From Phenylobacterium sp. (GTDB taxonomy: Bacteria; Pseudomonadota; Alphaproteobacteria; Caulobacterales; Caulobacteraceae): a stretch of DNA of 64,000 nucleotides. A program made the translations under genes and the position numbers. Location of the stretch: NCBI RefSeq assembly GCF_030693405.1, contig NZ_JAUYAW010000030.1:1-64000 (forward strand), read 5' to 3'. The notes under the pieces were generated by a model. The model searched no databases. It saw only the letters and a program-made list of their open reading frames with translations, and was not told the origin of the DNA. Positions 1 through 64,000 of the stretch are shown here, one piece after another; the first letter of the stretch is position 1, and the number at the start of each line of letters is the position of its first letter.

Positions 1-10
1 AAGGAGACCA

Positions 11-265
11 TTGATTCCGAAACGTATTCTGGAAGGCGTGTTCGTTTCCGATAAGCGCGACAAGACCATAGTGGTCCGTGTCGAACGCACCATTCTGCAC
101 CCGCTCCTGAAGAAGATCGTCCGTCGTTCGAAGCGCTATCACGCGCACGACGAGGGCAACACCTACAAGATCGGCGAGCGCGCCCGGATCATCGAGTGCG
201 CACCGAAGTCCAAGCTCAAGACCTGGGAGGTCCTGCCCAAGCAGACCGCCCAGTCAGCGACATAA
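11..265 (+). CDS. rpsQ: 30S ribosomal protein S17
   Basis: S17 is a primary 16S-binding protein of the small subunit. The 84-residue product shows the family pattern from its first residues (PKRILEGV, then the HPLLKK / [11 protein letters not shown] block) and has the usual length. The start is TTG at 11, with a Shine-Dalgarno AAGGAG at bases 1-6; no ATG fits. It is the first complete gene here, and upstream genes of the same operon (rpmC, rplP) would lie outside the window. rplN follows after 16 nt. Only the rare TTG start is unusual. Confidence 0.97.
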
Positions 266-281
266 GAGAGGATCGCTTCTA

Positions 282-650
282 ATGATCCAGATGCAGACTA
301 ACCTCGAAGTCGCCGATAATTCCGGCGCCCGTCGTGTGATGTGCATCAAAGTCCTGGGCGGCGCCGGTCGGCGTTATGCCGGCGTGGGCGACAAGATTGT
401 CGTCTCCGTGAAGGAAGCCATCCCGCGCGGCCGCGTGAAGAAGGGCGACGTCCTGCAGGCCATCGTGGTTCGCACCTCGTCGGCCATCAAGCGCAAGGAC
501 GGTTCGGTCATCCGCTTCGACAAGAACGCGGCGGTGATCGTCAACAAGCAGAGCGAGCCGATCGGCACGCGGATCTTCGGCCCGGTTCCCCGCGAACTGC
601 GCGCCAAGAACCACATGAAGATCATTTCCCTCGCCCCTGAGGTGCTGTGA
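282..650 (+). CDS. rplN: 50S ribosomal protein L14
   Basis: L14 binds 23S rRNA at the subunit interface. The 122-residue protein starts [17 protein letters not shown] and contains the conserved [11 protein letters not shown] and RGRVKKGDV blocks, matching the family over its full length. The stop TGA (648-650) overlaps the ATG of rplX as TGATG, which implies translational coupling inside the spc operon. Confidence 0.98.
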
Positions 651-964
651 TGGCCGCAAAGATCAAGAAGGGCGACCGCGTCGTCGTCCTGACCGGCAAG
701 GACAAGGGCCGTCAGGGCTCCGTCGTCCGCGTGATGCCGAAGGAAGAGCGCGTCGTGGTGGAAGGCCTGAACATGGTTCAGCGTCACACCCGTCCGACGC
801 AGGGCGATCCCCAGGGTGGGATCAAGAACAAGGAAGCGCCGCTTCACGTCTCGAACGTGGCCATCGTCGACTCCAACGGCAAGCCGACCCGCGTCGGCTT
901 CAAGGTTGAAGGCGATAAGAAGGTTCGCGTCGCCAAGACGACCGGCGAGGTTATCAATGGCTGA
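650..964 (+). CDS. rplX: 50S ribosomal protein L24
   Basis: L24 is an assembly initiator that binds the 5' part of 23S rRNA. The 104-residue protein carries a KOW motif near the N-terminus ([18 protein letters not shown]). The ORF track starts one codon earlier at a GTG. The ATG at 650, overlapping the rplN stop, is the better start because it gives MAAKIKKGD. The last 8 nt overlap the start of rplE. Confidence 0.97.
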
Positions 965-1514
965 TCAGGCTTACGAACCCCGGCTGAAAACCGAATATCG
1001 CCAGCGCATCCGCGCGGCGATGAAGGAACAGTTCGGCTACACCAACGAGATGCAGATCCCCAAGCTGGACAAGATCGTCCTCAACATGGGCGTCGGCGAG
1101 GCGGTGGCCGACAGCAAGAAGATCCAGTCGGCCATCACCGACCTGACCAAGATTGCTGGTCAGAAGCCCGCGCCCACCCGCGCCCGCCAGTCCATCGCCG
1201 GCTTCAAGCTGCGCGAAAACATGGTGATCGGCGCCAAGGTGACCCTGCGCAAGGATCGGATGTACGAGTTCCTCGACCGCCTGGTGACCATCGCCCTGCC
1301 GCGGGTGAAGGATTTCCGCGGCCTGAAGCCGACCTCGTTCGACGGCCGTGGCAACTACGCCATGGGCCTGAAGGAGCACCTGGTGTTCCCCGAGATCAAC
1401 TATGACCAGATCGACCAGGTCTGGGGCATGGACATCATCGTCTGCACGACTGCGAAGACCGACGACGAAGCCCGACAGCTTCTCCGGGAATTCCAGTTCC
1501 CGTTCAACGCTTAG
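957..1514 (+). CDS. rplE: 50S ribosomal protein L5
   Basis: L5 binds 5S rRNA and contacts the P-site tRNA. The 185-residue product has the family signatures [27 protein letters not shown] and FRGL. The track ORF extends upstream into the rplX frame. The true start is ATG at 957 ([10 protein letters not shown]), overlapping the rplX end by 8 nt, which gives the normal length for alphaproteobacteria. Confidence 0.97.
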
Positions 1515-1535
1515 GAACGGGGAAGGATAGAAGAC

Positions 1536-1841
1536 ATGGCCAAGAAAAGCGCAGTCAACCGCAACGAGAAGGTCAAGGCCCTCGTCAAGCAATACGCCGA
1601 GAAGCGCGCCGCGCTGAAGGCGATCGCCAATGACGAGAGCCTGCCCCTGGAAGAGCGTTTCGAAGCTCGCCTGAAGCTCGCCGAGCTGCCCCGCAGCTCG
1701 TCCAAGGTTCGGATCCGGAACCGTTGCGACGTCACCGGCCGCCCGCGCGGCTACTATCGTAAGCTGAGGATGAGCCGTATCGCTCTGCGCGATCTCGGGT
1801 CTGCGGGGCTTGTCCCCGGCCTCGTCAAGTCGAGCTGGTAG
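1536..1841 (+). CDS. rpsN: 30S ribosomal protein S14
   Basis: S14 is a late-assembling head protein of the 30S subunit. The 101-residue protein is the long, zinc-free form: [12 protein letters not shown] at the N-terminus, and the C-terminal [17 protein letters not shown] block with no CxxC pair. The stop TAG (1839-1841) shares its last base with the GGAGGGG Shine-Dalgarno of rpsH. Confidence 0.98.
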
Positions 1842-1850
1842 GAGGGGCCC

Positions 1851-2246
1851 ATGGTGAACGACCCCATTGGCGATCTGATCGCCCGTATCAAGAACGCCGC
1901 GATGCGCGGCCGCAGCAAGGTTTCCACGCCGGCTTCGAAGATGCGCGCGCGCGTCCTCGACGTCCTGGCCGACGAGGGCTACATCCGCGGCTACCAGCTG
2001 GTTCAAAAGCCCGGCGCCTTCCCGGAGTTCGAGATCGAACTCAAATACTTCGACGGCGCGCCGGTGATCGTTGAGATCCGTCGCGTGTCCAAGCCGGGCC
2101 GCCGCGTCTATTCGTCGATCAAGGACCTGAAGCCCGTGAAGAACGGCCTCGGGATCTCGATCCTGTCGACGCCCAAGGGCGTCATGTCCGACACCGCCGC
2201 CCGCGACGCCAATGTGGGTGGTGAAGTGCTCTGCAGGGTCTACTGA
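1851..2246 (+). CDS. rpsH: 30S ribosomal protein S8
   Basis: S8 binds 16S rRNA helix 21 and, in enterobacteria, is the translational repressor of the spc operon. The 131-residue protein begins [16 protein letters not shown] and ends GGEVLCRVY, both typical. The Shine-Dalgarno GGAGGGG lies 3 nt upstream of the ATG. The rplF ATG follows 1 nt after the stop. Confidence 0.98.
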
Positions 2247-2247
2247 T

Positions 2248-2781
2248 ATGTCTCGTATCGGAAAGAAGACGGTTCCCGTCCCGAACGGGGTGCAGGTGAC
2301 GATCGCCGGTCAGACCGTGACGGTGAAGGGGCCCAAGGGCCAACTCGCTTGGACGGTCGCCGAAGAGATCGAGATCCGCCAGGAGGGCGGCGAGCTGGTT
2401 CTGTCCAAGAAGGTCGAGACCACCCGCGCCCAGTCCATGTGGGGTCTGTCCCGCACCCTGGTCAGCAACATGGTCGTCGGTGTCACCGAGGGCTACGAGC
2501 GCACCCTGGAACTGGTCGGCGTCGGCTATCGCGCGGCGATGAAGGGCGACATGCTCTCCATGCAGCTGGGCTTCAGCCACGACGTCGAGATCAAAGCCCC
2601 GGAGGGTGTGGCCTTCGCCACGCCCAAGCAGACCGAAGTCAAGATCAGCGGCATCGACAAGCAGCTGGTCGGCGAGACTGCGGCCCGCATTCGCCGGATC
2701 CGTCCGCCCGAGCCCTACAAGGGCAAGGGTGTTCGTTACGCGGGCGAAAAGGTCCGTCGTAAGGAAGGCAAGAAGAAGTAA
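2248..2781 (+). CDS. rplF: 50S ribosomal protein L6
   Basis: L6 lies near the sarcin-ricin loop. The 177-residue product begins [12 protein letters not shown] and carries the family C-terminal signature [16 protein letters not shown]. The track ORF has a spurious 12-residue extension into rpsH. ATG at 2248, one base after the rpsH stop, is the family start. Confidence 0.97.
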
Positions 2782-2784
2782 GCC

Positions 2785-3141
2785 ATGGCGCTCTCTCCTC
2801 GTGACACCTCCAAGCGCCGCGCCGAGCGGAATCGCCGGCGTCTTCGCGCGCTCTCCAACGGCCGTCCGCGTCTGTCGGTCTTCCGTTCGGACAAGAACAT
2901 CTACGCCCAGGTCATCGATGATGAACGCGGCGTGACCCTGGCGGCGGCCTCGTCCCTGGAAGGCGACAAGCCGGCCAAGGGCTCCGACAAGGACGCCGCC
3001 GCTCGCGTCGGCGCCCTGGTCGCCCAGCGCGCCATCGAAAAGGGCGTCAAGGACGTCGTCTTCGATCGGGGCGGCTACATCTTTCACGGCCGGATCAAGG
3101 CGCTGGCCGATGCCGCGCGTGAAGCCGGCTTGAACTTCTAG
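2785..3141 (+). CDS. rplR: 50S ribosomal protein L18
   Basis: L18 binds 5S rRNA with L5. The 118-residue protein has a basic N-terminal tail ([13 protein letters not shown]) followed by the globular part with [20 protein letters not shown] and, near the C-terminus, [11 protein letters not shown]. Length and order are normal. It starts 3 nt after rplF. Confidence 0.98.
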
Positions 3142-3151
3142 GGGTAAGCGA

Positions 3152-3763
3152 ATGGCTCGTGGAAACGAACGCGGCGGCGGCGATCGCCGGGACCGCAATC
3201 GCGGGAACCCCGCAGACGATCGCGCCGACAGCGACATCGTCGAGAAGCTGGTGCACATCAACCGCGTCGCGGCGACCGTGAAGGGGGGCCGTCGGTTCTC
3301 CTTCGCCGCCCTGATGGTGGTCGGTGACCAGAAGGGCCGGGTTGGCTTTGGGCATGGCAAGGCGCGTGAAGTGCCGGAAGCCATCCGCAAGGCCACCGAA
3401 GAGGCCAAGAAGTCCATGATCCGCGTGCCGCTCCGCGAGAGCCGCACCCTGCACCACGACGGCAATGGCCGCTGGGGCGCAGGCAAGGTGATGGTCCGCG
3501 CGGCGCCTCCCGGCACCGGCGTGATCGCCGGCGGTCCGATGCGCGCGGTTCTGGAAACCCTCGGGGTCCAGGACGTGGTCGGCAAGTCGGTGGGCTCGTC
3601 CAACCCCTACAACATGGTGCGCGCCACCTTTGAGGCCCTCAAGGCCCAGGCGTCTCCGCGCCAGGTCGCCGCCAAGCGCGGCAAGAAGGTCAGCGACGTG
3701 ATCGGCCGCCGTTCCGACGGCGCCTCGGCCGAAAGCGCCGTCGCCGCCGACGCCGAAGGATAA
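3152..3763 (+). CDS. rpsE: 30S ribosomal protein S5
   Basis: S5 acts in decoding accuracy and mRNA unwinding. The 203-residue protein has the S5 N-terminal dsRBD-like fold ([18 protein letters not shown] ... [15 protein letters not shown]) and the C-terminal domain ([33 protein letters not shown]). A charged N-terminal extension ([16 protein letters not shown]) and an alanine-rich tail are typical of alphaproteobacteria. Confidence 0.97.
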
Positions 3764-3768
3764 GCGAT

Positions 3769-3948
3769 ATGGCCAGCATCACTGTTCGTCAGACCGCGAG
3801 CCCCATCCGCCGGGCCAAGGACCAGCGCGCCACCCTGGTGGGCCTGGGCCTGAACCGCGTGGGCCGCGTGGCCACCCTGGACGACACTCCGTCGATCCGG
3901 GGCATGATCCGCAAGGTTCAGCACATGGTTGAGGTGGTGGAGGGCTAG
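3769..3948 (+). CDS. rpmD: 50S ribosomal protein L30
   Basis: This gene is too short for the ORF track; I translated it by hand. It encodes 59 residues, starting [15 protein letters not shown] and ending [15 protein letters not shown]. It matches the L30 pattern (RQTx[26 protein letters not shown]). The ATG lies 5 nt after the rpsE stop. Its position between rpsE and rplO is the conserved one. Confidence 0.96.
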
Positions 3949-3969
3949 GCCTTCCACCCTGAGACCTTT

Positions 3970-4015
3970 GCCCCTATCTGAGGGGCCCATTTCAGCCGAG
4001 TCGGGGTTCGCCCCG
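3970..4015 (+). promoter_or_regulatory. Two hairpins in the rpmD-rplO gap
   Basis: GCCCCT-ATCTG-AGGGGC (3970-3986) is followed by CGGGG-TTCG-CCCCG (4002-4015), the latter closed by a UUCG-type tetraloop. No T-run follows either stem, so these look like processing or stability structures rather than terminators. They lie 15-75 nt upstream of the rplO Shine-Dalgarno (AGGAG, 4031-4035). Function is inferred. Confidence 0.5.
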
Positions 4016-4043
4016 GCGCCAGATCTCGTCAGGAGAGGCGACT

Positions 4044-4532
4044 ATGACCAAGCTTAATGAACTTTCGCCCCGCGAAGGCTCCGTCAAGGGCCGCATGCGC
4101 GTCGGCCGTGGCCCGGGTTCGGGCAAGGGCAAGACTGCGGGACGCGGCGTCAAGGGCCAGAAGTCCCGGACCGGCGTCTCCATCGCCGGTTTCGAGGGCG
4201 GCCAGATGCCCCTGCACATGCGCATGCCCAAGCGCGGCTTCAACGTTCATCGCGCGAAGGACTTCGCCGAGGTGAACCTGTGGCGCCTGGAGCAGGCCAT
4301 TACGGCCGGTAAGCTCGACGCGAAGTCGGCCATCGACGCCAAGGCCCTGATCGCTTCGGGCGTGCTCCGTCGCGAAAAGGACGGCGTCCGCCTGCTCGGC
4401 AAGGGCGAAATCAAGTCCAAGATCGACATCACTGTCTATTCCGCCTCGGCCTCGGCGATCGCCGCGATCGAAAAGGCGGGCGGCAAGGTGACCACCCTGC
4501 GCCCGCAGGCTGAAGCCGAATCGGAAGGCTGA
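4044..4532 (+). CDS. rplO: 50S ribosomal protein L15
   Basis: L15 is a late-assembly large-subunit protein. The 162-residue product has the glycine-rich N-terminus ([22 protein letters not shown]), then [17 protein letters not shown], and ends in the C-terminal globular domain with an acidic tail (AEAESEG). AGGAG sits 8 nt upstream of the ATG. It is separated from rpmD by 95 nt and from secY by 147 nt, both gaps carrying hairpins. Confidence 0.98.
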
Positions 4533-4542
4533 GGCCGACGGA

Positions 4543-4624
4543 CGCCCCTAAGCGCCTCACGCTTCCCGCCGGGCGACCGGCGGGGGCAGGGGCGCTTTCA
4601 TCGCGCATCTGGCGCTCGCCAGAT
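4543..4624 (+). promoter_or_regulatory. secY leader: mutually exclusive stems (attenuator-like)
   Basis: An inner stem CCCGCCGG-GCGA-CCGGCGGG (4565-4584, GNRA-type loop) can be enclosed by either of two outer stems that compete for the same 3' bases: CGCCCCT/AGGGGCG (4543-4549 with 4588-4594) or AAGCGCC/GGCGCTT (4550-4556 with 4591-4597, followed by TTTC). A separate stem ATCTGGCG-CT-CGCCAGAT follows at 4607-4624. The base pairing is seen directly; a role in lowering or regulating secY expression is inferred. Confidence 0.5.
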
Positions 4625-4679
4625 GACATGCGCCCGGGCCTCCCCTATGTGTGACCGGTTCTTAGACGCGGGGATCTAA

Positions 4680-6032
4680 ATGGCTTCGGCCGCCGAACAA
4701 CTCGCAGCCAATCTCAACTTCGGCGCCTTCCAGAAGGCGACGGAGCTGCACAAGCGGATCGGTTTCACGCTCCTGGCGATGATCGTCTATCGCCTGGGCA
4801 CCTATATTCCGATCCCGGGCATCGACCCCATCGCGTTCGCCCAGGCCTTTGAAGGCCAGGCCAGCGGCATTCTGGGCATGTTCAACATGTTCTCCGGCGG
4901 CGCCGTGGAACGTATGGCGATCTTCGCCCTGAACGTGATGCCCTACATCTCGGCCTCGATCATCGTGCAGCTGCTCGGTGCGGTCTATCCGCCCTGGGAG
5001 AAGCTCCGGAAAGAGGGCGGAGAGGCCGGGCGCAAGACGCTCAACCAGTACACCCGCTATCTGACCGTCGTGCTGGCCGTCTTCCAGTCGGCCGGTATCG
5101 CCATGGGCCTGTCCGCCAGCCAGGGGCTGGTCCAGAATCCCGGGCCCTTCTTCATCATTTCCACCGTGGTCACCCTGACGGGCGGCACCCTGTTCCTGAT
5201 GTGGCTGGGCGAGCAGATCACCAGCCGCGGGGTCGGCAACGGCATCTCGCTGATCATCTTCGCCGGTATCGTCGCGGTCCTGCCGCGGGGCATCTGGCAG
5301 ATGTTCTCCATGACGCGCACCGGCGCCCTGTCCGGGGTCGGCATGCTGCTGATCATGGCCATCGCCATCGCCGTCGTCATCGCCATCGTCTTCATGGAGC
5401 GCTCGCAGCGCCGCCTGCTGGTCCAGTATCCCAAGCGCCAGCAGGGCAACCGCATGGTCGGCGGGGACACCTCGTTCCTGCCGCTGAAGATCAACACCGC
5501 CGGCGTCATTCCGCCGATCTTCGCCTCGAGCCTGCTGCTCCTGCCGACGACGGTGATGGGCTTCCTGGCGACCGCCGATTTGCCGCCCTGGGCCCAGTGG
5601 CTGCCGGGCACGGTCGGCGCGCTGCAGCACGGCCAGCCCCTGTTCATGGTGCTCTATGGCGCCCTGATCATCTTCTTCTGCTTCTTCTACACCTCCATCG
5701 TTTTCAATCCGGACGACACGGCCGAGAACCTCCGAAAATACGGCGGCTTCCTGCCAGGGATCCGGCCAGGCAAACGGACGGCGGAGTATCTGGACTATGT
5801 CCTGACCCGTCTGACGGTGATCGGCGCGGCCTACATCACCATTGTCTGTCTGCTGCCTGAGGCGTTGATCGGATTTTACAATGCGCCCTTCTATCTCGGG
5901 GGCACCTCGATCCTCATCGTGGTCACCGTCACCATGGACACCGTGACCCAGATTCAATCTCATTTGCTCGCCCACCAGTACGAAGGCCTCATCAAGAAGT
6001 CGAAGCTGCGGGGCGGTCGCGGGCGGTCCTAA
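4680..6032 (+). CDS. secY: Protein translocase subunit SecY
   Basis: SecY is the channel-forming subunit of the SecYEG translocon in the inner membrane. The 450-residue protein has ten predicted membrane segments. It carries the conserved YRLGTYIPIPGI near the first, the plug-region GGAVERMAIFALNVMPYISASI, the cytosolic loop with GNRMVGG-TSFLPLKIN and the C-terminal IQSHLLAHQYEGL. ATG at 4680 gives the normal N-terminus. The adk ATG lies 59 nt downstream. Confidence 0.98.
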   Translation: MASAAEQLAANLNFGAFQKATELHKRIGFTLLAMIVYRLGTYIPIPGIDPIAFAQAFEGQASGILGMFNMFSGGAVERMAIFALNVMPYISASIIVQLLGAVYPPWEKLRKEGGEAGRKTLNQYTRYLTVVLAVFQSAGIAMGLSASQGLVQNPGPFFIISTVVTLTGGTLFLMWLGEQITSRGVGNGISLIIFAGIVAVLPRGIWQMFSMTRTGALSGVGMLLIMAIAIAVVIAIVFMERSQRRLLVQYPKRQQGNRMVGGDTSFLPLKINTAGVIPPIFASSLLLLPTTVMGFLATADLPPWAQWLPGTVGALQHGQPLFMVLYGALIIFFCFFYTSIVFNPDDTAENLRKYGGFLPGIRPGKRTAEYLDYVLTRLTVIGAAYITIVCLLPEALIGFYNAPFYLGGTSILIVVTVTMDTVTQIQSHLLAHQYEGLIKKSKLRGGRGRS

Positions 6033-6091
6033 AGGAGGGCTGCTCGCCATACGCCGCGCCATTTCAGGCCGGTGGGGGAGGGTATTTCGAA

Positions 6092-6664
6092 ATGAACTTG
6101 ATTCTGTTCGGACCGCCGGCGGCGGGGAAGGGCACCCAGGCCAAGCGGCTGGTGAGTGAGAAGGGCATGGTCCAGCTCTCCACTGGCGACATGCTGCGCG
6201 CGGCCATCAGCTCGGGCTCCGAGCTGGGCAAGCGCGTCGAAGGCATCATGCAGCGCGGTGAGCTGGTCTCCGACGAGATCGTTATCGCCCTGATCGAGGA
6301 GCGGCTGCCCGAGACCGAACAGGCCGGGGGCGCCATCTTCGACGGCTTCCCGCGGACGCTCGCCCAGGCCAAGGCGCTGGACGCCATGCTGGCCTCCCGG
6401 GGCGCAAAGATTGACCTGGTCATCCGACTCAAGGTTGACGACCAGGCTCTGATGGAACGGATCGCCACCCGCTATGCGGAGACCGGCCGTCCCGACGACA
6501 ATCCCGACAGCTTCAAGGTTCGCCTCGGGGCCTATAACGAACAGACCGCCCCCCTGCTGCCCTACTACCAAGGCCAAGACAAACTGGTTGAGGTGGACGG
6601 CATGGAGACGATCGAGGCGGTGGCCCAGGCCATCGACCGGGCCATGGGGGTCTCGGCGTCCTAG
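6092..6664 (+). CDS. adk: Adenylate kinase
   Basis: Catalyses ATP + AMP to 2 ADP in the cytoplasm. The 190-residue protein has the P-loop GPPAAGKGT (residues 7-15), the AMP-site region STGDMLRAAI, and IFDGFPRTLAQA. The lid is short and lacks a zinc-binding Cys cluster, so this is the short adenylate kinase form usual in alphaproteobacteria. A GGGGGAGGG Shine-Dalgarno lies 9 nt upstream. The secY-adk-rpsM order is typical. Confidence 0.97.
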   Translation: MNLILFGPPAAGKGTQAKRLVSEKGMVQLSTGDMLRAAISSGSELGKRVEGIMQRGELVSDEIVIALIEERLPETEQAGGAIFDGFPRTLAQAKALDAMLASRGAKIDLVIRLKVDDQALMERIATRYAETGRPDDNPDSFKVRLGAYNEQTAPLLPYYQGQDKLVEVDGMETIEAVAQAIDRAMGVSAS

Positions 6665-6693
6665 GGACGCTGCGGCCCGCGCAGCCCTTCTAC

Positions 6694-6720
6694 GAGACCT
6701 CCGGGCTTCCCGGAGTTCTC
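6694..6720 (+). other. Hairpin after adk
   Basis: GAGA-C-CTCCGGG-CTT-CCCGGAG-T-TCTC forms an 11-bp stem with one mismatch, 30 nt after the adk stop. The following bases (ACCTTCGCCC) are not a T-run, so intrinsic termination would be weak. It lies just upstream of the rpsM promoter candidate and may separate the two transcription units or protect the upstream 3' end. Confidence 0.45.
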
Positions 6721-6762
6721 ACCTTCGCCCAACGGAACCCACAGAAATGTGACGTTCCGCCA

Positions 6763-6790
6763 TTGACGGAAACGCAACGATCCATATAAC
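6763..6790 (+). promoter_or_regulatory. Internal promoter candidate for rpsM-rpsK-rpoA-rplQ
   Basis: TTGACG (6763-6768), a 16-nt spacer, then TATAAC (6785-6790): a close sigma70-type match, in a locally AT-richer patch about 95 nt before the rpsM GTG. It would give the alpha operon transcription independent of the spc operon. The match is seen directly; promoter activity is inferred. Confidence 0.6.
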
Positions 6791-6885
6791 GGGGCGCTTC
6801 CGCGAAAGGGCGCGAAGGACGCACGGCAGCCTCAGGGTCGCCAGGCGCCGTTCGCGCATCTCTGCGTGACCAGGAGATTACCCCA

Positions 6886-7254
6886 GTGGCCCGCATCGCA
6901 GGCGTCAACATTCCGACTAACAAGCGCGTCGTGATCGCGCTGCAGTACATCCACGGCATCGGTCAGGCCAAGGCCGCCGAAATCGTCCAGAAGGTTGGTC
7001 TCGAGCCCGCGCGGCGCGTGAACCAGCTGACGGACGCCGAGGTGCTGCAAATCCGTGAAACCATCGACCGCGACTATCTTGTCGAGGGCGACCTGCGCCG
7101 TGACACGGCGGTCAGCATCAAGCGTTTGATGGACCTGGCCTGCTATCGCGGCCTGCGCCACCGCAAGGGCCTGCCGGTCCGTGGTCAGCGGACCCACACC
7201 AATGCGCGCACCCGCAAGGGCCCCGCCAAGCCGATCGCCGGCAAGAAGAAATAA
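6886..7254 (+). CDS. rpsM: 30S ribosomal protein S13
   Basis: S13 lies in the 30S head and contacts the P-site tRNA and the 50S subunit. The 122-residue protein starts [15 protein letters not shown] and ends with the basic [17 protein letters not shown] tail. The start is GTG at 6886, with CAGGAG 9 nt upstream. rpsK follows after 16 nt. Confidence 0.98.
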
Positions 7255-7270
7255 TAAGAGAGCTTAGCCG

Positions 7271-7660
7271 ATGGCCAAAGAACCGGCGCGCGTCAAACGG
7301 CGTGAGCGCAAGAACATCACCTCCGGCGTGGCGCACGTGAACGCCTCGTTCAACAACACCATGATCACGATCACCGATGCGCAGGGGAACACCATCTCCT
7401 GGTCGTCGGCCGGGATGATGGGGTTTAAGGGTTCGCGGAAGTCGACCCCCTACGCCGCCCAGATGGCCGCCGAGGATGCTGGTCGCAAGGCCGCTGAGCA
7501 TGGCGTCAAGACCCTGGAAGTGAACGTGTCCGGCCCGGGTTCGGGACGGGAATCGGCCCTTCGGGCGCTGCAGTCGGTCGGTATGACCATCACCACCATC
7601 CGTGATGTGACCCCGATCCCGCACAACGGCTGCCGTCCGCCCAAGCGCCGGCGAGTCTAA
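7271..7660 (+). CDS. rpsK: 30S ribosomal protein S11
   Basis: S11 forms part of the platform that binds the Shine-Dalgarno helix. The 129-residue protein contains [18 protein letters not shown], the [14 protein letters not shown] block and the C-terminal [18 protein letters not shown] signature. Length and context (rpsM-rpsK-rpoA) are standard. Confidence 0.98.
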
Positions 7661-7684
7661 GGACTGGCGTTTCGCATCCCCCAA

Positions 7685-7710
7685 CGCCGGCCCGCGTTTC
7701 GCGGCCGGCG
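7685..7710 (+). other. Strong GC hairpin between rpsK and rpoA
   Basis: CGCCGG-C-CCGCG-TTT-CGCGG-CCGGCG folds into an 11-bp stem with one bulged C and a TTT loop. It ends 25 nt before the rpoA GTG and no T-run follows directly. It may modulate rpoA translation or mark an RNA-processing site; this role is inferred. Confidence 0.5.
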
Positions 7711-7735
7711 ATCCTGCGTTTAGGGACACCCATCC

Positions 7736-8752
7736 GTGATCGAAAGAAACTGGAACGAGCTCATCCGTCCCGAAAAGCCGCAGATCGAGACCGGTTCTGA
7801 CGCGAGCCGCAAGGCCCGCATCGTCGCTGAACCTCTCGAGCGCGGCTTTGGTGTGACGCTGGGCAACAGCCTGCGGCGTGTGCTGCTCTCCTCCCTTCAG
7901 GGCGCGGCCGTGTCCGCCGTCCAGATCGACGGCGTCGTCCACGAGTTCTCGTCCCTCGAAGGCGTCCGTGAGGACGTCGTCGATATCGTGCTGAACATCA
8001 AGCAGCTGGCGGTGCGCATGCACGCCGAAGGCCCCAAGCGCATGACCCTGCGCGCCACGGGCCCGGGCGTGGTGACCGCCGGTCAGATCGAGACCCCCTC
8101 GGACATCGAGATCCTCAATCCTGACCACGTGCTCTGCACCCTGGACGACGGCGCCAATGTGCGCATGGAGTTCACCGTGCAGACCGGCAAGGGCTATGTC
8201 CCGGCCGAGATGAACCGGCCCGAGGACGCCCCCATCGGCCTGATCGCCGTGGACGCCCTCTATTCGCCGGTCAAGCGCGTCGCCTATCGCGTCGAGCCGA
8301 CCCGTCAGGGCCAGAGCCTCGACTATGACCGCCTGATCATGGAAGTGGAGACCAACGGTGCGGTCAGCCCCGTTGACGCGGTGGCCTATGCCGCCCGCAT
8401 CCTCCAGGACCAGCTGCAGATCTTCATCACCTTCGAAGAGCCGAAGAAGAAGGTCGAAGGCGAGGCCAAGCCGGAACTGCCGTTCAACCCGGCCCTGCTC
8501 AAGAAGGTCGACGAGCTCGAGCTGTCGGTCCGTTCGGCCAACTGCCTGAAGAACGACAATATCGTCTACATCGGCGACCTGATCCAAAAGACCGAAGCCG
8601 AGATGCTCCGCACCCCGAACTTCGGCCGCAAGTCGCTGAACGAGATCAAGGAAGTCCTCGCCGGCATGGCGCTGCACCTGGGCATGGATGTGCCCAACTG
8701 GCCGCCGGAGAACATCGAAGACCTCGCCAAGAAGTTCGAAGACCAGATGTAA
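7736..8752 (+). CDS. rpoA: DNA-directed RNA polymerase alpha subunit
   Basis: Alpha dimerises to nucleate RNA polymerase assembly; its C-terminal domain binds UP elements and activators. The 338-residue protein starts [16 protein letters not shown] (GTG at 7736). The N-terminal domain has [22 protein letters not shown]. The C-terminal domain has [13 protein letters not shown] and [16 protein letters not shown]. Full length, no anomaly. Confidence 0.98.
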
Positions 8753-8790
8753 GACCTATCCGCGCTGACTTCGGGCTGCTTCGGCGGCCA

Positions 8791-8825
8791 GGACCCCGAG
8801 AAGCCGCTCCAGCGGTGGAGGGTCC
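8791..8825 (+). other. Nested hairpin in the rpoA-rplQ gap
   Basis: An outer stem GGACCC/GGGTCC (8791-8796 with 8820-8825) encloses CCGCT-CC-AGCGG (8804-8815). The 182-nt gap holds no ORF that I can support. The rplQ Shine-Dalgarno (AGGAG) follows near 8921. It resembles the structures in the other gaps of this operon; function is unknown. Confidence 0.4.
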
Positions 8826-8934
8826 CAGCGCTTCGCAATGACCCAGGCGGGAGCAGGCTGGGATTGGTGAGACAAGGCGTCGCCCCACAAAACGCGGGTG
8901 CGCCAGGCGGGCGGTAAGCCCAGGAGAGACACTT

Positions 8935-9348
8935 ATGCGTCACGGTTATGCGCACCGTAAACTGGGCCGCACCAGCGCCCACCGGACCGCCATGTTCGCC
9001 AACATGGCCGCCAGCCTGATCAAGCACGAGCAGATCGTGACCACCCTGCCCAAGGCGAAGGAACTGCGTCCCTTCGTCGAGAAGCTGGTGACGCTCGCCA
9101 AGCGCGGCGACCTGCACGCCCGTCGTATCGCCATCAGCCGCGTCCGTGACGTGGAACAGGTAGGCAAGCTGTTCTCCACCCTCGGCCCGCGCTACAGCGC
9201 CCGCAACGGCGGCTACATCCGCGTGCTCAAGGCCGGCTATCGCTACGGCGACAACGCCCCCCTGGCCGTGATCGAGTTCGTGGACCGCGATCCGTCCGAG
9301 AAGGGCAAGGACAGCGGCCCCCGGCCTGAGGCCTTCGGCGAGGACTAA
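8935..9348 (+). CDS. rplQ: 50S ribosomal protein L17
   Basis: L17 sits at the exit-tunnel side of the 50S subunit. The 137-residue protein starts [17 protein letters not shown] and has the conserved [19 protein letters not shown] and [18 protein letters not shown] blocks. It is the last gene of the ribosomal operon, and a strong intrinsic terminator follows 27 nt after its stop. Confidence 0.98.
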
Positions 9349-9375
9349 GGTCCCGCTGGACTGTTGAATCGAAAG

Positions 9376-9406
9376 ACCCCCGGGTGGCGACGCTCGGGGG
9401 TTTTTT
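9376..9406 (+). terminator. Intrinsic terminator of the ribosomal operon
   Basis: ACCCCCG (9376-9382) pairs with CGGGGGT (9395-9401) around a 12-nt loop, followed directly by TTTTTTC. This is a classical Rho-independent terminator just after rplQ. Confidence 0.9.
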
Positions 9407-9456
9407 CTTGGCCGCCTTGGTCAAGTCGTCATCCGCCGGGGATATTGAGCGGCTTC

Positions 9457-10707
9457 ATGACACCTCCCGTCCTCCGCCTTCTCGGCCTTCTGCTGTTGTT
9501 TGGTCTGTCGGCCTGCGCCGGCCATGGGATGGGCGCCGCCCAGATGGCGCCGTCCGCCGCGGCCCCGGTGATCCTGATCTCGGTGGACGGTTTCAGGTCC
9601 GACTATCTGGACCGAGGGATCACGCCGCACATGAGCGCCCTGGCCGAACGGGGCGTCCTGGCGGACATGCGGGCGGCCTTTCCCACCAAGACCTTCCCCA
9701 ACCACTACACCCTGGTCACCGGCCTGCGGCCTGACCGCCATGGGCTGGTGGACAACGTGATGCAGGACCCCGACCTGCCGGGGCGGGTGTTTCGCCTGGG
9801 GGACCGGGCGGAGGTCACCGACGCGGTCTGGTGGAACGAGGGGACGCCCATCTGGGTGAGCGCCGAGCGGGGGGGCCTGAAGACCGCGACGCTGTTCTGG
9901 CCAGGCTCGGAGGCGGAGATCGGCGGGGTGCGTCCCACCCAATGGCGGACCTTTGACCAGTCGATGAGCGCCGAGGCCCGCGTGGATCAGCTGTTGGCCT
10001 GGCTCGACGTCCCGGCGTCAGAGCGCCCGGCCTTCCTGGCGCTCTACTTCGACGAGGTGGACACCGACGGCCACCGGTATGGCCCGGACGCGCCAGAGCT
10101 GAACGCCGCGTTGGCCCGTACCGACGCGGCCATTGGACGCCTGACCGCGGGTCTGGAGGCGCGAGGCCTGTTAGCGGCGTCCAATCTCATCGTCGTCTCG
10201 GACCATGGCATGGCGGAGACCTCCCGCGACCGGGTGATCCATCTGGAGGAGCTGGTGTCGGCGGAGGATGGGCAGGTCTTGTCCACCGGACCCCACCTGA
10301 CCTTCGAACCGGCCGAAGGACGTCAGGTCCAGGCCGAGGCGGCCCTGCTGCGCGATCACGCGCACATGACCTGTTGGCGCAAGGCTGACCTGCCGGCGCG
10401 GTTCGCCTATGGCCGGCACCGACGGGTGGCCAGTCTGTTCTGTCTGGCTGAGACCGGGTGGGAGATCCTGCCCAGAGAGGTCGCCGCCCGCCGTCCCGTG
10501 GTCGGCGGCGCTCACGGGTTCGATCCTGATGATCCGACCATGACCGCCGTCTTCGTGGGCGCCGGTCCGGCCTTTCAGTCCGGGATCGCGCTGCCGCGGA
10601 TCGACAACGTGGATATCTACCCTCTGTTGGCCCGCCTCCTGGCGATCGATCCCGCGCCCCATCAAGGGAACGTCAGCGTCCTGGCCGCTGGGCTCGCCCA
10701 AGACTGA
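9457..10707 (+). CDS. NPP-type phosphodiesterase lipoprotein
   Basis: Member of the nucleotide pyrophosphatase/phosphodiesterase (NPP) branch of the alkaline phosphatase superfamily, probably periplasmic. ATG at 9457 gives a 416-residue protein with a lipoprotein signal (LLFGLSAC, Cys20). Metal and nucleophile motifs are complete: SVDGFRSDYL (Asp44), PTKTFPNHY with nucleophile Thr79, DEVDTDGHRYGP, SDHGM and GAHGFD. The track ORF starts further upstream, across the operon terminator, which is unlikely. The natural substrate (nucleotides, phosphodiesters) cannot be told from sequence. Confidence 0.88.
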   Translation: MTPPVLRLLGLLLLFGLSACAGHGMGAAQMAPSAAAPVILISVDGFRSDYLDRGITPHMSALAERGVLADMRAAFPTKTFPNHYTLVTGLRPDRHGLVDNVMQDPDLPGRVFRLGDRAEVTDAVWWNEGTPIWVSAERGGLKTATLFWPGSEAEIGGVRPTQWRTFDQSMSAEARVDQLLAWLDVPASERPAFLALYFDEVDTDGHRYGPDAPELNAALARTDAAIGRLTAGLEARGLLAASNLIVVSDHGMAETSRDRVIHLEELVSAEDGQVLSTGPHLTFEPAEGRQVQAEAALLRDHAHMTCWRKADLPARFAYGRHRRVASLFCLAETGWEILPREVAARRPVVGGAHGFDPDDPTMTAVFVGAGPAFQSGIALPRIDNVDIYPLLARLLAIDPAPHQGNVSVLAAGLAQD

Positions 10708-10799
10708 AGCCGCGAGATCGCAGGCCGTCCGCGCGCTTGACCAGATAGTTGTGAAATGAGAGAAATATTGCGGAAAATGATAAGTCTCTGAGAGCGCCC

Positions 10800-11756
10800 A
10801 TGACCGCCCAGGCTCAGGTGACCGCCGTCGCCTTCTACCGCGATCCCGAGGCCGCCCTGGCCTGGCTCTCAGAGGCCTTCGGCTTCGAGACGACCATCCT
10901 GCTGACCGACGCCGAGGGCCGGCTGGCCCATGCGGAGATGGAGCTTCACGGCGTGAAGCTTGGCGTCGCGGGGGAATGGGAGGGGGGCGTCCTGGGGCCC
11001 GCTCGAATGCGGAGCCCCGCCAGCCTGGAGGGGCAGGGGACCCAGTTCTGCCGGATCGAGCTGCCGCCGCAGGTGGATATCGACCAGCATTGCGCCCGCG
11101 CGGGCCAGGCCGGCGCCCGGATCACCCAGACGCCTCAGGACGAGTTCTACGGCGACCGGACCTACCGGTGTCTGGACCTCGAGGGGCATGTCTGGAACTT
11201 CAGCCAGCCCCGGCGTACGGTCAGCCCCGCCGAGGTCACCGCAGCCACCGGCCTCATCTACGCCGTGGGTGGCGAAGACCCCGCAAAGCCAGCCGAGGCG
11301 GCGCGATCGGCGGTCACCCCCTATGTCTCCTACCGTGATCCCCAGGCCGCCTATGCCTGGCTGGAGACCGCGTTTGGCCTGGAGCCTCGGATCTATGTGA
11401 CCGACGATGCGGGCGAACTGGTCCATGCCGAGATGACCTTTCGGGGTCAGACCGTCGGCGTCTCCCGGGCGTGGTCCGACCGCCACGCGACGCCTGCGGA
11501 CGTCCAGGGCCGGAACACCCAGACCGTTCACCTGCAACTGGCCTTCGACATCGACGCTCATCACGCCCGCGCCGTCGCGGCCGGGGCGGAGATCATCCGC
11601 CCCCTTGAGACCCAGGCCTATGGGGACCGCACCTATCTGGCGCTGGATCTGGAAGGCCATGTCTGGTCGTTCGGCCAGACCGTGGCGCCGATGAGCCCCG
11701 CCCAGTGGGACGCCGAACTTGGCACGTCCACCAGCCAGCGCCCCTCGACCCGATGA
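10800..11756 (+). CDS. Tandem VOC (glyoxalase-like) domain protein
   Basis: 318 residues made of two homologous halves. Each has the PhnB/glyoxalase-like pattern FYRDPEAALAWLSEAFGFE / YRDPQAAYAWLETAFGLE and ends YGDRTY---DLEGHVW-F. An internal duplication is therefore visible. These folds bind a metal or a small hydrophobic ligand, and members range from glyoxalases to antibiotic-binding proteins. The stop overlaps the ATG of the ArsR gene (ATGA), so the three genes to 12549 form one operon. The AT-rich stretch upstream (10737-10790, TTGACC at 10737) probably holds the promoter. Substrate unknown. Confidence 0.82.
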   Translation: MTAQAQVTAVAFYRDPEAALAWLSEAFGFETTILLTDAEGRLAHAEMELHGVKLGVAGEWEGGVLGPARMRSPASLEGQGTQFCRIELPPQVDIDQHCARAGQAGARITQTPQDEFYGDRTYRCLDLEGHVWNFSQPRRTVSPAEVTAATGLIYAVGGEDPAKPAEAARSAVTPYVSYRDPQAAYAWLETAFGLEPRIYVTDDAGELVHAEMTFRGQTVGVSRAWSDRHATPADVQGRNTQTVHLQLAFDIDAHHARAVAAGAEIIRPLETQAYGDRTYLALDLEGHVWSFGQTVAPMSPAQWDAELGTSTSQRPSTR

Positions 11757-12079
11757 GCGCCGCCCTGGATCGCACCCTGGCCGCCCTGGCCGATCCCCAC
11801 CGTCGCCAGGTCGTCGAGTTGCTGAGGGCAGGACCCCGCCCCGCAGGCGACCTGGCCCGCGCCGTAGGCCTGTCGGCCCCGGCCATGAGCCGCCATCTGA
11901 AGACCCTGCGCGAGAGCGGTCTGGTGGAGGACTCCCACCCCGGCTTTGACGCCCGGGTGCGGATCTACGCCCTGCGCCACGAACCCATGTCGGAGCTGAT
12001 GACCTGGCTGCAGGAGAGCGAGGCCCTGTGGAGCGCTCAGCTTGAGGCGTTCAAGGCGCATCTGGACGCAGACGCATGA
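11753..12079 (+). CDS. ArsR-family transcriptional regulator
   Basis: A 108-residue winged-helix regulator: LDRTLAALADPHRRQVVELL, then the recognition-helix region GLSAPAMSRHLKTLRESGLVED, then the wing (ARVRIYALR). No metal-binding CxC cluster is visible, so it is not a classical metal sensor. ATG at 11753 overlaps the upstream stop by 4 nt (ATGA); the track ORF adds a spurious extension. ArsR genes paired with an AHSA1/SRPBCC gene are a common bacterial arrangement and usually autoregulate. Confidence 0.88.
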   Translation: MSAALDRTLAALADPHRRQVVELLRAGPRPAGDLARAVGLSAPAMSRHLKTLRESGLVEDSHPGFDARVRIYALRHEPMSELMTWLQESEALWSAQLEAFKAHLDADA

Positions 12080-12549
12080 CCTCCAGGGTCTTTGTGGCGC
12101 TGCGGGTGAGGGCCTCGCCCGAACGCGCCTTTCAGGCCTTTGTCGATGAGATCGGCCAGTGGTGGCGGCCAAGCCCGCTGTTCCAGACCACGCCGCGTGC
12201 GCCCGGACGCCTGGCCTTCGAGGCCGGGGAGGGCGGCCGCCTGACGGAGACCCTAGCGAACGGCAAGGTCTTCGAGATCGGCCGGATCGTGACCTGGGCG
12301 CCGCCCCGCCAGCTGGTTTTTACCTGGCGCCAGGCGACTTTCCCGCCTGACCTTCACACTGAGGTGGAGGCGCGGTTCGAGCCGGTCGGCGGGGAGACCC
12401 GGGTCAGCATCGAGCATCGCGGCTTCACGCGGGTTCCCGCCGAGAGCGCGGCGCGGCATGGTTTCCCCGACCAGGCGCTGCAGATGCGCCTGGCCGAGTG
12501 GTGGCGGGACCAACTCGCCAGCCTGGACGCCCAGGCCGCTCAGGCGTAG
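12076..12549 (+). CDS. SRPBCC (AHSA1-like) ligand-binding protein
   Basis: A 157-residue START/Bet v1-like domain: VRASPERAFQAFVDEIGQWW at the N-terminus, PPRQLVFTWR in the middle, and the C-terminal helix. The ATG overlaps the ArsR stop (ATGA), so the two are translationally coupled. AHSA1-like proteins bind hydrophobic ligands in a helix-grip cavity; the ligand here is unknown. Probably co-regulated with the VOC protein as a small sensing or detoxification module (inference). Confidence 0.82.
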   Translation: MTSRVFVALRVRASPERAFQAFVDEIGQWWRPSPLFQTTPRAPGRLAFEAGEGGRLTETLANGKVFEIGRIVTWAPPRQLVFTWRQATFPPDLHTEVEARFEPVGGETRVSIEHRGFTRVPAESAARHGFPDQALQMRLAEWWRDQLASLDAQAAQA

Positions 12550-12594
12550 GGATCGTTCCGCTTTTGTTTCTGAAGGGTCCGGGGGGAGCGTGAG

Positions 12595-13860
12595 ATGGCA
12601 GTGATGGGCGAAGGCGCGGCTGGCGGGCCAGCGCGAGGCGGCCGGGCGGCCTTTGGCTTCATCTTCGCCACCGCGCTGATGAACAGCATCTCGTTTGGCC
12701 TGATCATCCCGGTCCTGCCCAACCTCATCAAGGCCTTCACCGGCGGCGACACCGCCCAGGCCGCCGAATGGAACGTGGTCTTCGCCGTGACCTGGGGCGC
12801 CATGCAGTTCATCTGCGGGCCGCTCCTGGGCCTTCTGTCGGACAGGATCGGCCGGCGTCCGGTGCTGCTGGTCTCCATCTTCGGCCTGGCGCTGGATTTC
12901 GTCATTATCGCCGTCGCCCCCAATCTCATGTGGCTGCTGGTCGGGCGGATTCTCAACGGTATGACGGCGGCCAGTTTCGCCACCGCCGGCGCCTATGTGG
13001 CCGACGTCACCCCGCCGGAGGGTCGGGCCAAGGCCTTTGGCTGGATGGGCTCGGCCTTCTCGTTCGGCTTTCTGATCGGCCCAGCCGTCGGCGGCGCCTT
13101 AGGCGACATCGACCTGCGTCTGCCCTTCTATGTGGCCGCGGGCCTCGCCCTGATCAACGGGCTCTACGGCCTCTTCGTCCTGCCGGAATCCCTGCCGCCG
13201 GAACGTCGCACCAAGAGCTTCGATCTGGCCAAGGCCAACCCCCTGGGCTCGCTTCGGCTGCTACGCTCGCACCCCGACCTGCTGGGCCTGGCGACCATCG
13301 GCCTGCTGTTCCAGCTCGCCCACACGGTGCTGCCGGCCATCTTCGTCCTCTATACCGGTTACCGCTATGGCTGGAGCCCCTCGACCATGGGCCTGGCCAT
13401 GATGGCCACCGGCGTGGCGGGCGTGATCGTACAGACCCTGCTGGTGGGGCCGGTCGTGGCCCGCATCGGCGAGCGCGGGGCCCTGATGCTGGGGGCCGCG
13501 GCCGGGGCGATCGGGTTCGCCTGGTACGGGTTTGCGCCCACGGGCCTGCTCTATCTGGCGGGTGTGCCGGTCTTCGCCCTGATGAACTTCCTGATGCCAG
13601 GCCTCCAGGGCCTGATGACCCGCAGGGTCGCGCCTGACCAGCAGGGCCAGCTGCAGGGCGCTAATCAGAGCCTGCAGGGCATCGCCTCCATGGTGGGGCC
13701 GGCCCTGTTTGGCCTGACCTTCGCCTGGTCGATCCGCCATACCGACCAGCTGCAGGCGCCGGGCCTCGCCATCTATCTGGCCTCGGCCCTGCTGGTGGTC
13801 GCCCTCATCCTGGGAACCCGGGTCGCCAGGCCCCCCGCCACGGCGCCCGCGGCCGCCTGA
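12595..13860 (+). CDS. MFS transporter, TetA-like drug:H+ antiporter family
   Basis: A 421-residue inner-membrane protein with twelve predicted helices. It has major-facilitator motif A (GLLSDRIGRRPVLL) between helices 2 and 3 and the antiporter motif C region (GFLIGPAVGGALG) in helix 5. Both are typical of TetA/DHA1 exporters. The opening MAVMGEGAAGGPARGGR is cytoplasmic; an internal start at the second Met is possible. No adjacent TetR gene is present. A substrate cannot be predicted. Confidence 0.85.
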   Translation: MAVMGEGAAGGPARGGRAAFGFIFATALMNSISFGLIIPVLPNLIKAFTGGDTAQAAEWNVVFAVTWGAMQFICGPLLGLLSDRIGRRPVLLVSIFGLALDFVIIAVAPNLMWLLVGRILNGMTAASFATAGAYVADVTPPEGRAKAFGWMGSAFSFGFLIGPAVGGALGDIDLRLPFYVAAGLALINGLYGLFVLPESLPPERRTKSFDLAKANPLGSLRLLRSHPDLLGLATIGLLFQLAHTVLPAIFVLYTGYRYGWSPSTMGLAMMATGVAGVIVQTLLVGPVVARIGERGALMLGAAAGAIGFAWYGFAPTGLLYLAGVPVFALMNFLMPGLQGLMTRRVAPDQQGQLQGANQSLQGIASMVGPALFGLTFAWSIRHTDQLQAPGLAIYLASALLVVALILGTRVARPPATAPAAA

Positions 13861-13944
13861 ACTCAGGCCATGCTATAGGCCGCGTCATCATTGCGCCCGA
13901 AAGCTTCGCCAAACGGCGAGGTCGGACTGTTCCACGGAGTCTCC

Positions 13945-15366
13945 ATGCGCGCCGCACGTCTGCTTCTTCCGGCTCTGGTCCTTCTGGCCGCCTGCACCGA
14001 TCCCGCCAGCCGCAGCGAGGCCCAGCCCGCGCTCGCCCAGCCGACCCGCTCTGCGCCGGAAACCGCAGCCGACATGAAGACCTCCTTCGCCCCCGTGGTG
14101 AAGAAGGCCGCGCCGGCCGTGGTCAACATCTCGGCCCGCCGCGTCGTGCGCCGCCAGGCCGATCCCTTCTGGGACCTGTTTGGCCTGGGCGCGCCGCGCG
14201 GTCGCGTGGAAGGCTCCCTGGGCTCAGGCGTCATTGTCCGCGCCGATGGGGTGATCGTCACCAACAACCATGTGGTGGCTGGCGGTCAGGAGATCATCGT
14301 CGCCCTGGCCGATCGCCGGGAGTTTCCGGCCAAGCTGCTGCTGGCCGACGAGCGCACCGATCTCGCCGTCCTGAAGATCGACCTGGGGGAGGAGCGCCTG
14401 CCGGTCCTGGCCATCGATGACTCCACCGACGCCGAGGTCGGCGACCTGGTCCTGGCCATCGGCAACCCGTTCGGGGTGGGCCAGACGGTGACCAACGGCA
14501 TCATCTCGGCCCTGAACCGAACCGCCGACCCCAGCGGGGATGCGGCGGCCAGCTACATCCAGACCGATGCGGCCATCAATCCCGGCAATTCCGGCGGCGC
14601 CCTGGTGGACATGGACGGCGACCTGATTGGCATCAACAGCTTCATCGTCTCCCGCTCGGGCACGTCCAGCGGTGTCGGCTTCGCCATGCCCGCGGCCATG
14701 GTCCGCCGGGTGGTCGAGACCGCAGTCGGCGGCGGGCAGCGGGTAGAGCGCCCCTGGCTGGGCGCGCGCACCCAGACCGTCACCGCGGAGATCGCCCGCT
14801 CCATCGGCATGAGCGCGCCGCAGGGCGTGCTGGTGGCCGACATCTGGGCTGGCGGAGCGGCGGCCCGTGCCGGCCTGCGCCAGGGCGACGTGATCCTCAG
14901 CGTCGATGACCAGGCGGTCAGCGATGTCGGCGGCCTGAACTATGCGGTCGGCACCCGCCGGCTGGGCGAGACCCTGCGCCTGGGCGTCCGTCGCGAGAAC
15001 GGAACCACCGCCACGCTCAACCTGCGCGCCGAGGCCCCGCCGGCCACGCCCGCCCGGGACGAACAGGTGCTCAGTGGCCGCAATCCCTTCGACGGCGCCA
15101 CCGTGGTGAACCTCTCGCCGGCGGTGGCCGACGAACTGGGGGTCGATCCATTCCAGGGTCCTGGGGTCATGGTGATCCGCGTCGGCCGCGGCTTCTCCAT
15201 GAACGCCGGCCTGCGTCCCGGCGACATGATCCGGAGCGTCAATGGGCGAGAGATCCGCACGGTCCGCGACCTGACCGCCGCTGCGACGGCCGGGGCCGAG
15301 ACTGGCGCCTGGCAGGTGACCATCCAGCGCAACGGTCAGCCAGTGACCGCCAACTTCCGGCTGTAG
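13945..15366 (+). CDS. DegP/HtrA-type serine protease with two PDZ domains, lipoprotein
   Basis: Periplasmic protein-quality-control protease. ATG at 13945, with GGAG 5 nt upstream, gives 473 residues and a signal peptide ending in a lipobox (LVLLAAC, Cys17). The track start (TTG, 13891) is less likely. Catalytic triad: His109 (VTNNHVVAGG), Asp139 (ERTDLAVLKID) and Ser216 (NPGNSGGAL). PDZ1 covers about 250-340 and PDZ2 about 375-470. Lipid anchoring is less common than a soluble periplasmic form; the cleavage site was judged by eye only. Confidence 0.9.
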   Translation: MRAARLLLPALVLLAACTDPASRSEAQPALAQPTRSAPETAADMKTSFAPVVKKAAPAVVNISARRVVRRQADPFWDLFGLGAPRGRVEGSLGSGVIVRADGVIVTNNHVVAGGQEIIVALADRREFPAKLLLADERTDLAVLKIDLGEERLPVLAIDDSTDAEVGDLVLAIGNPFGVGQTVTNGIISALNRTADPSGDAAASYIQTDAAINPGNSGGALVDMDGDLIGINSFIVSRSGTSSGVGFAMPAAMVRRVVETAVGGGQRVERPWLGARTQTVTAEIARSIGMSAPQGVLVADIWAGGAAARAGLRQGDVILSVDDQAVSDVGGLNYAVGTRRLGETLRLGVRRENGTTATLNLRAEAPPATPARDEQVLSGRNPFDGATVVNLSPAVADELGVDPFQGPGVMVIRVGRGFSMNAGLRPGDMIRSVNGREIRTVRDLTAAATAGAETGAWQVTIQRNGQPVTANFRL

Positions 15367-15411
15367 GATCGCGCCCGCGCGGCGCAGGCGCGGATTTGCT
15401 ATGAGTCGCCG

Positions 15412-16719
15412 ATGGCCGATCTCTTCGAAGCCGCTGGGCTGACCCCGCACGCGCCCTCGCCGCTGGCTGATCGCCTGCGTCCGCAAACTCTGGGCGAGGT
15501 GGTGGGACAAGATCATCTGCTGGGCGAGGACGGCCCCATCGGCCGCATGGCCCAGGCCCACCGCCTGGCCTCCATGATCCTGTGGGGGCCGCCGGGGACC
15601 GGCAAGACCACCATCGCGCGGCTGCTGGCCAAGGCGGCAGGCTATGAATTTCAGCAGCTTTCGGCAGTCTTCACCGGCGTGGCCGACCTGAAGAAGGCCT
15701 TCGAGCAGGCCCGGGCCCGCCGGCTGGCCGGCCAGTCGACCCTGTTGTTCGTCGATGAGATCCATCGCTTCAACCGCGCCCAGCAGGACGGCTTCCTGCC
15801 CTTTGTGGAGGAGGGGATCGTCACCCTGGTGGGCGCCACCACCGAAAACCCGTCCTTCGAGCTGAACGGGGCGCTCTTGTCGCGCTGCCAGGTCTTCGTG
15901 CTCAAGCGGCTGGACGACGAGGCGCTCACCACGCTGCTGGCCAAGGCCGAGGCCTTCGAGGGCCGCGCCCTGCCGCTGGAGCCCGAGGCCCGCCAGGCCC
16001 TGGTGGCGCTCGCTGACGGGGACGGCCGCTACCTGCTGACCCTGGCTGAGACCCTGTTCAACATCGGTACGGCCAAGGCGCTGTCGACCAAGGAACTGGG
16101 CGCCATCCTGCAGAAGCGCAGCCCGGCCTACGACAAGGACCGGGAGGAGCACTACAACCTCATCTCGGCCCTGCATAAGTCGATCCGCGGGTCGGATCCG
16201 GACGCGGCCCTCTACTGGCTGGCCCGCATGCTGGGGGGCGGGGAGGATCCGCTCTATCTGGCGAGGCGGCTGATCCGCACCGCGGCCGAGGACATCGGCG
16301 CCGCCGACCCCATGGCGCTCGTCCTCGCCAACGCCGCCAAGGACACCTACGACTTCCTGGGCAGTCCCGAGGGCGAGATCGCGCTCGCCCAACTGGTGGT
16401 CCACCTGGCCACCGCGCCCAAGTCCAACGCCGTCTATGCAGCCTTCAAGGCAGCCCAAAAGGCGGCCAAGGACACCGGCTCCCTCATGCCGCCGGCCCAC
16501 ATCCGCAATGCGCCGACCCGCCTGATGCGCGACCTTGGCTATGGCAAGGGCTACGCCTACGACCACGACACCGAGGAAGGCTTCTCTGGCCAGAACTACT
16601 TCCCCGACGAGATGGCGCGGCCGGTCTTCTATCGCCCCAAGGGCGAGGGGGCCGAAGGGCCGATCAAGGCGCGACTCGACCGCTGGGCTGAACTGCGCAC
16701 CCGCAAGGCTCAAGGATGA
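15412..16719 (+). CDS. rarA: Replication-associated recombination protein A (AAA+ ATPase)
   Basis: RarA/MgsA (eukaryotic WRNIP1 homologue) acts at stalled replication forks with SSB. The 435-residue protein has PLADRLRPQTLGEVVGQDHL at the N-terminus, Walker A GPPGTGKTT, Walker B LLFVDEIHRFN, sensor region TTENPSFELN, and the C-terminal tetramerisation domain (HYNLISALHKSIRGSDPDAALYW). Its stop overlaps the start of the next gene (ATGA). Confidence 0.95.
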   Translation: MADLFEAAGLTPHAPSPLADRLRPQTLGEVVGQDHLLGEDGPIGRMAQAHRLASMILWGPPGTGKTTIARLLAKAAGYEFQQLSAVFTGVADLKKAFEQARARRLAGQSTLLFVDEIHRFNRAQQDGFLPFVEEGIVTLVGATTENPSFELNGALLSRCQVFVLKRLDDEALTTLLAKAEAFEGRALPLEPEARQALVALADGDGRYLLTLAETLFNIGTAKALSTKELGAILQKRSPAYDKDREEHYNLISALHKSIRGSDPDAALYWLARMLGGGEDPLYLARRLIRTAAEDIGAADPMALVLANAAKDTYDFLGSPEGEIALAQLVVHLATAPKSNAVYAAFKAAQKAAKDTGSLMPPAHIRNAPTRLMRDLGYGKGYAYDHDTEEGFSGQNYFPDEMARPVFYRPKGEGAEGPIKARLDRWAELRTRKAQG

Positions 16720-17489
16720 GCCGCAGCCCGACGGCCCGCGCCGAAAAGGCGCCTCCGCCAGCAATCCGCCTCTCGCCCGACGAAATCGCCTGGGTCCGCT
16801 CCATGGTGATCTATGAGGACGACGACCTGCTGGCGCTCAACAAGCCCTCAGGCCTGTCGAGCCAGGGCGGGCGGGGGCAGGTCCATACGCTTGATGAGCT
16901 GCTGTTCGCCTTCGCCAAGCCGGGCAAGGCGCGGCCACGGCTGATCCACCGGCTGGACCGGGACACCTCCGGCGTCATCCTGACGGCCAAGACCAAGCCG
17001 GCGGCCTCGGCCTTGGGCAAGGCGATGATGGCCCGACGCTTTGGCAAGACCTATCTGGCCGTGGTCGCGCCTGGTGCGCCGGAGCCTCGGGAGGGGCTGA
17101 TCGACAAGCCCCTGCGCCGGGAGGAGATCGGTCGCGAAGCCTATATGCGGATCTGCAGCCCCGAAGCCGACGGCGCCGAAACCGCACAGAGCCGCTACCG
17201 GACCTTGAGCGCCACCCCAACGGCCGCCCTGGTGGAGCTGTCGCCGAAGACCGGCCGCATGCACCAGCTCCGGGTCCATATGGCCTCCATCGGTCGGCCG
17301 ATCGCCGGCGATGTCCGCTATGGCGGGGCGCTGAGTCTTGGCGGGCAGATTTGTTCACGGCTGATGCTGCACGCTGCGGCCCTGGACGTCCCCCGGGCGG
17401 GCGGGGAACGCCTGCGCATCACCGCCCCGCCGCCAGCCGACATGGGCGCCTTTTGCGCGGGCCTCGGCCTTGCGACGCCGACCTATTGA
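16716..17489 (+). CDS. RluA-family pseudouridine synthase without S4 domain
   Basis: Converts a uridine in rRNA or tRNA to pseudouridine. The 257-residue protein has the catalytic motif HRLDRDTSGV (Asp in RLD), the preceding ALNKPSGLSSQGG and the KTGRMHQLRVHM block. An S4 RNA-binding domain is absent, as in RluA itself and several shorter paralogues; target specificity cannot be assigned. Start ATG overlaps the rarA stop by 4 nt. A second, S4-containing synthase lies 1 kb downstream. Confidence 0.85.
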   Translation: MSRSPTARAEKAPPPAIRLSPDEIAWVRSMVIYEDDDLLALNKPSGLSSQGGRGQVHTLDELLFAFAKPGKARPRLIHRLDRDTSGVILTAKTKPAASALGKAMMARRFGKTYLAVVAPGAPEPREGLIDKPLRREEIGREAYMRICSPEADGAETAQSRYRTLSATPTAALVELSPKTGRMHQLRVHMASIGRPIAGDVRYGGALSLGGQICSRLMLHAAALDVPRAGGERLRITAPPPADMGAFCAGLGLATPTY

Positions 17490-17498
17490 AGCTGTTGC

Positions 17499-17524
17499 GG
17501 AACAGCGGTCCGTCGCGGCACGTT
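17499..17524 (+). promoter_or_regulatory. EcfG/SigT-type promoter candidate
   Basis: GGAAC (17499-17503), exactly 17 nt, then CGTT (17521-17524): the full consensus reported for the alphaproteobacterial general-stress sigma factor EcfG (SigT in Caulobacter). The downstream ATG at 17533 would lie at about the transcription start, so the message may be leaderless; no Shine-Dalgarno is visible. The match is seen directly; regulation is inferred. Confidence 0.6.
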
Positions 17525-17532
17525 ATGGCCGC

Positions 17533-18018
17533 ATGAAGCGCCTATTCGCCTGTCTGTCTGTCTGCGCCGTCCTCGGCGGGTGCGCCATGGCCGCCTCACC
17601 CTATGGCCCCGCCTATGGTCCCCGGGGGGCGGGCTATTCGGAATACCAGATCGAGCCCGGACGCTTCCGCGTCACCTACCAGGGCGGGCCAGGCGCGCCC
17701 CCGCAACAGGTGGCCGACTATGCGCTGCTGCGCGCAGCCGAGCTCACCCTCGCCCAAGGCTACGACTGGTTCCAGATCACCGATCGCGCCACATCCGGGC
17801 GGCCGGGCGGCGGTCCCCGCCTGTCGCTGGGCACGGGCGGTGGGTCCTATGGCGGCCGGACCGCTATCGGGGTCGGAGTCGGCACCAGCATGTCCCTGGG
17901 GGGCGGACCTTCGGCGATCCAGAGCCTGGAAGTGGTGATGGGCCGCGGCCAGCGTCCGCCGGACCCCAACGCCTACGAGGCCCGCGGGGTTCAGGAGACC
18001 CTGCGACCCCGCGTCTGA
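17533..18018 (+). CDS. CC0125/CC1285-family lipoprotein
   Basis: 161 residues with a clear lipoprotein signal peptide (MKRLFACLSVCAVLGGC). The mature part has the pattern typical of this Caulobacter-type family: YRVTYQG-like start (RFRVTYQGGPGAPPQQVADYALLRAAELTLAQGYDWFQI) followed by glycine-rich strands. Function unknown; envelope-anchored. The start MKR at 17533 was chosen because it begins the signal peptide. An EcfG-type promoter sits immediately upstream, suggesting stress induction. Confidence 0.75.
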   Translation: MKRLFACLSVCAVLGGCAMAASPYGPAYGPRGAGYSEYQIEPGRFRVTYQGGPGAPPQQVADYALLRAAELTLAQGYDWFQITDRATSGRPGGGPRLSLGTGGGSYGGRTAIGVGVGTSMSLGGGPSAIQSLEVVMGRGQRPPDPNAYEARGVQETLRPRV

Positions 18019-18074
18019 CCCTTGTACGCCAATCGGCGCTTGGCGGGATCGAGGCTCCGCTTGCATAAGGGGCC

Positions 18075-18455
18075 ATGGAAAAGCTCTTTCTGGTCGCCCT
18101 CGGCGGCGGGGTCGGCGCGGTGGCGCGCTACCTGCTGGGCGTGGTCAGCCTAAACCGGCTTGGCATGTCCTGGCCGGCCGGAACCTTCATCGCCAACGTC
18201 TCCGGCGGCCTGCTGATGGGCCTGCTGGTGGGCTGGCTCGCGCTGAGGGGCGGCGGCGACCAGGAACGCCTGCGGCTGCTGCTGGGCGTTGGCCTGCTCG
18301 GCGGCTTCACCACCTTTTCAGCCTTTTCCCTGGAGACCGTCCTGATGATCGAGCGCCGCGCCTATGGCGAGGCCCTGGGCTATGTGCTGGTCTCGGTGGT
18401 CCTTTCAATCGCCGCCCTGTTCGCCGGGCTGATGTTCATGCGCAGGTTCGCCTGA
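18075..18455 (+). CDS. crcB: Fluoride channel CrcB/FluC
   Basis: A 126-residue, four-helix inner-membrane protein of the Fluc family, which exports fluoride as a dual-topology dimer. Signatures: GGGVGAVARYLLG at the N-terminus, GTFIANVSGG in helix 2 and GGFTTFSAFSLE with the conserved Phe/Ser positions in helix 3. No fluoride-riboswitch sequence is recognisable in the 56-nt upstream gap. The stop TGA overlaps the ATG of the next gene by one base. Confidence 0.93.
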   Translation: MEKLFLVALGGGVGAVARYLLGVVSLNRLGMSWPAGTFIANVSGGLLMGLLVGWLALRGGGDQERLRLLLGVGLLGGFTTFSAFSLETVLMIERRAYGEALGYVLVSVVLSIAALFAGLMFMRRFA

Positions 18456-19444
18456 TGCGTGAGGTCCGCAACATGGTGGTCGATCCCGCCGAGGGCGGGG
18501 TGCGTCTGGACCGCTGGTTCCGCCGGCGCTGGCCCCACCTGACCCAGGGACAGCTGCACAAGCTGATCCGCTCGGGCCAGGTCCGCATCGATGGCGCCCG
18601 CGCCAAGCCCGACACCCGGCTGGAAGGCGGCGAGACCGTCCGCGTGCCGCCCCTGCCGGACGCACCGGCCAAGGGCGACAGCCGCAAGGCCGTCGAGCTG
18701 CATCCCCGGGACGTCGCCTTCGTGAAGGGGCTCGTCATCTATGAGGACGAGGAGGTTCTGGTCCTCAACAAACCTTCGGGCCTGGCCGTTCAGGGCGGCA
18801 CCAAGACCAACAGCCATGTGGACCGTCTGCTGGGCGCCTGGGGCGAAGGGCTGTCGCGGCCGAGGCTTGTCCACCGCCTGGACAGGGATACTTCCGGCGT
18901 CCTCGTCCTGGGCAAGACCCCCTCGGCGGCGGCCAAGCTGGCCGGCGCCTTTGCAAGGCGCAAGGCGCAGAAGACCTACTGGGCCCTGGTCATGGGCAAT
19001 CCGCGTCCCACCGAAGGCGTGTTGGACCTGCCCCTGATCAAGCGCGGCGTTGGCGACCGTGAGATGATCGTGCCGGCTGAGAAGGGCGACAAGGAGGCTG
19101 ATCCGGCCGAGACCGAATTCGTGACCATCAGCCGGGCTGGCCCCCGGGCCGCCTGGATGGCCCTGCGCCCCCACACCGGCCGGACGCACCAGCTGCGCGC
19201 CCATATGAAGGCCATGGGCCACCCGATCCTGGGGGATCCCAAGTATGGCGACGAGGCCTCGGCACAGCTGTCGGGTCAGCTCAAGCTGCAGCTTCACGCC
19301 AGGCGTCTGACCCTGCCTCACCCCTCCAGCGGCATGCTGATCCTTGAGGCGCCCCTGAGCCCGGAGATGAAGGCAGGCTTCGCCCGCTTCGGCTTTGACG
19401 AGCACGAGGCCGACCCCGAGCCCTTCGGCCGCAAGCGGCGCTAG
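18455..19444 (+). CDS. rluC: RluC-type 23S rRNA pseudouridine synthase with S4 domain
   Basis: 329 residues. An N-terminal S4 RNA-binding domain (RLDRWFRRRWPHLTQGQLHKLIRSGQVRIDG) precedes the RluA-family catalytic domain with HRLDRDTSGVLVLG and TGRTHQLRAHM. In RluC the targets are three uridines in 23S rRNA (E. coli 955/2504/2580); the assignment against RluD is by overall pattern only. Its TAG stop is interlocked with that of the convergent DUF1501 gene in a palindromic CTAG (19441-19444). Confidence 0.85.
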   Translation: MREVRNMVVDPAEGGVRLDRWFRRRWPHLTQGQLHKLIRSGQVRIDGARAKPDTRLEGGETVRVPPLPDAPAKGDSRKAVELHPRDVAFVKGLVIYEDEEVLVLNKPSGLAVQGGTKTNSHVDRLLGAWGEGLSRPRLVHRLDRDTSGVLVLGKTPSAAAKLAGAFARRKAQKTYWALVMGNPRPTEGVLDLPLIKRGVGDREMIVPAEKGDKEADPAETEFVTISRAGPRAAWMALRPHTGRTHQLRAHMKAMGHPILGDPKYGDEASAQLSGQLKLQLHARRLTLPHPSSGMLILEAPLSPEMKAGFARFGFDEHEADPEPFGRKRR

Positions 19445-20685
19445 ACGAGGCCGAGGATCGGCGCCGCCGCGGCGCTATCGGGGAAGATGGTAGTGTCCAG
19501 CGCCCGGCGATCAACGCCCATATGGTCGGCCAGGACGCCCTTGAACAGGCTGCGCAGGTCGGTGGTCGGGGTGAGGTCGCGGTTCTCGAACAGGCGGGCC
19601 TCGTGCAGGCCAGGCCAGTCGCCGATGATCCCGCCGGGCTTCAGGCCGCCGCCCAGCACCAGGGCCGTTGAAGCGGTCCCATGGTCGGTGCCCAGCGTGC
19701 CGTTGATCCTTGCGGTGCGGCCAAACTCCGTCACCACCAGCACCATCGTGTCGCGCCAGCTGCCGCCGAGGCCCGCCTCAAGACCGCCGACCAGGGCGTC
19801 CACATAGGCCAGGCGTCGTGTCAGCGCCCCGGCCTGATTGGCGTGGGTGTCGAAGCCGTCCAGAGAGATGGCGACCGTGTCGGCGCCGGTCTCCTCTCCC
19901 ATGAAGCCGGCCACGGCGGCGCCCAGGCGGCCGGCGGCGTCGGGGCTGTCGCCCTGCAGGGTGCGGCTCAGGCGGGCGGCGTTGGACGCCTCGGGCGTAT
20001 CGGCGGTGTCTGCCGCAAGCCTTGCGAGGTTGGCCTGGGCCAGGACCTCGGTCTTCAGGCCCCGGGCGAGGGCGGGACCGAGGAGGGGATCGTCGGCATA
20101 GAGGTCCTGGACCAGCATGGGCAGCCGCGCCGCCGTCTCCACGGCCCGCCCGGGGGACCAGGACGAGGTCGCCACCTGGCCGCGCAACACCAGGGGCGCC
20201 ACGGGCCCTACGGAGAGGCCCTCCACGGGCGCGCCACGCCCCAGGCTGGCCATGGCCCGGTTCAGCCAGCCCGAGCTCACATCGTCGCCGGCCGCGGCCT
20301 CCAGGCGGTCCTGCGCCTCGAAGTGGGAGCGGCCGGCCGCCGGCATGGCCACGGCTGGGGCGAACCGCCCCTGGCCCGCGCCGATCAGCCGGTGAACGAT
20401 CTTCAGCTCCGGATGCAGGCCAAAGTCGCCGTCCAGGGGCAGGGCCGCGTCGGTGATGGCCAGCTCTCGGCGCAGGGCCGCGTAGGCGCCATCGCCCACC
20501 GGAGGGGTGATCGACAGGCCGTCGGCCGCCCCGCGCAGGATCACCAGCACGAACTTCCGACGCTGTGGGGCCGCCAGGGCGCTGGAGCCCCACATCTGCA
20601 GGCCAAGGCCAAGGCCGGCTCCGGCCGCCAGCAGCCGGCGCCGGGACAGGGGCGGGGAAGCGAAGATCGGGGCGGAGGCGGTCAT
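19441..20685 (-). CDS. DUF1501 protein with Tat signal
   Basis: 414 residues starting with a twin-arginine signal (LSRRRLLAAGAGLGLG), then KFVLVILRGAADGLS and, near the C-terminus, VVTEFGRTARINGT--TDHG, typical of DUF1501, a sulfatase/alkaline-phosphatase-like family of unknown function. Export would be in folded form, consistent with a cofactor or metal. It starts inside the last codon of the DUF1800 gene (ATGA, 20682-20685), so the two are translationally coupled. Function unknown. Confidence 0.85.
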   Translation of the reverse strand: MTASAPIFASPPLSRRRLLAAGAGLGLGLQMWGSSALAAPQRRKFVLVILRGAADGLSITPPVGDGAYAALRRELAITDAALPLDGDFGLHPELKIVHRLIGAGQGRFAPAVAMPAAGRSHFEAQDRLEAAAGDDVSSGWLNRAMASLGRGAPVEGLSVGPVAPLVLRGQVATSSWSPGRAVETAARLPMLVQDLYADDPLLGPALARGLKTEVLAQANLARLAADTADTPEASNAARLSRTLQGDSPDAAGRLGAAVAGFMGEETGADTVAISLDGFDTHANQAGALTRRLAYVDALVGGLEAGLGGSWRDTMVLVVTEFGRTARINGTLGTDHGTASTALVLGGGLKPGGIIGDWPGLHEARLFENRDLTPTTDLRSLFKGVLADHMGVDRRALDTTIFPDSAAAAPILGLV

Positions 20686-22091
20686 CGGCGCTGAAACTCC
20701 GGGCTCATCAGCAGGAGGGCGAGGCCTTCGCCGCGGGATTCCGCGCGGGCCACCGCCGTGGCGGTCGCTGGCGAAAGCCGGGCGCCCAGGGCCTCGACGG
20801 CGATGTTCGACGGATCGGCGGCGCCTATGGCGCGGGGGGCGTAGTCCTGCGTCCAGACCAGCCGCTTGATGACTCCGTCCGGCGTCGCCCAGGCCGCCGC
20901 CTCGTCAGGCCAGCCCTCCGGCGAGGGCGCGTAGAAGGGACGGTGACCCATGGCGGTCAGCATGGTGAGATCGGCCGGTCTGCGGGGCGCGTCGCCTACC
21001 GCCCGCCAGCTGGAGATCATGAACTCATAGGGCGTCTTGAACTTGGCCGGCTCGGGCGCCCAGGCCTCCGGCGCCGTGATCAGGGCGGCCGCCACCTGGT
21101 CCAGGGCGCCGTCGGTGTCCCGCCAGGCCGCCTCAAGTCGCGCCACCAGGGCCGGCGGAGGATCATCAGCCACGAAGTGGCGAGCGATCTTGGCGGAGAT
21201 GAACTGGGCGGTCTGCGGCCGGGCGGCCAGGTCTTTCAGGATGGCCAGGGCCTGGGCCTCGCCCTCGACCTCATAGACGACGCCCATGACCGACCGCGGC
21301 CCCGGCTGATGGGCGATCTGGCGGAAATAGGTCTCGCCCACCTCCTCGGCCGGGGCGTTGAAGCCGCGGAAGGTCAGGCCGGTGAGCGCCCGGGCGAATT
21401 CGGTGACATCGGCCTGGGTGTAGCCCCCGTTCACCCCGACCGTGTGCAGCTCCAGGATTTCCCGGGCCAGGTTCTCATTGAGGCCGACCTGCCGCTGGGC
21501 GGCCTTGCCCCTGGCCATTCGCTGGGCCAGCGGACTGTCGGGGCCCACCGACCCGTTCTGGTCCAGATAGAGCAGCATGGCCGGATGGGTTTCTGCGGCT
21601 GCCAGCAGGTCTGCGAACCTGCCGAACACATGGGGGCGGATGGCGGCGGCCTCATAGGGGCCGATGGTGGCCGTTCGCACGAAATTGCCGGCCCCGACGC
21701 TGAAATGGTTGGCCCAGAACAGCGCCCAGCGCTCGGCGAATCCAGCATCGGTGGTGGCCCCCCGCGCGGCCCGTTCAAGGACGTCGGCGGCGATCTGATC
21801 GCGCAGGACCGTGCGGGCGGCGTTGACCTCTGGCTGCAGGTCGCGGGCCTTGCGATCCTGCTGCCGGTTGGCTTTCAGGAAGGCCGCCTGCGCCTGTCGG
21901 AAATTCTGCAGGGCCTCGGCGCGCTCTAGGGGCAGGGCGCGGATCTGACCTGAAGCGGCCTTGCGCCTCGTCTGCGCCAGCAGAAAACCCTGCGGATCGC
22001 CCTGCGCTGCGGCGATCTCGTCGGGCCGCGCGCCCAGGCCAAAACGGGTCGCGGCGATTGCGGCCTGGAGATCACGGTCTGGCAGGGCCAT
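20682..22091 (-). CDS. DUF1800 protein
   Basis: 469 residues of the DUF1800 family: AATRFGLGARPDEI near the N-terminus, RWALFWANHFSVG, NENLAREILELHTVGVNGGYTQADVTEFARALTG in the middle and DGVIKRLVW towards the end. The start at 22091 is supported by a strong AAGGAGG 6 nt upstream; the track start at 22148 is a spurious extension. No signal peptide is visible. DUF1800 and DUF1501 genes recur as pairs in diverse bacteria; their joint function is unknown. Confidence 0.85.
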   Translation of the reverse strand: MALPDRDLQAAIAATRFGLGARPDEIAAAQGDPQGFLLAQTRRKAASGQIRALPLERAEALQNFRQAQAAFLKANRQQDRKARDLQPEVNAARTVLRDQIAADVLERAARGATTDAGFAERWALFWANHFSVGAGNFVRTATIGPYEAAAIRPHVFGRFADLLAAAETHPAMLLYLDQNGSVGPDSPLAQRMARGKAAQRQVGLNENLAREILELHTVGVNGGYTQADVTEFARALTGLTFRGFNAPAEEVGETYFRQIAHQPGPRSVMGVVYEVEGEAQALAILKDLAARPQTAQFISAKIARHFVADDPPPALVARLEAAWRDTDGALDQVAAALITAPEAWAPEPAKFKTPYEFMISSWRAVGDAPRRPADLTMLTAMGHRPFYAPSPEGWPDEAAAWATPDGVIKRLVWTQDYAPRAIGAADPSNIAVEALGARLSPATATAVARAESRGEGLALLLMSPEFQRR

Positions 22092-22162
22092 AAGGCGCCT
22101 CCTTGCGCGCGGTGGGGCGATCCCCCATTCCACGATTATCCGCCCCATCTCCGTCGCACGCC

Positions 22163-22906
22163 ATGGAGTCGAATTTGAGACGTGGTTTTCAAGAGGCCTC
22201 AGACCGGCCCCGTCGATTCTACAAGACTGTGTCCGTCGCCGAGGCTGAAGGCGGCCATGCCATTCTGCTGGACGAGCGCCAGGTCCGCGGACCGAGAGGC
22301 GGCCGGCTGGTCACCCCGACCCGGGCCCTGGCCGAGCTGATCGCCAAGGAATGGGAGGGGCAGGGCGAAGTCCTGGATGTGGCCGGCATGCACGCCACAC
22401 GCCTGGCCAACACAGCCATCGACTCCATCCCGCAGGCCCGCGCGGCCACCGCCCAGTCCGTGGCCGATTACGCCAGCTCAGACCTGCTCTGCTATTTCGC
22501 CGAGGAGCCCGAGGCCCTGGTGGCCCGCCAGACCGCCCACTGGGAGCCGGTGCTGCAGCGGGCCGAAGGGGAGCTGGGTCTCGCCTTCGTCCGGGCCGCC
22601 GGAATTATCCACAGGCCGCAGCCCGAACCCACCCTGGTCAAGGTCCGCGACTTGGCCTCCTCACTGGATGATTTCCGCCTGGCTGGGGTCGCCTTCGGCG
22701 CCTCCCTCTATGGCTCGGCCGTCCTGGCGCTCGCCCTGCAACGGGGCTGGCTGGACGGGGCTCAGGCGCTGACCCTCTCGCGCCTGGACGAGATCTTTCA
22801 GGAAGAGGCCTGGGGGATTGATGAGGAGGCGGCCGAACGGGTCGCGCGCCTGTCGGTGGAGTCGGCCATGCTGGACGCCTGGTTCCGCGCCCTGGACGCC
22901 GCGTAA
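22163..22906 (+). CDS. ATP12-family F1-ATPase assembly chaperone
   Basis: 247 residues homologous to mitochondrial Atp12, which binds the F1 alpha subunit during ATP synthase assembly. Visible family features: RFYKTVSVAEAEGGHAILLDERQVRGP at the N-terminus, and TRALAELIAKEWEGQGEVLD followed by R-ANTAIDSIP and YASSDLLCYFAEEP. The ATG at 22163 was chosen (MESNLRRGF); upstream in-frame codons lie in the divergent gene's leader. ATP synthase genes are not in this window. Confidence 0.88.
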   Translation: MESNLRRGFQEASDRPRRFYKTVSVAEAEGGHAILLDERQVRGPRGGRLVTPTRALAELIAKEWEGQGEVLDVAGMHATRLANTAIDSIPQARAATAQSVADYASSDLLCYFAEEPEALVARQTAHWEPVLQRAEGELGLAFVRAAGIIHRPQPEPTLVKVRDLASSLDDFRLAGVAFGASLYGSAVLALALQRGWLDGAQALTLSRLDEIFQEEAWGIDEEAAERVARLSVESAMLDAWFRALDAA

Positions 22907-22999
22907 GGGCGAATTCTGCTGACGCCGCGTGAACTTGCGCGGCTTCGCGGCGCCCATTACGCCTGAGCCCGACAGTGGCCTTCAGGGACGGGACGCAGC

Positions 23000-24526
23000 G
23001 TGAAGCAGATCCTCAAGCAGCTCGAAACCATGCGGGAAACCGCCCGCCAGGGCGGCGGCGCCCGGCGGATCGAAGCCCAGCACGCCAAGGGCAAGCTGAC
23101 GGCCCGCGAGCGGGTCGACCTGCTGCTGGATGAAGGCTCCTTCGAGGAGTTCGACATGTTCGTCGAGCACCGGGCCACCGACTTCGGCATGGCCGAACAG
23201 AAGGTTCCGGGCGACGGCGTGGTCACCGGCTGGGGCACGATCAACGGCCGCACCGTCTTCGTCTTCTCCAAGGATTTCACGGTCTTCGGCGGATCTCTGT
23301 CCAGCGCGCATGCGCAGAAGATCCTCAAGGTTCAGCGCCAGGCCCTGAAGATGGGCGCCCCGATCATCGGCCTGTTCGACGCCGGCGGCGCCCGCATCCA
23401 GGAGGGCGTGGATTCGCTCGCCGGCTATGCCGACATCTTCCTGGAGAACACCCTGGCTTCGGGCGTCATCCCGCAGATCGCCGTAATCATGGGCCCCTGC
23501 GCCGGGGGCGATGTCTACTCGCCGGCCATCATGGACTTCATCTTCATGGTGAAGGACACGAGCTACATGTACGTGACCGGCCCCGACGTGGTGAAGACGG
23601 TCACCCACGAGGACGTCACCCATGAGGACCTGGGCGGCTACCGGGTCCACGCCATGAAGTCCGGCGTCGCTGACGGCGCCTTCGAGAACGACCTGGAGGC
23701 GATGACCCAGGTCCGCCGCCTGGTGGACTTCCTGCCCACCTCGAACCGCGAGCGCCCGCCGGTGCGGGTGAGCTTCGATGAGGCGGAGCGGGAGGAGCCG
23801 AGCCTTGACACCCTGGTCCCGGCCAACCCCAACAAGCCCTACGACATGAAGGAGCTGATCCTGAAGGTCGTGGACGAGGCCGATTTCTTCGAGATTTCGC
23901 CGGACTTCGCCAAGAACATCATCTGCGGCTTCGCCCGCATGGACGGCCAGCCGGTCGGCATAGTCGCCAACCAGCCGCAGGTGCTGGCCGGCGTTCTGGA
24001 CATCGACGCCAGCCGCAAGGCCGCCCGCTTCGTGCGCTTCTGCGACGCCTTCGAGATCCCGCTGGTGACCTTCGTCGACGTGCCGGGCTTCATGCCGGGC
24101 ACCCGCCAGGAGCAGGGCGGGCTGATCCGCCACGGCGCCAAGCTCCTGTTCGCCTATGCCGAGGCCACGGTGCCGAAGATCACCATTATCACCCGCAAGG
24201 CCTATGGCGGCGCCTATGACGTCATGAGCTCCAAGCACATCCGCGGTGACCTGAACTATGCCTGGCCCACCGCCGAGATCGCGGTGATGGGCTCCAAGGG
24301 GGCGGTGGAGATCATCTTCCGCAACCAGACGCCCGAGGAGCTGGTCGCCCGTGAGGCGGAGTACAAGGAGCGGTTCGCCAACCCGTTCGTGGCCGCAGCC
24401 CGCGGCTATATCGACGACGTCATCATGCCCCACGGCACCCGGCGCCGGATTGTCCGCGGCCTGCGCTCCCTCAAGGGCAAAACCCTGTCCAACCCCTGGA
24501 AGAAACACGATAATATCCCGCTCTGA
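23000..24526 (+). CDS. pccB: Propionyl-CoA carboxylase beta (carboxyltransferase) subunit
   Basis: Transfers CO2 from carboxybiotin to propionyl-CoA, giving methylmalonyl-CoA. The 508-residue protein has the two crotonase-like carboxyltransferase halves. Visible motifs are [58 protein letters not shown] and [13 protein letters not shown], with the PccB-type spacing. Start codon GTG (23000). Its partner pccA lies 2.6 kb downstream, after four unrelated genes. Confidence 0.94.
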
Positions 24527-24551
24527 GGCGTCTGCCGTCCGGCGGCGTCGC

Positions 24552-24577
24552 GGAACAAGCTCGCCCCTGAACCCGTT
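24552..24577 (+). promoter_or_regulatory. EcfG/SigT-type promoter candidate for the BON gene
   Basis: GGAAC (24552-24556), 17 nt, CGTT (24574-24577): an exact match to the general-stress consensus, 50 nt upstream of the ATG of the BON-domain gene. It lies just after pccB and so probably serves the downstream gene. Confidence 0.65.
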
Positions 24578-24627
24578 GTCTTTGGAGAGCGCTGAAGCGC
24601 ACCCAGTCAAAAACGGGAGAACCAGCC

Positions 24628-25434
24628 ATGGCCGACAGGTGGACCGAAGACCAGGAATATGAGCGCATTCGTGCGATGCGCGGCGACCAGGATCGTCGCT
24701 CGGGCGGCTATGGGCAGCGGGATGATGAGGCTCGCAGCTTTTCCCCGCAGCAGCCCGCTCGCGGCCCTGTGTTCGGGGAGCGCGAGAGCGGCGCAGCCTA
24801 TGGCCGCGACGCTGAAGTACGGACCATGTCCCGCGAGATCAGAGCCCAGCCCGACCGCGACCGGATTTATGGCGAAGGCTATTTTGGTCAGGAAGGCTAC
24901 GCCATGGAGCAGGGCGGTTTCGGCGGACCGGCGGCGCCCCAACGGGCCTCGACCCGCGACGCCTATGCCCGAGTTTATGGCGGACACGAACGGCGCATCG
25001 ATCGCGGTGACGACCGCGGCTTCTGGGACCGAACCACCGATGAGGTCGCCTCCTGGTTCGGAGACGAAGAGGCCGAACGCCGCCGCGACCGTGATCAGGC
25101 GCGCAGCCATCGCGGACGCGGCCCCAAGGGCTATGTGCGGCCCGACGACCGCATCAGCGACGACGTCCATCATCGCCTGACCGACGATCCCTGGATCGAC
25201 GCCTCGGAGATCCAGGTCCAGGTGAAGGACGGCGAGGTGACCCTGAGCGGCACGGTCGACGACCGCCGCGCCAAGCACCGGGCCGAACACTGCGTCGAGG
25301 ATATTCACGGGGTGAAGCACGTGCAGAACAATCTGCGGGTCCAGCCCCGGGTCGATCAGGGCTCCGTGACCGGCCAGCCGGCGCGCATGGCCACCAACAC
25401 CACCCTCGCCAAGGTCACCGACGGCGAGGAATAG
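24628..25434 (+). CDS. BON-domain protein with disordered charged N-terminal region
   Basis: 268 residues. The first ~140 are hydrophilic and rich in Arg, Asp, Gly and Tyr (likely disordered), with a SWFGDEEAERRR motif around 146. A BON domain (bacterial OsmY and nodulation) follows at about 180-245: ISDDVHHRLTDDPWIDASEIQVQVKDGEVTLSG. BON domains bind membranes or peptidoglycan-linked partners. No signal peptide is evident, so location is uncertain. The exact EcfG promoter upstream suggests a stress-induced protein. Confidence 0.82.
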   Translation: MADRWTEDQEYERIRAMRGDQDRRSGGYGQRDDEARSFSPQQPARGPVFGERESGAAYGRDAEVRTMSREIRAQPDRDRIYGEGYFGQEGYAMEQGGFGGPAAPQRASTRDAYARVYGGHERRIDRGDDRGFWDRTTDEVASWFGDEEAERRRDRDQARSHRGRGPKGYVRPDDRISDDVHHRLTDDPWIDASEIQVQVKDGEVTLSGTVDDRRAKHRAEHCVEDIHGVKHVQNNLRVQPRVDQGSVTGQPARMATNTTLAKVTDGEE

Positions 25435-25477
25435 CCCGCGATTGCGCCGGACGCGGCCGCCGGCCTAGGCTGGCCGC

Positions 25478-26272
25478 ATGGGCGATGATCTGAAGGATTT
25501 CGAACCCTGGCTCGCCCTCTGGACCCTCGTTCCAGAGGGCGATGTCATGTCCATGCCCGTGACCCGCTCGCGCCTGCTGCCGGTGAGAGCAGGGGATAAG
25601 GCCGCCATGCTGAAACTGGCTCACAGCGCCGACGAGCGGCGGGGCGGGAGCATCATGGCGTGGTGGGGCGGGGCAGGGGCTGCCCCTATATTGGCCGCCC
25701 AGGACGACGCGCTGCTGATGGTACGCGCCTCAGGCGGCGCACTGGTCCCGATGGTCCAGGCTGGATGGGACGAGGCGGCCACCGCGATCCTTTGCGAGGT
25801 GGTCGCCAGGCTGCACGCGTCGCGCGGTTCAGCCCCGCCGACGGCGCCGCCCTTGGATAAACTGTTCGACGCCCTGATCCAGTCGGCAGACCCGAGCCTG
25901 GGCCGGGCGCGCGACCTCGCAATGGCCTTGCTGCGGTCCCCCCGCGACCTGGTGCTCCTGCACGGGGACATACACCACGGCAATGTGCTGGACTTCGGCG
26001 CCCTGGGCTGGCTCGCCATCGATCCCTGGGGGCTGGTGGGCGAGCGCGCCTATGACTACGCCAACATCTTTCCCAATCCAGACCTGGCCTCGGTGACCCC
26101 CGACCGCGTCGCCGCGCGTCTCACGCAGATCGCGCAGGCTGCAGATCTGGAGCCGGCCCGCCTAAGAAGCTGGGCCCACGCCCACGCCGGACTATCGGCC
26201 GCCTGGCATGCCCAGGATGGCACTGACCCGGCGACGGCCAGGGCCATGCTCGCCATCCTGGAGGCCGGTTAG
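25478..26272 (+). CDS. Aminoglycoside 6-phosphotransferase / hydroxyurea kinase-like protein
   Basis: 264 residues with the kinase fold of the APH(6)/hydroxyurea-resistance family: catalytic loop [15 protein letters not shown] and the metal-binding [19 protein letters not shown]-lobe elements are short. Family members phosphorylate streptomycin or hydroxyurea; chromosomal homologues in environmental bacteria may have other substrates. The TAG stop overlaps the stop of convergent msrB within TTAG (26269-26272). Confidence 0.78.
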
Positions 26273-26760
26273 CCCGCTCGCAGGTGGGCGTTGTCGCCGC
26301 GGCCCAGGGGATCGCGCAGGGGCTCGCCGTCGCCAACGAATTCCAGGGACACCGAATTGATGCAATAGCGCAGGCCCGTCGGCGGCGGACCGTCGGGGAA
26401 GACGTGACCCTGGTGGCTGTCGCACCGGGCGCAGCGGGTCTCGACCCGGACCATGCCATAGCTCACATCGCGCACGCCGATGACGTGGGCCTCGTTCATC
26501 GGGGCGAAGAAGCTCGGCCAGCCCGTGCCGCTCTCGAACTTGGTGTGTGCGCGAAACAGGGGCAGGCCACAAAGGCGGCAGCAATAGACGCCGTCCTCCT
26601 TGTTATCGAGCAGGCCGCCGCAGAAGGGCGCTTCCGTCCCGTGGCGAAGGAGGACATCTGCCTCTTCGAGCGTCAGGTCGCCTTCCAGGGTCTTGCGTTC
26701 CGCAAGGTCGGGGGGCGTCAGATCAAAAGTCGTCACGGGGGACTCGGCTGGCTTGGTCAT
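26269..26760 (-). CDS. msrB: Peptide-methionine (R)-S-oxide reductase
   Basis: Repairs methionine-R-sulfoxide in proteins using thioredoxin. The 163-residue protein has the two zinc-binding CxxC pairs (CRLC and CARC), the substrate region [10 protein letters not shown], and the catalytic Cys in RYCINS. ATG at 26760 (MTKPAES) is preferred over the track's TTG three codons upstream. Stop overlaps the convergent APH-like gene. Confidence 0.95.
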
Positions 26761-26837
26761 GTGAGCCAATCTAAGGTCGCCCCCGACGGATCGGAAGGAC
26801 CCCCTGTCAAATGGGGGCGATGTCGGAGAGCCCAGGA

Positions 26838-27158
26838 ATGATCACCGCCACCACCCCGAGCATCGCCGAGCGCGAGATCGCCAGGACCCTTGGGGTCGTC
26901 ACCGGGGAGGCGATCATTGGCGCCCATATCTTCCGGGACATCTTCGCTGGCATCACCAACATCATCGGCGGCCGCGCCGGGGGATATGAGAAGGCCCTGG
27001 GCGAGGCGCGGGCCATCGCCCTGCGCGAAATGTGCGCCGAGGCCAGCGGCCTGGGCGCCGACGCTGTGGTCGGCGTCGACCTGGACTACGAGACCCTGGG
27101 GGCCGAGAACGGGATGCTGATGGTCAGCGCCTCGGGTACGGCGGTGAAGCTGCGTTGA
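26838..27158 (+). CDS. YbjQ/UPF0145 family protein
   Basis: 106 residues: [35 protein letters not shown], with the family pattern VxGEAIxGAHIxRD and [15 protein letters not shown]. YbjQ proteins form small oligomers; the function is unknown (the heavy-metal-binding label is historical). ATG at 26838 fits the family N-terminus and has GGAGAG 7 nt upstream; the track start adds nine residues. pccA begins 11 nt after the stop. Confidence 0.85.
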
Positions 27159-27169
27159 GTTCGGTGACC

Positions 27170-29149
<1,980 letters not shown>

Positions 29150-29173
29150 CCGACGATCCCCAGCTTCGCCGTC

Positions 29174-29220
29174 GGAACAGAGGCCCCTGTGGGGGGTTCC
29201 CTTGAGGCAATCCACCTCAA
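29174..29220 (+). promoter_or_regulatory. EcfG-like promoter and leader hairpin of the PRC-barrel gene
   Basis: GGAAC (29174-29178), 16 nt, GGTT (29195-29198) is one base off the EcfG consensus. GGAAC and GTTCC could also pair as an inverted repeat around CCCC-TGT-GGGG. A second stem, TTGAGG-CAATCCA-CCTCAA (29202-29220), lies directly before the Shine-Dalgarno GAGGAG. Promoter and hairpin readings are alternatives that sequence alone cannot separate. Confidence 0.4.
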
Positions 29221-29232
29221 GAGGAGCCTGAC

Positions 29233-29595
29233 ATGGCAAACGATCCCGCCGACCGCACCGACATGCGCCTGATCGCCGCCGACAAGGTCGAAGGCGTCAG
29301 CGTCTACAACCCCCAGGGCGAGAAGCTGGGCACGGTGGAGAACATCTTCATCGACAAGCGCTCCGGCCAGGCCGAATTCGCCACCATGGCCTTTGGCGGC
29401 CTGCTGGGCATGGGCGAAAAGCACTATCCGCTCCCCTGGTCGGTCCTGACCTATGACACCGAACAGGACGGCTTCGTCGTCGCCCTCGAGAAGGACACCC
29501 TTGAAGGCGCGCCGGGCTACGACAAGGCCCGTTTCAGCGACGGCGACTACGGCTGGCGCGATGAGGTGACCGGCTACTACGGCGCCACCGCCTAG
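29233..29595 (+). CDS. PRC-barrel domain protein
   Basis: 120 residues comprising one PRC-barrel: RLIAADKVEGVSVYNPQGEKLGTVENIFIDKRSGQAEFA, then LPWSVLTYDTEQDGFVV. PRC-barrels occur in photosynthetic reaction centre H subunits and in RimM; small stand-alone forms of unknown role are frequent in alphaproteobacteria, often stress-linked. The EcfG-like element upstream agrees with that. Its stop lies 8 nt from the convergent lipB stop. Confidence 0.85.
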   Translation: MANDPADRTDMRLIAADKVEGVSVYNPQGEKLGTVENIFIDKRSGQAEFATMAFGGLLGMGEKHYPLPWSVLTYDTEQDGFVVALEKDTLEGAPGYDKARFSDGDYGWRDEVTGYYGATA

Positions 29596-29603
29596 CCTTG
29601 AAC

Positions 29604-30335
29604 TCAGGGGAGGGTCGGGGGTTCGACCTCCGCGCTCGCCCCGAAGACGGATTCGAAGCCGACGCGCAGCGCCGCGTCGGCTTCATCCATGGTCACGGGC
29701 AGGCCCAGGTCCACCAGGCTGGTCACCCCATGCTCGGTGACGCCGCACGGGACGATCCCGGCGAAGTGGCCAAGGTCGGGTTCGACGTTCAGGGCGATGC
29801 CGTGGAACGACACCCACCGGCGCAGCTTGACCCCTATGGCGGCGATCTTGTCCTCCTGCGGCGGAAAGCCAGGCGTGTTGCGCTCCACCCAGACCCCGAC
29901 GCGTCCGGGGCGTATGGCCCCCTCGATGTTGAAGCGCCCCAGCGACTCGATCACCCAGGCTTCCAGCGCCGCCACGAAGGCCCGCACATCGCGGCGCCGG
30001 GCGGTGAGGTCCAGCATCACATAGGCCACCCGCTGGCCTGGGCCGTGATAGGTGAACTGGCCGCCGCGGCCGCTCTGAAAGACCGGGAACCGGTCAGGCG
30101 TCAGCAGGTCGGCCGGCTTGGCGGACACGCCCGCCGTATAGAGCGGCGGATGTTCCAGCAGCCAGACCAGCTCGCCGGCCCGGCCCTCGGCGATGGCGGC
30201 GGCGCGGGCCTCCATGACGCCCACGGCGGCCTCATAGTCCACAAGCCCTTGAGACACCGCCCAGCCGACGGCTGCGCCATCCTGACGCTGAAACTTTATC
30301 TGCGGGGGCTCGGGATTTAACGCGTGGTCAAGCAT
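29604..30335 (-). CDS. lipB: Octanoyl-[ACP]:protein N-octanoyltransferase
   Basis: Moves octanoate from ACP to lipoyl domains, the first step of lipoate synthesis. 243 residues with the LipB signatures [22 protein letters not shown], the VGVWV / [23 protein letters not shown] block and the catalytic Cys in GIVPCGVTE. The track ORF runs far upstream into other genes; ATG at 30335 gives a normal-length protein, though its first ~20 residues are poorly conserved and the start could be slightly later. Confidence 0.92.
30317..30331 (+). promoter_or_regulatory. CtrA-box candidate upstream of the fliN-like gene
   Basis: TTAA-CGCGTGG-TCAA differs by one base from the CtrA consensus TTAA-N7-TTAA. It overlaps the 5' end of lipB and lies 70 nt upstream of the divergent flagellar-type gene. 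CtrA control of early flagellar genes is established in Caulobacter; the site here is a pattern match only. Confidence 0.35.
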
Positions 30336-30401
30336 GGCAAGGGCAATGTGGGGGCTTAAGCCGCCGGCTGCAAAGTCGCAGATGAGGCGGCGCTCAGGGG
30401 T

Positions 30402-30662
30402 GTGGGTTTGTCCAGTCAGGTTCAGGCGGTCAATGTGGAGATCTCGGTCGTGCTCGGCCGCGCTTCCCTGCCGATGCAGCAGCTGCTGCGGATGGGCCGC
30501 GGGGCGGTGATTCCCCTCGACGCCACCGTCAACGAAGAGGTCTGGATCCTGGCCAACAACCATCCTGTGGCCCGGGGCGAGATCCAGATCAGCGACGACA
30601 AGATCGCCATCGCCGTCACCCGCGGGGCCAATGTGTTCGACTACATGGCCGGCGGCAGCTAA
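30402..30662 (+). CDS. Short FliN/SpoA-domain protein
   Basis: 86 residues consisting of little more than one SpoA (FliM/FliN C-terminal) domain: [31 protein letters not shown], then the hydrophobic patch [26 protein letters not shown]. FliN forms the C-ring base of the flagellar switch. Here no other flagellar gene is near, and the N-terminal FliM-binding extension is minimal. The start is GTG at 30402 (no good Shine-Dalgarno) or TTG at 30408. It may be a genuine FliN or a paralogue; tRNA-Leu follows. Confidence 0.75.
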
Positions 30663-30678
30663 GCGCGCAAAACTCTCC

Positions 30679-30705
30679 TTCACAAAGCAGCGGCGGTTTG
30701 CTACG
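30679..30705 (+). promoter_or_regulatory. Promoter candidate for tRNA-Leu
   Basis: TTCACA (30679-30684), a 15-nt spacer, then GCTACG (30700-30705), resembling the Caulobacter housekeeping -10 GCTANAWC. It lies 19 nt before the tRNA. The match is imperfect. Confidence 0.35.
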
Positions 30706-30723
30706 CCCCGCGGCTCACCACGA

Positions 30724-30808
30724 GCGGTCGTGGCGGAATTGGTAGACGCGCAGCGTTGAGGTCGCTGTGGGGCAACCCGTGGAAGTTCGAGTCTTCTCGA
30801 CCGCACCA
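30724..30808 (+). tRNA. tRNA-Leu (anticodon GAG)
   Basis: Class II tRNA cloverleaf read by eye. The acceptor stem is GCGGTCG/CGACCGC. A D-arm with GGTAGAC is present. The anticodon stem is CAGCG/CGCTG around loop TTGAGGT (GAG at 30758-30760). A long variable arm follows, then T-arm GGAAG-TTCGAGT-CTTCT. Discriminator A and an encoded CCA end (30806-30808) are present. It lies alone, 56 nt before mgtE. Confidence 0.95.
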
Positions 30809-30864
30809 GTGAACCAGGAACAGCAGAAGCGGTAGATTTCGACCAAAGCGCAGGGGAGGGCCAG

Positions 30865-32286
30865 ATGAGCCGTGAACGGGCCGACCCTGCCGCCGACCTC
30901 AATGTCGATCGCGAAGAAGACCTGGAAGACCTCGCCCTGGGCGAGGACTATGCGCTCAACCCGCAGTTCGTATCCATGGTGGTGGACGCCGCTGACCGCG
31001 GCGACTCCGATCGCCTGCGGGAACTGCTGAGCGCCCTGCATCCCGCCGACGTGGCCGACCTGATCGGCTTCCTCGCCGCTGAGGATCGCAAGGAGATCCT
31101 GCCGCATCTGGATCCCGAGGCCCTGGCCGAGATCCTGTCGGAGCTGGACTACGAAATCCGCGAGGAGATCCTCGAGGCCGTCTCGCCCGACGTCCTGGCC
31201 CGGGCGCTCGGCGAACTGGATTCCGACGACGCCGCCGACGTGGTCGAGGATCTGGAGATCCACAAGCGCGCCGAGGTGCTGGCCGCCCTGCCGGAGGGCG
31301 AGCGCGCTGCGATCGAGAGCGCGCTGTCCTACGGCGAGGAGACCGCCGGCCGTCTGATGCAGCGCGAGGTGGTCGCCGCCCCGCAGTTCTGGACCGTCGG
31401 CCAGGCCATCGACCATTTCCGGCGGGAAGCCGACGACCTGCCTGAGCTGTTCTTCGACGTCTATGTGGTCGATCCGGCCTACAAGCCCGTGGGCGCGGTG
31501 CCGATCAGCACCCTGCTGCGCAGCCGCCGCGACGTGCCGCTGGCCCAGATCATGGAGTCGCTGTCCGAAATCCCGGTCGATATGGACCAGGAGGAGGTGG
31601 CTTACATCTTCGACAAGTACCACCTGATTTCAGCCCCGGTGGTCGAGCCGGGCGGCCGGCTGGTGGGGCAGATCACCGTCGATGACATTGTCGGCGTCAT
31701 CCACGAGGAAAGCCGCGAAGACATCCTGGCCCTGGCCGGCGTCTCCGACAGCGGCCGCCACGGGGGGGTCTGGGACATGGTCGCCTCGCGCCTGCCCTGG
31801 CTGTTGCTCAACACCCTGACCGCCGCCCTGGCGGTCAGCGTCATCCAGGCCTTCGAGGCGCAGATCGCCGAGGTGGTGACCCTGGCCGTCCTGATGCCGA
31901 TCGTCGCCTCTCTGGGGGGCAATGGCGCGACCCAGACCCTGACCGTGGCGGTGCGCGCCCTGGCCAGCCGTGAGCTCTCGGCGGTGAACGCCATGCGCAC
32001 GGTCAGCCGGGAGATGCTGGTGGGTCTGGTCAATGGCGGCGTGCTCGCCGTGGTCACCGGCGTGGCCATCTATCTGGTGTTTGGCGACCTGAGGCTGTGT
32101 GCGGCTTTTGGCGCGGCGATCATAATCAACATGTTCGTCGCCGCGGCCGCCGGGGCCCTGGTGCCCCTGGCCCTGGAGCGCATGGGCCGCGACCCGGCCG
32201 TGTCGTCTGCCGTCTTTGTGACCTTCGTCACCGACTTCACAGGGTTTTTCGCCTTCCTTGGGATCGCCGGCCTGATCCTGTTGTAA
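30865..32286 (+). CDS. mgtE: Magnesium transporter MgtE
   Basis: Mg2+-gated Mg2+ channel. The 473-residue protein has an acidic N-terminal superhelical domain (repeats [12 protein letters not shown]... to about 150), two CBS domains (about 160-280, with [13 protein letters not shown] and [16 protein letters not shown]) and five C-terminal membrane helices with the pore motif [27 protein letters not shown] lies 4 nt upstream. A sigma54-type element for the next gene starts 3 nt after its stop. Confidence 0.95.
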
Positions 32287-32288
32287 GC

Positions 32289-32302
32289 GGCCCTTATCTT
32301 GC
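32289..32302 (+). promoter_or_regulatory. Sigma54 (-24/-12) promoter candidate for spmX
   Basis: GGCCCTTATCTTGC has the required GG-N10-GC spacing and contains GGC and TTGC at -24 and -12. It lies 51 nt before the spmX ATG. In Caulobacter crescentus spmX transcription depends on the sigma54 activator TacA, so the position is meaningful. The -24 T is replaced by C. Confidence 0.5.
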
Positions 32303-32353
32303 GGCTTGAGGCCCGGACCCCGTGTTTGTGTCTCAACATGGATCAGGACGGCC

Positions 32354-33784
32354 ATGAAACCGCGTCACCAGATCTCCCGCGCTGCGATCGAACTGATCAA
32401 GCGCTTCGAAGGCTACCGCGCCAAGGCCGCGAGGCTGGCCGATGGCCACTGGACGATTGGCTATGGCCACACCCTGACGGCGCGGGAAGGGGCGGAAGTC
32501 TCTGAACGGGACGCCGAGGCCCTGCTGCTCTACGACCTGATCGCCGTGGCGCACCTGGTCAACGAGGTCACCTACGCTCCGCTGACCCAGAACCAGTTCG
32601 ACGCCCTGTGCTGCTTCGCCTTCAATATCGGCCTGGACAACTTCCGCCGCTCCTCGGTCCTGCGCCGGATCAATGAGGGCCAGCTGTTGCAGGCGGCCTG
32701 CGCCATGGAGCTGTGGCGCAAGGCCGACTTTGAGGGCGAGCGGATCGTCATCGACGCCCTGGTCCGCCGCCGGGCCGCCGAGAAGACTCTGTTCCTGACC
32801 CCCATGGACGGCTGGGTGCCGGCCCCTTCGCCGATCCTGCGGCCCAATGTGGACGCCGACATCGCCGGGATCGTGCCTCGGGAGACCCCGCTGGCGGTCC
32901 GCGCGGCCCTCGACGGACTGAGCGCCGTAGCTGAACGCGACCCGGCCGCCGCCACCCTGCGGCCGGCGCCGCCGGAGGAGGAGGCCCAGGCCCCCAGTCC
33001 GGCCCAAGCCGCCGCCGCCGCGGTGAGCTATCGCCTGGCCGCCATCTTCAAGGATGAGGCCCCGGCGTCTGACGCCGCCGCCGAGGACGCGCCGACCCCT
33101 GAGTCTCTGTCCATGGCGGAGACCCCCGATCAGGATGAGCCGACGCCTGTGGCGTCGCTGACCGAAGACTTGCCGACGCCGGCCCAAGCGCTCGAAGCCG
33201 CGCCTGCGCCTGCGCCTGCGCCTGCGCCTGAGCCTGACGCCCCCAAGGCGGCGGCCGCGTCCAGCTGGGGCGGTACGGTGGGACTGATCGGCGGGGGCGC
33301 CGAGCGCGCCCTCGTGCTGACGCCCCCCGATGAGGCCGAGCCTGCGGCGCCGGTGGCGCAGCCGGCGCCGGCGGAGCCGCCGCGGCTGGTGACCCCGACA
33401 ATCCAGGCGGCTAACGACCCCCTCGAGGCGCCAGCCGCGCCGCCAGAGGCCCGGACGGTGGATGATGCGCCGCCCCGGCTGCTGATCGACGACACCCTTG
33501 AGCCGCCCTCGACCATGTCCTTCGAACCGGTGCCTCGCACGATCAACCGTGGGGATCTGGGCGCGCTGATCACCCTCGCCGGGGCGGGGCTCGCCCTGTT
33601 CGCTGGCGGCCTGTTCTGGGCGTTCAACGCCCGGGTCACTGAAGGCGGGCTGATCAGCCCGCTGACCGTGGGCTGGATCGCGGGCATCGCTGGGGTCGGC
33701 TTCTTCGGCGTCGCGGCCTATCTGGTGCTGCAGCGCCTGGGCGGCGACGACGACCTCGAAGAGGGCGAAGACGGGTTGAACTGA
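32354..33784 (+). CDS. spmX: SpmX-like polarity factor (lysozyme-like domain plus two membrane helices)
   Basis: SpmX marks the stalked pole and localises the DivJ kinase in Caulobacter. 476 residues from ATG 32354 (MKPRHQISRAAIELIKRFEGYR). The GH24 muramidase-like domain spans 1-150 (WTIGYGHTL, NQFDALCCFAFNIG). A long Ala/Pro/Glu-rich linker (170-390) includes four APAP-type repeats, and two membrane helices lie near the C-terminus (ITLAGAGLALFAGGLFWAF and WIAGIAGVGFFGVAAYLVL). In the phage E-8aa-D-5aa-T triad, Glu19 and Thr34 are kept but the Asp position (28) is Leu, as expected for a detoxified lysin. Confidence 0.92.
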   Translation: MKPRHQISRAAIELIKRFEGYRAKAARLADGHWTIGYGHTLTAREGAEVSERDAEALLLYDLIAVAHLVNEVTYAPLTQNQFDALCCFAFNIGLDNFRRSSVLRRINEGQLLQAACAMELWRKADFEGERIVIDALVRRRAAEKTLFLTPMDGWVPAPSPILRPNVDADIAGIVPRETPLAVRAALDGLSAVAERDPAAATLRPAPPEEEAQAPSPAQAAAAAVSYRLAAIFKDEAPASDAAAEDAPTPESLSMAETPDQDEPTPVASLTEDLPTPAQALEAAPAPAPAPAPEPDAPKAAAASSWGGTVGLIGGGAERALVLTPPDEAEPAAPVAQPAPAEPPRLVTPTIQAANDPLEAPAAPPEARTVDDAPPRLLIDDTLEPPSTMSFEPVPRTINRGDLGALITLAGAGLALFAGGLFWAFNARVTEGGLISPLTVGWIAGIAGVGFFGVAAYLVLQRLGGDDDLEEGEDGLN

Positions 33785-33885
33785 CGGCGGCGCCGCGGTC
33801 GGCGGGGCATGAGCTGCTGAGCTCGGGCGAGCTGGGGGGCGTTTGTCCTCTCGCGGCCCGCCGCGGCCCGTGCTAGCCCTTGGCC

Positions 33886-35052
33886 ATGACCCTGCAGTCC
33901 GGCCCTTCGCTCGAATTCGGCCTCGGCGAGTCCGCCGACGCCATCCGTGAGACCACCGCGCGGTTCTCCGCCGATAGGATCGCCCCGCGGGCGGCGCAGA
34001 TCGACGCCTCCAACACCTTCCCCAGGGACCTCTGGCCCCAGATGGGCGCCCTGGGCCTGCATGGGATCACGGTGGAGGAGGCCTATGGCGGCCTCGGTCT
34101 CGGCTATCTCGAACATGTGGTGGCCATGGAGGAGGTCAGCCGGGCCTCGGCCTCGGTGGGCCTGTCCTATGGCGCCCACTCCAACCTCTGCGTGAACCAG
34201 ATCCGTCGCTGGGGATCTGAGGAGCAGAAACAACGCTACCTGCCACGCCTGATCAGCGGCGAGCATGTGGGCGCCCTGGCCATGAGCGAGGCCGGGTCAG
34301 GCTCAGACGTGGTCTCCATGCGTCTCCGGGCTGAGCCCCGCGGCGACCGCTATGTGCTGAACGGGACCAAGTTCTGGATCACCAACGCCCCCCATGCCGA
34401 CGTCCTGGTGGTCTATGCCAAGACCGACCCCGAGGTGACGGGCCGGGCCATCACCGCATTCCTGATCGAGAAGGACTTCAAGGGTTTCCGTTGCGCCCAG
34501 AAGCTGGACAAGCTCGGCATGCGCGGCTCCGACACCGGCGAGTTGGTGTTCGAGGACTGTGAGGTCCCGCAGGAGAATGTGCTGGGGCCGCTGAACGGCG
34601 GCGTTGGCGTCCTGATGAGCGGTCTCGACTATGAGCGCGCCGTCCTGGCCGGTGGGCCGCTCGGCATCATGCAGGCCTGCCTGGACGCCGTGCTGCCCTA
34701 TGTCCGCGAGCGCAAGCAGTTCGGCGCCCCCATCGGCTCCTTCCAGCTGATGCAGGCCAAGGTCGCCGACATGTATGTCGCCCTCAACTCGGCCCGGGCC
34801 TATGTCTATGCGGTGGCCAGGGCTTGCGATGCCGGCCTAACCACCCGTTTCGACGCGGCCGGCGCCATCCTGATGGCCTCGGAAAACGCCGTGAAATGCG
34901 CCCTGGAGGCCATCCAGGCCCTGGGCGGCGCAGGCTACACCAAGGACTATCCGGTGGAGCGCCTGCTGCGAGACGCCAAGCTCTACGACATCGGCGCCGG
35001 CACCAATGAGATTCGCCGCTTCCTGATCGGCCGGGAGTTGATCGGCGGGTGA
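33886..35052 (+). CDS. liuA: Isovaleryl-CoA dehydrogenase
   Basis: FAD enzyme oxidising isovaleryl-CoA to 3-methylcrotonyl-CoA in leucine breakdown. The 388-residue protein has the acyl-CoA dehydrogenase motifs [16 protein letters not shown] and FWITNAP, the catalytic Glu in [11 protein letters not shown] (the position used by isovaleryl-CoA dehydrogenases), and [25 protein letters not shown] 33886 preferred over a TTG two codons upstream. Stop overlaps the next start (GTGA). It belongs with liuBCD 2.8 kb downstream. Confidence 0.92.
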
Positions 35053-35444
35053 GGCTGCTGGCGGCCATGATCCTGGGGGCCATGGTCCTGACGGGCTGTG
35101 CCACGGCCCCGGCCTGCGGCCCTGACGAGCGCGCTGGCCAGACGGCGCACCTGTTCTTCGGGCGCAACATCGGTGAGGCGCCTGGCGTGGACGAGGCGGC
35201 GTTTCGGGACTTTGTCGCCCGCGAACTGGCCCCGCGCTTCCCCAACGGCATGACGATCCTCGACGCCGAGGGCCGCTGGTCCCATCGCGGCGCCCTGATG
35301 GCCGAGGCGTCCAAAATCGTGATCCTGGCTCAAGAGGGCGCAATCGACCGGGCGGCCCTTGGCGCGGTGCGGGCGGCTTACCGGACCCGTTTCTCGCAAG
35401 AGTCCGTCCTGCAAAGCGTCAGCTTGGCCTGTCTGGCCTACTGA
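35049..35444 (+). CDS. DUF3574 lipoprotein
   Basis: 131 residues with a lipobox signal (MVLTGCATA) and the DUF3574 pattern: [35 protein letters not shown], and KIVILAQE. Function unknown. Start GTG overlaps the isovaleryl-CoA dehydrogenase stop, so it is co-translated with a catabolic gene although no link in function is known. Predicted to be lipid-anchored in the envelope. Confidence 0.75.
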
Positions 35445-35451
35445 CTTTTCG

Positions 35452-35477
35452 GGAACTTCGACGGGGGCTGGCGCCTT
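35452..35477 (+). promoter_or_regulatory. EcfG-like promoter candidate for the Gly-zipper lipoprotein
   Basis: GGAAC (35452-35456), 17 nt, CCTT (35474-35477): one mismatch in the -10 from GGAAC-N17-CGTT, 32 nt before the ATG at 35509. Weaker than the elements at 17.5 and 24.5 kb. Confidence 0.35.
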
Positions 35478-35508
35478 CCTTTTTGAGGAAACCCAGAGGA
35501 GCCTCCCC

Positions 35509-35715
35509 ATGCGCAAGACCCTGATCGTGATCCCCATCGCCTTTTCCGCCCTGGCCCTGGCGGCCTGCGGCACCACCGTCACGGAGCGGGCGGCCACCGG
35601 CGCCCTGGGCGGGGCCGCCGTGGGCGGGGCCGTCAGCGGCGATCTGGGTGGTGCGGCGGCTGGCGCGGCTATCGGCGGTGTAGCCGGTGCGGCGACCACC
35701 CCCCGCCGGAACTAG
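35509..35715 (+). CDS. Small glycine-zipper lipoprotein
   Basis: 68 residues: a lipoprotein signal (FSALALAACGTT) followed by a Gly/Ala-rich zipper segment (GALGGAAVGGAVSGDLGGAAAGAAIGG) likely to insert in or line the membrane. Similar to entericidin-like or SmpA/YmgG-type small lipoproteins, whose functions are mostly unknown. GAGGAG lies 7 nt upstream of ATG 35509; the track ORF starts far upstream in the previous gene. Confidence 0.75.
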   Translation: MRKTLIVIPIAFSALALAACGTTVTERAATGALGGAAVGGAVSGDLGGAAAGAAIGGVAGAATTPRRN

Positions 35716-35723
35716 ACCACGGC

Positions 35724-35749
35724 GCAGCCGGACCTAGTCGTCCGGCTGC
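35724..35749 (+). terminator. Terminator-like hairpin after the Gly-zipper gene
   Basis: GCAGCCGGAC-CTAGTC-GTCCGGCTGC is a perfect 10-bp stem 8 nt after the stop, followed by TTCC rather than a long T-run. It probably ends or protects the plus-strand transcript. Confidence 0.6.
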
Positions 35750-35773
35750 TTCCAGCCAAATCGAGATGCAAAA

Positions 35774-35804
35774 AAGGGCCGGCCCATTGTCGGGGCCGGC
35801 CCTT
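35774..35804 (-). terminator. Intrinsic terminator of the minus-strand small-ORF unit
   Basis: On the minus strand AAGGGCCGGCCC-CGACAAT-GGGCCGGCCCTT (12-bp stem) is followed by a run of T (plus-strand A-run at 35770-35775). The polarity fits transcription from higher to lower coordinates. The 9-mer CGACAATGG occurs both just before the stem and across the loop. Confidence 0.75.
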
Positions 35805-35849
35805 CCATTGTCGGACCGCTAGTGCGGCGGCCCGCAACCTTAGCAGCGC

Positions 35850-35915
35850 TTAGGCGCGAACCTCGTGGGAGGCCCAGGCTACGGTCACCGACTGCGACAG
35901 ATGACAATGAGACAC
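35850..35915 (-). CDS. 21-codon small ORF with near-perfect Shine-Dalgarno
   Basis: Not in the ORF track. On the minus strand GTG at 35915 opens a 21-residue frame, MSHCHLSQSVTVAWASHEVRA, ending in TAA (35850-35852). I recognise no domain; it is hydrophilic with Cys4, His3, His5 and His17. The start is preceded by AAAGGAGGTGATCC with ideal spacing. A promoter candidate lies 37 nt upstream and an intrinsic terminator 46 nt downstream, so the unit is self-contained. It may be a small protein, a leader peptide or the coding part of a regulatory RNA. Function unknown. Confidence 0.55.
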   Translation of the reverse strand: MSHCHLSQSVTVAWASHEVRA

Positions 35916-35916
35916 T

Positions 35917-35930
35917 GGATCACCTCCTTT
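35917..35930 (-). promoter_or_regulatory. Extended Shine-Dalgarno complementary to the 16S rRNA tail
   Basis: Minus strand AAAGGAGGTGATCC, with flanking bases, is complementary to about 17 nt of the alphaproteobacterial 16S 3' end (CTGGATCACCTCCTTTC). Seven bases separate AGGAGG from the GTG. The plus strand reads as a copy of the 16S tail, but no other 16S sequence is nearby. Confidence 0.7.
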
Positions 35931-35951
35931 CAATTGTTGAACACCACAACG

Positions 35952-35980
35952 AATATGGGATGGGATTCTGAGTTTGGCAA
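35952..35980 (-). promoter_or_regulatory. Promoter candidate for the small-ORF unit
   Basis: Minus strand TTGCCA (35980-35975), a 17-nt spacer, CATATT (35957-35952). It lies in an AT-richer patch between the end of the patatin gene and the small ORF, and would give a leader of about 30 nt. Confidence 0.45.
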
Positions 35981-36009
35981 ACCCAAGTCTGCGTGATCGC
36001 TGCGACGTT

Positions 36010-37779
36010 TCAGCGCCAGCCCTTTCCACCGCCTTCGCTCAGCGCCTTGCGCCGGCGAAGCTCGGTGACGGGGACCGTCAGGCGGTCCAGGGCCTGACCC
36101 ATGGCCAGGTAGCCCGCGGTGACCGCCGGGTCATAGGCCTCCCAGTTTCGGATCTCGACCCCGGTCATGTCCGGGGTGACCAGCAGGTCGACGCTCTCCC
36201 GCGCGGCGCGGAGATCGCGTCCGGTCGGCACGGTGGCTGCGCGCATCAGCAGCGAGACGATGGGCGGCCCCTGGCGCCAGGCGCCCGACAGGATCCAGCG
36301 AAACACAGATGAAGGTCGCGCCACATCCCGGGCGGTGATGCTGCGCCCCCGGGTGACATCGACCCCCACCACCGGGCCCAGGTGCAGGGCGCTCATCACG
36401 TCAGCGGGGAAGTTGTTCAGCACCGCGCCATCCACCAGGACGTCGTCGCCCTGGGTCGCCGGCGGCATCACGCCGGGCAGGGCGATGGTGGCGCGCAGGG
36501 CGTCAGTCAGGCGGCCGCTGCGGTGGATCTGATAGGCGCCGGTGGTCAGGTTCGAGGAGACGGCGAAGAAGGGCAGCCACAGATCAGAAATGCTGGTGTC
36601 GCCGAAATGCTCATAGAGCCTGGCCCGAACCTTCTCCCCCCGGGTCATGGCCAGGAGAGGGAAGGCGATGTCATCCAGCGGGCTGGAGGAGACGAAGGCG
36701 TCACGGATCCGGCGGTCGGCCTCCTCATCGGACCAGCCCATGCCCAGACCCGCCGCGACGATCGCGCCCATGGAGGCGCCGCCGATGAAGTCGATGGGCA
36801 CGCCGCGCTCCCGCAGCACCCGGATGGCGCCGACATGGGCGTAGGCCCTGGCCCCGCCGCCCGACAGCACCAGCCCCACCGACTGGCCGGTCAGCACCCG
36901 GGCCAGCCGCGCAGCGTCGGCCTCGTCGTCCCGTCGCATATGGAACAGCCGGGCCGGTTGGGCGGCCTTGACCCAGGCCTCGGAGGTCCGGGGCGCGGGG
37001 CTCTCCCGGGGATGCAATAGAATCAGGTCCACCAGCTGGTGGGCCTGCAGCGGCTGGGCCGGGTGCAGGACGATATTGGCGGGCGGTTGGGCGGCGGCCT
37101 TGCCGATCCGGAACAGGCGGTCCACCTGTCGGGCGACGACGGCCCGCCAGCCCAGGTCCTGGCCCTCGGCGGCGTAGAGGACGAAGTCGTGATTTCGCTC
37201 GACCTCGGAGTACCATTCGGTGGGCGCGGTGGCCGCCTCGGCCCCGACAACGGTGACGCTGTAGCCCTGGCGCATGATGTGGCGGGCGATCCGGTCCACC
37301 AGGGGGCGAACCGCCACGGGCTCGCCCACGGTGACGAAGCCATAGACTGAGGGCTCGCCGCCGGCGGTGCGATGGGTCTGGCGGCGGCTGCGCCGGACGA
37401 TCAGCTGGGCCAGCTCCAGCATGACCGCAGGATCCTCCTCCGCGGCCTCCAGGAACAGGTCCCGGGGCAGAGCGAAAACCTCGGAGTCGCGCAGGGCGAC
37501 CACCCGGGCGGTGTGCGGGGTCCCAGACAGCAGGGACATCTCTCCCGCCGGTTCCCCCGGCCGGATGACCCCCAGGAATTCGGGCTCCTGGCCATCTTCA
37601 TGGCGGAAGGCGCCCAGCCGGCCGGCCCTCAGGAAATAGAGTTGATCGGCGGCCTCGCCGGGCTCGAACAGGACCCCGCCGCCGGGGAGGGAGAACCATG
37701 TCGCATCGCCCTCCAGCTGCTCGTCAAAGAACAGCTGGGCCAGGGCGGTGTCGCTGGGAAGGTCCGGCAGTCGTGCCAC
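36010..37779 (-). CDS. cNMP-binding/patatin phospholipase (NTE-like)
   Basis: 589 residues. A cyclic-nucleotide-binding-like domain at about 15-130 ([39 protein letters not shown]) precedes a linker. A patatin domain follows from about 300: oxyanion-hole [11 protein letters not shown], nucleophile elbow GASMG, and catalytic Asp in DGAVLNN. This order resembles neuropathy target esterase, which deacylates lysophospholipids. The GTG start at 37779 is uncertain (no clear Shine-Dalgarno); the track ORF overruns into the divergent liuB leader. Confidence 0.85.
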
Positions 37780-37820
37780 AGTCGCAGAGCCTAGCGCGTG
37801 ACGACGCGCGGGGCTATGCC

Positions 37821-39434
37821 ATGCATATGACGAGGCTAACTTCCTCCATCGACACGGCTTCCGAGGCATATCAGACCCAGGCTCAGCTGAATCGCGGCCT
37901 GGTTGACCAGCTTCGGGCGCGAACGGCGCAAGCCGCCCTGGGCGGACCGGCGCCTGCGCGCGAACGCCACGAATCACGGGGCAAGCTGCTGCCCCGGGAC
38001 CGGGTCATGCGGCTGCTGGATCCCGGCGCGCCTTTTCTGGAGATCGGCGCTTTGGCCGCCCACGGCCTCTATGACGACGAGGCGCCTGGCTCTGGCGTGA
38101 TCGCGGGCGTCGGCCGGGTGTCTGGCCGCGAGGTGATGATCCTCGCCAATGACGCCACGGTGAAGGGCGGGGCCTATTTCCCCATGACCGTGAAGAAGCA
38201 TCTCCGCGCCCAGGAAATCGCCCTGCAGAACCATCTGCCCTGCGTCTATCTGGTCGATTCCGGCGGGGCCAATCTGCCGCATCAGGCCGAGGTGTTTCCC
38301 GATCGCGACCACTTCGGCCGCATCTTCTTCAATCAGGCCCAGATGAGCGCGGCGGGCATCGCCCAGATCGCCTGCGTCATGGGCTCCTGCACGGCCGGCG
38401 GGGCCTATGTGCCGGCCATGTCCGACGAGACCGTGATCGTCCGCGGGCAGGGGACTATCTTTCTCGGCGGCCCGCCCCTGGTGAAGGCGGCCACCGGCGA
38501 GGTGATCAGCGCCGAGGAGCTGGGGGGCGCCGACACCCATGGCCGGCGCTCGGGCGTCGTGGACCACGTGGCCGAGAACGACGAGCACGCCCTGCTCATC
38601 GTGCGATCTATCGTCGCCAATCTGAACACCACCAAGACCCACCAGATGGCCCTGGCCGAGCCACGACCCCCGGCCTTCGATGCGCAAGAGCTCTACGGCC
38701 TCATCCCCGGCGATGTGCGCGCGCCCTATGACGTGCGCGAGGTCATCGCACGCATTGTCGACGGCTCGGACTTCGACGAGTTCAAGGCGCTGTACGGCAC
38801 GACCCTGGTCTGCGGCTTTGCGCGCATCTGGGGCTATCCGGTCGCCATCCTGGCCAATAATGGCGTCCTGTTTTCCGAAAGCGCGCTGAAAGGCGCCCAT
38901 TTCATCGAGCTGGCCTGCCAGCGGAAGATCCCGCTGGTCTTCCTGCAGAACATCTCAGGCTTCATGGTCGGCGGCCGCTATGAGGCCGGCGGCATCGCCA
39001 AGGACGGGGCCAAGCTGGTCACCGCGGTGGCCTGCGCCCAGGTCCCCAAGTTCACCGTCCTGATCGGCGGCTCCTTCGGGGCCGGCAATTACGGCATGTG
39101 CGGCCGGGCCTATTCGCCCCGTTTCCTCTGGACCTGGCCCAACAGCCGGATCAGCGTCATGGGCGGCGAGCAGGCCGCCAGCGTGCTGGCCACCATCCGC
39201 CGCGATGGCCTGGAGGCCCGGGGCGAAACCTGGGCGGACGAGGATGAGGCCGCCTTCAAGGCGCCGGTTCGCGACCGCTACGAGACCGAAGGCGACCCCT
39301 ATTTCGCCACCGCCCGCCTGTGGGATGATGGGATCATCGATCCCGCCCAGACCCGCGACGTGCTCGGCCTGTCGATTTCTGCGGCGCTCAATGCGCCTGT
39401 GCCGGAGACGCGATTTGGCGTCTTCCGAATGTGA
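37821..39434 (+). CDS. liuB: 3-Methylcrotonyl-CoA carboxylase beta subunit
   Basis: Carboxyltransferase of leucine/isovalerate degradation. 537 residues with [90 protein letters not shown] and [18 protein letters not shown], the MccB pattern. ATG 37821 or 37827 (two codons apart) is the start; the track ORF extends spuriously into the divergent patatin gene. liuC follows after 16 nt. Confidence 0.93.
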
Positions 39435-39450
39435 GGAAGCCTGAAAGACC

Positions 39451-40290
39451 ATGACCAATCCCATCGTCGATCCCCTGGTCGAAGGCCTCGACTCTGACGC
39501 CACCTCGCCCCTGGTGCGCCTGGAGGCCACCGTTGAGGGCGTGGCCATCGTCACCATCAACCGCCCTGAGCGTCGCAACGCCTTCGATGCGGCCCTGATC
39601 GCCGCCCTGTCGGAGACCTTCGAGACCCTGCATGGCGCCGAGCATGTGCGCCTAGTCTTCCTGCGCGGTGCGGGCGGCACTTTCAGCGCCGGCGCCGATC
39701 TGGACTGGATGCGGGCGGCGGCTGGCCACACCGAGGACGATAACCGCGAAGACGCCATGGCCATGGCGAAGATGCTCAAGCTTCTGTGGGACATCCCGGC
39801 CCTCACCGTGGCCCTGGTCCAGGGCGGCGCCTATGGCGGCGGGGCGGGCCTGGCGGCGGCCTGCGACATGGCCATCGCCACCGCCGACGCCCAGTTCAGC
39901 TTCGCCGAGGTCAAGCTCGGCCTCGTGGCCGCCACCATCAGCCCCTATGTGGTCGCCGCCCTCGGCCCCCGCACGGCGCGGGGCCTGTTCGCCACCGGGC
40001 GCACCTTCGATGCGGCTCATGCGGAGAAGATCGGCCTCATCACCCAGGTGGTGGCCGATGACACAGAACTCGACGCCGCCATCGCGAGTCTCTCCACCGA
40101 GATGATGGCCTGCGGCCCCATGGCGGTGATCGAGTCCAAGAAGATCGTGGAGCACGTGGCCTATCAGGACATCGATCACGGCCTGATGGAGGACACCGCC
40201 AAGGTCATCGCCCGGGTGCGGGTGAGCGACGAGGGGCAGGAGGGCGTGCTGGCCTTCCTCGAAAAGCGCAAGCCCCGCTGGTCCGAATGA
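39451..40290 (+). CDS. liuC: Methylglutaconyl-CoA hydratase (enoyl-CoA hydratase family)
   Basis: Hydrates 3-methylglutaconyl-CoA to HMG-CoA. The 279-residue crotonase-fold protein has ITINRPERRNAFD-like start (VTINRPERRNAF), the oxyanion-hole segments GTFSAGADLDWM and GGAYGGGAGLAAACDMAIA. The specific substrate is inferred from its position between liuB and liuD. Its stop overlaps the liuD ATG (ATGA). Confidence 0.88.
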   Translation: MTNPIVDPLVEGLDSDATSPLVRLEATVEGVAIVTINRPERRNAFDAALIAALSETFETLHGAEHVRLVFLRGAGGTFSAGADLDWMRAAAGHTEDDNREDAMAMAKMLKLLWDIPALTVALVQGGAYGGGAGLAAACDMAIATADAQFSFAEVKLGLVAATISPYVVAALGPRTARGLFATGRTFDAAHAEKIGLITQVVADDTELDAAIASLSTEMMACGPMAVIESKKIVEHVAYQDIDHGLMEDTAKVIARVRVSDEGQEGVLAFLEKRKPRWSE

Positions 40291-42176
40291 TCACGACCCT
40301 GCTGGTCGCCAACCGCGGCGAGATCGCCAGGCGAATCTTCCGCACCGCCCGGCAGATGGGCCTGGCAACCGTCGCCGTCTATTCGGACGCCGACGTCCAG
40401 GCCCCGCATGTGCGTGAGGCTGATCAGGCCGTGCGCCTGGGGCCGGCGGCGGCCCGGGAGAGCTATCTCAATGTGGCCGCCGTGCTGGAGGCGGCCAGGG
40501 TCAGCGGCGCCGACGCCATTCATCCGGGCTATGGCTTCCTGTCTGAGAATGCCGAGTTCGCCGAGGCGGTGATGGCCGCGGGCCTGACCTGGGTCGGGCC
40601 GCCGCCCTCGGCCATCCGCGCCATGGGGCTGAAGGACGCGGCCAAGGCCCTGATGATCCAGGCCGGGGTGCCGGTGACGCCGGGCTATCACGGTGAGAAC
40701 CAGGACCCCGCCCATCTCGCCGGCCAGGCCGAAGAGATCGGCTATCCGGTGCTGATCAAGGCCGTGGCCGGGGGCGGCGGCAAGGGAATGCGCAAGGTCG
40801 AGCGCGCCGCCGACTTCGCCGAGGCTCTTGGGGCGGCCAAGCGGGAGGCCGCGGCGGCGTTTGGCGATGACCGCGTGCTGCTGGAGACCTATGTGGCCCG
40901 GCCGCGGCACATCGAGGTGCAGGTGTTTGGCGACGCCCACGGCCAGGTGGTCCACCTGTTCGAGCGCGACTGCTCCCTGCAGCGCCGCCACCAGAAGGTG
41001 ATCGAGGAGGCCCCCGCGCCAGGCATGAGCCCCGAGGTGCGCGCGGCCGTCTGCGCCGCCGCCGTCCGCGCTGCGCAAGCCGTGGACTATGTGGGCGCTG
41101 GCACGGTCGAATTCATCGCCGACGCCAGCGAGGGCCTGCGCGCTGACCGCATCTGGTTCATGGAGATGAACACCCGCCTGCAGGTGGAGCATCCGGTGAC
41201 CGAGGCCGTCACCGGCCAGGATCTGGTGGAATGGCAGTTGCGCGTCGCCGCCGGCGAGCCCCTGCCGCTGGCCCAGGATCAGATCACCCTGAACGGCTGG
41301 GCCATGGAGGCCAGGCTCTATGCCGAAAACCCGGCGGCGGGCTTCCTGCCGTCCATCGGCGAGCTCGAGCACTTCGTGCTGCCCGACGACGTGCGGGTGG
41401 ACACCGGCGTCGAGGCTGGCGGCGTCGTCAGCCCGCACTATGATCCGATGATCGCCAAGCTGATCGCCCATGGCCCCACGCGCCAGGCCGCCGCCCGCAG
41501 GCTCGCGCAGGCGTGTGGCGAGGTGCAGGTCTGGCCGGTGCGGACCAATGCCGGCTTTCTCGCCCGTTGCCTGGGGGAGCCCGACTTCCTGGCTGGCGAG
41601 GTGGACACCGGCTTCATCGCCGCGCGTCAGGACGCCCTGGCGCTGTCCCCTGATCCCAGCCCCGCGGTCCTCTCGGCCGCTGCACAGGGGCTTTTATCCC
41701 AGACCCCCACATCAGCCGCCGAGCCGGGCGGTCCCTGGGGCGCGCTCACTGGCTTTCGCTTGAACGCATCCCCGCAGACGAGCCTGCGGCTGTACCGCGA
41801 CGGCGCAGCCATGGACGCCCCCCTGGAGGCGGGACCGCTGTCGGCCGACGTGCTGCTGGACGCGGCCGGCGCCATCGTCGTGTTCGAGGCCGGGGAAGCC
41901 TACGCCTTTTCCGGTCAGGCGCCGGCGGCGGTCGCCGGGGAGGGGCCAGCGGGCGACGGCGCGGTGATCTCGCCCATGCCGGGGAAGGTGGTGGCGGTAG
42001 CGGTAGCCAAGGGCGACAAGGTGGTCCGGGGTCAGACCCTGGTGACGCTTGAGGCCATGAAGATGGAGCACGCCCTGACCGCGGCCTTCGACGGCGTGGT
42101 CGAGACGGTTTCGGTCTCCGTCGGCGCCCAGGTCAGCGAGGGCGTGGTGCTGGCGCGGCTGGCCCCGGCCGCCTAG
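40287..42176 (+). CDS. liuD: 3-Methylcrotonyl-CoA carboxylase alpha (biotin) subunit
   Basis: 629 residues: biotin carboxylase domain (LLVANRGEIARRIFRTAR; KAVAGGGGKGMRKV; EMNTRLQVEHPVTEAVT), a variable middle region and a C-terminal biotinyl domain with the lysine in EAMKMEH. Partner of LiuB. It is a paralogue of pccA (27.2 kb), so the window encodes two complete acyl-CoA carboxylases. No lyase gene (liuE) follows here. Confidence 0.93.
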   Translation: MITTLLVANRGEIARRIFRTARQMGLATVAVYSDADVQAPHVREADQAVRLGPAAARESYLNVAAVLEAARVSGADAIHPGYGFLSENAEFAEAVMAAGLTWVGPPPSAIRAMGLKDAAKALMIQAGVPVTPGYHGENQDPAHLAGQAEEIGYPVLIKAVAGGGGKGMRKVERAADFAEALGAAKREAAAAFGDDRVLLETYVARPRHIEVQVFGDAHGQVVHLFERDCSLQRRHQKVIEEAPAPGMSPEVRAAVCAAAVRAAQAVDYVGAGTVEFIADASEGLRADRIWFMEMNTRLQVEHPVTEAVTGQDLVEWQLRVAAGEPLPLAQDQITLNGWAMEARLYAENPAAGFLPSIGELEHFVLPDDVRVDTGVEAGGVVSPHYDPMIAKLIAHGPTRQAAARRLAQACGEVQVWPVRTNAGFLARCLGEPDFLAGEVDTGFIAARQDALALSPDPSPAVLSAAAQGLLSQTPTSAAEPGGPWGALTGFRLNASPQTSLRLYRDGAAMDAPLEAGPLSADVLLDAAGAIVVFEAGEAYAFSGQAPAAVAGEGPAGDGAVISPMPGKVVAVAVAKGDKVVRGQTLVTLEAMKMEHALTAAFDGVVETVSVSVGAQVSEGVVLARLAPAA

Positions 42177-42186
42177 ACCGAGCCCC

Positions 42187-42597
42187 ATGACCGTTCATCT
42201 GATCAAGCTCGTCGTCGGCTGCGACACCGTGGAAGACCTGCTGGACTGGCGTGAACCTCAGGCGAGGGCGGGTCAGCCCTGGATCCTGCGCACCCGGCAG
42301 ACCCCGAAGCGGGCGGCCGAGCTCACCGACGGCGGCTCCCTCTACCGGGTCTACAAGGGCGCGATCCTGACCCGGCAGCTGATCCTTGAGGTCACCACGG
42401 TGGGGGAGGGGCCGGACGCCCGCTGCGAGATGCTGCTGGACGAGACCCTGGTGCGGGTCGCCCCGACGCCCAGGCGGCCCTTCCAGGGCTGGCGCTATCT
42501 GGAGCCCAAGGACGTCCCGCCAGACCTGGCCGGCGACAGCGGCCAGGAGACGCCGCCGGAACTGGCCCGTCAGCTGCGCGAGGCCGGCCTCTGGTAG
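42187..42597 (+). CDS. DUF1489 protein
   Basis: 136 residues of the DUF1489 family, largely confined to alphaproteobacteria: MTVHLIKLVVGCDTVEDLLDW, TRQTPKRAAELTDGGSLYRVYKG, RRPFQGWRYL. Cytoplasmic, function unknown. It lies 10 nt after liuD and ends 6 nt from the convergent panC stop, with no terminator between. Confidence 0.85.
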   Translation: MTVHLIKLVVGCDTVEDLLDWREPQARAGQPWILRTRQTPKRAAELTDGGSLYRVYKGAILTRQLILEVTTVGEGPDARCEMLLDETLVRVAPTPRRPFQGWRYLEPKDVPPDLAGDSGQETPPELARQLREAGLW

Positions 42598-42603
42598 CGG
42601 TCC

Positions 42604-43461
42604 CTAGACCGCCATGTTGTCGATCAGCCGGGTCTTGCCCAGATGGGCGGCGGCGAAGATGCGCACCCGCCCCTCATGGGGCGGGGCGCCGGCGGGTGAG
42701 AGGTCTTCGACCTGTCGGACCTCGAAATAGTCGACCCGTTGGAAGCCGTGCCGCTCCAGGGCCGCGCGGCCTGTGGCCTCCACCTTCTCCACCGAATCCC
42801 CGGCCTTGAGTCTCCTCGCCGCGTCGGCCAGCACCTTGTTCATCATGCCGGCGATGGGGCGCTCTGCAGCGCTGAGATAGGCGTTGCGCGAGGACAGGGC
42901 GAGGCCGTCCGCGTCCCGGGCGATGGGGGCGCCGAGGATCTCCACCGGCAGGTCCAGGTCGCGGGCGAGCCTGCGGATCAGCTGTAGCTGCTGGAAGTCC
43001 TTCTCGCCGAACACCGCCACATCGGGCTGGGCCTGGTTCAACAGTTTGGCCACCACGGTCGCCACCCCGTCGAAGTGACCGGGCCGGGCGGCCCCGTCCA
43101 GGGGCTCGCTGACCCCTGCGACGCTGACCTTGGTGGCGTAGCCCGGCGGATAGATCTGGCCGACCTCGGGCGCATAGAGCAGGTCGCAGCCCGCGCTGGC
43201 CAGCAAGCGGGCGTCACCGGCCTCGTCCCGGGGATATCGCTCGAAGTCCTCATTGGGCCCGAACTGCGCGGGGTTGACGAAAATGCTGGCCACCACCCGG
43301 TCGGCCCTCGTCCTGGCCAGCCGCACCAGAGACAGGTGCCCCTCGTGCAGGGCGCCCATGGTGGGCGTCATGGCCACGGTCTCGCCGGCCGCCCGCCAGG
43401 CGCGGACCTGGTCCCGAAGCGCAGTGACAGTGCGGACGATGGGCAGGGTTTGCGCGGACAT
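42604..43461 (-). CDS. panC: Pantothenate synthetase
   Basis: Condenses pantoate and beta-alanine with ATP. 285 residues with the nucleotidyl-transferase HxGH motif (GALHEGHLSL), TPTMGALHEGH at the N-terminus, FVNPAQFGPNEDFERYPR, and FGEKDFQQLQLIRR in the middle. Start ATG 43461. panB is not adjacent. It shares a 164-nt divergent region with mipZ. Confidence 0.96.
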   Translation of the reverse strand: MSAQTLPIVRTVTALRDQVRAWRAAGETVAMTPTMGALHEGHLSLVRLARTRADRVVASIFVNPAQFGPNEDFERYPRDEAGDARLLASAGCDLLYAPEVGQIYPPGYATKVSVAGVSEPLDGAARPGHFDGVATVVAKLLNQAQPDVAVFGEKDFQQLQLIRRLARDLDLPVEILGAPIARDADGLALSSRNAYLSAAERPIAGMMNKVLADAARRLKAGDSVEKVEATGRAALERHGFQRVDYFEVRQVEDLSPAGAPPHEGRVRIFAAAHLGKTRLIDNMAV

Positions 43462-43605
43462 GGGGCCTCATCTGGCGGAAAAAGCAGCCTGCGGCTTATG
43501 GCTGAACCACAGGGGGTGCGTCCATCCGTCCACAGGGGCGGGGGCCTGCCAAGTTGACGTGGCGGCCGGCATAAGCCTCTCGTTAACCTATAGGCCCGCC
43601 TGGCC

Positions 43606-43625
43606 GAATCGATGGAGCAGGACTC
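43606..43625 (+). promoter_or_regulatory. Two GANTC (CcrM) sites before mipZ
   Basis: GAATC (43606-43610) and GACTC (43621-43625) lie within 20 nt of the mipZ ATG. CcrM methylates GANTC in Caulobacter, and mipZ there is activated by CcrM methylation with GcrA. The sites are seen; regulation in this strain is inferred. Confidence 0.5.
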
Positions 43626-44450
43626 ATGTCCCAACCCCGTGTGATCGTCGTCGGTAATGAGAAGGGCGGTGCTGGCAAGTCCACCATCGCCCTGCACCTC
43701 GCCGTGGCCCTGATGTATGGCGGCGCCAAGGTGGCCGTGCTCGACCTGGACCTGCGTCAGCAGTCCCTCGGCCACTTCTTCGCCAGCCGGCGAGCCTGGC
43801 TGGCGGCCAATGAGGTCGAAGCCCCCATGCCTCTGGAATTCCCCTTGAGCCCCGACCTGGCCCTGGCCACGGATGGCGAGGCTCTGGCGGCCTTCCACCA
43901 GGCCTTCGAGGCGGCCAATGAGGCCGCCGACTTCGTGCTGATCGACACCCCCGGGGGCGATACGGCCATTTCCCGGGCCGCCCACGGTCTGGCTGATCTG
44001 ATCGTCACCCCGATGAACGACAGCTTTGTCGACTTCGACATGCTGGGCGTCGTCGACCCCGTCTCGCTGGATCTGAAGCGTCCCGGGCTCTATTCGGTGA
44101 CCGTCTGGGACAGCCGCAAGGCCCGCGCCGTGGCCGATGGCCGTTCCATCGACTGGGTGGTGCTGCGCAACCGTCTGGCGCCCACCGAGGCCCGCAACCG
44201 CCGCCGCCTGGACGAACGGGTCAAGGCCCTGTCCCGCCGGGTCGGCTTCCGCGTCGGACCTGGCCTGCGCGACCGGGTCATCTATCGCGAGCTCTATCCC
44301 TTCGGCCTGACCATCGCCGACCTGTCGCCGGCCATCCGCCCGGTGGCCATCTCCCTCCAGCACGTGGCCGCCCGCCAGGAGCTCCGCGCCCTGATCGGCG
44401 CGCTCGGCCTCGGCGAGGTGACCGGGCAGACCCTGATGGCGGCCGAATAG
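43626..44450 (+). CDS. mipZ: Division-plane ATPase MipZ
   Basis: MipZ forms a bipolar gradient with ParB and blocks FtsZ polymerisation near poles, placing the ring at midcell. The 274-residue ParA/MinD-type ATPase has the deviant Walker A GNEKGGAGKST (Lys13, Lys18), LDLDLRQQSLGHFF, the Walker B region VLIDTPGGDTAISRAAH, and WVVLRNRL. Full length. GANTC sites precede the start; a DnaJ-type gene follows after 4 nt. Confidence 0.95.
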   Translation: MSQPRVIVVGNEKGGAGKSTIALHLAVALMYGGAKVAVLDLDLRQQSLGHFFASRRAWLAANEVEAPMPLEFPLSPDLALATDGEALAAFHQAFEAANEAADFVLIDTPGGDTAISRAAHGLADLIVTPMNDSFVDFDMLGVVDPVSLDLKRPGLYSVTVWDSRKARAVADGRSIDWVVLRNRLAPTEARNRRRLDERVKALSRRVGFRVGPGLRDRVIYRELYPFGLTIADLSPAIRPVAISLQHVAARQELRALIGALGLGEVTGQTLMAAE

Positions 44451-44454
44451 GCCC

Positions 44455-44904
44455 ATGCTCTATCTGGCGCTGGGGTGCATAGCCCTGGCCGTGTTCGTGT
44501 GGCTGGGCCGCCGTGGCCGGCCGATGTTTCAACGGCGGGAGTGGCGGATCCTCTCAGGCTTGGCCAGCGTCGCGGCCTTCGCCGCGGCCGCCTTCCTGGC
44601 CGTGCGCGGCGGCTGGGCCTTCGCCCCTGTATTGCTGGTCATCGGACTCTGGCTGGCCATGAGCGCCCGCAGCGCCGGCGCAGGTCCAGGCCTGGGCGGC
44701 GAGGGCGGCGCGCGCTCCAGTGGCAAGGGCGGCATGAGCGAGCGGGAGGCTCGCGATATCCTGGGGGTCGGGCCCGAGGCGAATGCTGAAGAGATCCAGG
44801 CGGCCTATACCCGCCTGATGCGCCGCACCCATCCCGACGCGGGCGGCTCAGCCGGACTGGCGGCGCAGATCAACGCCGCCCGTGACCGCCTTCTGCGGGG
44901 CTGA
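44455..44904 (+). CDS. Membrane-anchored DnaJ-domain protein
   Basis: 149 residues: two N-terminal membrane segments (LYLALGCIALAVFVWLG and GLASVAAFAAAAFLAV to VLLVIGLWLAMSA), a Gly-rich linker, and a C-terminal J domain with EARDILGVGPEANAEEIQAAYTRL and the essential HPD. The architecture resembles Tim14/Pam18-type J proteins that recruit DnaK at a membrane. Lies 4 nt after mipZ and is probably co-transcribed. Confidence 0.85.
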   Translation: MLYLALGCIALAVFVWLGRRGRPMFQRREWRILSGLASVAAFAAAAFLAVRGGWAFAPVLLVIGLWLAMSARSAGAGPGLGGEGGARSSGKGGMSEREARDILGVGPEANAEEIQAAYTRLMRRTHPDAGGSAGLAAQINAARDRLLRG

Positions 44905-44913
44905 GGCGAGGCC

Positions 44914-46179
44914 TCAGGCCGGCCCGATCACCATGCACGCCTGGTTCTTCGCCTTCAGGGTCTCGCAGGCCGCCTTGGCGCGGGCCTCGGTCAGGCCGGA
45001 GAAGCGGGCGCGGTAGAAGCCGGCGGTGGCGTCAGTGACCAGCGTGCCGGCCCCGGAAAAGGCCTCGGCGAATCGGCGGCGGCTCAGCTTCAGCTGCTCC
45101 TGGGCCAGAGCCTTGGACTTGAAGGCGCCCACCTGCACCTGCCACTGGCCGGCCGGCGGCGCTTGGGCGGCCGCCCGGGTCGGGGCCGGCGGGGGCGGGG
45201 CGGTGGCCAGCACGATCTTCAGGCCGTCCTGCTCGCCATCCCCCTGTTCCCGCGACGGGCGCATGATGGGGCCGGTCGGCTCAGGCTCGAACAGGTTCTG
45301 GGCCACGGTGATCCGCTCGCCGCGCGAGCGGCGGTCGGCCACGTCGAAGCCGGTGAGCAGCAGGTCCTGGGCGTGATTGTCCCGGGCCGCCGTCGAGGCG
45401 CCCCCGAGGACCACCACGATCAGCCGGCGGTTATTCTTCACCCCGGAAATGGCGATATTGTAGCCCGAGGCGTTGGTGTAGCCGGTCTTCAACCCGTCCA
45501 CGCCAAGCTCGCGCCGAAGCAGGCTGTTGTGGCCGCGAATCTGCGTGCCCCGGAAGTTGAACTCCGGGGTGCTGAACAGGGTGTAGTACTGCGGGAAGTC
45601 CCGCATGATCGCCCGCGATAGCACCGCCAGGTCCCGGGCGGTGGACAGCTGACGGCTGTCGGGCAGGCCCGAGGCATTGACGAAGGTGGTGGAGTCCATG
45701 CCGAGCTCCCGGGCCCGCAGGGTCATGAGCGCGGCGAAACGCGCCTCGCTGCCCCCCAGCTTCTCAGCGACAGCCACAGCGACATCATTGGCCGAGCGGA
45801 TGGCCAGGGCGTGCATGGCCTCTTCCACCGTGATCGAATCGCCGGCCTTGACGAACAGCTTGGTGGGCGGTGCGGCGGCGGCGCGGGGCGAGAAGACGAC
45901 CCGGTCCTCCAGGGTCATCTGGCCCGCGGCCAGCTGCTCGAACATCAGATAGAGGGTCATCACCTTGGTGATGGAGGCCGGATAGCGAGAGCTGTCGGCG
46001 CGCTTGCCATAGAGGACCTCGCCGGTTTCGGCGTCCACCACGATGGAGGCGTACTTGGGCTGCTGCGCCGGCAACTGCAGATAGGGGATCTGCGCCTGGG
46101 CGGCCGGAGCGGCAAAGCCAAGAACGGTCGCCGCGGCGATCAGGCCGGCGAGAATCTGGCGGCGGGCGTGTTTGAGCAT
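44914..46179 (-). CDS. D-alanyl-D-alanine carboxypeptidase (PBP5/6 type) with SPOR domain
   Basis: Trims pentapeptides in peptidoglycan. 421 residues from ATG 46179: signal peptide (cleavage near AQAQ), active-site SxxK at Ser69 (ASITK), SxN (RSAND), KTG (LKTGYT). A C-terminal SPOR domain at about 345-420 (WQVQVGAFKSKALAQEQ) binds denuded glycan at the septum and replaces the usual amphipathic anchor. The track start adds 18 unlikely residues. Convergent with the DnaJ gene, 9-nt gap. Confidence 0.93.
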   Translation of the reverse strand: MLKHARRQILAGLIAAATVLGFAAPAAQAQIPYLQLPAQQPKYASIVVDAETGEVLYGKRADSSRYPASITKVMTLYLMFEQLAAGQMTLEDRVVFSPRAAAAPPTKLFVKAGDSITVEEAMHALAIRSANDVAVAVAEKLGGSEARFAALMTLRARELGMDSTTFVNASGLPDSRQLSTARDLAVLSRAIMRDFPQYYTLFSTPEFNFRGTQIRGHNSLLRRELGVDGLKTGYTNASGYNIAISGVKNNRRLIVVVLGGASTAARDNHAQDLLLTGFDVADRRSRGERITVAQNLFEPEPTGPIMRPSREQGDGEQDGLKIVLATAPPPPAPTRAAAQAPPAGQWQVQVGAFKSKALAQEQLKLSRRRFAEAFSGAGTLVTDATAGFYRARFSGLTEARAKAACETLKAKNQACMVIGPA

Positions 46180-46500
46180 CGCGTCGTCCGTCACGTTTTG
46201 GGTTTCTGACGCGCCCCCCGAGGTGCGCGCCAAGGATCAAACGCTAACATGACACGTCCCACCTTGCGCGAGGGTAAACACCTGTTGAGCATCCCAAATC
46301 GTCGCATTGCCCGCCTGTCAGGCGAGTGGCGCGTTCATTGTGCGGTGCACAAAAACAAGGTTGACTGCTGCGGTGCAGCATGGGATGTTGCGGATGCGTA
46401 GAGCCCAGTTCCTGATCAAGCGTTCGCGCGGCCGCCGCCGCGCTTCCTGACATCCCCCCGCGCGGCCCGCCGCGCATCTGACTTCTGAAGGAGTTCAGCC
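46180..46500. promoter_or_regulatory. Divergent control region with three inverted repeats
   Basis: A 321-nt gene-free region between the carboxypeptidase and phasin genes. It holds CGCCTG-T-CAGGCG (46312-46324), TTGTGC-GGT-GCACAA (46338-46352) and TGCTGC-GGT-GCAGCA (46366-46380). The last two share TGCGGTGCA, are exactly 28 bp apart centre to centre, and the third begins at the end of a TTGACT -35-like element (46361-46366). CTGC-N3-GCAG is the operator form I recall for the polyhydroxyalkanoate regulator PhaR. Phasin SD AAGGAG is at 46488. Confidence 0.6.
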
Positions 46501-46944
46501 ATGGCCGCCGCCGACAACGCCAAGACCGCCAAGACCGCCGCCGAAGAGTTTACCCTCGCTGGCAACCACGCCTTCAAGGACGCCATGGAGAAGTCCATGA
46601 CCGCCCTGGCCGAGACCAACACCTATTCCAAGCAGAACCTCGAGGCCCTGGTGGCTTCGGCCACGGCCGCCGCCAAGGGCGCTGAAGCCGTCGGCGCCGA
46701 GGCTCTGGCCTTCGCCAAGAAGAACGTCGAGGAGCAGATGGCCGCCGCCAAGACCCTGGCCTCGGCCAAGAGCCTGCAGGAAGCCATGGAACTCCAGACC
46801 GCCTTCACCAAGAAGGCGATGGAATCCTACATGTCGGAAATGACCCGCATGTCGGAGCTCTTCACCGCCTCGATGAAGGACTCCATGAAGCCGATCAACG
46901 AGCGCGTCACCGCGACCGTCGAGCGTCTGCAAGCCGCCCGCTAG
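46501..46944 (+). CDS. phaP: Phasin family protein
   Basis: Phasins coat polyhydroxyalkanoate granules. The 147-residue, Ala/Lys/Glu-rich, all-helical protein carries the phasin-2 pattern FTLAGNHAFKDAMEKSMTALAETNTYSKQNLEALVASATAAAKG and ends with a short coiled region. SD AAGGAG lies 7 nt upstream. Probable PhaR operators sit upstream and a strong terminator follows, so it is a single-gene unit. Confidence 0.9.
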   Translation: MAAADNAKTAKTAAEEFTLAGNHAFKDAMEKSMTALAETNTYSKQNLEALVASATAAAKGAEAVGAEALAFAKKNVEEQMAAAKTLASAKSLQEAMELQTAFTKKAMESYMSEMTRMSELFTASMKDSMKPINERVTATVERLQAAR

Positions 46945-46983
46945 GGCGCGGCGGCGCCCTCGGGCGCAGCCTATCTCTTGAAG

Positions 46984-47012
46984 AGCCCGGTCCGGCGACG
47001 GACCGGGCTTTT
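46984..47012 (+). terminator. Intrinsic terminator after the phasin gene
   Basis: AGCCCGGTCCG-GCGA-CGGACCGGGCT, an 11-bp perfect stem with GNRA-type loop, followed by TTTC. A classical Rho-independent terminator 40 nt after the stop. Confidence 0.9.
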
Positions 47013-47044
47013 CTCATGGCGGCCCGGGCGCTACAGACAGAGCC

Positions 47045-47506
47045 ATGAGCACCGTTGAAGAACGTCTGGCCGCGCTTGGCGTCCGCCTGCCCGAGCCCTC
47101 CGCCCCGGTCGCCAACTATGTGCCCTTCGTCCGGGCCGGCAGCCTCCTGCACATTTCCGGACAGGTGTCCCGCGACGCCCAGGGCGGCGTCACCGGCGTC
47201 GTCGGCCAGGATGTCGACATGGAGACCGCGCGTTTCGCCGCCCGTCTCTGCGCCATCAACCTGATCGCCCAGATGAAGGCCGCCTGCGGGGGTGACCTCG
47301 GTCGGGTGGTCCGCGTTGTCAAGCTTGGCGGCTTCGTCCAGGCCGGCCCAGACTTCTTCGACATTCCCCAGGTGGTGAACGGAGCCTCGGACCTGATGGT
47401 CGACGCCTTCGGCGACCTGGGCCGCCATGCCCGGTCGGCGGTGGGCGTCTATCGCCTGCCCATGAACTTCGCCGTCGAGGTCGACGCCGTGGTGGAGCTG
47501 TCGTGA
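47045..47506 (+). CDS. RidA/YjgF family protein
   Basis: RidA-type proteins deaminate reactive enamine/imine intermediates. The 153-residue product belongs to the longer, divergent YjgF branch: NYVPFVRAGSLLHISGQVSRD, then RVVKLGGFVQAGPDFFDIPQVVNGASDLM and GRHARSAVGVYRLP. The residue equivalent to the catalytic Arg (RSAVG) is present. Stop overlaps the GDPD start (GTGA). Confidence 0.85.
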   Translation: MSTVEERLAALGVRLPEPSAPVANYVPFVRAGSLLHISGQVSRDAQGGVTGVVGQDVDMETARFAARLCAINLIAQMKAACGGDLGRVVRVVKLGGFVQAGPDFFDIPQVVNGASDLMVDAFGDLGRHARSAVGVYRLPMNFAVEVDAVVELS

Positions 47507-48249
47507 AGGACCGCTTCGGCGAGGCCTGGGATCTTCTGTTCCACCCGCCGGTGGCCCACCGCGGCCTGTGGACGCCGGACGGCGCCCCGGAGAATTCGCT
47601 CGGCGCCTTCCAGGCCGCCTGCGCGGCCGGCTACGGGATCGAGCTGGATGTCCACCTGTCTTCGGACGGGGAGGCGATGGTGTTCCACGACAACACCCTG
47701 ACGCGGATGACCGGGGTCGAAGGCCGACTGCGCGATCACACCGCCGCCGAGCTGGGCGAGATGTCCCTCAAGGGGACCGATGAGACCATTCCGACCCTGG
47801 TGGAGACTCTGGCCCTGATCGGCCATCGGGCCATGGTGCATATCGAGCTCAAGACCCACTGGGGCGAGGTGGGCCCCCTGGAGCGACGGGTCCACGAGAT
47901 CATCATCGATCATGCCGGACCGCTCTGCATCATCGGCTTCAATCCCTATTCCCACGCCTGGTTCGCCGACCACTATCCCGGCGTCCTGCGGGGGCTAGAC
48001 TCCTTCAGCTACAAGGACGTGAAGCATCTGAGCGAGGTCGAGCGTCAGGCCTATGCCCGCCTCGAGCAGGTGGCGATCGCCCGGCCGCACTTCCTGGCGC
48101 TTGGTCTGGACATGCTGCCTGACGCGCGGGCCGACGCCTACCGGGCCGAGGGTATGCCCGTGGTCGCCTGGACCGTCCGCCAGCCCGAGCAGTGGGAGGC
48201 GGTGAAGGATCACTGTGACAACCTGATCTTCGAGGGCTTCCGCCCGTGA
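47503..48249 (+). CDS. Glycerophosphodiester phosphodiesterase
   Basis: Hydrolyses glycerophosphodiesters to glycerol-3-phosphate. 248 residues with VAHRGLW and PENSLGAF at the catalytic start, GIELDVHLSSDGEAMVFHDNTLTRMT, and WTVRQPEQWEAV near the C-terminus. No signal peptide, so a cytoplasmic UgpQ-like form. GTG start overlaps the RidA stop, and its own stop overlaps the next GTG, giving a three-gene coupled operon. Confidence 0.92.
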   Translation: MKDRFGEAWDLLFHPPVAHRGLWTPDGAPENSLGAFQAACAAGYGIELDVHLSSDGEAMVFHDNTLTRMTGVEGRLRDHTAAELGEMSLKGTDETIPTLVETLALIGHRAMVHIELKTHWGEVGPLERRVHEIIIDHAGPLCIIGFNPYSHAWFADHYPGVLRGLDSFSYKDVKHLSEVERQAYARLEQVAIARPHFLALGLDMLPDARADAYRAEGMPVVAWTVRQPEQWEAVKDHCDNLIFEGFRP

Positions 48250-49397
48250 GCCTGAAGCCGGCGGTCCGCGTGAACCGCCGTATCGCCGACATCGGCAAGG
48301 CGGCCTGGGAGGCCTGCGCTGGCGCGAGCGGCAACCCCTTCGTCGCCTACGACTTCCTTGATGTGCTGGAGCAGTCCGGCTGTGCTGTGGAGCGCACCGG
48401 CTGGGGGCCGCAGCACCTGGCCATCGAGGACGAGGCCGGCGAGGTGGGGGCGGTCATGCCCCTCTATCTGAAGTCCCATAGCCAGGGCGAATACATCTTC
48501 GACCACAGCTGGGCCGACGCCTATGAGCGGGCGGGCGGGCGCTACTATCCCAAGCTCCTGTCGGCCGCGCCCTTCACCCCGGCCACCGGACCGCGCCTGC
48601 TGGTCCGCCCCGATGTTCCGGCTCAGGCGGGCAATGAGATGCTTCTGGGCGGCGCCCTGACGCTCTGCCAGCAGATGGGCGTCTCCTCGGTCCACATCAA
48701 TTTTCCTCCTCAGGCGGAGTGGGACTGGCTGGGCGCTCAGGGGCTCGCCCAGCGCCAGGGTCAGCAGTACCACTGGTTCAACCGGGGCTATGGGACCTTC
48801 GACGACTTCCTGGCCGACCTGTCCTCGGGCCGGCGCAAGACCATCCGACGGGAGCGCCGCGACGCCCAGGCAGGGCTTGAGATCGTCTGCCTGACCGGCG
48901 CCGACCTCACCGAGGACGCCTGGGACGCCTTCTACGGCTTCTATATGGACACTGGCTCACGCAAGTGGGGCCAGCCCTATCTGAACCGGCTGTTCTTCTC
49001 CCTGCTCGGCGAGCGGATGGCCGAACGCGTATTGTTGGTCATGGCCAGGCGAGGCGGGCGGTGGATCGCCGGCGCGCTCAATCTGATCGGTGATGAGGCC
49101 CTTTACGGGCGCAACTGGGGCTGCGTCGAGGACGTGCCCTTCCTGCACTTCGAGCTTTGCTACTACCAGGCCATCGAATGGGCGATCGGCCGCGGGCTGG
49201 CGCGGGTGGAGGCCGGTGCGCAGGGTCAGCACAAGATCGCCCGGGGCTATCTGCCGACGCCGGTCTATTCGGCCCACTATATCGCCGATCCGGCCCTGCG
49301 CGGCCCGGTCGAGGACTTCGTCGCCCGGGAGAAGGCCGCCGTCGATGGCGAGATGGAGTGGCTGGCCGAGGAATACTCCCCCTTCCGCCAGGGGTAG
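48246..49397 (+). CDS. FemAB/GNAT-type N-acyltransferase (DUF482-like)
   Basis: 383 residues with the pattern of the DUF482 GNAT family: NPFVAYDFLDVLEQSGC at the N-terminus, VGAVMPLYLKSHSQGEYIFDHSWADAYER, FLADLSSGRRKTIRRERRDA and WGCVEDVPFLHFELCYYQAIEWAI. Related folds include FemX/FemA aminoacyltransferases for cell-wall branching, but the substrate here is unknown. GTG start overlaps the GDPD stop. Confidence 0.82.
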   Translation: MSLKPAVRVNRRIADIGKAAWEACAGASGNPFVAYDFLDVLEQSGCAVERTGWGPQHLAIEDEAGEVGAVMPLYLKSHSQGEYIFDHSWADAYERAGGRYYPKLLSAAPFTPATGPRLLVRPDVPAQAGNEMLLGGALTLCQQMGVSSVHINFPPQAEWDWLGAQGLAQRQGQQYHWFNRGYGTFDDFLADLSSGRRKTIRRERRDAQAGLEIVCLTGADLTEDAWDAFYGFYMDTGSRKWGQPYLNRLFFSLLGERMAERVLLVMARRGGRWIAGALNLIGDEALYGRNWGCVEDVPFLHFELCYYQAIEWAIGRGLARVEAGAQGQHKIARGYLPTPVYSAHYIADPALRGPVEDFVAREKAAVDGEMEWLAEEYSPFRQG

Positions 49398-49424
49398 AGC
49401 GCGCTCGAGTCTTGGACGTGAGAG

Positions 49425-49460
49425 GGCGCGACCCGTCCCTTGAGGGACGGATCGCGCCTT
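49425..49460. terminator. Bidirectional terminator between acyltransferase and TonB receptor
   Basis: GGCGCGA-CC-CGTCCC-TTGA-GGGACG-GA-TCGCGCC followed by TTT: a two-part stem between two converging genes, usable on both strands. Confidence 0.75.
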
Positions 49461-49467
49461 TCCGGAC

Positions 49468-51792
49468 CTAGTAGCTCACGGCGAAGGAGACGCCGTAGTA
49501 GCGGGGCTCGCCGGCGATGAAGGTGGGGATGCCGAAGGCGTCCCCGGTGTTGCCGGCGTCCTTGATATAGTCCTGATCCAGGGCGTTGGTGACGAAGGCG
49601 CCCAGGGTCCAGGGGGCGTCGTCGCGCTGATAGACGACCCGCAGGTTCAACAGGCCGTAGGCCTTCTGCACCTCATCGACGATCCGGTCCTGCGTCTGCA
49701 GGTCGGAGCGGTCGTTGTTGTTGTCGAAGAAGACCTCCGAGCGCCAGGTGTAGGCCGGGATAAAGGCCAGATCGCCGCCGGCCAGGGGCATGGCCGCCCG
49801 GAAGCCGAGGGAGACCGCATGGTCGGGCGCCAGGCGGAACTGGTTGCCCTTGAACAGGCCGTTGCCGAACCGGGCGTCGCTGTAGCCATAGGTGCCGAAG
49901 GCCTCGAAGCGGGGGCTGGGCCGCCAGGTGAACTGCCCCTCGAAGCCGGTGGCGTCAGCCTCACCGGCGTTCGCCGCCACGATCTGGCCGGCGCTGTTGA
50001 GCACCGAGGTCTGGAAGTTCTGGTAGTCGTAGCGGTAGACCGAGCCTTCCAGGGACAGGGCGCGGTCGAACAGCTCGCTCTTCACGCCGACCTCGAAGGA
50101 GTCCACCTCTTCGGCGGGCAGTTCGGTGAACCGCACCGGGCCGCCCGGCGTGGTCGGGGACCCTGCGCTCAGCACCTTGGGGCGACGGCCCTTGGCGTAA
50201 GAGGCATAGGCGCTGAGCGTCGCGGTGGGGGCATAGCGGGCCACCACGCGATAGGTGAGGCCATCGTCGGAGATGTCGCGGCTCTCCACCGCGCCCCCGG
50301 CGGTGGGCTGGACGAACAGGCCGCGCCCGACGGTCGGCGTGCTGCCGGCCAGGACCGAGCCGCCATTGATCAGCTGCGCCTGATAGCCGCTGGTCTTGTC
50401 CTCGGTGGTGTAACGGACGCCGCCGGTCAGCTCGAGGGTGTCGGTGAGCTGGACGGTCACGTCGGCGAAGACGTCATAGGCGGTGGTCTCGCCGAAATTG
50501 GCGTAGGTCTCGCGGTGGGCAGCCTTCAACGGGCGCGGGGCCACGGCCTCAATGACCGGCAGGGGCAGGCCGCGGGGCGGCGCCAGGGCGCCGGTGGAAT
50601 AGAGGGCGTAGATCTTCTCGCTGAACTGCAGCGGGACGGTCTGGGAGCCTTCTTCGTGGAACAGGCCGATCCCGGCGAAGGCGGTCAGTCGGCCGCCGTC
50701 GTCAAAGTTCAGGCGGAACTCCTGGCTGATCTGCTCGCCGACCGCGTCTTCGGCGAAGACGAAGAGGGGCAGGGAGAAGCCGTCCGGATCGAACACCTCC
50801 AGGCTGTCGAACTCGCGATAGGCGGTGATGGACTTCAGGCTGAGGCTGTCGCTGAACGCATAGTCCGCCAGCAGGGTCGCGCCCCAGACATGCCGGTCGA
50901 GCCCCAGATCCTTGCCGCCCATGAAGCCCAAGGCGCTGGACAGGGCCGCGCCGGAATTGCGCCCCAGGTCGCCGATCACGGCGCCCGTGGTCGGGTCGGT
51001 GGGCAGGAAGGTCAGCGACTTGAACGAGGTGCCGCTGGGATTGTCCTGCTGATAGTTGACGATCAGGTCGGCGTTGAACTGGTCGTTCGGCGCCCAGTTG
51101 AGGGCGACGCGGAAGGCCTGGGTGTCGGTGGAGTTGAAGTCCTTGCCGCCCAGCAGGTTCTCCACGAACCCGTCGCGGGCCTTGAGCCGCGCGGCCACCC
51201 GCACGGCGAAGGCCTCGCTCACCGGCATGTTCAGCATGCCCTCGACCATGGCGTAGCCATAGTTGCCCACCTCGACCTTGGAGGCCGCCTTCAGGGCGCT
51301 CGGGTCAGCCTTGGCCTGGACCAGGTTGACGGCCCCGATCAGGGCGCCGCGGCCGTAGAGGGTCGACTGCGGACCCTTGGAGATCTCGGCCCGCTCCAGG
51401 TCAAACAGCTCCACATAGGAGCCCCGCGACTTGGAGATCGACACACCGTCCTGGAACACCGACACCCGGGGCTCGTTGGTGGCCTCGCCCGAGTCGGACG
51501 TGATGCCGCGCATCACGAAGCCGGGATTGTTCGGGGACTGGTTCTGCACCTCGAAGCCGGGGACGAACAGAGCGAGGTCCTCGAACTCCTGCACCCCCAG
51601 GTCGTCCAGCCGGCCGGCGCCATAGGCGGTGAGCGCGATGGGCACGTCGATGGACTTCTGCTCCCGCAGCTGGGCGGTGACGATCAGTTCGTCGACAACC
51701 GTGTCGGCCGGCGTGGACTGGGCCTGGGCCTGGGTCGCCAGGCCGAGGACGGCCAGGGCGGCGCCCAGCAGAAGTTGGCTCTTGCGGTGCAT
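49468..51792 (-). CDS. TonB-dependent outer-membrane receptor
   Basis: 774 residues from ATG 51792: signal peptide (ending AQAQ), a TonB-box-like DELIVTAQ, plug domain (VPIALTAYGAGRLDDLGVQEFEDLALFVPGFEV, RGITSDSGEATNEPRVSVFQDGV), then a 22-strand barrel ending in the required terminal aromatic (YYGVSFAVSY). Such receptors are abundant in Caulobacteraceae and import siderophores, vitamins or oligosaccharides. No ligand can be assigned, and there is no adjacent transporter or regulator. Confidence 0.92.
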   Translation of the reverse strand: MHRKSQLLLGAALAVLGLATQAQAQSTPADTVVDELIVTAQLREQKSIDVPIALTAYGAGRLDDLGVQEFEDLALFVPGFEVQNQSPNNPGFVMRGITSDSGEATNEPRVSVFQDGVSISKSRGSYVELFDLERAEISKGPQSTLYGRGALIGAVNLVQAKADPSALKAASKVEVGNYGYAMVEGMLNMPVSEAFAVRVAARLKARDGFVENLLGGKDFNSTDTQAFRVALNWAPNDQFNADLIVNYQQDNPSGTSFKSLTFLPTDPTTGAVIGDLGRNSGAALSSALGFMGGKDLGLDRHVWGATLLADYAFSDSLSLKSITAYREFDSLEVFDPDGFSLPLFVFAEDAVGEQISQEFRLNFDDGGRLTAFAGIGLFHEEGSQTVPLQFSEKIYALYSTGALAPPRGLPLPVIEAVAPRPLKAAHRETYANFGETTAYDVFADVTVQLTDTLELTGGVRYTTEDKTSGYQAQLINGGSVLAGSTPTVGRGLFVQPTAGGAVESRDISDDGLTYRVVARYAPTATLSAYASYAKGRRPKVLSAGSPTTPGGPVRFTELPAEEVDSFEVGVKSELFDRALSLEGSVYRYDYQNFQTSVLNSAGQIVAANAGEADATGFEGQFTWRPSPRFEAFGTYGYSDARFGNGLFKGNQFRLAPDHAVSLGFRAAMPLAGGDLAFIPAYTWRSEVFFDNNNDRSDLQTQDRIVDEVQKAYGLLNLRVVYQRDDAPWTLGAFVTNALDQDYIKDAGNTGDAFGIPTFIAGEPRYYGVSFAVSY

Positions 51793-51805
51793 GTGGAGAT
51801 CCCCC

Positions 51806-51864
51806 TGCAGCTTTGCTGCAATTGCTAATCGGCGTTGCGATAGGGGCGCTCGTTGACGGTCCAA
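51806..51864 (-). promoter_or_regulatory. TonB-receptor leader hairpin and promoter candidate
   Basis: On the minus strand TTGGAC (51864-51859), a 16-nt spacer and TATCGC (51842-51837) form a weak sigma70-type element. The leader then folds TGCAGC-AAA-GCTGCA (51820-51806), next to the GGGGGA Shine-Dalgarno. No riboswitch consensus such as the B12 box was recognised. Confidence 0.35.
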
Positions 51865-52007
51865 TGATGGAAGCGCGACGAACCGGTGACATGCCCAAAT
51901 TTGTCGGAGGCGAGAAAAATCTCATACGCCGCAAGGGCTGGCGGCCGCGCGATTCCCTCCCGGATGCGAAACCGCTAGGAAGGGGACAGGAAACCAAGGA
52001 GCGCGCC

Positions 52008-52445
52008 ATGAGCCTGGACGGGACCTACGACCCCAACAACATCTTCGCCAAGATCCTGCGCGGCGAGGCGCCATGCGCGCGCGTGTTCGAGGACGATCAC
52101 GTCCTGTCGTTCATGGATGTCTTCCCGCAGGTGAAGGGACACACCCTGGTGATCCCCAAGCACTCCACGGCCCGCAACCTTCTGGAGGAGGCCCCTCAGG
52201 TGCTCGGCCCCCTGATCCTGGGGGTGCAACGGGTGGCCCGGGCGGTGCGCGCAGCCCTTAAGCCCGACGGCCTGGTCATCACCCAGTTCAACGGGACGGC
52301 GGCCGGCCAGACCGTCTTCCATCCGCACTTTCACATCCTGCCCCGCTGGGACGGGGTCGCGGTGGGCCGTCACGCCGCAGGCGGCATGGCCGATCCCGCC
52401 GAACTCAAGGCCCTGGCCGAGCAGATCGCAGCCCAGATCAGCTGA
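52008..52445 (+). CDS. HIT family nucleotide-binding protein
   Basis: 145 residues with the histidine-triad motif in the form HPHFHILP (H-x-H-x-H) and the upstream FAKILRGEAPCARVFEDDHVLSFMDVFPQVKGHTLVIPK block, as in Hint-type purine phosphoramidases. AAGGAG is 6 nt before ATG 52008; the track ORF starts far upstream in the divergent leader. Function in bacteria is poorly defined. Confidence 0.92.
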   Translation: MSLDGTYDPNNIFAKILRGEAPCARVFEDDHVLSFMDVFPQVKGHTLVIPKHSTARNLLEEAPQVLGPLILGVQRVARAVRAALKPDGLVITQFNGTAAGQTVFHPHFHILPRWDGVAVGRHAAGGMADPAELKALAEQIAAQIS

Positions 52446-52472
52446 ACTTAGGTTCGCGGTTTCGCCCACGAA

Positions 52473-52499
52473 AAAGCCCCGGCCGATGGCCGGGGCTTT
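52473..52499. terminator. Bidirectional terminator between HIT gene and clpA
   Basis: AAAGCCCCGGCC-GAT-GGCCGGGGCTTT: a perfect 12-bp stem with A-run before and T-run after, symmetrical enough to serve both converging genes. Confidence 0.9.
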
Positions 52500-52522
52500 G
52501 ACGTTTCTGAGGTGCGTCCAGA

Positions 52523-54847
<2,325 letters not shown>

Positions 54848-54857
54848 TCTGAGCCTC

Positions 54858-55187
54858 TCAATCCTTTTCCATGGTGCATTGAAGCGGGTGTTGATGCCGC
54901 CTGGCGGTATCTACGACCTGCGCGACTTTGGTCTCGGCCACCTCGAAGGTGAAGACACCGCAAACGCCCACGCCATACTGATGAACGTGCAACATGATCC
55001 TTGTCGCATCTTCGCGCGACTTGTTGAAAAACTGCTCCAGGACGTAAACGACGAACTCCATCGGCGTGTAGTCGTCGTTCAGCAGCAGGACTCGGTACAT
55101 GGACGGCTTTTGCGTCTTCGGCTTGGTCTGAGTGATGACCGCCGATTTGACGCCCGTCGACACATCACCTTGCTTGCGCTCGGCCAT
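54858..55187 (-). CDS. clpS: ClpS adaptor
   Basis: Delivers N-end-rule substrates to ClpA. 109 residues: a disordered N-terminus, then [24 protein letters not shown] with the conserved N-degron pocket residues, and [24 protein letters not shown]. clpS is upstream of clpA in one operon, as usual. The 155-nt leader carries a hairpin. Confidence 0.96.
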
Positions 55188-55201
55188 CGAAAACGTCTCC
55201 T

Positions 55202-55222
55202 GGCGGGAGTCTGGTTCCCGCC
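55202..55222 (-). other. clpS leader hairpin
   Basis: On the minus strand GGCGGGA-ACCAGAC-TCCCGCC folds into a 7-bp stem ending 14 nt before the clpS ATG, just before the AGGAG Shine-Dalgarno. It could influence ribosome access; no known motif. Confidence 0.4.
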
Positions 55223-55342
55223 GCTAAGGGATTAGATATGGAAAAGGGTCGCGTTTGAAAGGGTTGAAATCGTCGAAGCCCGACCCCAAGCAGCCGACGC
55301 CCATCTTTTTATCGTTGCGCCTAGCGCCGTTTTTGCCCCGCC

Positions 55343-56617
55343 TCAATCCCGATCAGGGGGTTTTGAGCGCAGGGCGCGGCCCCTGGTGAGCGCCTGGGGA
55401 CCAAATCGCGCCCTTATGGCGTCGGCGGTCTTCTCCTCGGTGAGGATTCGCTGCTCCTCCCCGCCGAACAGCTCGCCAGCCCCTTGTGTGGCGGGCGACA
55501 GGTCGCTCAGGCCCACGCCGATCAGGCGAAAGGTGCGACCATCGGCCTCGCGACGCAAAAGCTCGCGGGCGGCGGCGAACAGCGTCCTGGCGGTCTGAGT
55601 CGGCTCGGCGAGGGCGCGCCTGCGGGTCAGCAGCCGGAAGTCCGGGGTCTTGAGCTTCAGAGTGACGACGCGACCCGTGACGCCGGCGGCCCGGGCCTGG
55701 ATCGCCACTCGCTCGCACAGGGGGGAGAGGCGGTCCTCCAGCGCCTCATAGGCGGCGATGTCGGTGTTGAAGGTCGTCTCGGCGCTGATTCCCTTGCGCA
55801 CCTGGTCGGGGTCCACTGGTCGGGTGTCACGCCCGTGGGCGAGGTCATGGAGGCGAAGGCCGTGGGTCCCGAAGCGGCGGGCCAGGTCCTTCTGCTCCCA
55901 GCGGGCCAGGTCGCCGATGGTCCTCAGGCCTGAGCCCTCCAGGGATTTCACCATGGCCGGCCCCACCCCGGGCAGCAGGCCCACGGGCCGGGGCGCCAGG
56001 AAGCTCTGCGCCTCGGCCGCGCCGATCACCGAAAAACCCCGGGGCTTGTCCAGGTCCGAGGCGATCTTGGCCAGGAACTTGTTGGGGGCGAGGCCAATGG
56101 AGACGGTGAGGCCCGTCTGCGCCTCGATCGCCGCCTGCACCCTGGCCAGGGTCACAGCCGGCGGCGCCCCATGCAGGCGCTCGGTGCCCGACAGGTCCAT
56201 CCACGCCTCGTCCAGGGACAGGGGCTGCACCAGAGGCGTCAGCTCCGCCAGCAGGCCCATGATGATCTTGCTCTCGGCCTTATACTTGGCGAAGTCCGGC
56301 TTGATCACGACGGCCTGGGGGCAGGCGGCCAGGGCCTTGAACATCGGCATGGCCGATCGAACCCCATAGACCCTGGCCATGTAGCAGCAGGTGGTCACCA
56401 CGCCCCGGACGCCGCCGCCGACGATGACCGGTCGGTCCCGAAGCTCTGGCCGGTCGCGCTTTTCCACCGAGGCGTAGAAGGCGTCGCAGTCCATATGGGC
56501 CATGGACAGGTCGAACAGCTCGTCATGCGCCACCAGCCGGGGCGAGCCACAGGATGGGCAGCGCCGGGTGGCCGGCGCCGCGCCGGTCCAGATGCAGTCG
56601 CGGCAGAGCGCCTTCAT
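55343..56617 (-). CDS. dinB: DNA polymerase IV (Y-family)
   Basis: Translesion polymerase. 424 residues. An N-terminal zinc-ribbon-like extension (CRDC ... CPSC), typical of an alphaproteobacterial DinB subgroup, precedes the palm motifs MDCDAFYASVEKRDRPELRDRPVIVGG and PLSLDEAWMDLSG, then SIGLAPNKFLAKIASD. The HhH segment LLPGVGPAMVKSL and the little-finger domain follow. A C-terminal clamp-binding motif is not obvious. ATG start overlaps the ROK kinase stop (ATGA). No LexA box was sought successfully. Confidence 0.93.
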   Translation of the reverse strand: MKALCRDCIWTGAAPATRRCPSCGSPRLVAHDELFDLSMAHMDCDAFYASVEKRDRPELRDRPVIVGGGVRGVVTTCCYMARVYGVRSAMPMFKALAACPQAVVIKPDFAKYKAESKIIMGLLAELTPLVQPLSLDEAWMDLSGTERLHGAPPAVTLARVQAAIEAQTGLTVSIGLAPNKFLAKIASDLDKPRGFSVIGAAEAQSFLAPRPVGLLPGVGPAMVKSLEGSGLRTIGDLARWEQKDLARRFGTHGLRLHDLAHGRDTRPVDPDQVRKGISAETTFNTDIAAYEALEDRLSPLCERVAIQARAAGVTGRVVTLKLKTPDFRLLTRRRALAEPTQTARTLFAAARELLRREADGRTFRLIGVGLSDLSPATQGAGELFGGEEQRILTEEKTADAIRARFGPQALTRGRALRSKPPDRD

Positions 56618-57510
56618 GGCGCCTCGAGCGGCCAGAGCCAGGCCGCCCCTCGCACGCCAGAGGAGTCCCCGTGGACGGCCTGTCGGATGGGGGTGTCGAA
56701 CCCGTCGGCGAAGACATGCGGCCCGATGGCGCCCGGCAGGCGCTCATAGAGCTCGGCCACATTGGACATGCCGCCGCCCAGCACGATGACGTCGGGATCG
56801 ATCAGGTCGACCACGCCGGCCAGGGCTCGGCCCAGCCGGTCCATATAGCGCGCCAGGGCGGCTTGCGCCCCGGGCTCGCCCGCCCGCGCCGCCTCGACGA
56901 TCTCCGGGGCCGTCAGCCCAGCCCCATGGTCGGCGGCCAGGGCGGGGCCGGAAATCCAGGTCTCCAGACAGCCGCGGCGCCCGCACCAGCAGGCCGGTCC
57001 GGGATGCTCGTCCGCGGCCGCCCAGGGCAGGGGGGTGTGGCCCCATTCGCCGGCCACGCCGTTCCGCCCCTCGATCAGGCGGCCGTCCACCACCACACCG
57101 CCGCCGCAGCCGGTGCCGAGGATGGCGGCGAACACCACGCCTGCGCCGGCGCCTGCCCCATCGGCGGCCTCCGAGAGGGCCAGGCAGTTGGCGTCATTGG
57201 CCAGGCGCACGGGACGGGCCAGCGCGATCTCCAGATCCTCTCCGAACCGCTCCCCGTTCAGCCAGACGGAGTTGGCGTTGCGGATCAGGCCGGTCCGCGG
57301 CGAGATCGAGCCGGGCATGCCGACCCCGATCCGCGCCGCTCTCGCGCCGGCCTCAGCCTCCACGGCGGCCACCAGGTCGGCCACGACGGACAGCGCGGGC
57401 TGATAGGCGCCCGGATTGGGTCTGCGCAGGCGGGCGATGATGTCGCCGCCGGCGTCCAGGGCGGCGGCCTCAATCTTGGTGCCGCCGAAATCGACCCCGA
57501 TGCGGATCAT
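56614..57510 (-). CDS. ROK family sugar kinase
   Basis: 298 residues from ATG 57510: phosphate-1 motif GVDFGGTKIEAAALD, GMPGSISPRTG, NDANCLALSEA with the catalytic Asp, and the ROK zinc site CWCGRRGCLETWISGPALA. Members phosphorylate N-acetylglucosamine, fructose, mannose or glucose; the substrate cannot be told. The stop overlaps dinB and the HAD gene lies 13 nt upstream, so three genes probably share a transcript. The track ORF extends spuriously upstream. Confidence 0.88.
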   Translation of the reverse strand: MIRIGVDFGGTKIEAAALDAGGDIIARLRRPNPGAYQPALSVVADLVAAVEAEAGARAARIGVGMPGSISPRTGLIRNANSVWLNGERFGEDLEIALARPVRLANDANCLALSEAADGAGAGAGVVFAAILGTGCGGGVVVDGRLIEGRNGVAGEWGHTPLPWAAADEHPGPACWCGRRGCLETWISGPALAADHGAGLTAPEIVEAARAGEPGAQAALARYMDRLGRALAGVVDLIDPDVIVLGGGMSNVAELYERLPGAIGPHVFADGFDTPIRQAVHGDSSGVRGAAWLWPLEAP

Positions 57511-57523
57511 GGTCGGGTCGGCG

Positions 57524-58252
57524 TCAGGAGATCGAATCGGCGATGGCGATGCGCAGGGCGTCCCAGTCATCGATCCGGGTGTGCCGGTCCGGCGCGGCCG
57601 GCGCCAGGGGCCGCAGGCGCTCGTCGGCCACATGCTGGAAGCGGGCGACCTTGGGCGCGGTGTCGGCCACGGAGTCCAGATTGGGCAACAGGTCGTCGAT
57701 GAAGGCGGCCGGTCCCTTCACCTGCTCGGCCAGCGCCGCGGCCAGCGGGCCCTTGGGCCCTGTATTGAGCAGGAGGGGATAGTCCAGGCCGTTGCGGCCC
57801 AGCCAGCGAGCCCGGGCCAGACGGCCCTGGCCTGGCGCATTGGTGAGGATCACCACGCCGGCCTTTTCCGCCAGACGGCGCAGGGCCTCGGCCGCGCCCT
57901 GCGCCACCCGCATCTCGCCCGACCCATAGCGGAAGAAGTCGTCATAGTGCCGGCGGCCTTCCTCGATCGCCAGGTGAGCCTCTTCGCCCGGGCGATAGAT
58001 GTTCTGGAACAGGGCGAACCGCTCCACCCGGAACTCCAGCCCACGGGTTTCCAGGAAGGCGCCGAAGCCCTCCATGAAATGCCCCAGCACCTCGTCCACA
58101 TCGACGATCACCAGGGGGCGGCCGGGGTCGATCCCCAGGGCCTCCACCTGCGGGGGGCGGGCGCGGTCCCGGGGGCTCGGCGCAGGGCCAGCCGCCCGTG
58201 ACGTGGTCACCGGATCAGGGACGGGCGGGGTGGGGTGCGGCGTGTCGACCAC
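57524..58252 (-). CDS. HAD-superfamily hydrolase of unknown substrate
   Basis: About 242 residues if the GTG at 58252 is the start; the first 40 are Pro-rich and unconserved, so the start is uncertain. HAD motif I is DVDEV ([12 protein letters not shown]), motif II ILTNAP, motif III Lys in TGPKG and motif [11 protein letters not shown]. The second motif-I residue being Asp fits a phosphatase. Divergent from divK with a CtrA-like site between. Confidence 0.75.
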
Positions 58253-58268
58253 TGGCTCTCTCGTGCGG

Positions 58269-58283
58269 CTAACGCCAGTTTAA
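58269..58283. promoter_or_regulatory. CtrA-box candidate in the divK promoter region
   Basis: CTAA-CGCCAGT-TTAA matches the CtrA consensus TTAA-N7-TTAA at 7 of 8 defined bases. It lies 80 nt before divK, in the 111-nt divergent region. divK is a CtrA-dependent gene in C. crescentus; regulation here is inferred. Confidence 0.5.
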
Positions 58284-58363
58284 GGATATCCGTGGGATCA
58301 ATGGAACCAAAGGTGGGGTCGGCGGCAGATTCGCTGGCCGACAAGAGCATCGTCGGGATGACC

Positions 58364-58729
58364 ATGGCCAAGAAGGTCCTCATCGTCGAGGATAACGAGC
58401 TGAACATGAAGCTCTTTCATGATCTGCTCGACGCGCAAGGGTATGAGACCCTGCAGACCCGCGAAGGTCTGCAAGCCCTCTCATTGGCCCGTGAGCACCG
58501 TCCCGACCTCATTCTCATGGACATCCAGCTGCCGGAGATTTCCGGGCTGGAGGTCACCAAGTGGCTCAAGGAAGACGATGAGCTGGCCCACATCCCTGTG
58601 GTCGCCGTCACCGCCTTCGCCATGAAGGGCGATGAGGAGCGTATCCGCGAAGGCGGCTGCGAGGCCTATATCTCCAAACCGATTTCGGTGTCGCACTTCC
58701 TCGACACGATCCGCCGACTCCTGGGGTAG
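58364..58729 (+). CDS. divK: Single-domain response regulator DivK
   Basis: DivK relays phosphate from DivJ/PleC and, via DivL, lowers CtrA activity. 121 residues, one receiver domain: [20 protein letters not shown], phospho-acceptor Asp53 ([21 protein letters not shown]), [32 protein letters not shown] 58364 gives the usual Asp53 numbering; an ATG two codons upstream is an alternative. pleD follows after 6 nt, as in Caulobacter. Confidence 0.95.
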
Positions 58730-58735
58730 GCCGCC

Positions 58736-60100
58736 ATGTCCGCACGCATCCTGGTCGTGGACGATATCGAGGCCAACGTCCGGCTGCTCGAAGCCAAGCT
58801 GAGCGCCGAGTACTACGAGGTGCTGACGGCCTATGATGGCCCGACCGCACTGGCCATGGCTGCGGCCGAGCAGCCTGACATCGTCCTGCTCGACGTGATG
58901 ATGCCCGGCATGGACGGCTTTCAGGTCTGCCGCCGGCTGAAGGATGACCCCGAGACCCGGCACGTGCCTGTGGTGCTGGTCACCGCCCTGGACGGCCGCG
59001 CCGACCGGATCGCGGGCCTTGAGGCCGGGGCTGATGAATTCCTGACCAAGCCCATCGACGACGTCATGCTGTTCGCCCGGGTGCGCAGCCTGACCCGCCT
59101 GAAGACGGTCATCGACGAGCTGCGGGTGCGTGAGGCCTCAGGCCGCCGCATCGGCGTCATCGCCGGCGCGGGCTCGCGCCTCGGCGGCACGGGCGGTCGG
59201 GTGCTGATCGTCGATGACCATGAGCGCCAGGCCCAGCGGGTCGCCGCCGAGCTCTCCATCGAACACCGCCCGGTCATCGAGTCGGAGCCGGAAAAGGCCC
59301 TGCTGACGGCCCGCGGCCCTGTGGACCTGGTGATCGTCAATGTCACGGCCCGCAGCTTCGATGGCCTGCGCTTCTGCGCCCAGCTGCGCTCGGACGAGGC
59401 CACCCGCCACCTGCCCATCCTGGCCATTGTCGATTTCGATGAGCGGCCGCGGCTGATGAAGGCCCTGGACATCGGGGTCAACGACCTCCTGTCCAAGCCC
59501 ATCGACCCCCAGGAGCTGTCGGCCCGGGCGCGGACCCAGATCCGCCGCAAGCGTTACACCGACTATCTACGGGACAATCTCGACCATTCCCTGGAGCTGG
59601 CGGTTACCGACCAGCTCACCGGCCTGCACAACCGCCGCTACATGACCGGCCAGCTCGAAGCCCTGGTCAAGCGCGCCGCCCACGGGGGCGAGCCGGTGGC
59701 GGCCCTGCTGATCGACATCGATCACTTCAAGAAGATCAATGACGGCTACGGCCACGATGTGGGCGACGAGGTGCTGCGGGAATTCGCCGTGCGCCTGGCC
59801 TCCAACGTCCGGGCTGTGGACCTGCCCTGTCGCTATGGCGGCGAGGAGTTCGTGGTGGTCATGCCCGGCACCCGCATCGAGGACGCCGAACGCATCGCCG
59901 AACGGATCCGTCTGCACGTGGCCGGCTCGCCCTTCCGGGTCGCCCAGGGGACGGAACTCCTGACCGCCACCATCTCCATCGGCGTGGCCGCCACCCTCGG
60001 CCCCGACGACACCCCTGACACCCTGCTCAAGCGGGCCGACGAGGGCCTCTATGAGGCCAAGTCCTCAGGCCGCAACAAGGTCATATCCCGGGCGGCGTAA
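58736..60100 (+). CDS. pleD: Diguanylate cyclase response regulator PleD
   Basis: Makes c-di-GMP at the stalked pole. 454 residues, the usual PleD length. The first receiver domain has phospho-acceptor Asp53 (VLLDVMMPGMDG). A second, degenerate receiver domain spans about 155-285. The GGDEF domain has active-site GGEEF, the allosteric RxxD site just before it (RAVD), and DQLTGLHNRRYM at its start. Activated by DivJ/PleC phosphorylation in Caulobacter. Co-transcribed with divK. Confidence 0.96.
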   Translation: MSARILVVDDIEANVRLLEAKLSAEYYEVLTAYDGPTALAMAAAEQPDIVLLDVMMPGMDGFQVCRRLKDDPETRHVPVVLVTALDGRADRIAGLEAGADEFLTKPIDDVMLFARVRSLTRLKTVIDELRVREASGRRIGVIAGAGSRLGGTGGRVLIVDDHERQAQRVAAELSIEHRPVIESEPEKALLTARGPVDLVIVNVTARSFDGLRFCAQLRSDEATRHLPILAIVDFDERPRLMKALDIGVNDLLSKPIDPQELSARARTQIRRKRYTDYLRDNLDHSLELAVTDQLTGLHNRRYMTGQLEALVKRAAHGGEPVAALLIDIDHFKKINDGYGHDVGDEVLREFAVRLASNVRAVDLPCRYGGEEFVVVMPGTRIEDAERIAERIRLHVAGSPFRVAQGTELLTATISIGVAATLGPDDTPDTLLKRADEGLYEAKSSGRNKVISRAA

Positions 60101-60164
60101 GGCCGTAGCCAGGCTTCCGCCTGAGGTATAGCGTCTTCCCAAACAACAACCTGGGGAGGTGGAG

Positions 60165-60530
60165 ATGATACTTGTTTCGGCTTGGGTGGCCATTGCGTTC
60201 GGGACGCTGGGCGCGGTCCTGGAAGTCCTTCGAAACTGGCCGGATTGGCAGTGGTGGCCCTTCTGGGTCGTCGACTATGTCGCTGCTGGTCTGCTGATCG
60301 TTGGCGGCGTTCTCGCGCTACGGCGTCGCGGCGAGCGGGTGCTGGCGGCCGGTTGGGGCTTTGCCTGCGCCATGTTCTGGATGTCGTTCTTTAGCCACCT
60401 GGGCGGCCTGCGCGAGGCCGTGGAGGTCAGCGCCCGAGAGCAGCGTCTGACGCTCATCATCGGGGTCATGTTTGCAGTGACGGCCTGCGGCCTGTTGCTG
60501 ACCCTGCTCGGCCGGTCGCGGCGGCCATAG
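60165..60530 (+). CDS. Four-helix membrane protein, unknown function
   Basis: 121 residues with four predicted membrane helices (ILVSAWVAIAFGTLGAVLEVL; FWVVDYVAAGLLIVGGVLAL; AAGWGFACAMFWMSFFSHL; LTLIIGVMFAVTACGLLLTLL). No family recognised. GGGGAGG lies 5 nt before ATG 60165, which is preferred over the track's GTG two codons earlier. Convergent with rpmG across a bidirectional terminator. Confidence 0.7.
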   Translation: MILVSAWVAIAFGTLGAVLEVLRNWPDWQWWPFWVVDYVAAGLLIVGGVLALRRRGERVLAAGWGFACAMFWMSFFSHLGGLREAVEVSAREQRLTLIIGVMFAVTACGLLLTLLGRSRRP

Positions 60531-60542
60531 GCGACAAACGCA

Positions 60543-60571
60543 AAACGCCCGGCTGATCCAGCCGGGCGTTT
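60543..60571. terminator. Bidirectional terminator before rpmG
   Basis: AAACGCCCGGCTG-ATC-CAGCCGGGCGTTT: a perfect 13-bp stem with T-run on both strands, between converging genes. Confidence 0.9.
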
Positions 60572-60596
60572 CCTTGTTCGCGTGCGCGAGGCGATC

Positions 60597-60764
60597 CTAC
60601 TTGATCTTACCTTCGCGGAACTCGACGTGCTTGCGCACGACGGGGTCGTACTTCTTCATGACCAGCTTGTCGGTCTTGGTGCGGGCGTTCTTCTTGGTCA
60701 CGTAGAAAAAGCCGGTGTCCGCCGAGGAGTTCAGGCGGATCTTGATGGAAGCTGGCTTCGCCAT
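60597..60764 (-). CDS. rpmG: 50S ribosomal protein L33
   Basis: Missed by the ORF track (a longer shadow frame is listed). Translated on the minus strand from ATG 60764: 55 residues, [31 protein letters not shown], ending [10 protein letters not shown]. This is the zinc-free form of L33. It has its own promoter candidate about 65-90 nt upstream and a shared terminator downstream. Confidence 0.95.
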
Positions 60765-60827
60765 GGTCGGTCCTCGCGGGGCCGGGCAAGCGCGCTTACC
60801 CCGGCAGTCATTTCGAATGAGCCGCGG

Positions 60828-60855
60828 ACAATACGAATCCGCAGACCAAAGTCAA
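60828..60855 (-). promoter_or_regulatory. rpmG promoter candidate
   Basis: Minus strand TTGACT (60855-60850), a 16-nt spacer, TATTGT (60833-60828): a good sigma70-type match in a short AT-richer patch between pirin and rpmG. Confidence 0.6.
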
Positions 60856-60877
60856 TGCGGGAGGGCGTCGTTTGACC

Positions 60878-61711
60878 TCAGCCCCGAACCGCGGTCAGCC
60901 GCCCCGTCTGATAGTCCAGGAACGCCTGGCGGATTTCGTCCACGGTGTTCATCACGAAGGGGCCGTGGGCGACCACGGGTTCGTCGATGATGGGCGCGGC
61001 GTAGAAGAGGGCGCGCACGGCCGTCCTGGCGCTCACCGGCAGGACGTCGTCGGCCTCGGCGACATGCGCCCAGGCGTGCTGGTCAGCCTTCACGGGGGCC
61101 TCACCTGTCCCGACCTGGGCCTCGCCCTCCAGGACCAGCAGGAAGCCGCGCCAGCCGGCCTTCAGGGGCAGGGCCAGGGCGGCGCCCGCCTCCAGGCGCA
61201 GGTCCATCAGGGCCAGCGGCCAGAGGCTGCCATGGGGCCGGCTCTCGCCCCCCAACTCGCCGGCATAGAGCCTGGCCTCATAGCCTTCGCCGGTGATCAG
61301 GGCGGCTTCGGCGGCCCGCTGGTCGCCATAGCGGGCCGGGGTCATCTTTTTGGCGGCCGGCAGGTTCAGCCACAGCTGCAGGGAATGGACGCCCCGCGGT
61401 CCCGGCATCTCCGAATGCATCACCCCGCCGCCGGCGGTCATGAACTGGACGTCGCCCGCCTCAAGTTCGCCGTGGGCGCCGGTGTGGTCCTCATGGATCA
61501 TCTGGCCTTCGAGGATGAAGGTCACCGTCTCCATCCCCCGGTGGGGGTGGGTAGGGAAGCCGGCCGGCGGGGCGAACCAGTCCTCGGCCAGGAACAGGAA
61601 GGGGCTGTAGGGACGGTGGTCCTGCGGCGCGATGATCAGCCGGTTCTGGTGACGGGGACCCAGCACATTGCGGGGGCCGGCGGTCTCGATGCGGTCGATC
61701 GCAAGCGCCAT
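60878..61711 (-). CDS. Pirin family protein
   Basis: 277-residue bicupin. The N-terminal cupin carries the metal-binding residues in FPTHPHRGMETVTFILEGQMIHEDH and the E/H of GGGVMHSEM, the pirin signature. The C-terminal domain is also cupin-like. Pirins range from quercetin dioxygenase activity to transcription cofactors; the role here is unknown. It starts 4 nt after the FMN-reductase gene ends, so they form one unit. Confidence 0.9.
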   Translation of the reverse strand: MALAIDRIETAGPRNVLGPRHQNRLIIAPQDHRPYSPFLFLAEDWFAPPAGFPTHPHRGMETVTFILEGQMIHEDHTGAHGELEAGDVQFMTAGGGVMHSEMPGPRGVHSLQLWLNLPAAKKMTPARYGDQRAAEAALITGEGYEARLYAGELGGESRPHGSLWPLALMDLRLEAGAALALPLKAGWRGFLLVLEGEAQVGTGEAPVKADQHAWAHVAEADDVLPVSARTAVRALFYAAPIIDEPVVAHGPFVMNTVDEIRQAFLDYQTGRLTAVRG

Positions 61712-61715
61712 CGGT

Positions 61716-62273
61716 TCAGCCGTTGATCCTGGCGATCCAGGCGGCGAACTTGTCGCCCCAGCCCTCGATGAAGGCTGCGAACTTGGGATCGGAAAAGCCG
61801 CCGCCCTCCGTGTAGTGCTCGTCCTTGTGGGTGAAATAGATCTGCGGCATGCCCATCACCGCCACATTGATGGCGGTCAGCACATTGCGCAGGTCCACCT
61901 GGGCCGCGGCCGTGCCCACGGCGCCTGGGGTGGAGCCGGCGATGGCGGCGGGCTTGCCGGCCCACACGCCTTGGCCCGGAGGCCGTGAGGCCCAGTCGAT
62001 GGCGTTTTTCAGCACGCCCGGCATGGAGCGGTTGTATTCCGGGGTCACGAACAGGACGGCGTCGGCGGCCTTGATCGCGTCCTTGAAGGCGATGACCGCG
62101 GCCGGCGGATCGGCCTCGTGGTCCTGGTTGTAGAGCGGCACATCAGCGTAATCGACGATCTGCAGGTCGAGCCGGGGGGCGATGGTCTTGGCGATGGCCT
62201 GGGCCAGACGCCGGTTCACGGACTGGGCGCGAAGACTGCCGATGATGACGGCGACCTTGGGTCGATCGGACAT
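61716..62273 (-). CDS. NADPH-dependent FMN reductase / quinone reductase
   Basis: 185 residues of the flavodoxin-like FMN_red family: VAVIIGSLRAQSVNRRLAQAI for FMN phosphate binding, and FVTPEYNRSMPGVLKNAIDW, the family signature. Similar to ChrR/YieF and azoreductase-type enzymes that reduce quinones. Located between a NUDIX and a pirin gene on the same strand, perhaps a redox-protection group (inference). Confidence 0.9.
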   Translation of the reverse strand: MSDRPKVAVIIGSLRAQSVNRRLAQAIAKTIAPRLDLQIVDYADVPLYNQDHEADPPAAVIAFKDAIKAADAVLFVTPEYNRSMPGVLKNAIDWASRPPGQGVWAGKPAAIAGSTPGAVGTAAAQVDLRNVLTAINVAVMGMPQIYFTHKDEHYTEGGGFSDPKFAAFIEGWGDKFAAWIARING

Positions 62274-62292
62274 GCGGACTCCTGAATGGTTT

Positions 62293-63003
62293 CTAGAGGT
62301 GGCCGAGCTTATGGCCCTTCACCCCGAAACGCATATAGGGGGACGGACGCTCCGGATCATCCAGGCGAAGCACCGCTTCCTTGATCATGGTCCGCGTGAC
62401 CATGGGCAGCTCAAGGCCCAGCGCATCGTCGAAATCCACCCAGGCGATCTCCTCCAGCTCCCCGCAGTCGGGCTGACGGTCGAGGCTGACCAGCCGCTCG
62501 GCGTCGGCCATCAGGAACCAGGTGTCGAACCGCTTGGCCAGCATGGGCGGGGTGACCGCCCGGGCGATGATCTCCATGGCCTCCAGGTCGGCCATGGCGC
62601 CTTGCGCCAGGAACTCCCGCCAGGGGCCGACACCGGGCCTCGGCGGGGCCTTCTTGGCCAGCAGGAGGCCCGCCTCCTCGAAGGTCTCGCGGATGGCGGC
62701 CATGGCGAGCGCCCGGCCGCGGCCAGGCTTGATGTGCCGGTCGAACTTGGCCGCCACCTCGGGGCGCAGGTCGGTGGCGTGGGGGGCGCGGAAGTCGGCC
62801 CGGTCGATGCGCCCGCCCGGGAACACCCACAGATTGGGCATGAAGTCGTGGCCGCTGTTGCGCTTGCCCATCAGGACGCGCGGCTTGGCGGCGTCCCGGC
62901 GGACCAGGATGATAGTGGCCGCATCCCGCGGCTTCACGGCTCGGGCGCCTTCGGGGCGCATCCGGCCCCCCTCGGGGCGGCGGGGAATCTCTGCGTCAGT
63001 CAT
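62293..63003 (-). CDS. NUDIX hydrolase
   Basis: 236 residues. The Nudix box is split by an insertion: FPGGRIDRADF is followed by about 30 residues before IRETFEEAGLLL, the conserved REuxEExGu half. This resembles the NUDT7/NUDT19-like subgroup that acts on CoA esters or larger nucleotide conjugates. It sits between rnr and rpmG, a neighbourhood common in alphaproteobacteria. Substrate unknown. Confidence 0.85.
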   Translation of the reverse strand: MTDAEIPRRPEGGRMRPEGARAVKPRDAATIILVRRDAAKPRVLMGKRNSGHDFMPNLWVFPGGRIDRADFRAPHATDLRPEVAAKFDRHIKPGRGRALAMAAIRETFEEAGLLLAKKAPPRPGVGPWREFLAQGAMADLEAMEIIARAVTPPMLAKRFDTWFLMADAERLVSLDRQPDCGELEEIAWVDFDDALGLELPMVTRTMIKEAVLRLDDPERPSPYMRFGVKGHKLGHL

Positions 63004-63067
63004 GAAACAACTGTATGACCGACGCCGGACCTTGAGGAAGGCTGACCTTAGGTCAATTTCGTGCGGC

Positions 63068-64000
63068 TCACCGCCGCCGGTGCTTGCCGCCTTGCCGGGG
63101 CAGGGGTGGGCGGCCGGCCTTGCGGCGGATGCCTAGGCGCGGGCGCGGGGCGGTGGGGTCGGGCGCAGCCGGCTCGCTCAGCATCTCGAACAGCAGGCCG
63201 CCGGTGATCGGGGTCGCTTCGCGCAGCCTCACCTCAACGCTCATGCCCAGGGGCCAGCGGGCGCCGGAGCGCTCGCCGATCAGGGCGTGCATCTTCTCAT
63301 CGTGGATGAAGAACTCATCCCCCAGATTGGAGATCGGGATCAGGCCGTCGGCGCCGGTCTCGGCCAGGCGGATGAACAGGCCAAAGCGGGTCACCCCAGT
63401 GATGCGGCCATGGAAGGTCGCGCCCACCTTGTCGGACAGGAAGGCGGCCACATAGCGGTCAGTGGCGTCGCGCTCGGCGGCCATGGCCCGGCGCTCGGCA
63501 TGGGTGATCTCCTCGGCCGTGGCCTTCATGTGGGAGATGTCCCAGTCGCTGAGACCGTCGGGTCCACCGGGCAGGTTGAGGCTAAGCGCGCTGATCAGGC
63601 CCCGGTGGACGATGAGGTCGGCGTACCTGCGAATAGGCGACGTAAAGTGCGCATAACGGGCCAGATTCAGGCCGAAATGGCCGATATTGTCGGTGGAATA
63701 ATGGGCCTGCATCTGGGTGCGCAGGACCACCTCATTGACGATCTCCGCGTGCGGCCCCTCCCGGGTCAGGTCCAGCAGGCGGTTGAAGCGGTCGGTGCGG
63801 ACGGCCTCGCCCTTGGACCAGTTCACCGAGATCGAGCCCAGGAATTCCCCAAGCGAATCAATCTTCTCCGGGCTCGGGGCATCATGGATGCGGTAGATCA
63901 GCGGGGTCCGCTTGGCCTCCAGGGTCTCGGCCGCGCAGACATTGGCCTGGATCATCATCTCCTCGATCAGCTTGTGCGCCTCGAGGGACGGTCGCGGGGT
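63068..64000 (-). CDS. rnr: Ribonuclease R, 3' part only
   Basis: Partial: the gene enters from beyond the right edge, with 310 residues in the window. The frame at the edge reads PSLEAHKLIEEMMIQANVCAAE, the end of the RNB domain, then YAHFTSPIRRYADLIVHRGL. The S1 domain follows (GATFHGRITGVTRFGLFIRL) and then a basic tail (RPPLPRQGGKHRRR). RNase R is a processive 3'-5' exonuclease that degrades structured RNA. The track's Met start is internal. It reads toward the NUDIX gene, 64 nt away. Confidence 0.93.
   Translation of the reverse strand, partial: TPRPSLEAHKLIEEMMIQANVCAAETLEAKRTPLIYRIHDAPSPEKIDSLGEFLGSISVNWSKGEAVRTDRFNRLLDLTREGPHAEIVNEVVLRTQMQAHYSTDNIGHFGLNLARYAHFTSPIRRYADLIVHRGLISALSLNLPGGPDGLSDWDISHMKATAEEITHAERRAMAAERDATDRYVAAFLSDKVGATFHGRITGVTRFGLFIRLAETGADGLIPISNLGDEFFIHDEKMHALIGERSGARWPLGMSVEVRLREATPITGGLLFEMLSEPAAPDPTAPRPRLGIRRKAGRPPLPRQGGKHRRR

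Follow-up and report, generated by a model that had tools for sequence, protein, structure and literature searches.

A conserved EcfG-type promoter predicted to give rise to a leaderless lipoprotein mRNA in Phenylobacterium sp.

Results

In a stretch of 64,000 nucleotides from Phenylobacterium sp., referred to here as the window, positions 17499-17524 probably form a functional EcfG promoter from which an envelope lipoprotein is translated without a leader under stress, a reading to which we assign a probability of roughly 0.78 on the basis of comparative sequence analysis. It is proposed that under stress PhyR would free EcfG from NepR, and that EcfG-RNA polymerase would then start at or within one base of A17533, the first base of the lipoprotein ATG. 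The mRNA would be leaderless and would be translated by recognition of its 5'-terminal AUG, with no Shine-Dalgarno (SD) sequence. In the clade to which the window belongs, a leader of about 40 nt between the promoter and the start codon would have been lost.

The promoter lies on the plus strand, as do its neighboring genes, and consists of a -35 element GGAAC (17499..17503) that is invariant in 8/8 clade members, a spacer of 17 nt (17504..17520), and a -10 element CGTT (17521..17524), which places the two boxes at one of the spacings accepted for EcfG/SigT promoters (16-17 nt). It occupies the 43-nt gap between the stop codon (17489) of an upstream RluA-family pseudouridine synthase gene (16716..17489) and the lipoprotein ATG (17533-17535), with the GGAAC beginning 9 nt beyond that stop and the CGTT ending 8 nt before the ATG. 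A first-pass annotation of this DNA had drawn attention to the closeness of GGAAC-N17-CGTT to the ATG and to the lack of an SD, and both observations were borne out. The gene starts with AUG, and the best anti-SD duplex upstream of it reaches only -1.7 kcal/mol, compared to a median of -7.3 kcal/mol in orthologs with short leaders. We take ATG 17533 to be the real start codon of the lipoprotein because an upstream translation start is excluded in three clade members by a stop codon lying in frame between spacer and ATG, and because in the window the next ATG falls beyond the lipobox cysteine.

The lipoprotein gene (17533..18018, 161 aa) belongs to the CC0125/CC1285 family (NF047637), which it resembles in score (130 bits against a curated cut-off of 40), in its conserved core, and in the lipobox LGGC (17572..17583) at the end of the signal peptide, whose lipidated cysteine is residue 17 and which is kept in the orthologs. 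Within NF047637 the ortholog group of the window protein has the EcfG promoter, whereas the sampled paralog group is without it. A crcB (fluoride exporter) gene (18075..18455) follows 56 nt past the lipoprotein stop and is possibly part of the same transcript, and a second RluA-family pseudouridine synthase gene (18455..19444) comes next; the genes are co-oriented with short gaps, and their synteny is kept in relatives. A structure model of the lipoprotein was of moderate quality (pLDDT 73) and had no match in the PDB at E below 0.001, for which reasons a fold-based function was dropped, and a literature search for CC1285 by name found no published data.

Matches to GGAAC/CGTT at N16-18 numbered 4 in the window, against 0.79 expected from shuffled sequences, and the genome held 51 matches to the N16-17 motif, against 22 for the reversed pattern. 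Since the reversed pattern reached about 40% of the true motif's frequency genome-wide, the motif at 17499 might be a chance match, and a match by itself is weak proof. Orthologs were therefore collected from the loci of relatives and from 80 genome loci, mainly of Phenylobacterium, Caulobacter and Brevundimonas. Among 92 distinct caulobacteracean orthologs the exact motif was found in 74 (N17 in 51, N16 in 23), and GGAAC with a single substitution in the -10 element in 15 (such as CGCT in Brevundimonas and CATT at C. segnis-like loci), so that, counting one -10 change, it is present in 89/92 and absent in 3. It was found in 0/20 paralogs and in 0/5 homologs from other families of the order. 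In the eight species of the window clade, 9/9 motif columns are invariant, compared to 1/37 flanking and spacer columns (Fisher p = 9e-9). Since the orthologs retain the motif, the paralogs lack it and the clade shows no variation in the boxes, a chance match has next to no probability, and in practice this alternative may be regarded as refuted. Judging from the alignments, an EcfG-type promoter before the lipoprotein gene is almost certainly real. It is ancestral in Caulobacteraceae, where it lies near the 3' end of the rluA-type gene. A further family-wide sample was concordant, in that Brevundimonas-like loci have CGCT 20 or more nt before the ATG. In the Brevundimonas-like orthologs (L112, L115, L121, L123, L139, L232-L251) the -10 element is mostly CGCT and not CGTT, which suggests that the -10 preference of their EcfG has shifted.

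The window promoter shares with the SigT/EcfG promoters of Alphaproteobacteria (GGAAC-N16-17-CGTT) the exact boxes, the spacing, and a NepR/EcfG/PhyR locus in the genome. One NepR, scoring above the cut-off, adjoins an ECF sigma factor gene, and at the same locus a PhyR-like frame lies beside a palindromic GGAACCGGTTCC divergent promoter; a cognate EcfG-NepR-PhyR system is present in the genome. Along with the conservation among orthologs, this locus argues for the general-stress control that the first-pass annotation had attributed to the promoter, and it is from these two lines of evidence that we infer dependence on EcfG. Other motif sites precede genes for a Dps-like ferritin, a PAS HWE/HisKA_2 kinase, a second ECF sigma factor, a DUF1206 protein, topoisomerase IB and several lipoproteins, a gene set that fits the general stress regulon. 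Envelope lipoproteins seem to recur in this regulon: more small lipoprotein genes of this genome lie behind EcfG motifs at L051, L055, L057, L164 and L167.

Where a SigT/EcfG site of this genome has a plausible gene downstream, the start codon mostly lies 20 or more nt after CGTT, in contrast to the 8 nt of the window lipoprotein. The close spacing makes the lipoprotein gene an exception within its regulon in this genome: of the 51 genomic motif sites, a convincing ATG within 12 nt was seen only there and at the DUF1206 gene. The latter, which codes for a membrane protein (L161, motif at 1549, minus strand), has its EcfG site 11 nt before the ATG, making it the genome's second EcfG gene of the leaderless type. 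The idea that leaderless genes are in general overrepresented under EcfG control was rejected, since among the matches listed from 40 genomes of the genus an ATG at 7-9 nt formed only a modest peak (46/144 over 14 bins). In phyR promoter regions (L203:405-510, L188-L202) an ATG is found 7-13 nt after the CGTT of the palindromic EcfG promoter, and it opens a short frame (~15-47 codons) or a longer one that often runs on into PhyR; the 15 relatives were chosen for having such an ATG, whereas the window genome (L203) was not so chosen. PhyR itself was rejected as a leaderless candidate, as its start appears to be a conserved TTG ~75-90 nt downstream, with an SD.

The predicted zone of transcription initiation in the window is 17531..17535, with A17533 as the likeliest +1. 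In C. crescentus a mapped start has the 5' G of the SigT motif at -34 (PMC4287350), and when A17533 is taken as +1 the 5' G of the window GGAAC is likewise at -34. In the leadered N17 orthologs (39 rows) an A stands at the 10th nucleotide after CGTT in 90%, while in the window A17533 is the 9th and T17534 the 10th. Given the -34 geometry and this A in the orthologs, the predicted leader is zero, with an uncertainty of about one base, and the conserved bases of the leadered relatives would place +1 one base later than A17533. A slide of the start to G17535 would give an mRNA without its AUG. Were transcription to begin at 17534 or later, as the one-base offset of the +1-like A might indicate, the EcfG transcript would be non-coding for the lipoprotein and perhaps serve crcB. 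Transcription initiation, however, prefers purines and can shift by about one base. Moreover, it would then be surprising to find the ATG at nucleotide 9 or 10 after CGTT in several lineages independently, and we regard a start at 17534 or later as very unlikely. A preference for purines at transcription starts has been noted (PMC3616915). The leaderless mRNA that the first-pass annotation had predicted is thus consistent with the spacing, as A17533 as +1 puts the -35 element at -34 and distances of 8-9 nt recur across lineages.

The distance from CGTT to ATG divides the orthologs into three classes, with limits set by eye from gaps in the distribution. The leaderless type, at 8-12 nt, comprises the window clade and other lineages; a class at 20-35 nt is found in Caulobacter, Brevundimonas and a few others, nearly all with a strong SD; and distances of 42-57 nt are those of most Phenylobacterium. 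None of the orthologs falls at 0-7 or 13-19 nt. The three classes are exemplified by a Caulobacter segnis strain (L140, 8 nt, with CATT as its -10 element), Caulobacter sp. Root1455 (L129, 22 nt) and Phenylobacterium kunshanense (L082, 50 nt). Exactly 8-9 nt is found repeatedly, in lineages separate from one another, and at 11-12 nt the mRNA may carry a leader one to three bases long. Median SD strength was -2.2 kcal/mol in the leaderless type compared to -7.3 kcal/mol in the short-leader class (p = 7e-7), a difference to be read with the little space for an SD that a gap of 8-12 nt leaves downstream of the -10 element. In the 20-35 nt class the SD was at or below -4.4 kcal/mol in 26/27, and in the 42-57 nt class it was mixed. 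As the promoter begins within ~40 nt of the rluA stop in most rows of all classes, leader length is mainly what changed. The long (42-57 nt) leaders of L079, L088, L102, L014 and others share a conserved TACAAG...CGGAA...TTTCCG-like sequence right after the predicted start. A regulatory hairpin, paired by eye as CGGAA...TTCCG, was rejected, as RNAalifold predicted no base pairs in 18 leaders of 42-57 nt.

A tree of 89 rows was built from rarA, rluA, the lipoprotein gene (signal peptide removed), crcB and rluC, by a quick search in which SH-aLRT was the sole measure of branch support. The leaderless class needs six changes on it, five of them forced by well-supported branches. When the tree is rooted on Brevundimonas, the ancestor has a leader of the 20-35 nt class. 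Leaderless spacing was gained in the window clade (9 rows, with sister loci at 47-52 nt), in the C. segnis-like loci, in L144 and in L146, and the L027/L031/L033 group calls for either one gain with one reversal or two gains. On this tree the leader appears to have been lost, and leaderless spacing gained, at least five times in Caulobacteraceae, and the leaderless state is apparently derived; most relatives are leadered.

Discussion

Leaderless mRNAs are well characterized in related bacteria. In C. crescentus 375 of them (9.6% of genes) were described and are translated as efficiently as leadered ones, and most Caulobacter start codons are without an SD (PMC4117421); in Sinorhizobium meliloti there are 171 (PMC3616915). 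The window gene shares with these mRNAs the AUG start, the lack of an SD, and a promoter at the distance that puts +1 on the AUG; their 5' ends were mapped by sequencing, whereas that of the window is predicted. EcfG promoters are common here, as are leaderless mRNAs, and since leaderless mRNAs are common in C. crescentus and S. meliloti the window case joins known kinds. A full-text literature search found no paper describing an EcfG-dependent leaderless mRNA, and published start-site tables may contain some.

It might be argued that the EcfG promoter is real but contributes little protein through its short transcript, most of the lipoprotein being translated, by non-SD initiation, from a longer transcript that reads through from rarA-rluA. 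No terminator was found at the rluA-lipoprotein junction, and for this reason basal transcription from the rluA side could reach the lipoprotein gene. The co-directional genes with short gaps and kept synteny point the same way, as does the absence of an SD at most Caulobacter start codons (PMC4117421), and the two genes could be translationally coupled in one relative (L026/L144), where the stop of rluA overlaps the ATG of the lipoprotein gene. Nonetheless, the kept promoter boxes and the exact 8-9 nt spacing are hard to explain if the EcfG transcript is unused, and short-leader orthologs have retained a strong SD behind the same promoter. Read-through as the main source of the lipoprotein is therefore considered unlikely, and translation from a leaderless EcfG transcript is preferred.

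The point of interest is that the mode of translation was switched repeatedly under a fixed promoter. It is conceivable, though we hold it to be rather doubtful, that the repeated switch of this one stress-regulon gene from leadered (often SD-led) to leaderless was selected, for instance because the protein would be made by ribosomes that favor leaderless mRNAs in stress, or because it would escape regulation that targets the leader. Since promoter and protein are shared across three leader architectures, these loci offer a natural experiment for asking if general stress selects for leaderless translation or if this mode is free to drift in bacteria with ribosomes able to use either. The distances at which no ortholog falls (0-7 and 13-19 nt) further set bounds on the start site of EcfG-RNA polymerase and on the shortest working leader.

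Two other elements were observed in the window. A second GGAAC-N17-CGTT is present at 24552-24577, 50 nt before the ATG of a 268-aa frame, and on the minus strand positions 35775-35939 have an Rfam match to the Caulobacter sRNA CC2171 (98.8 bits).
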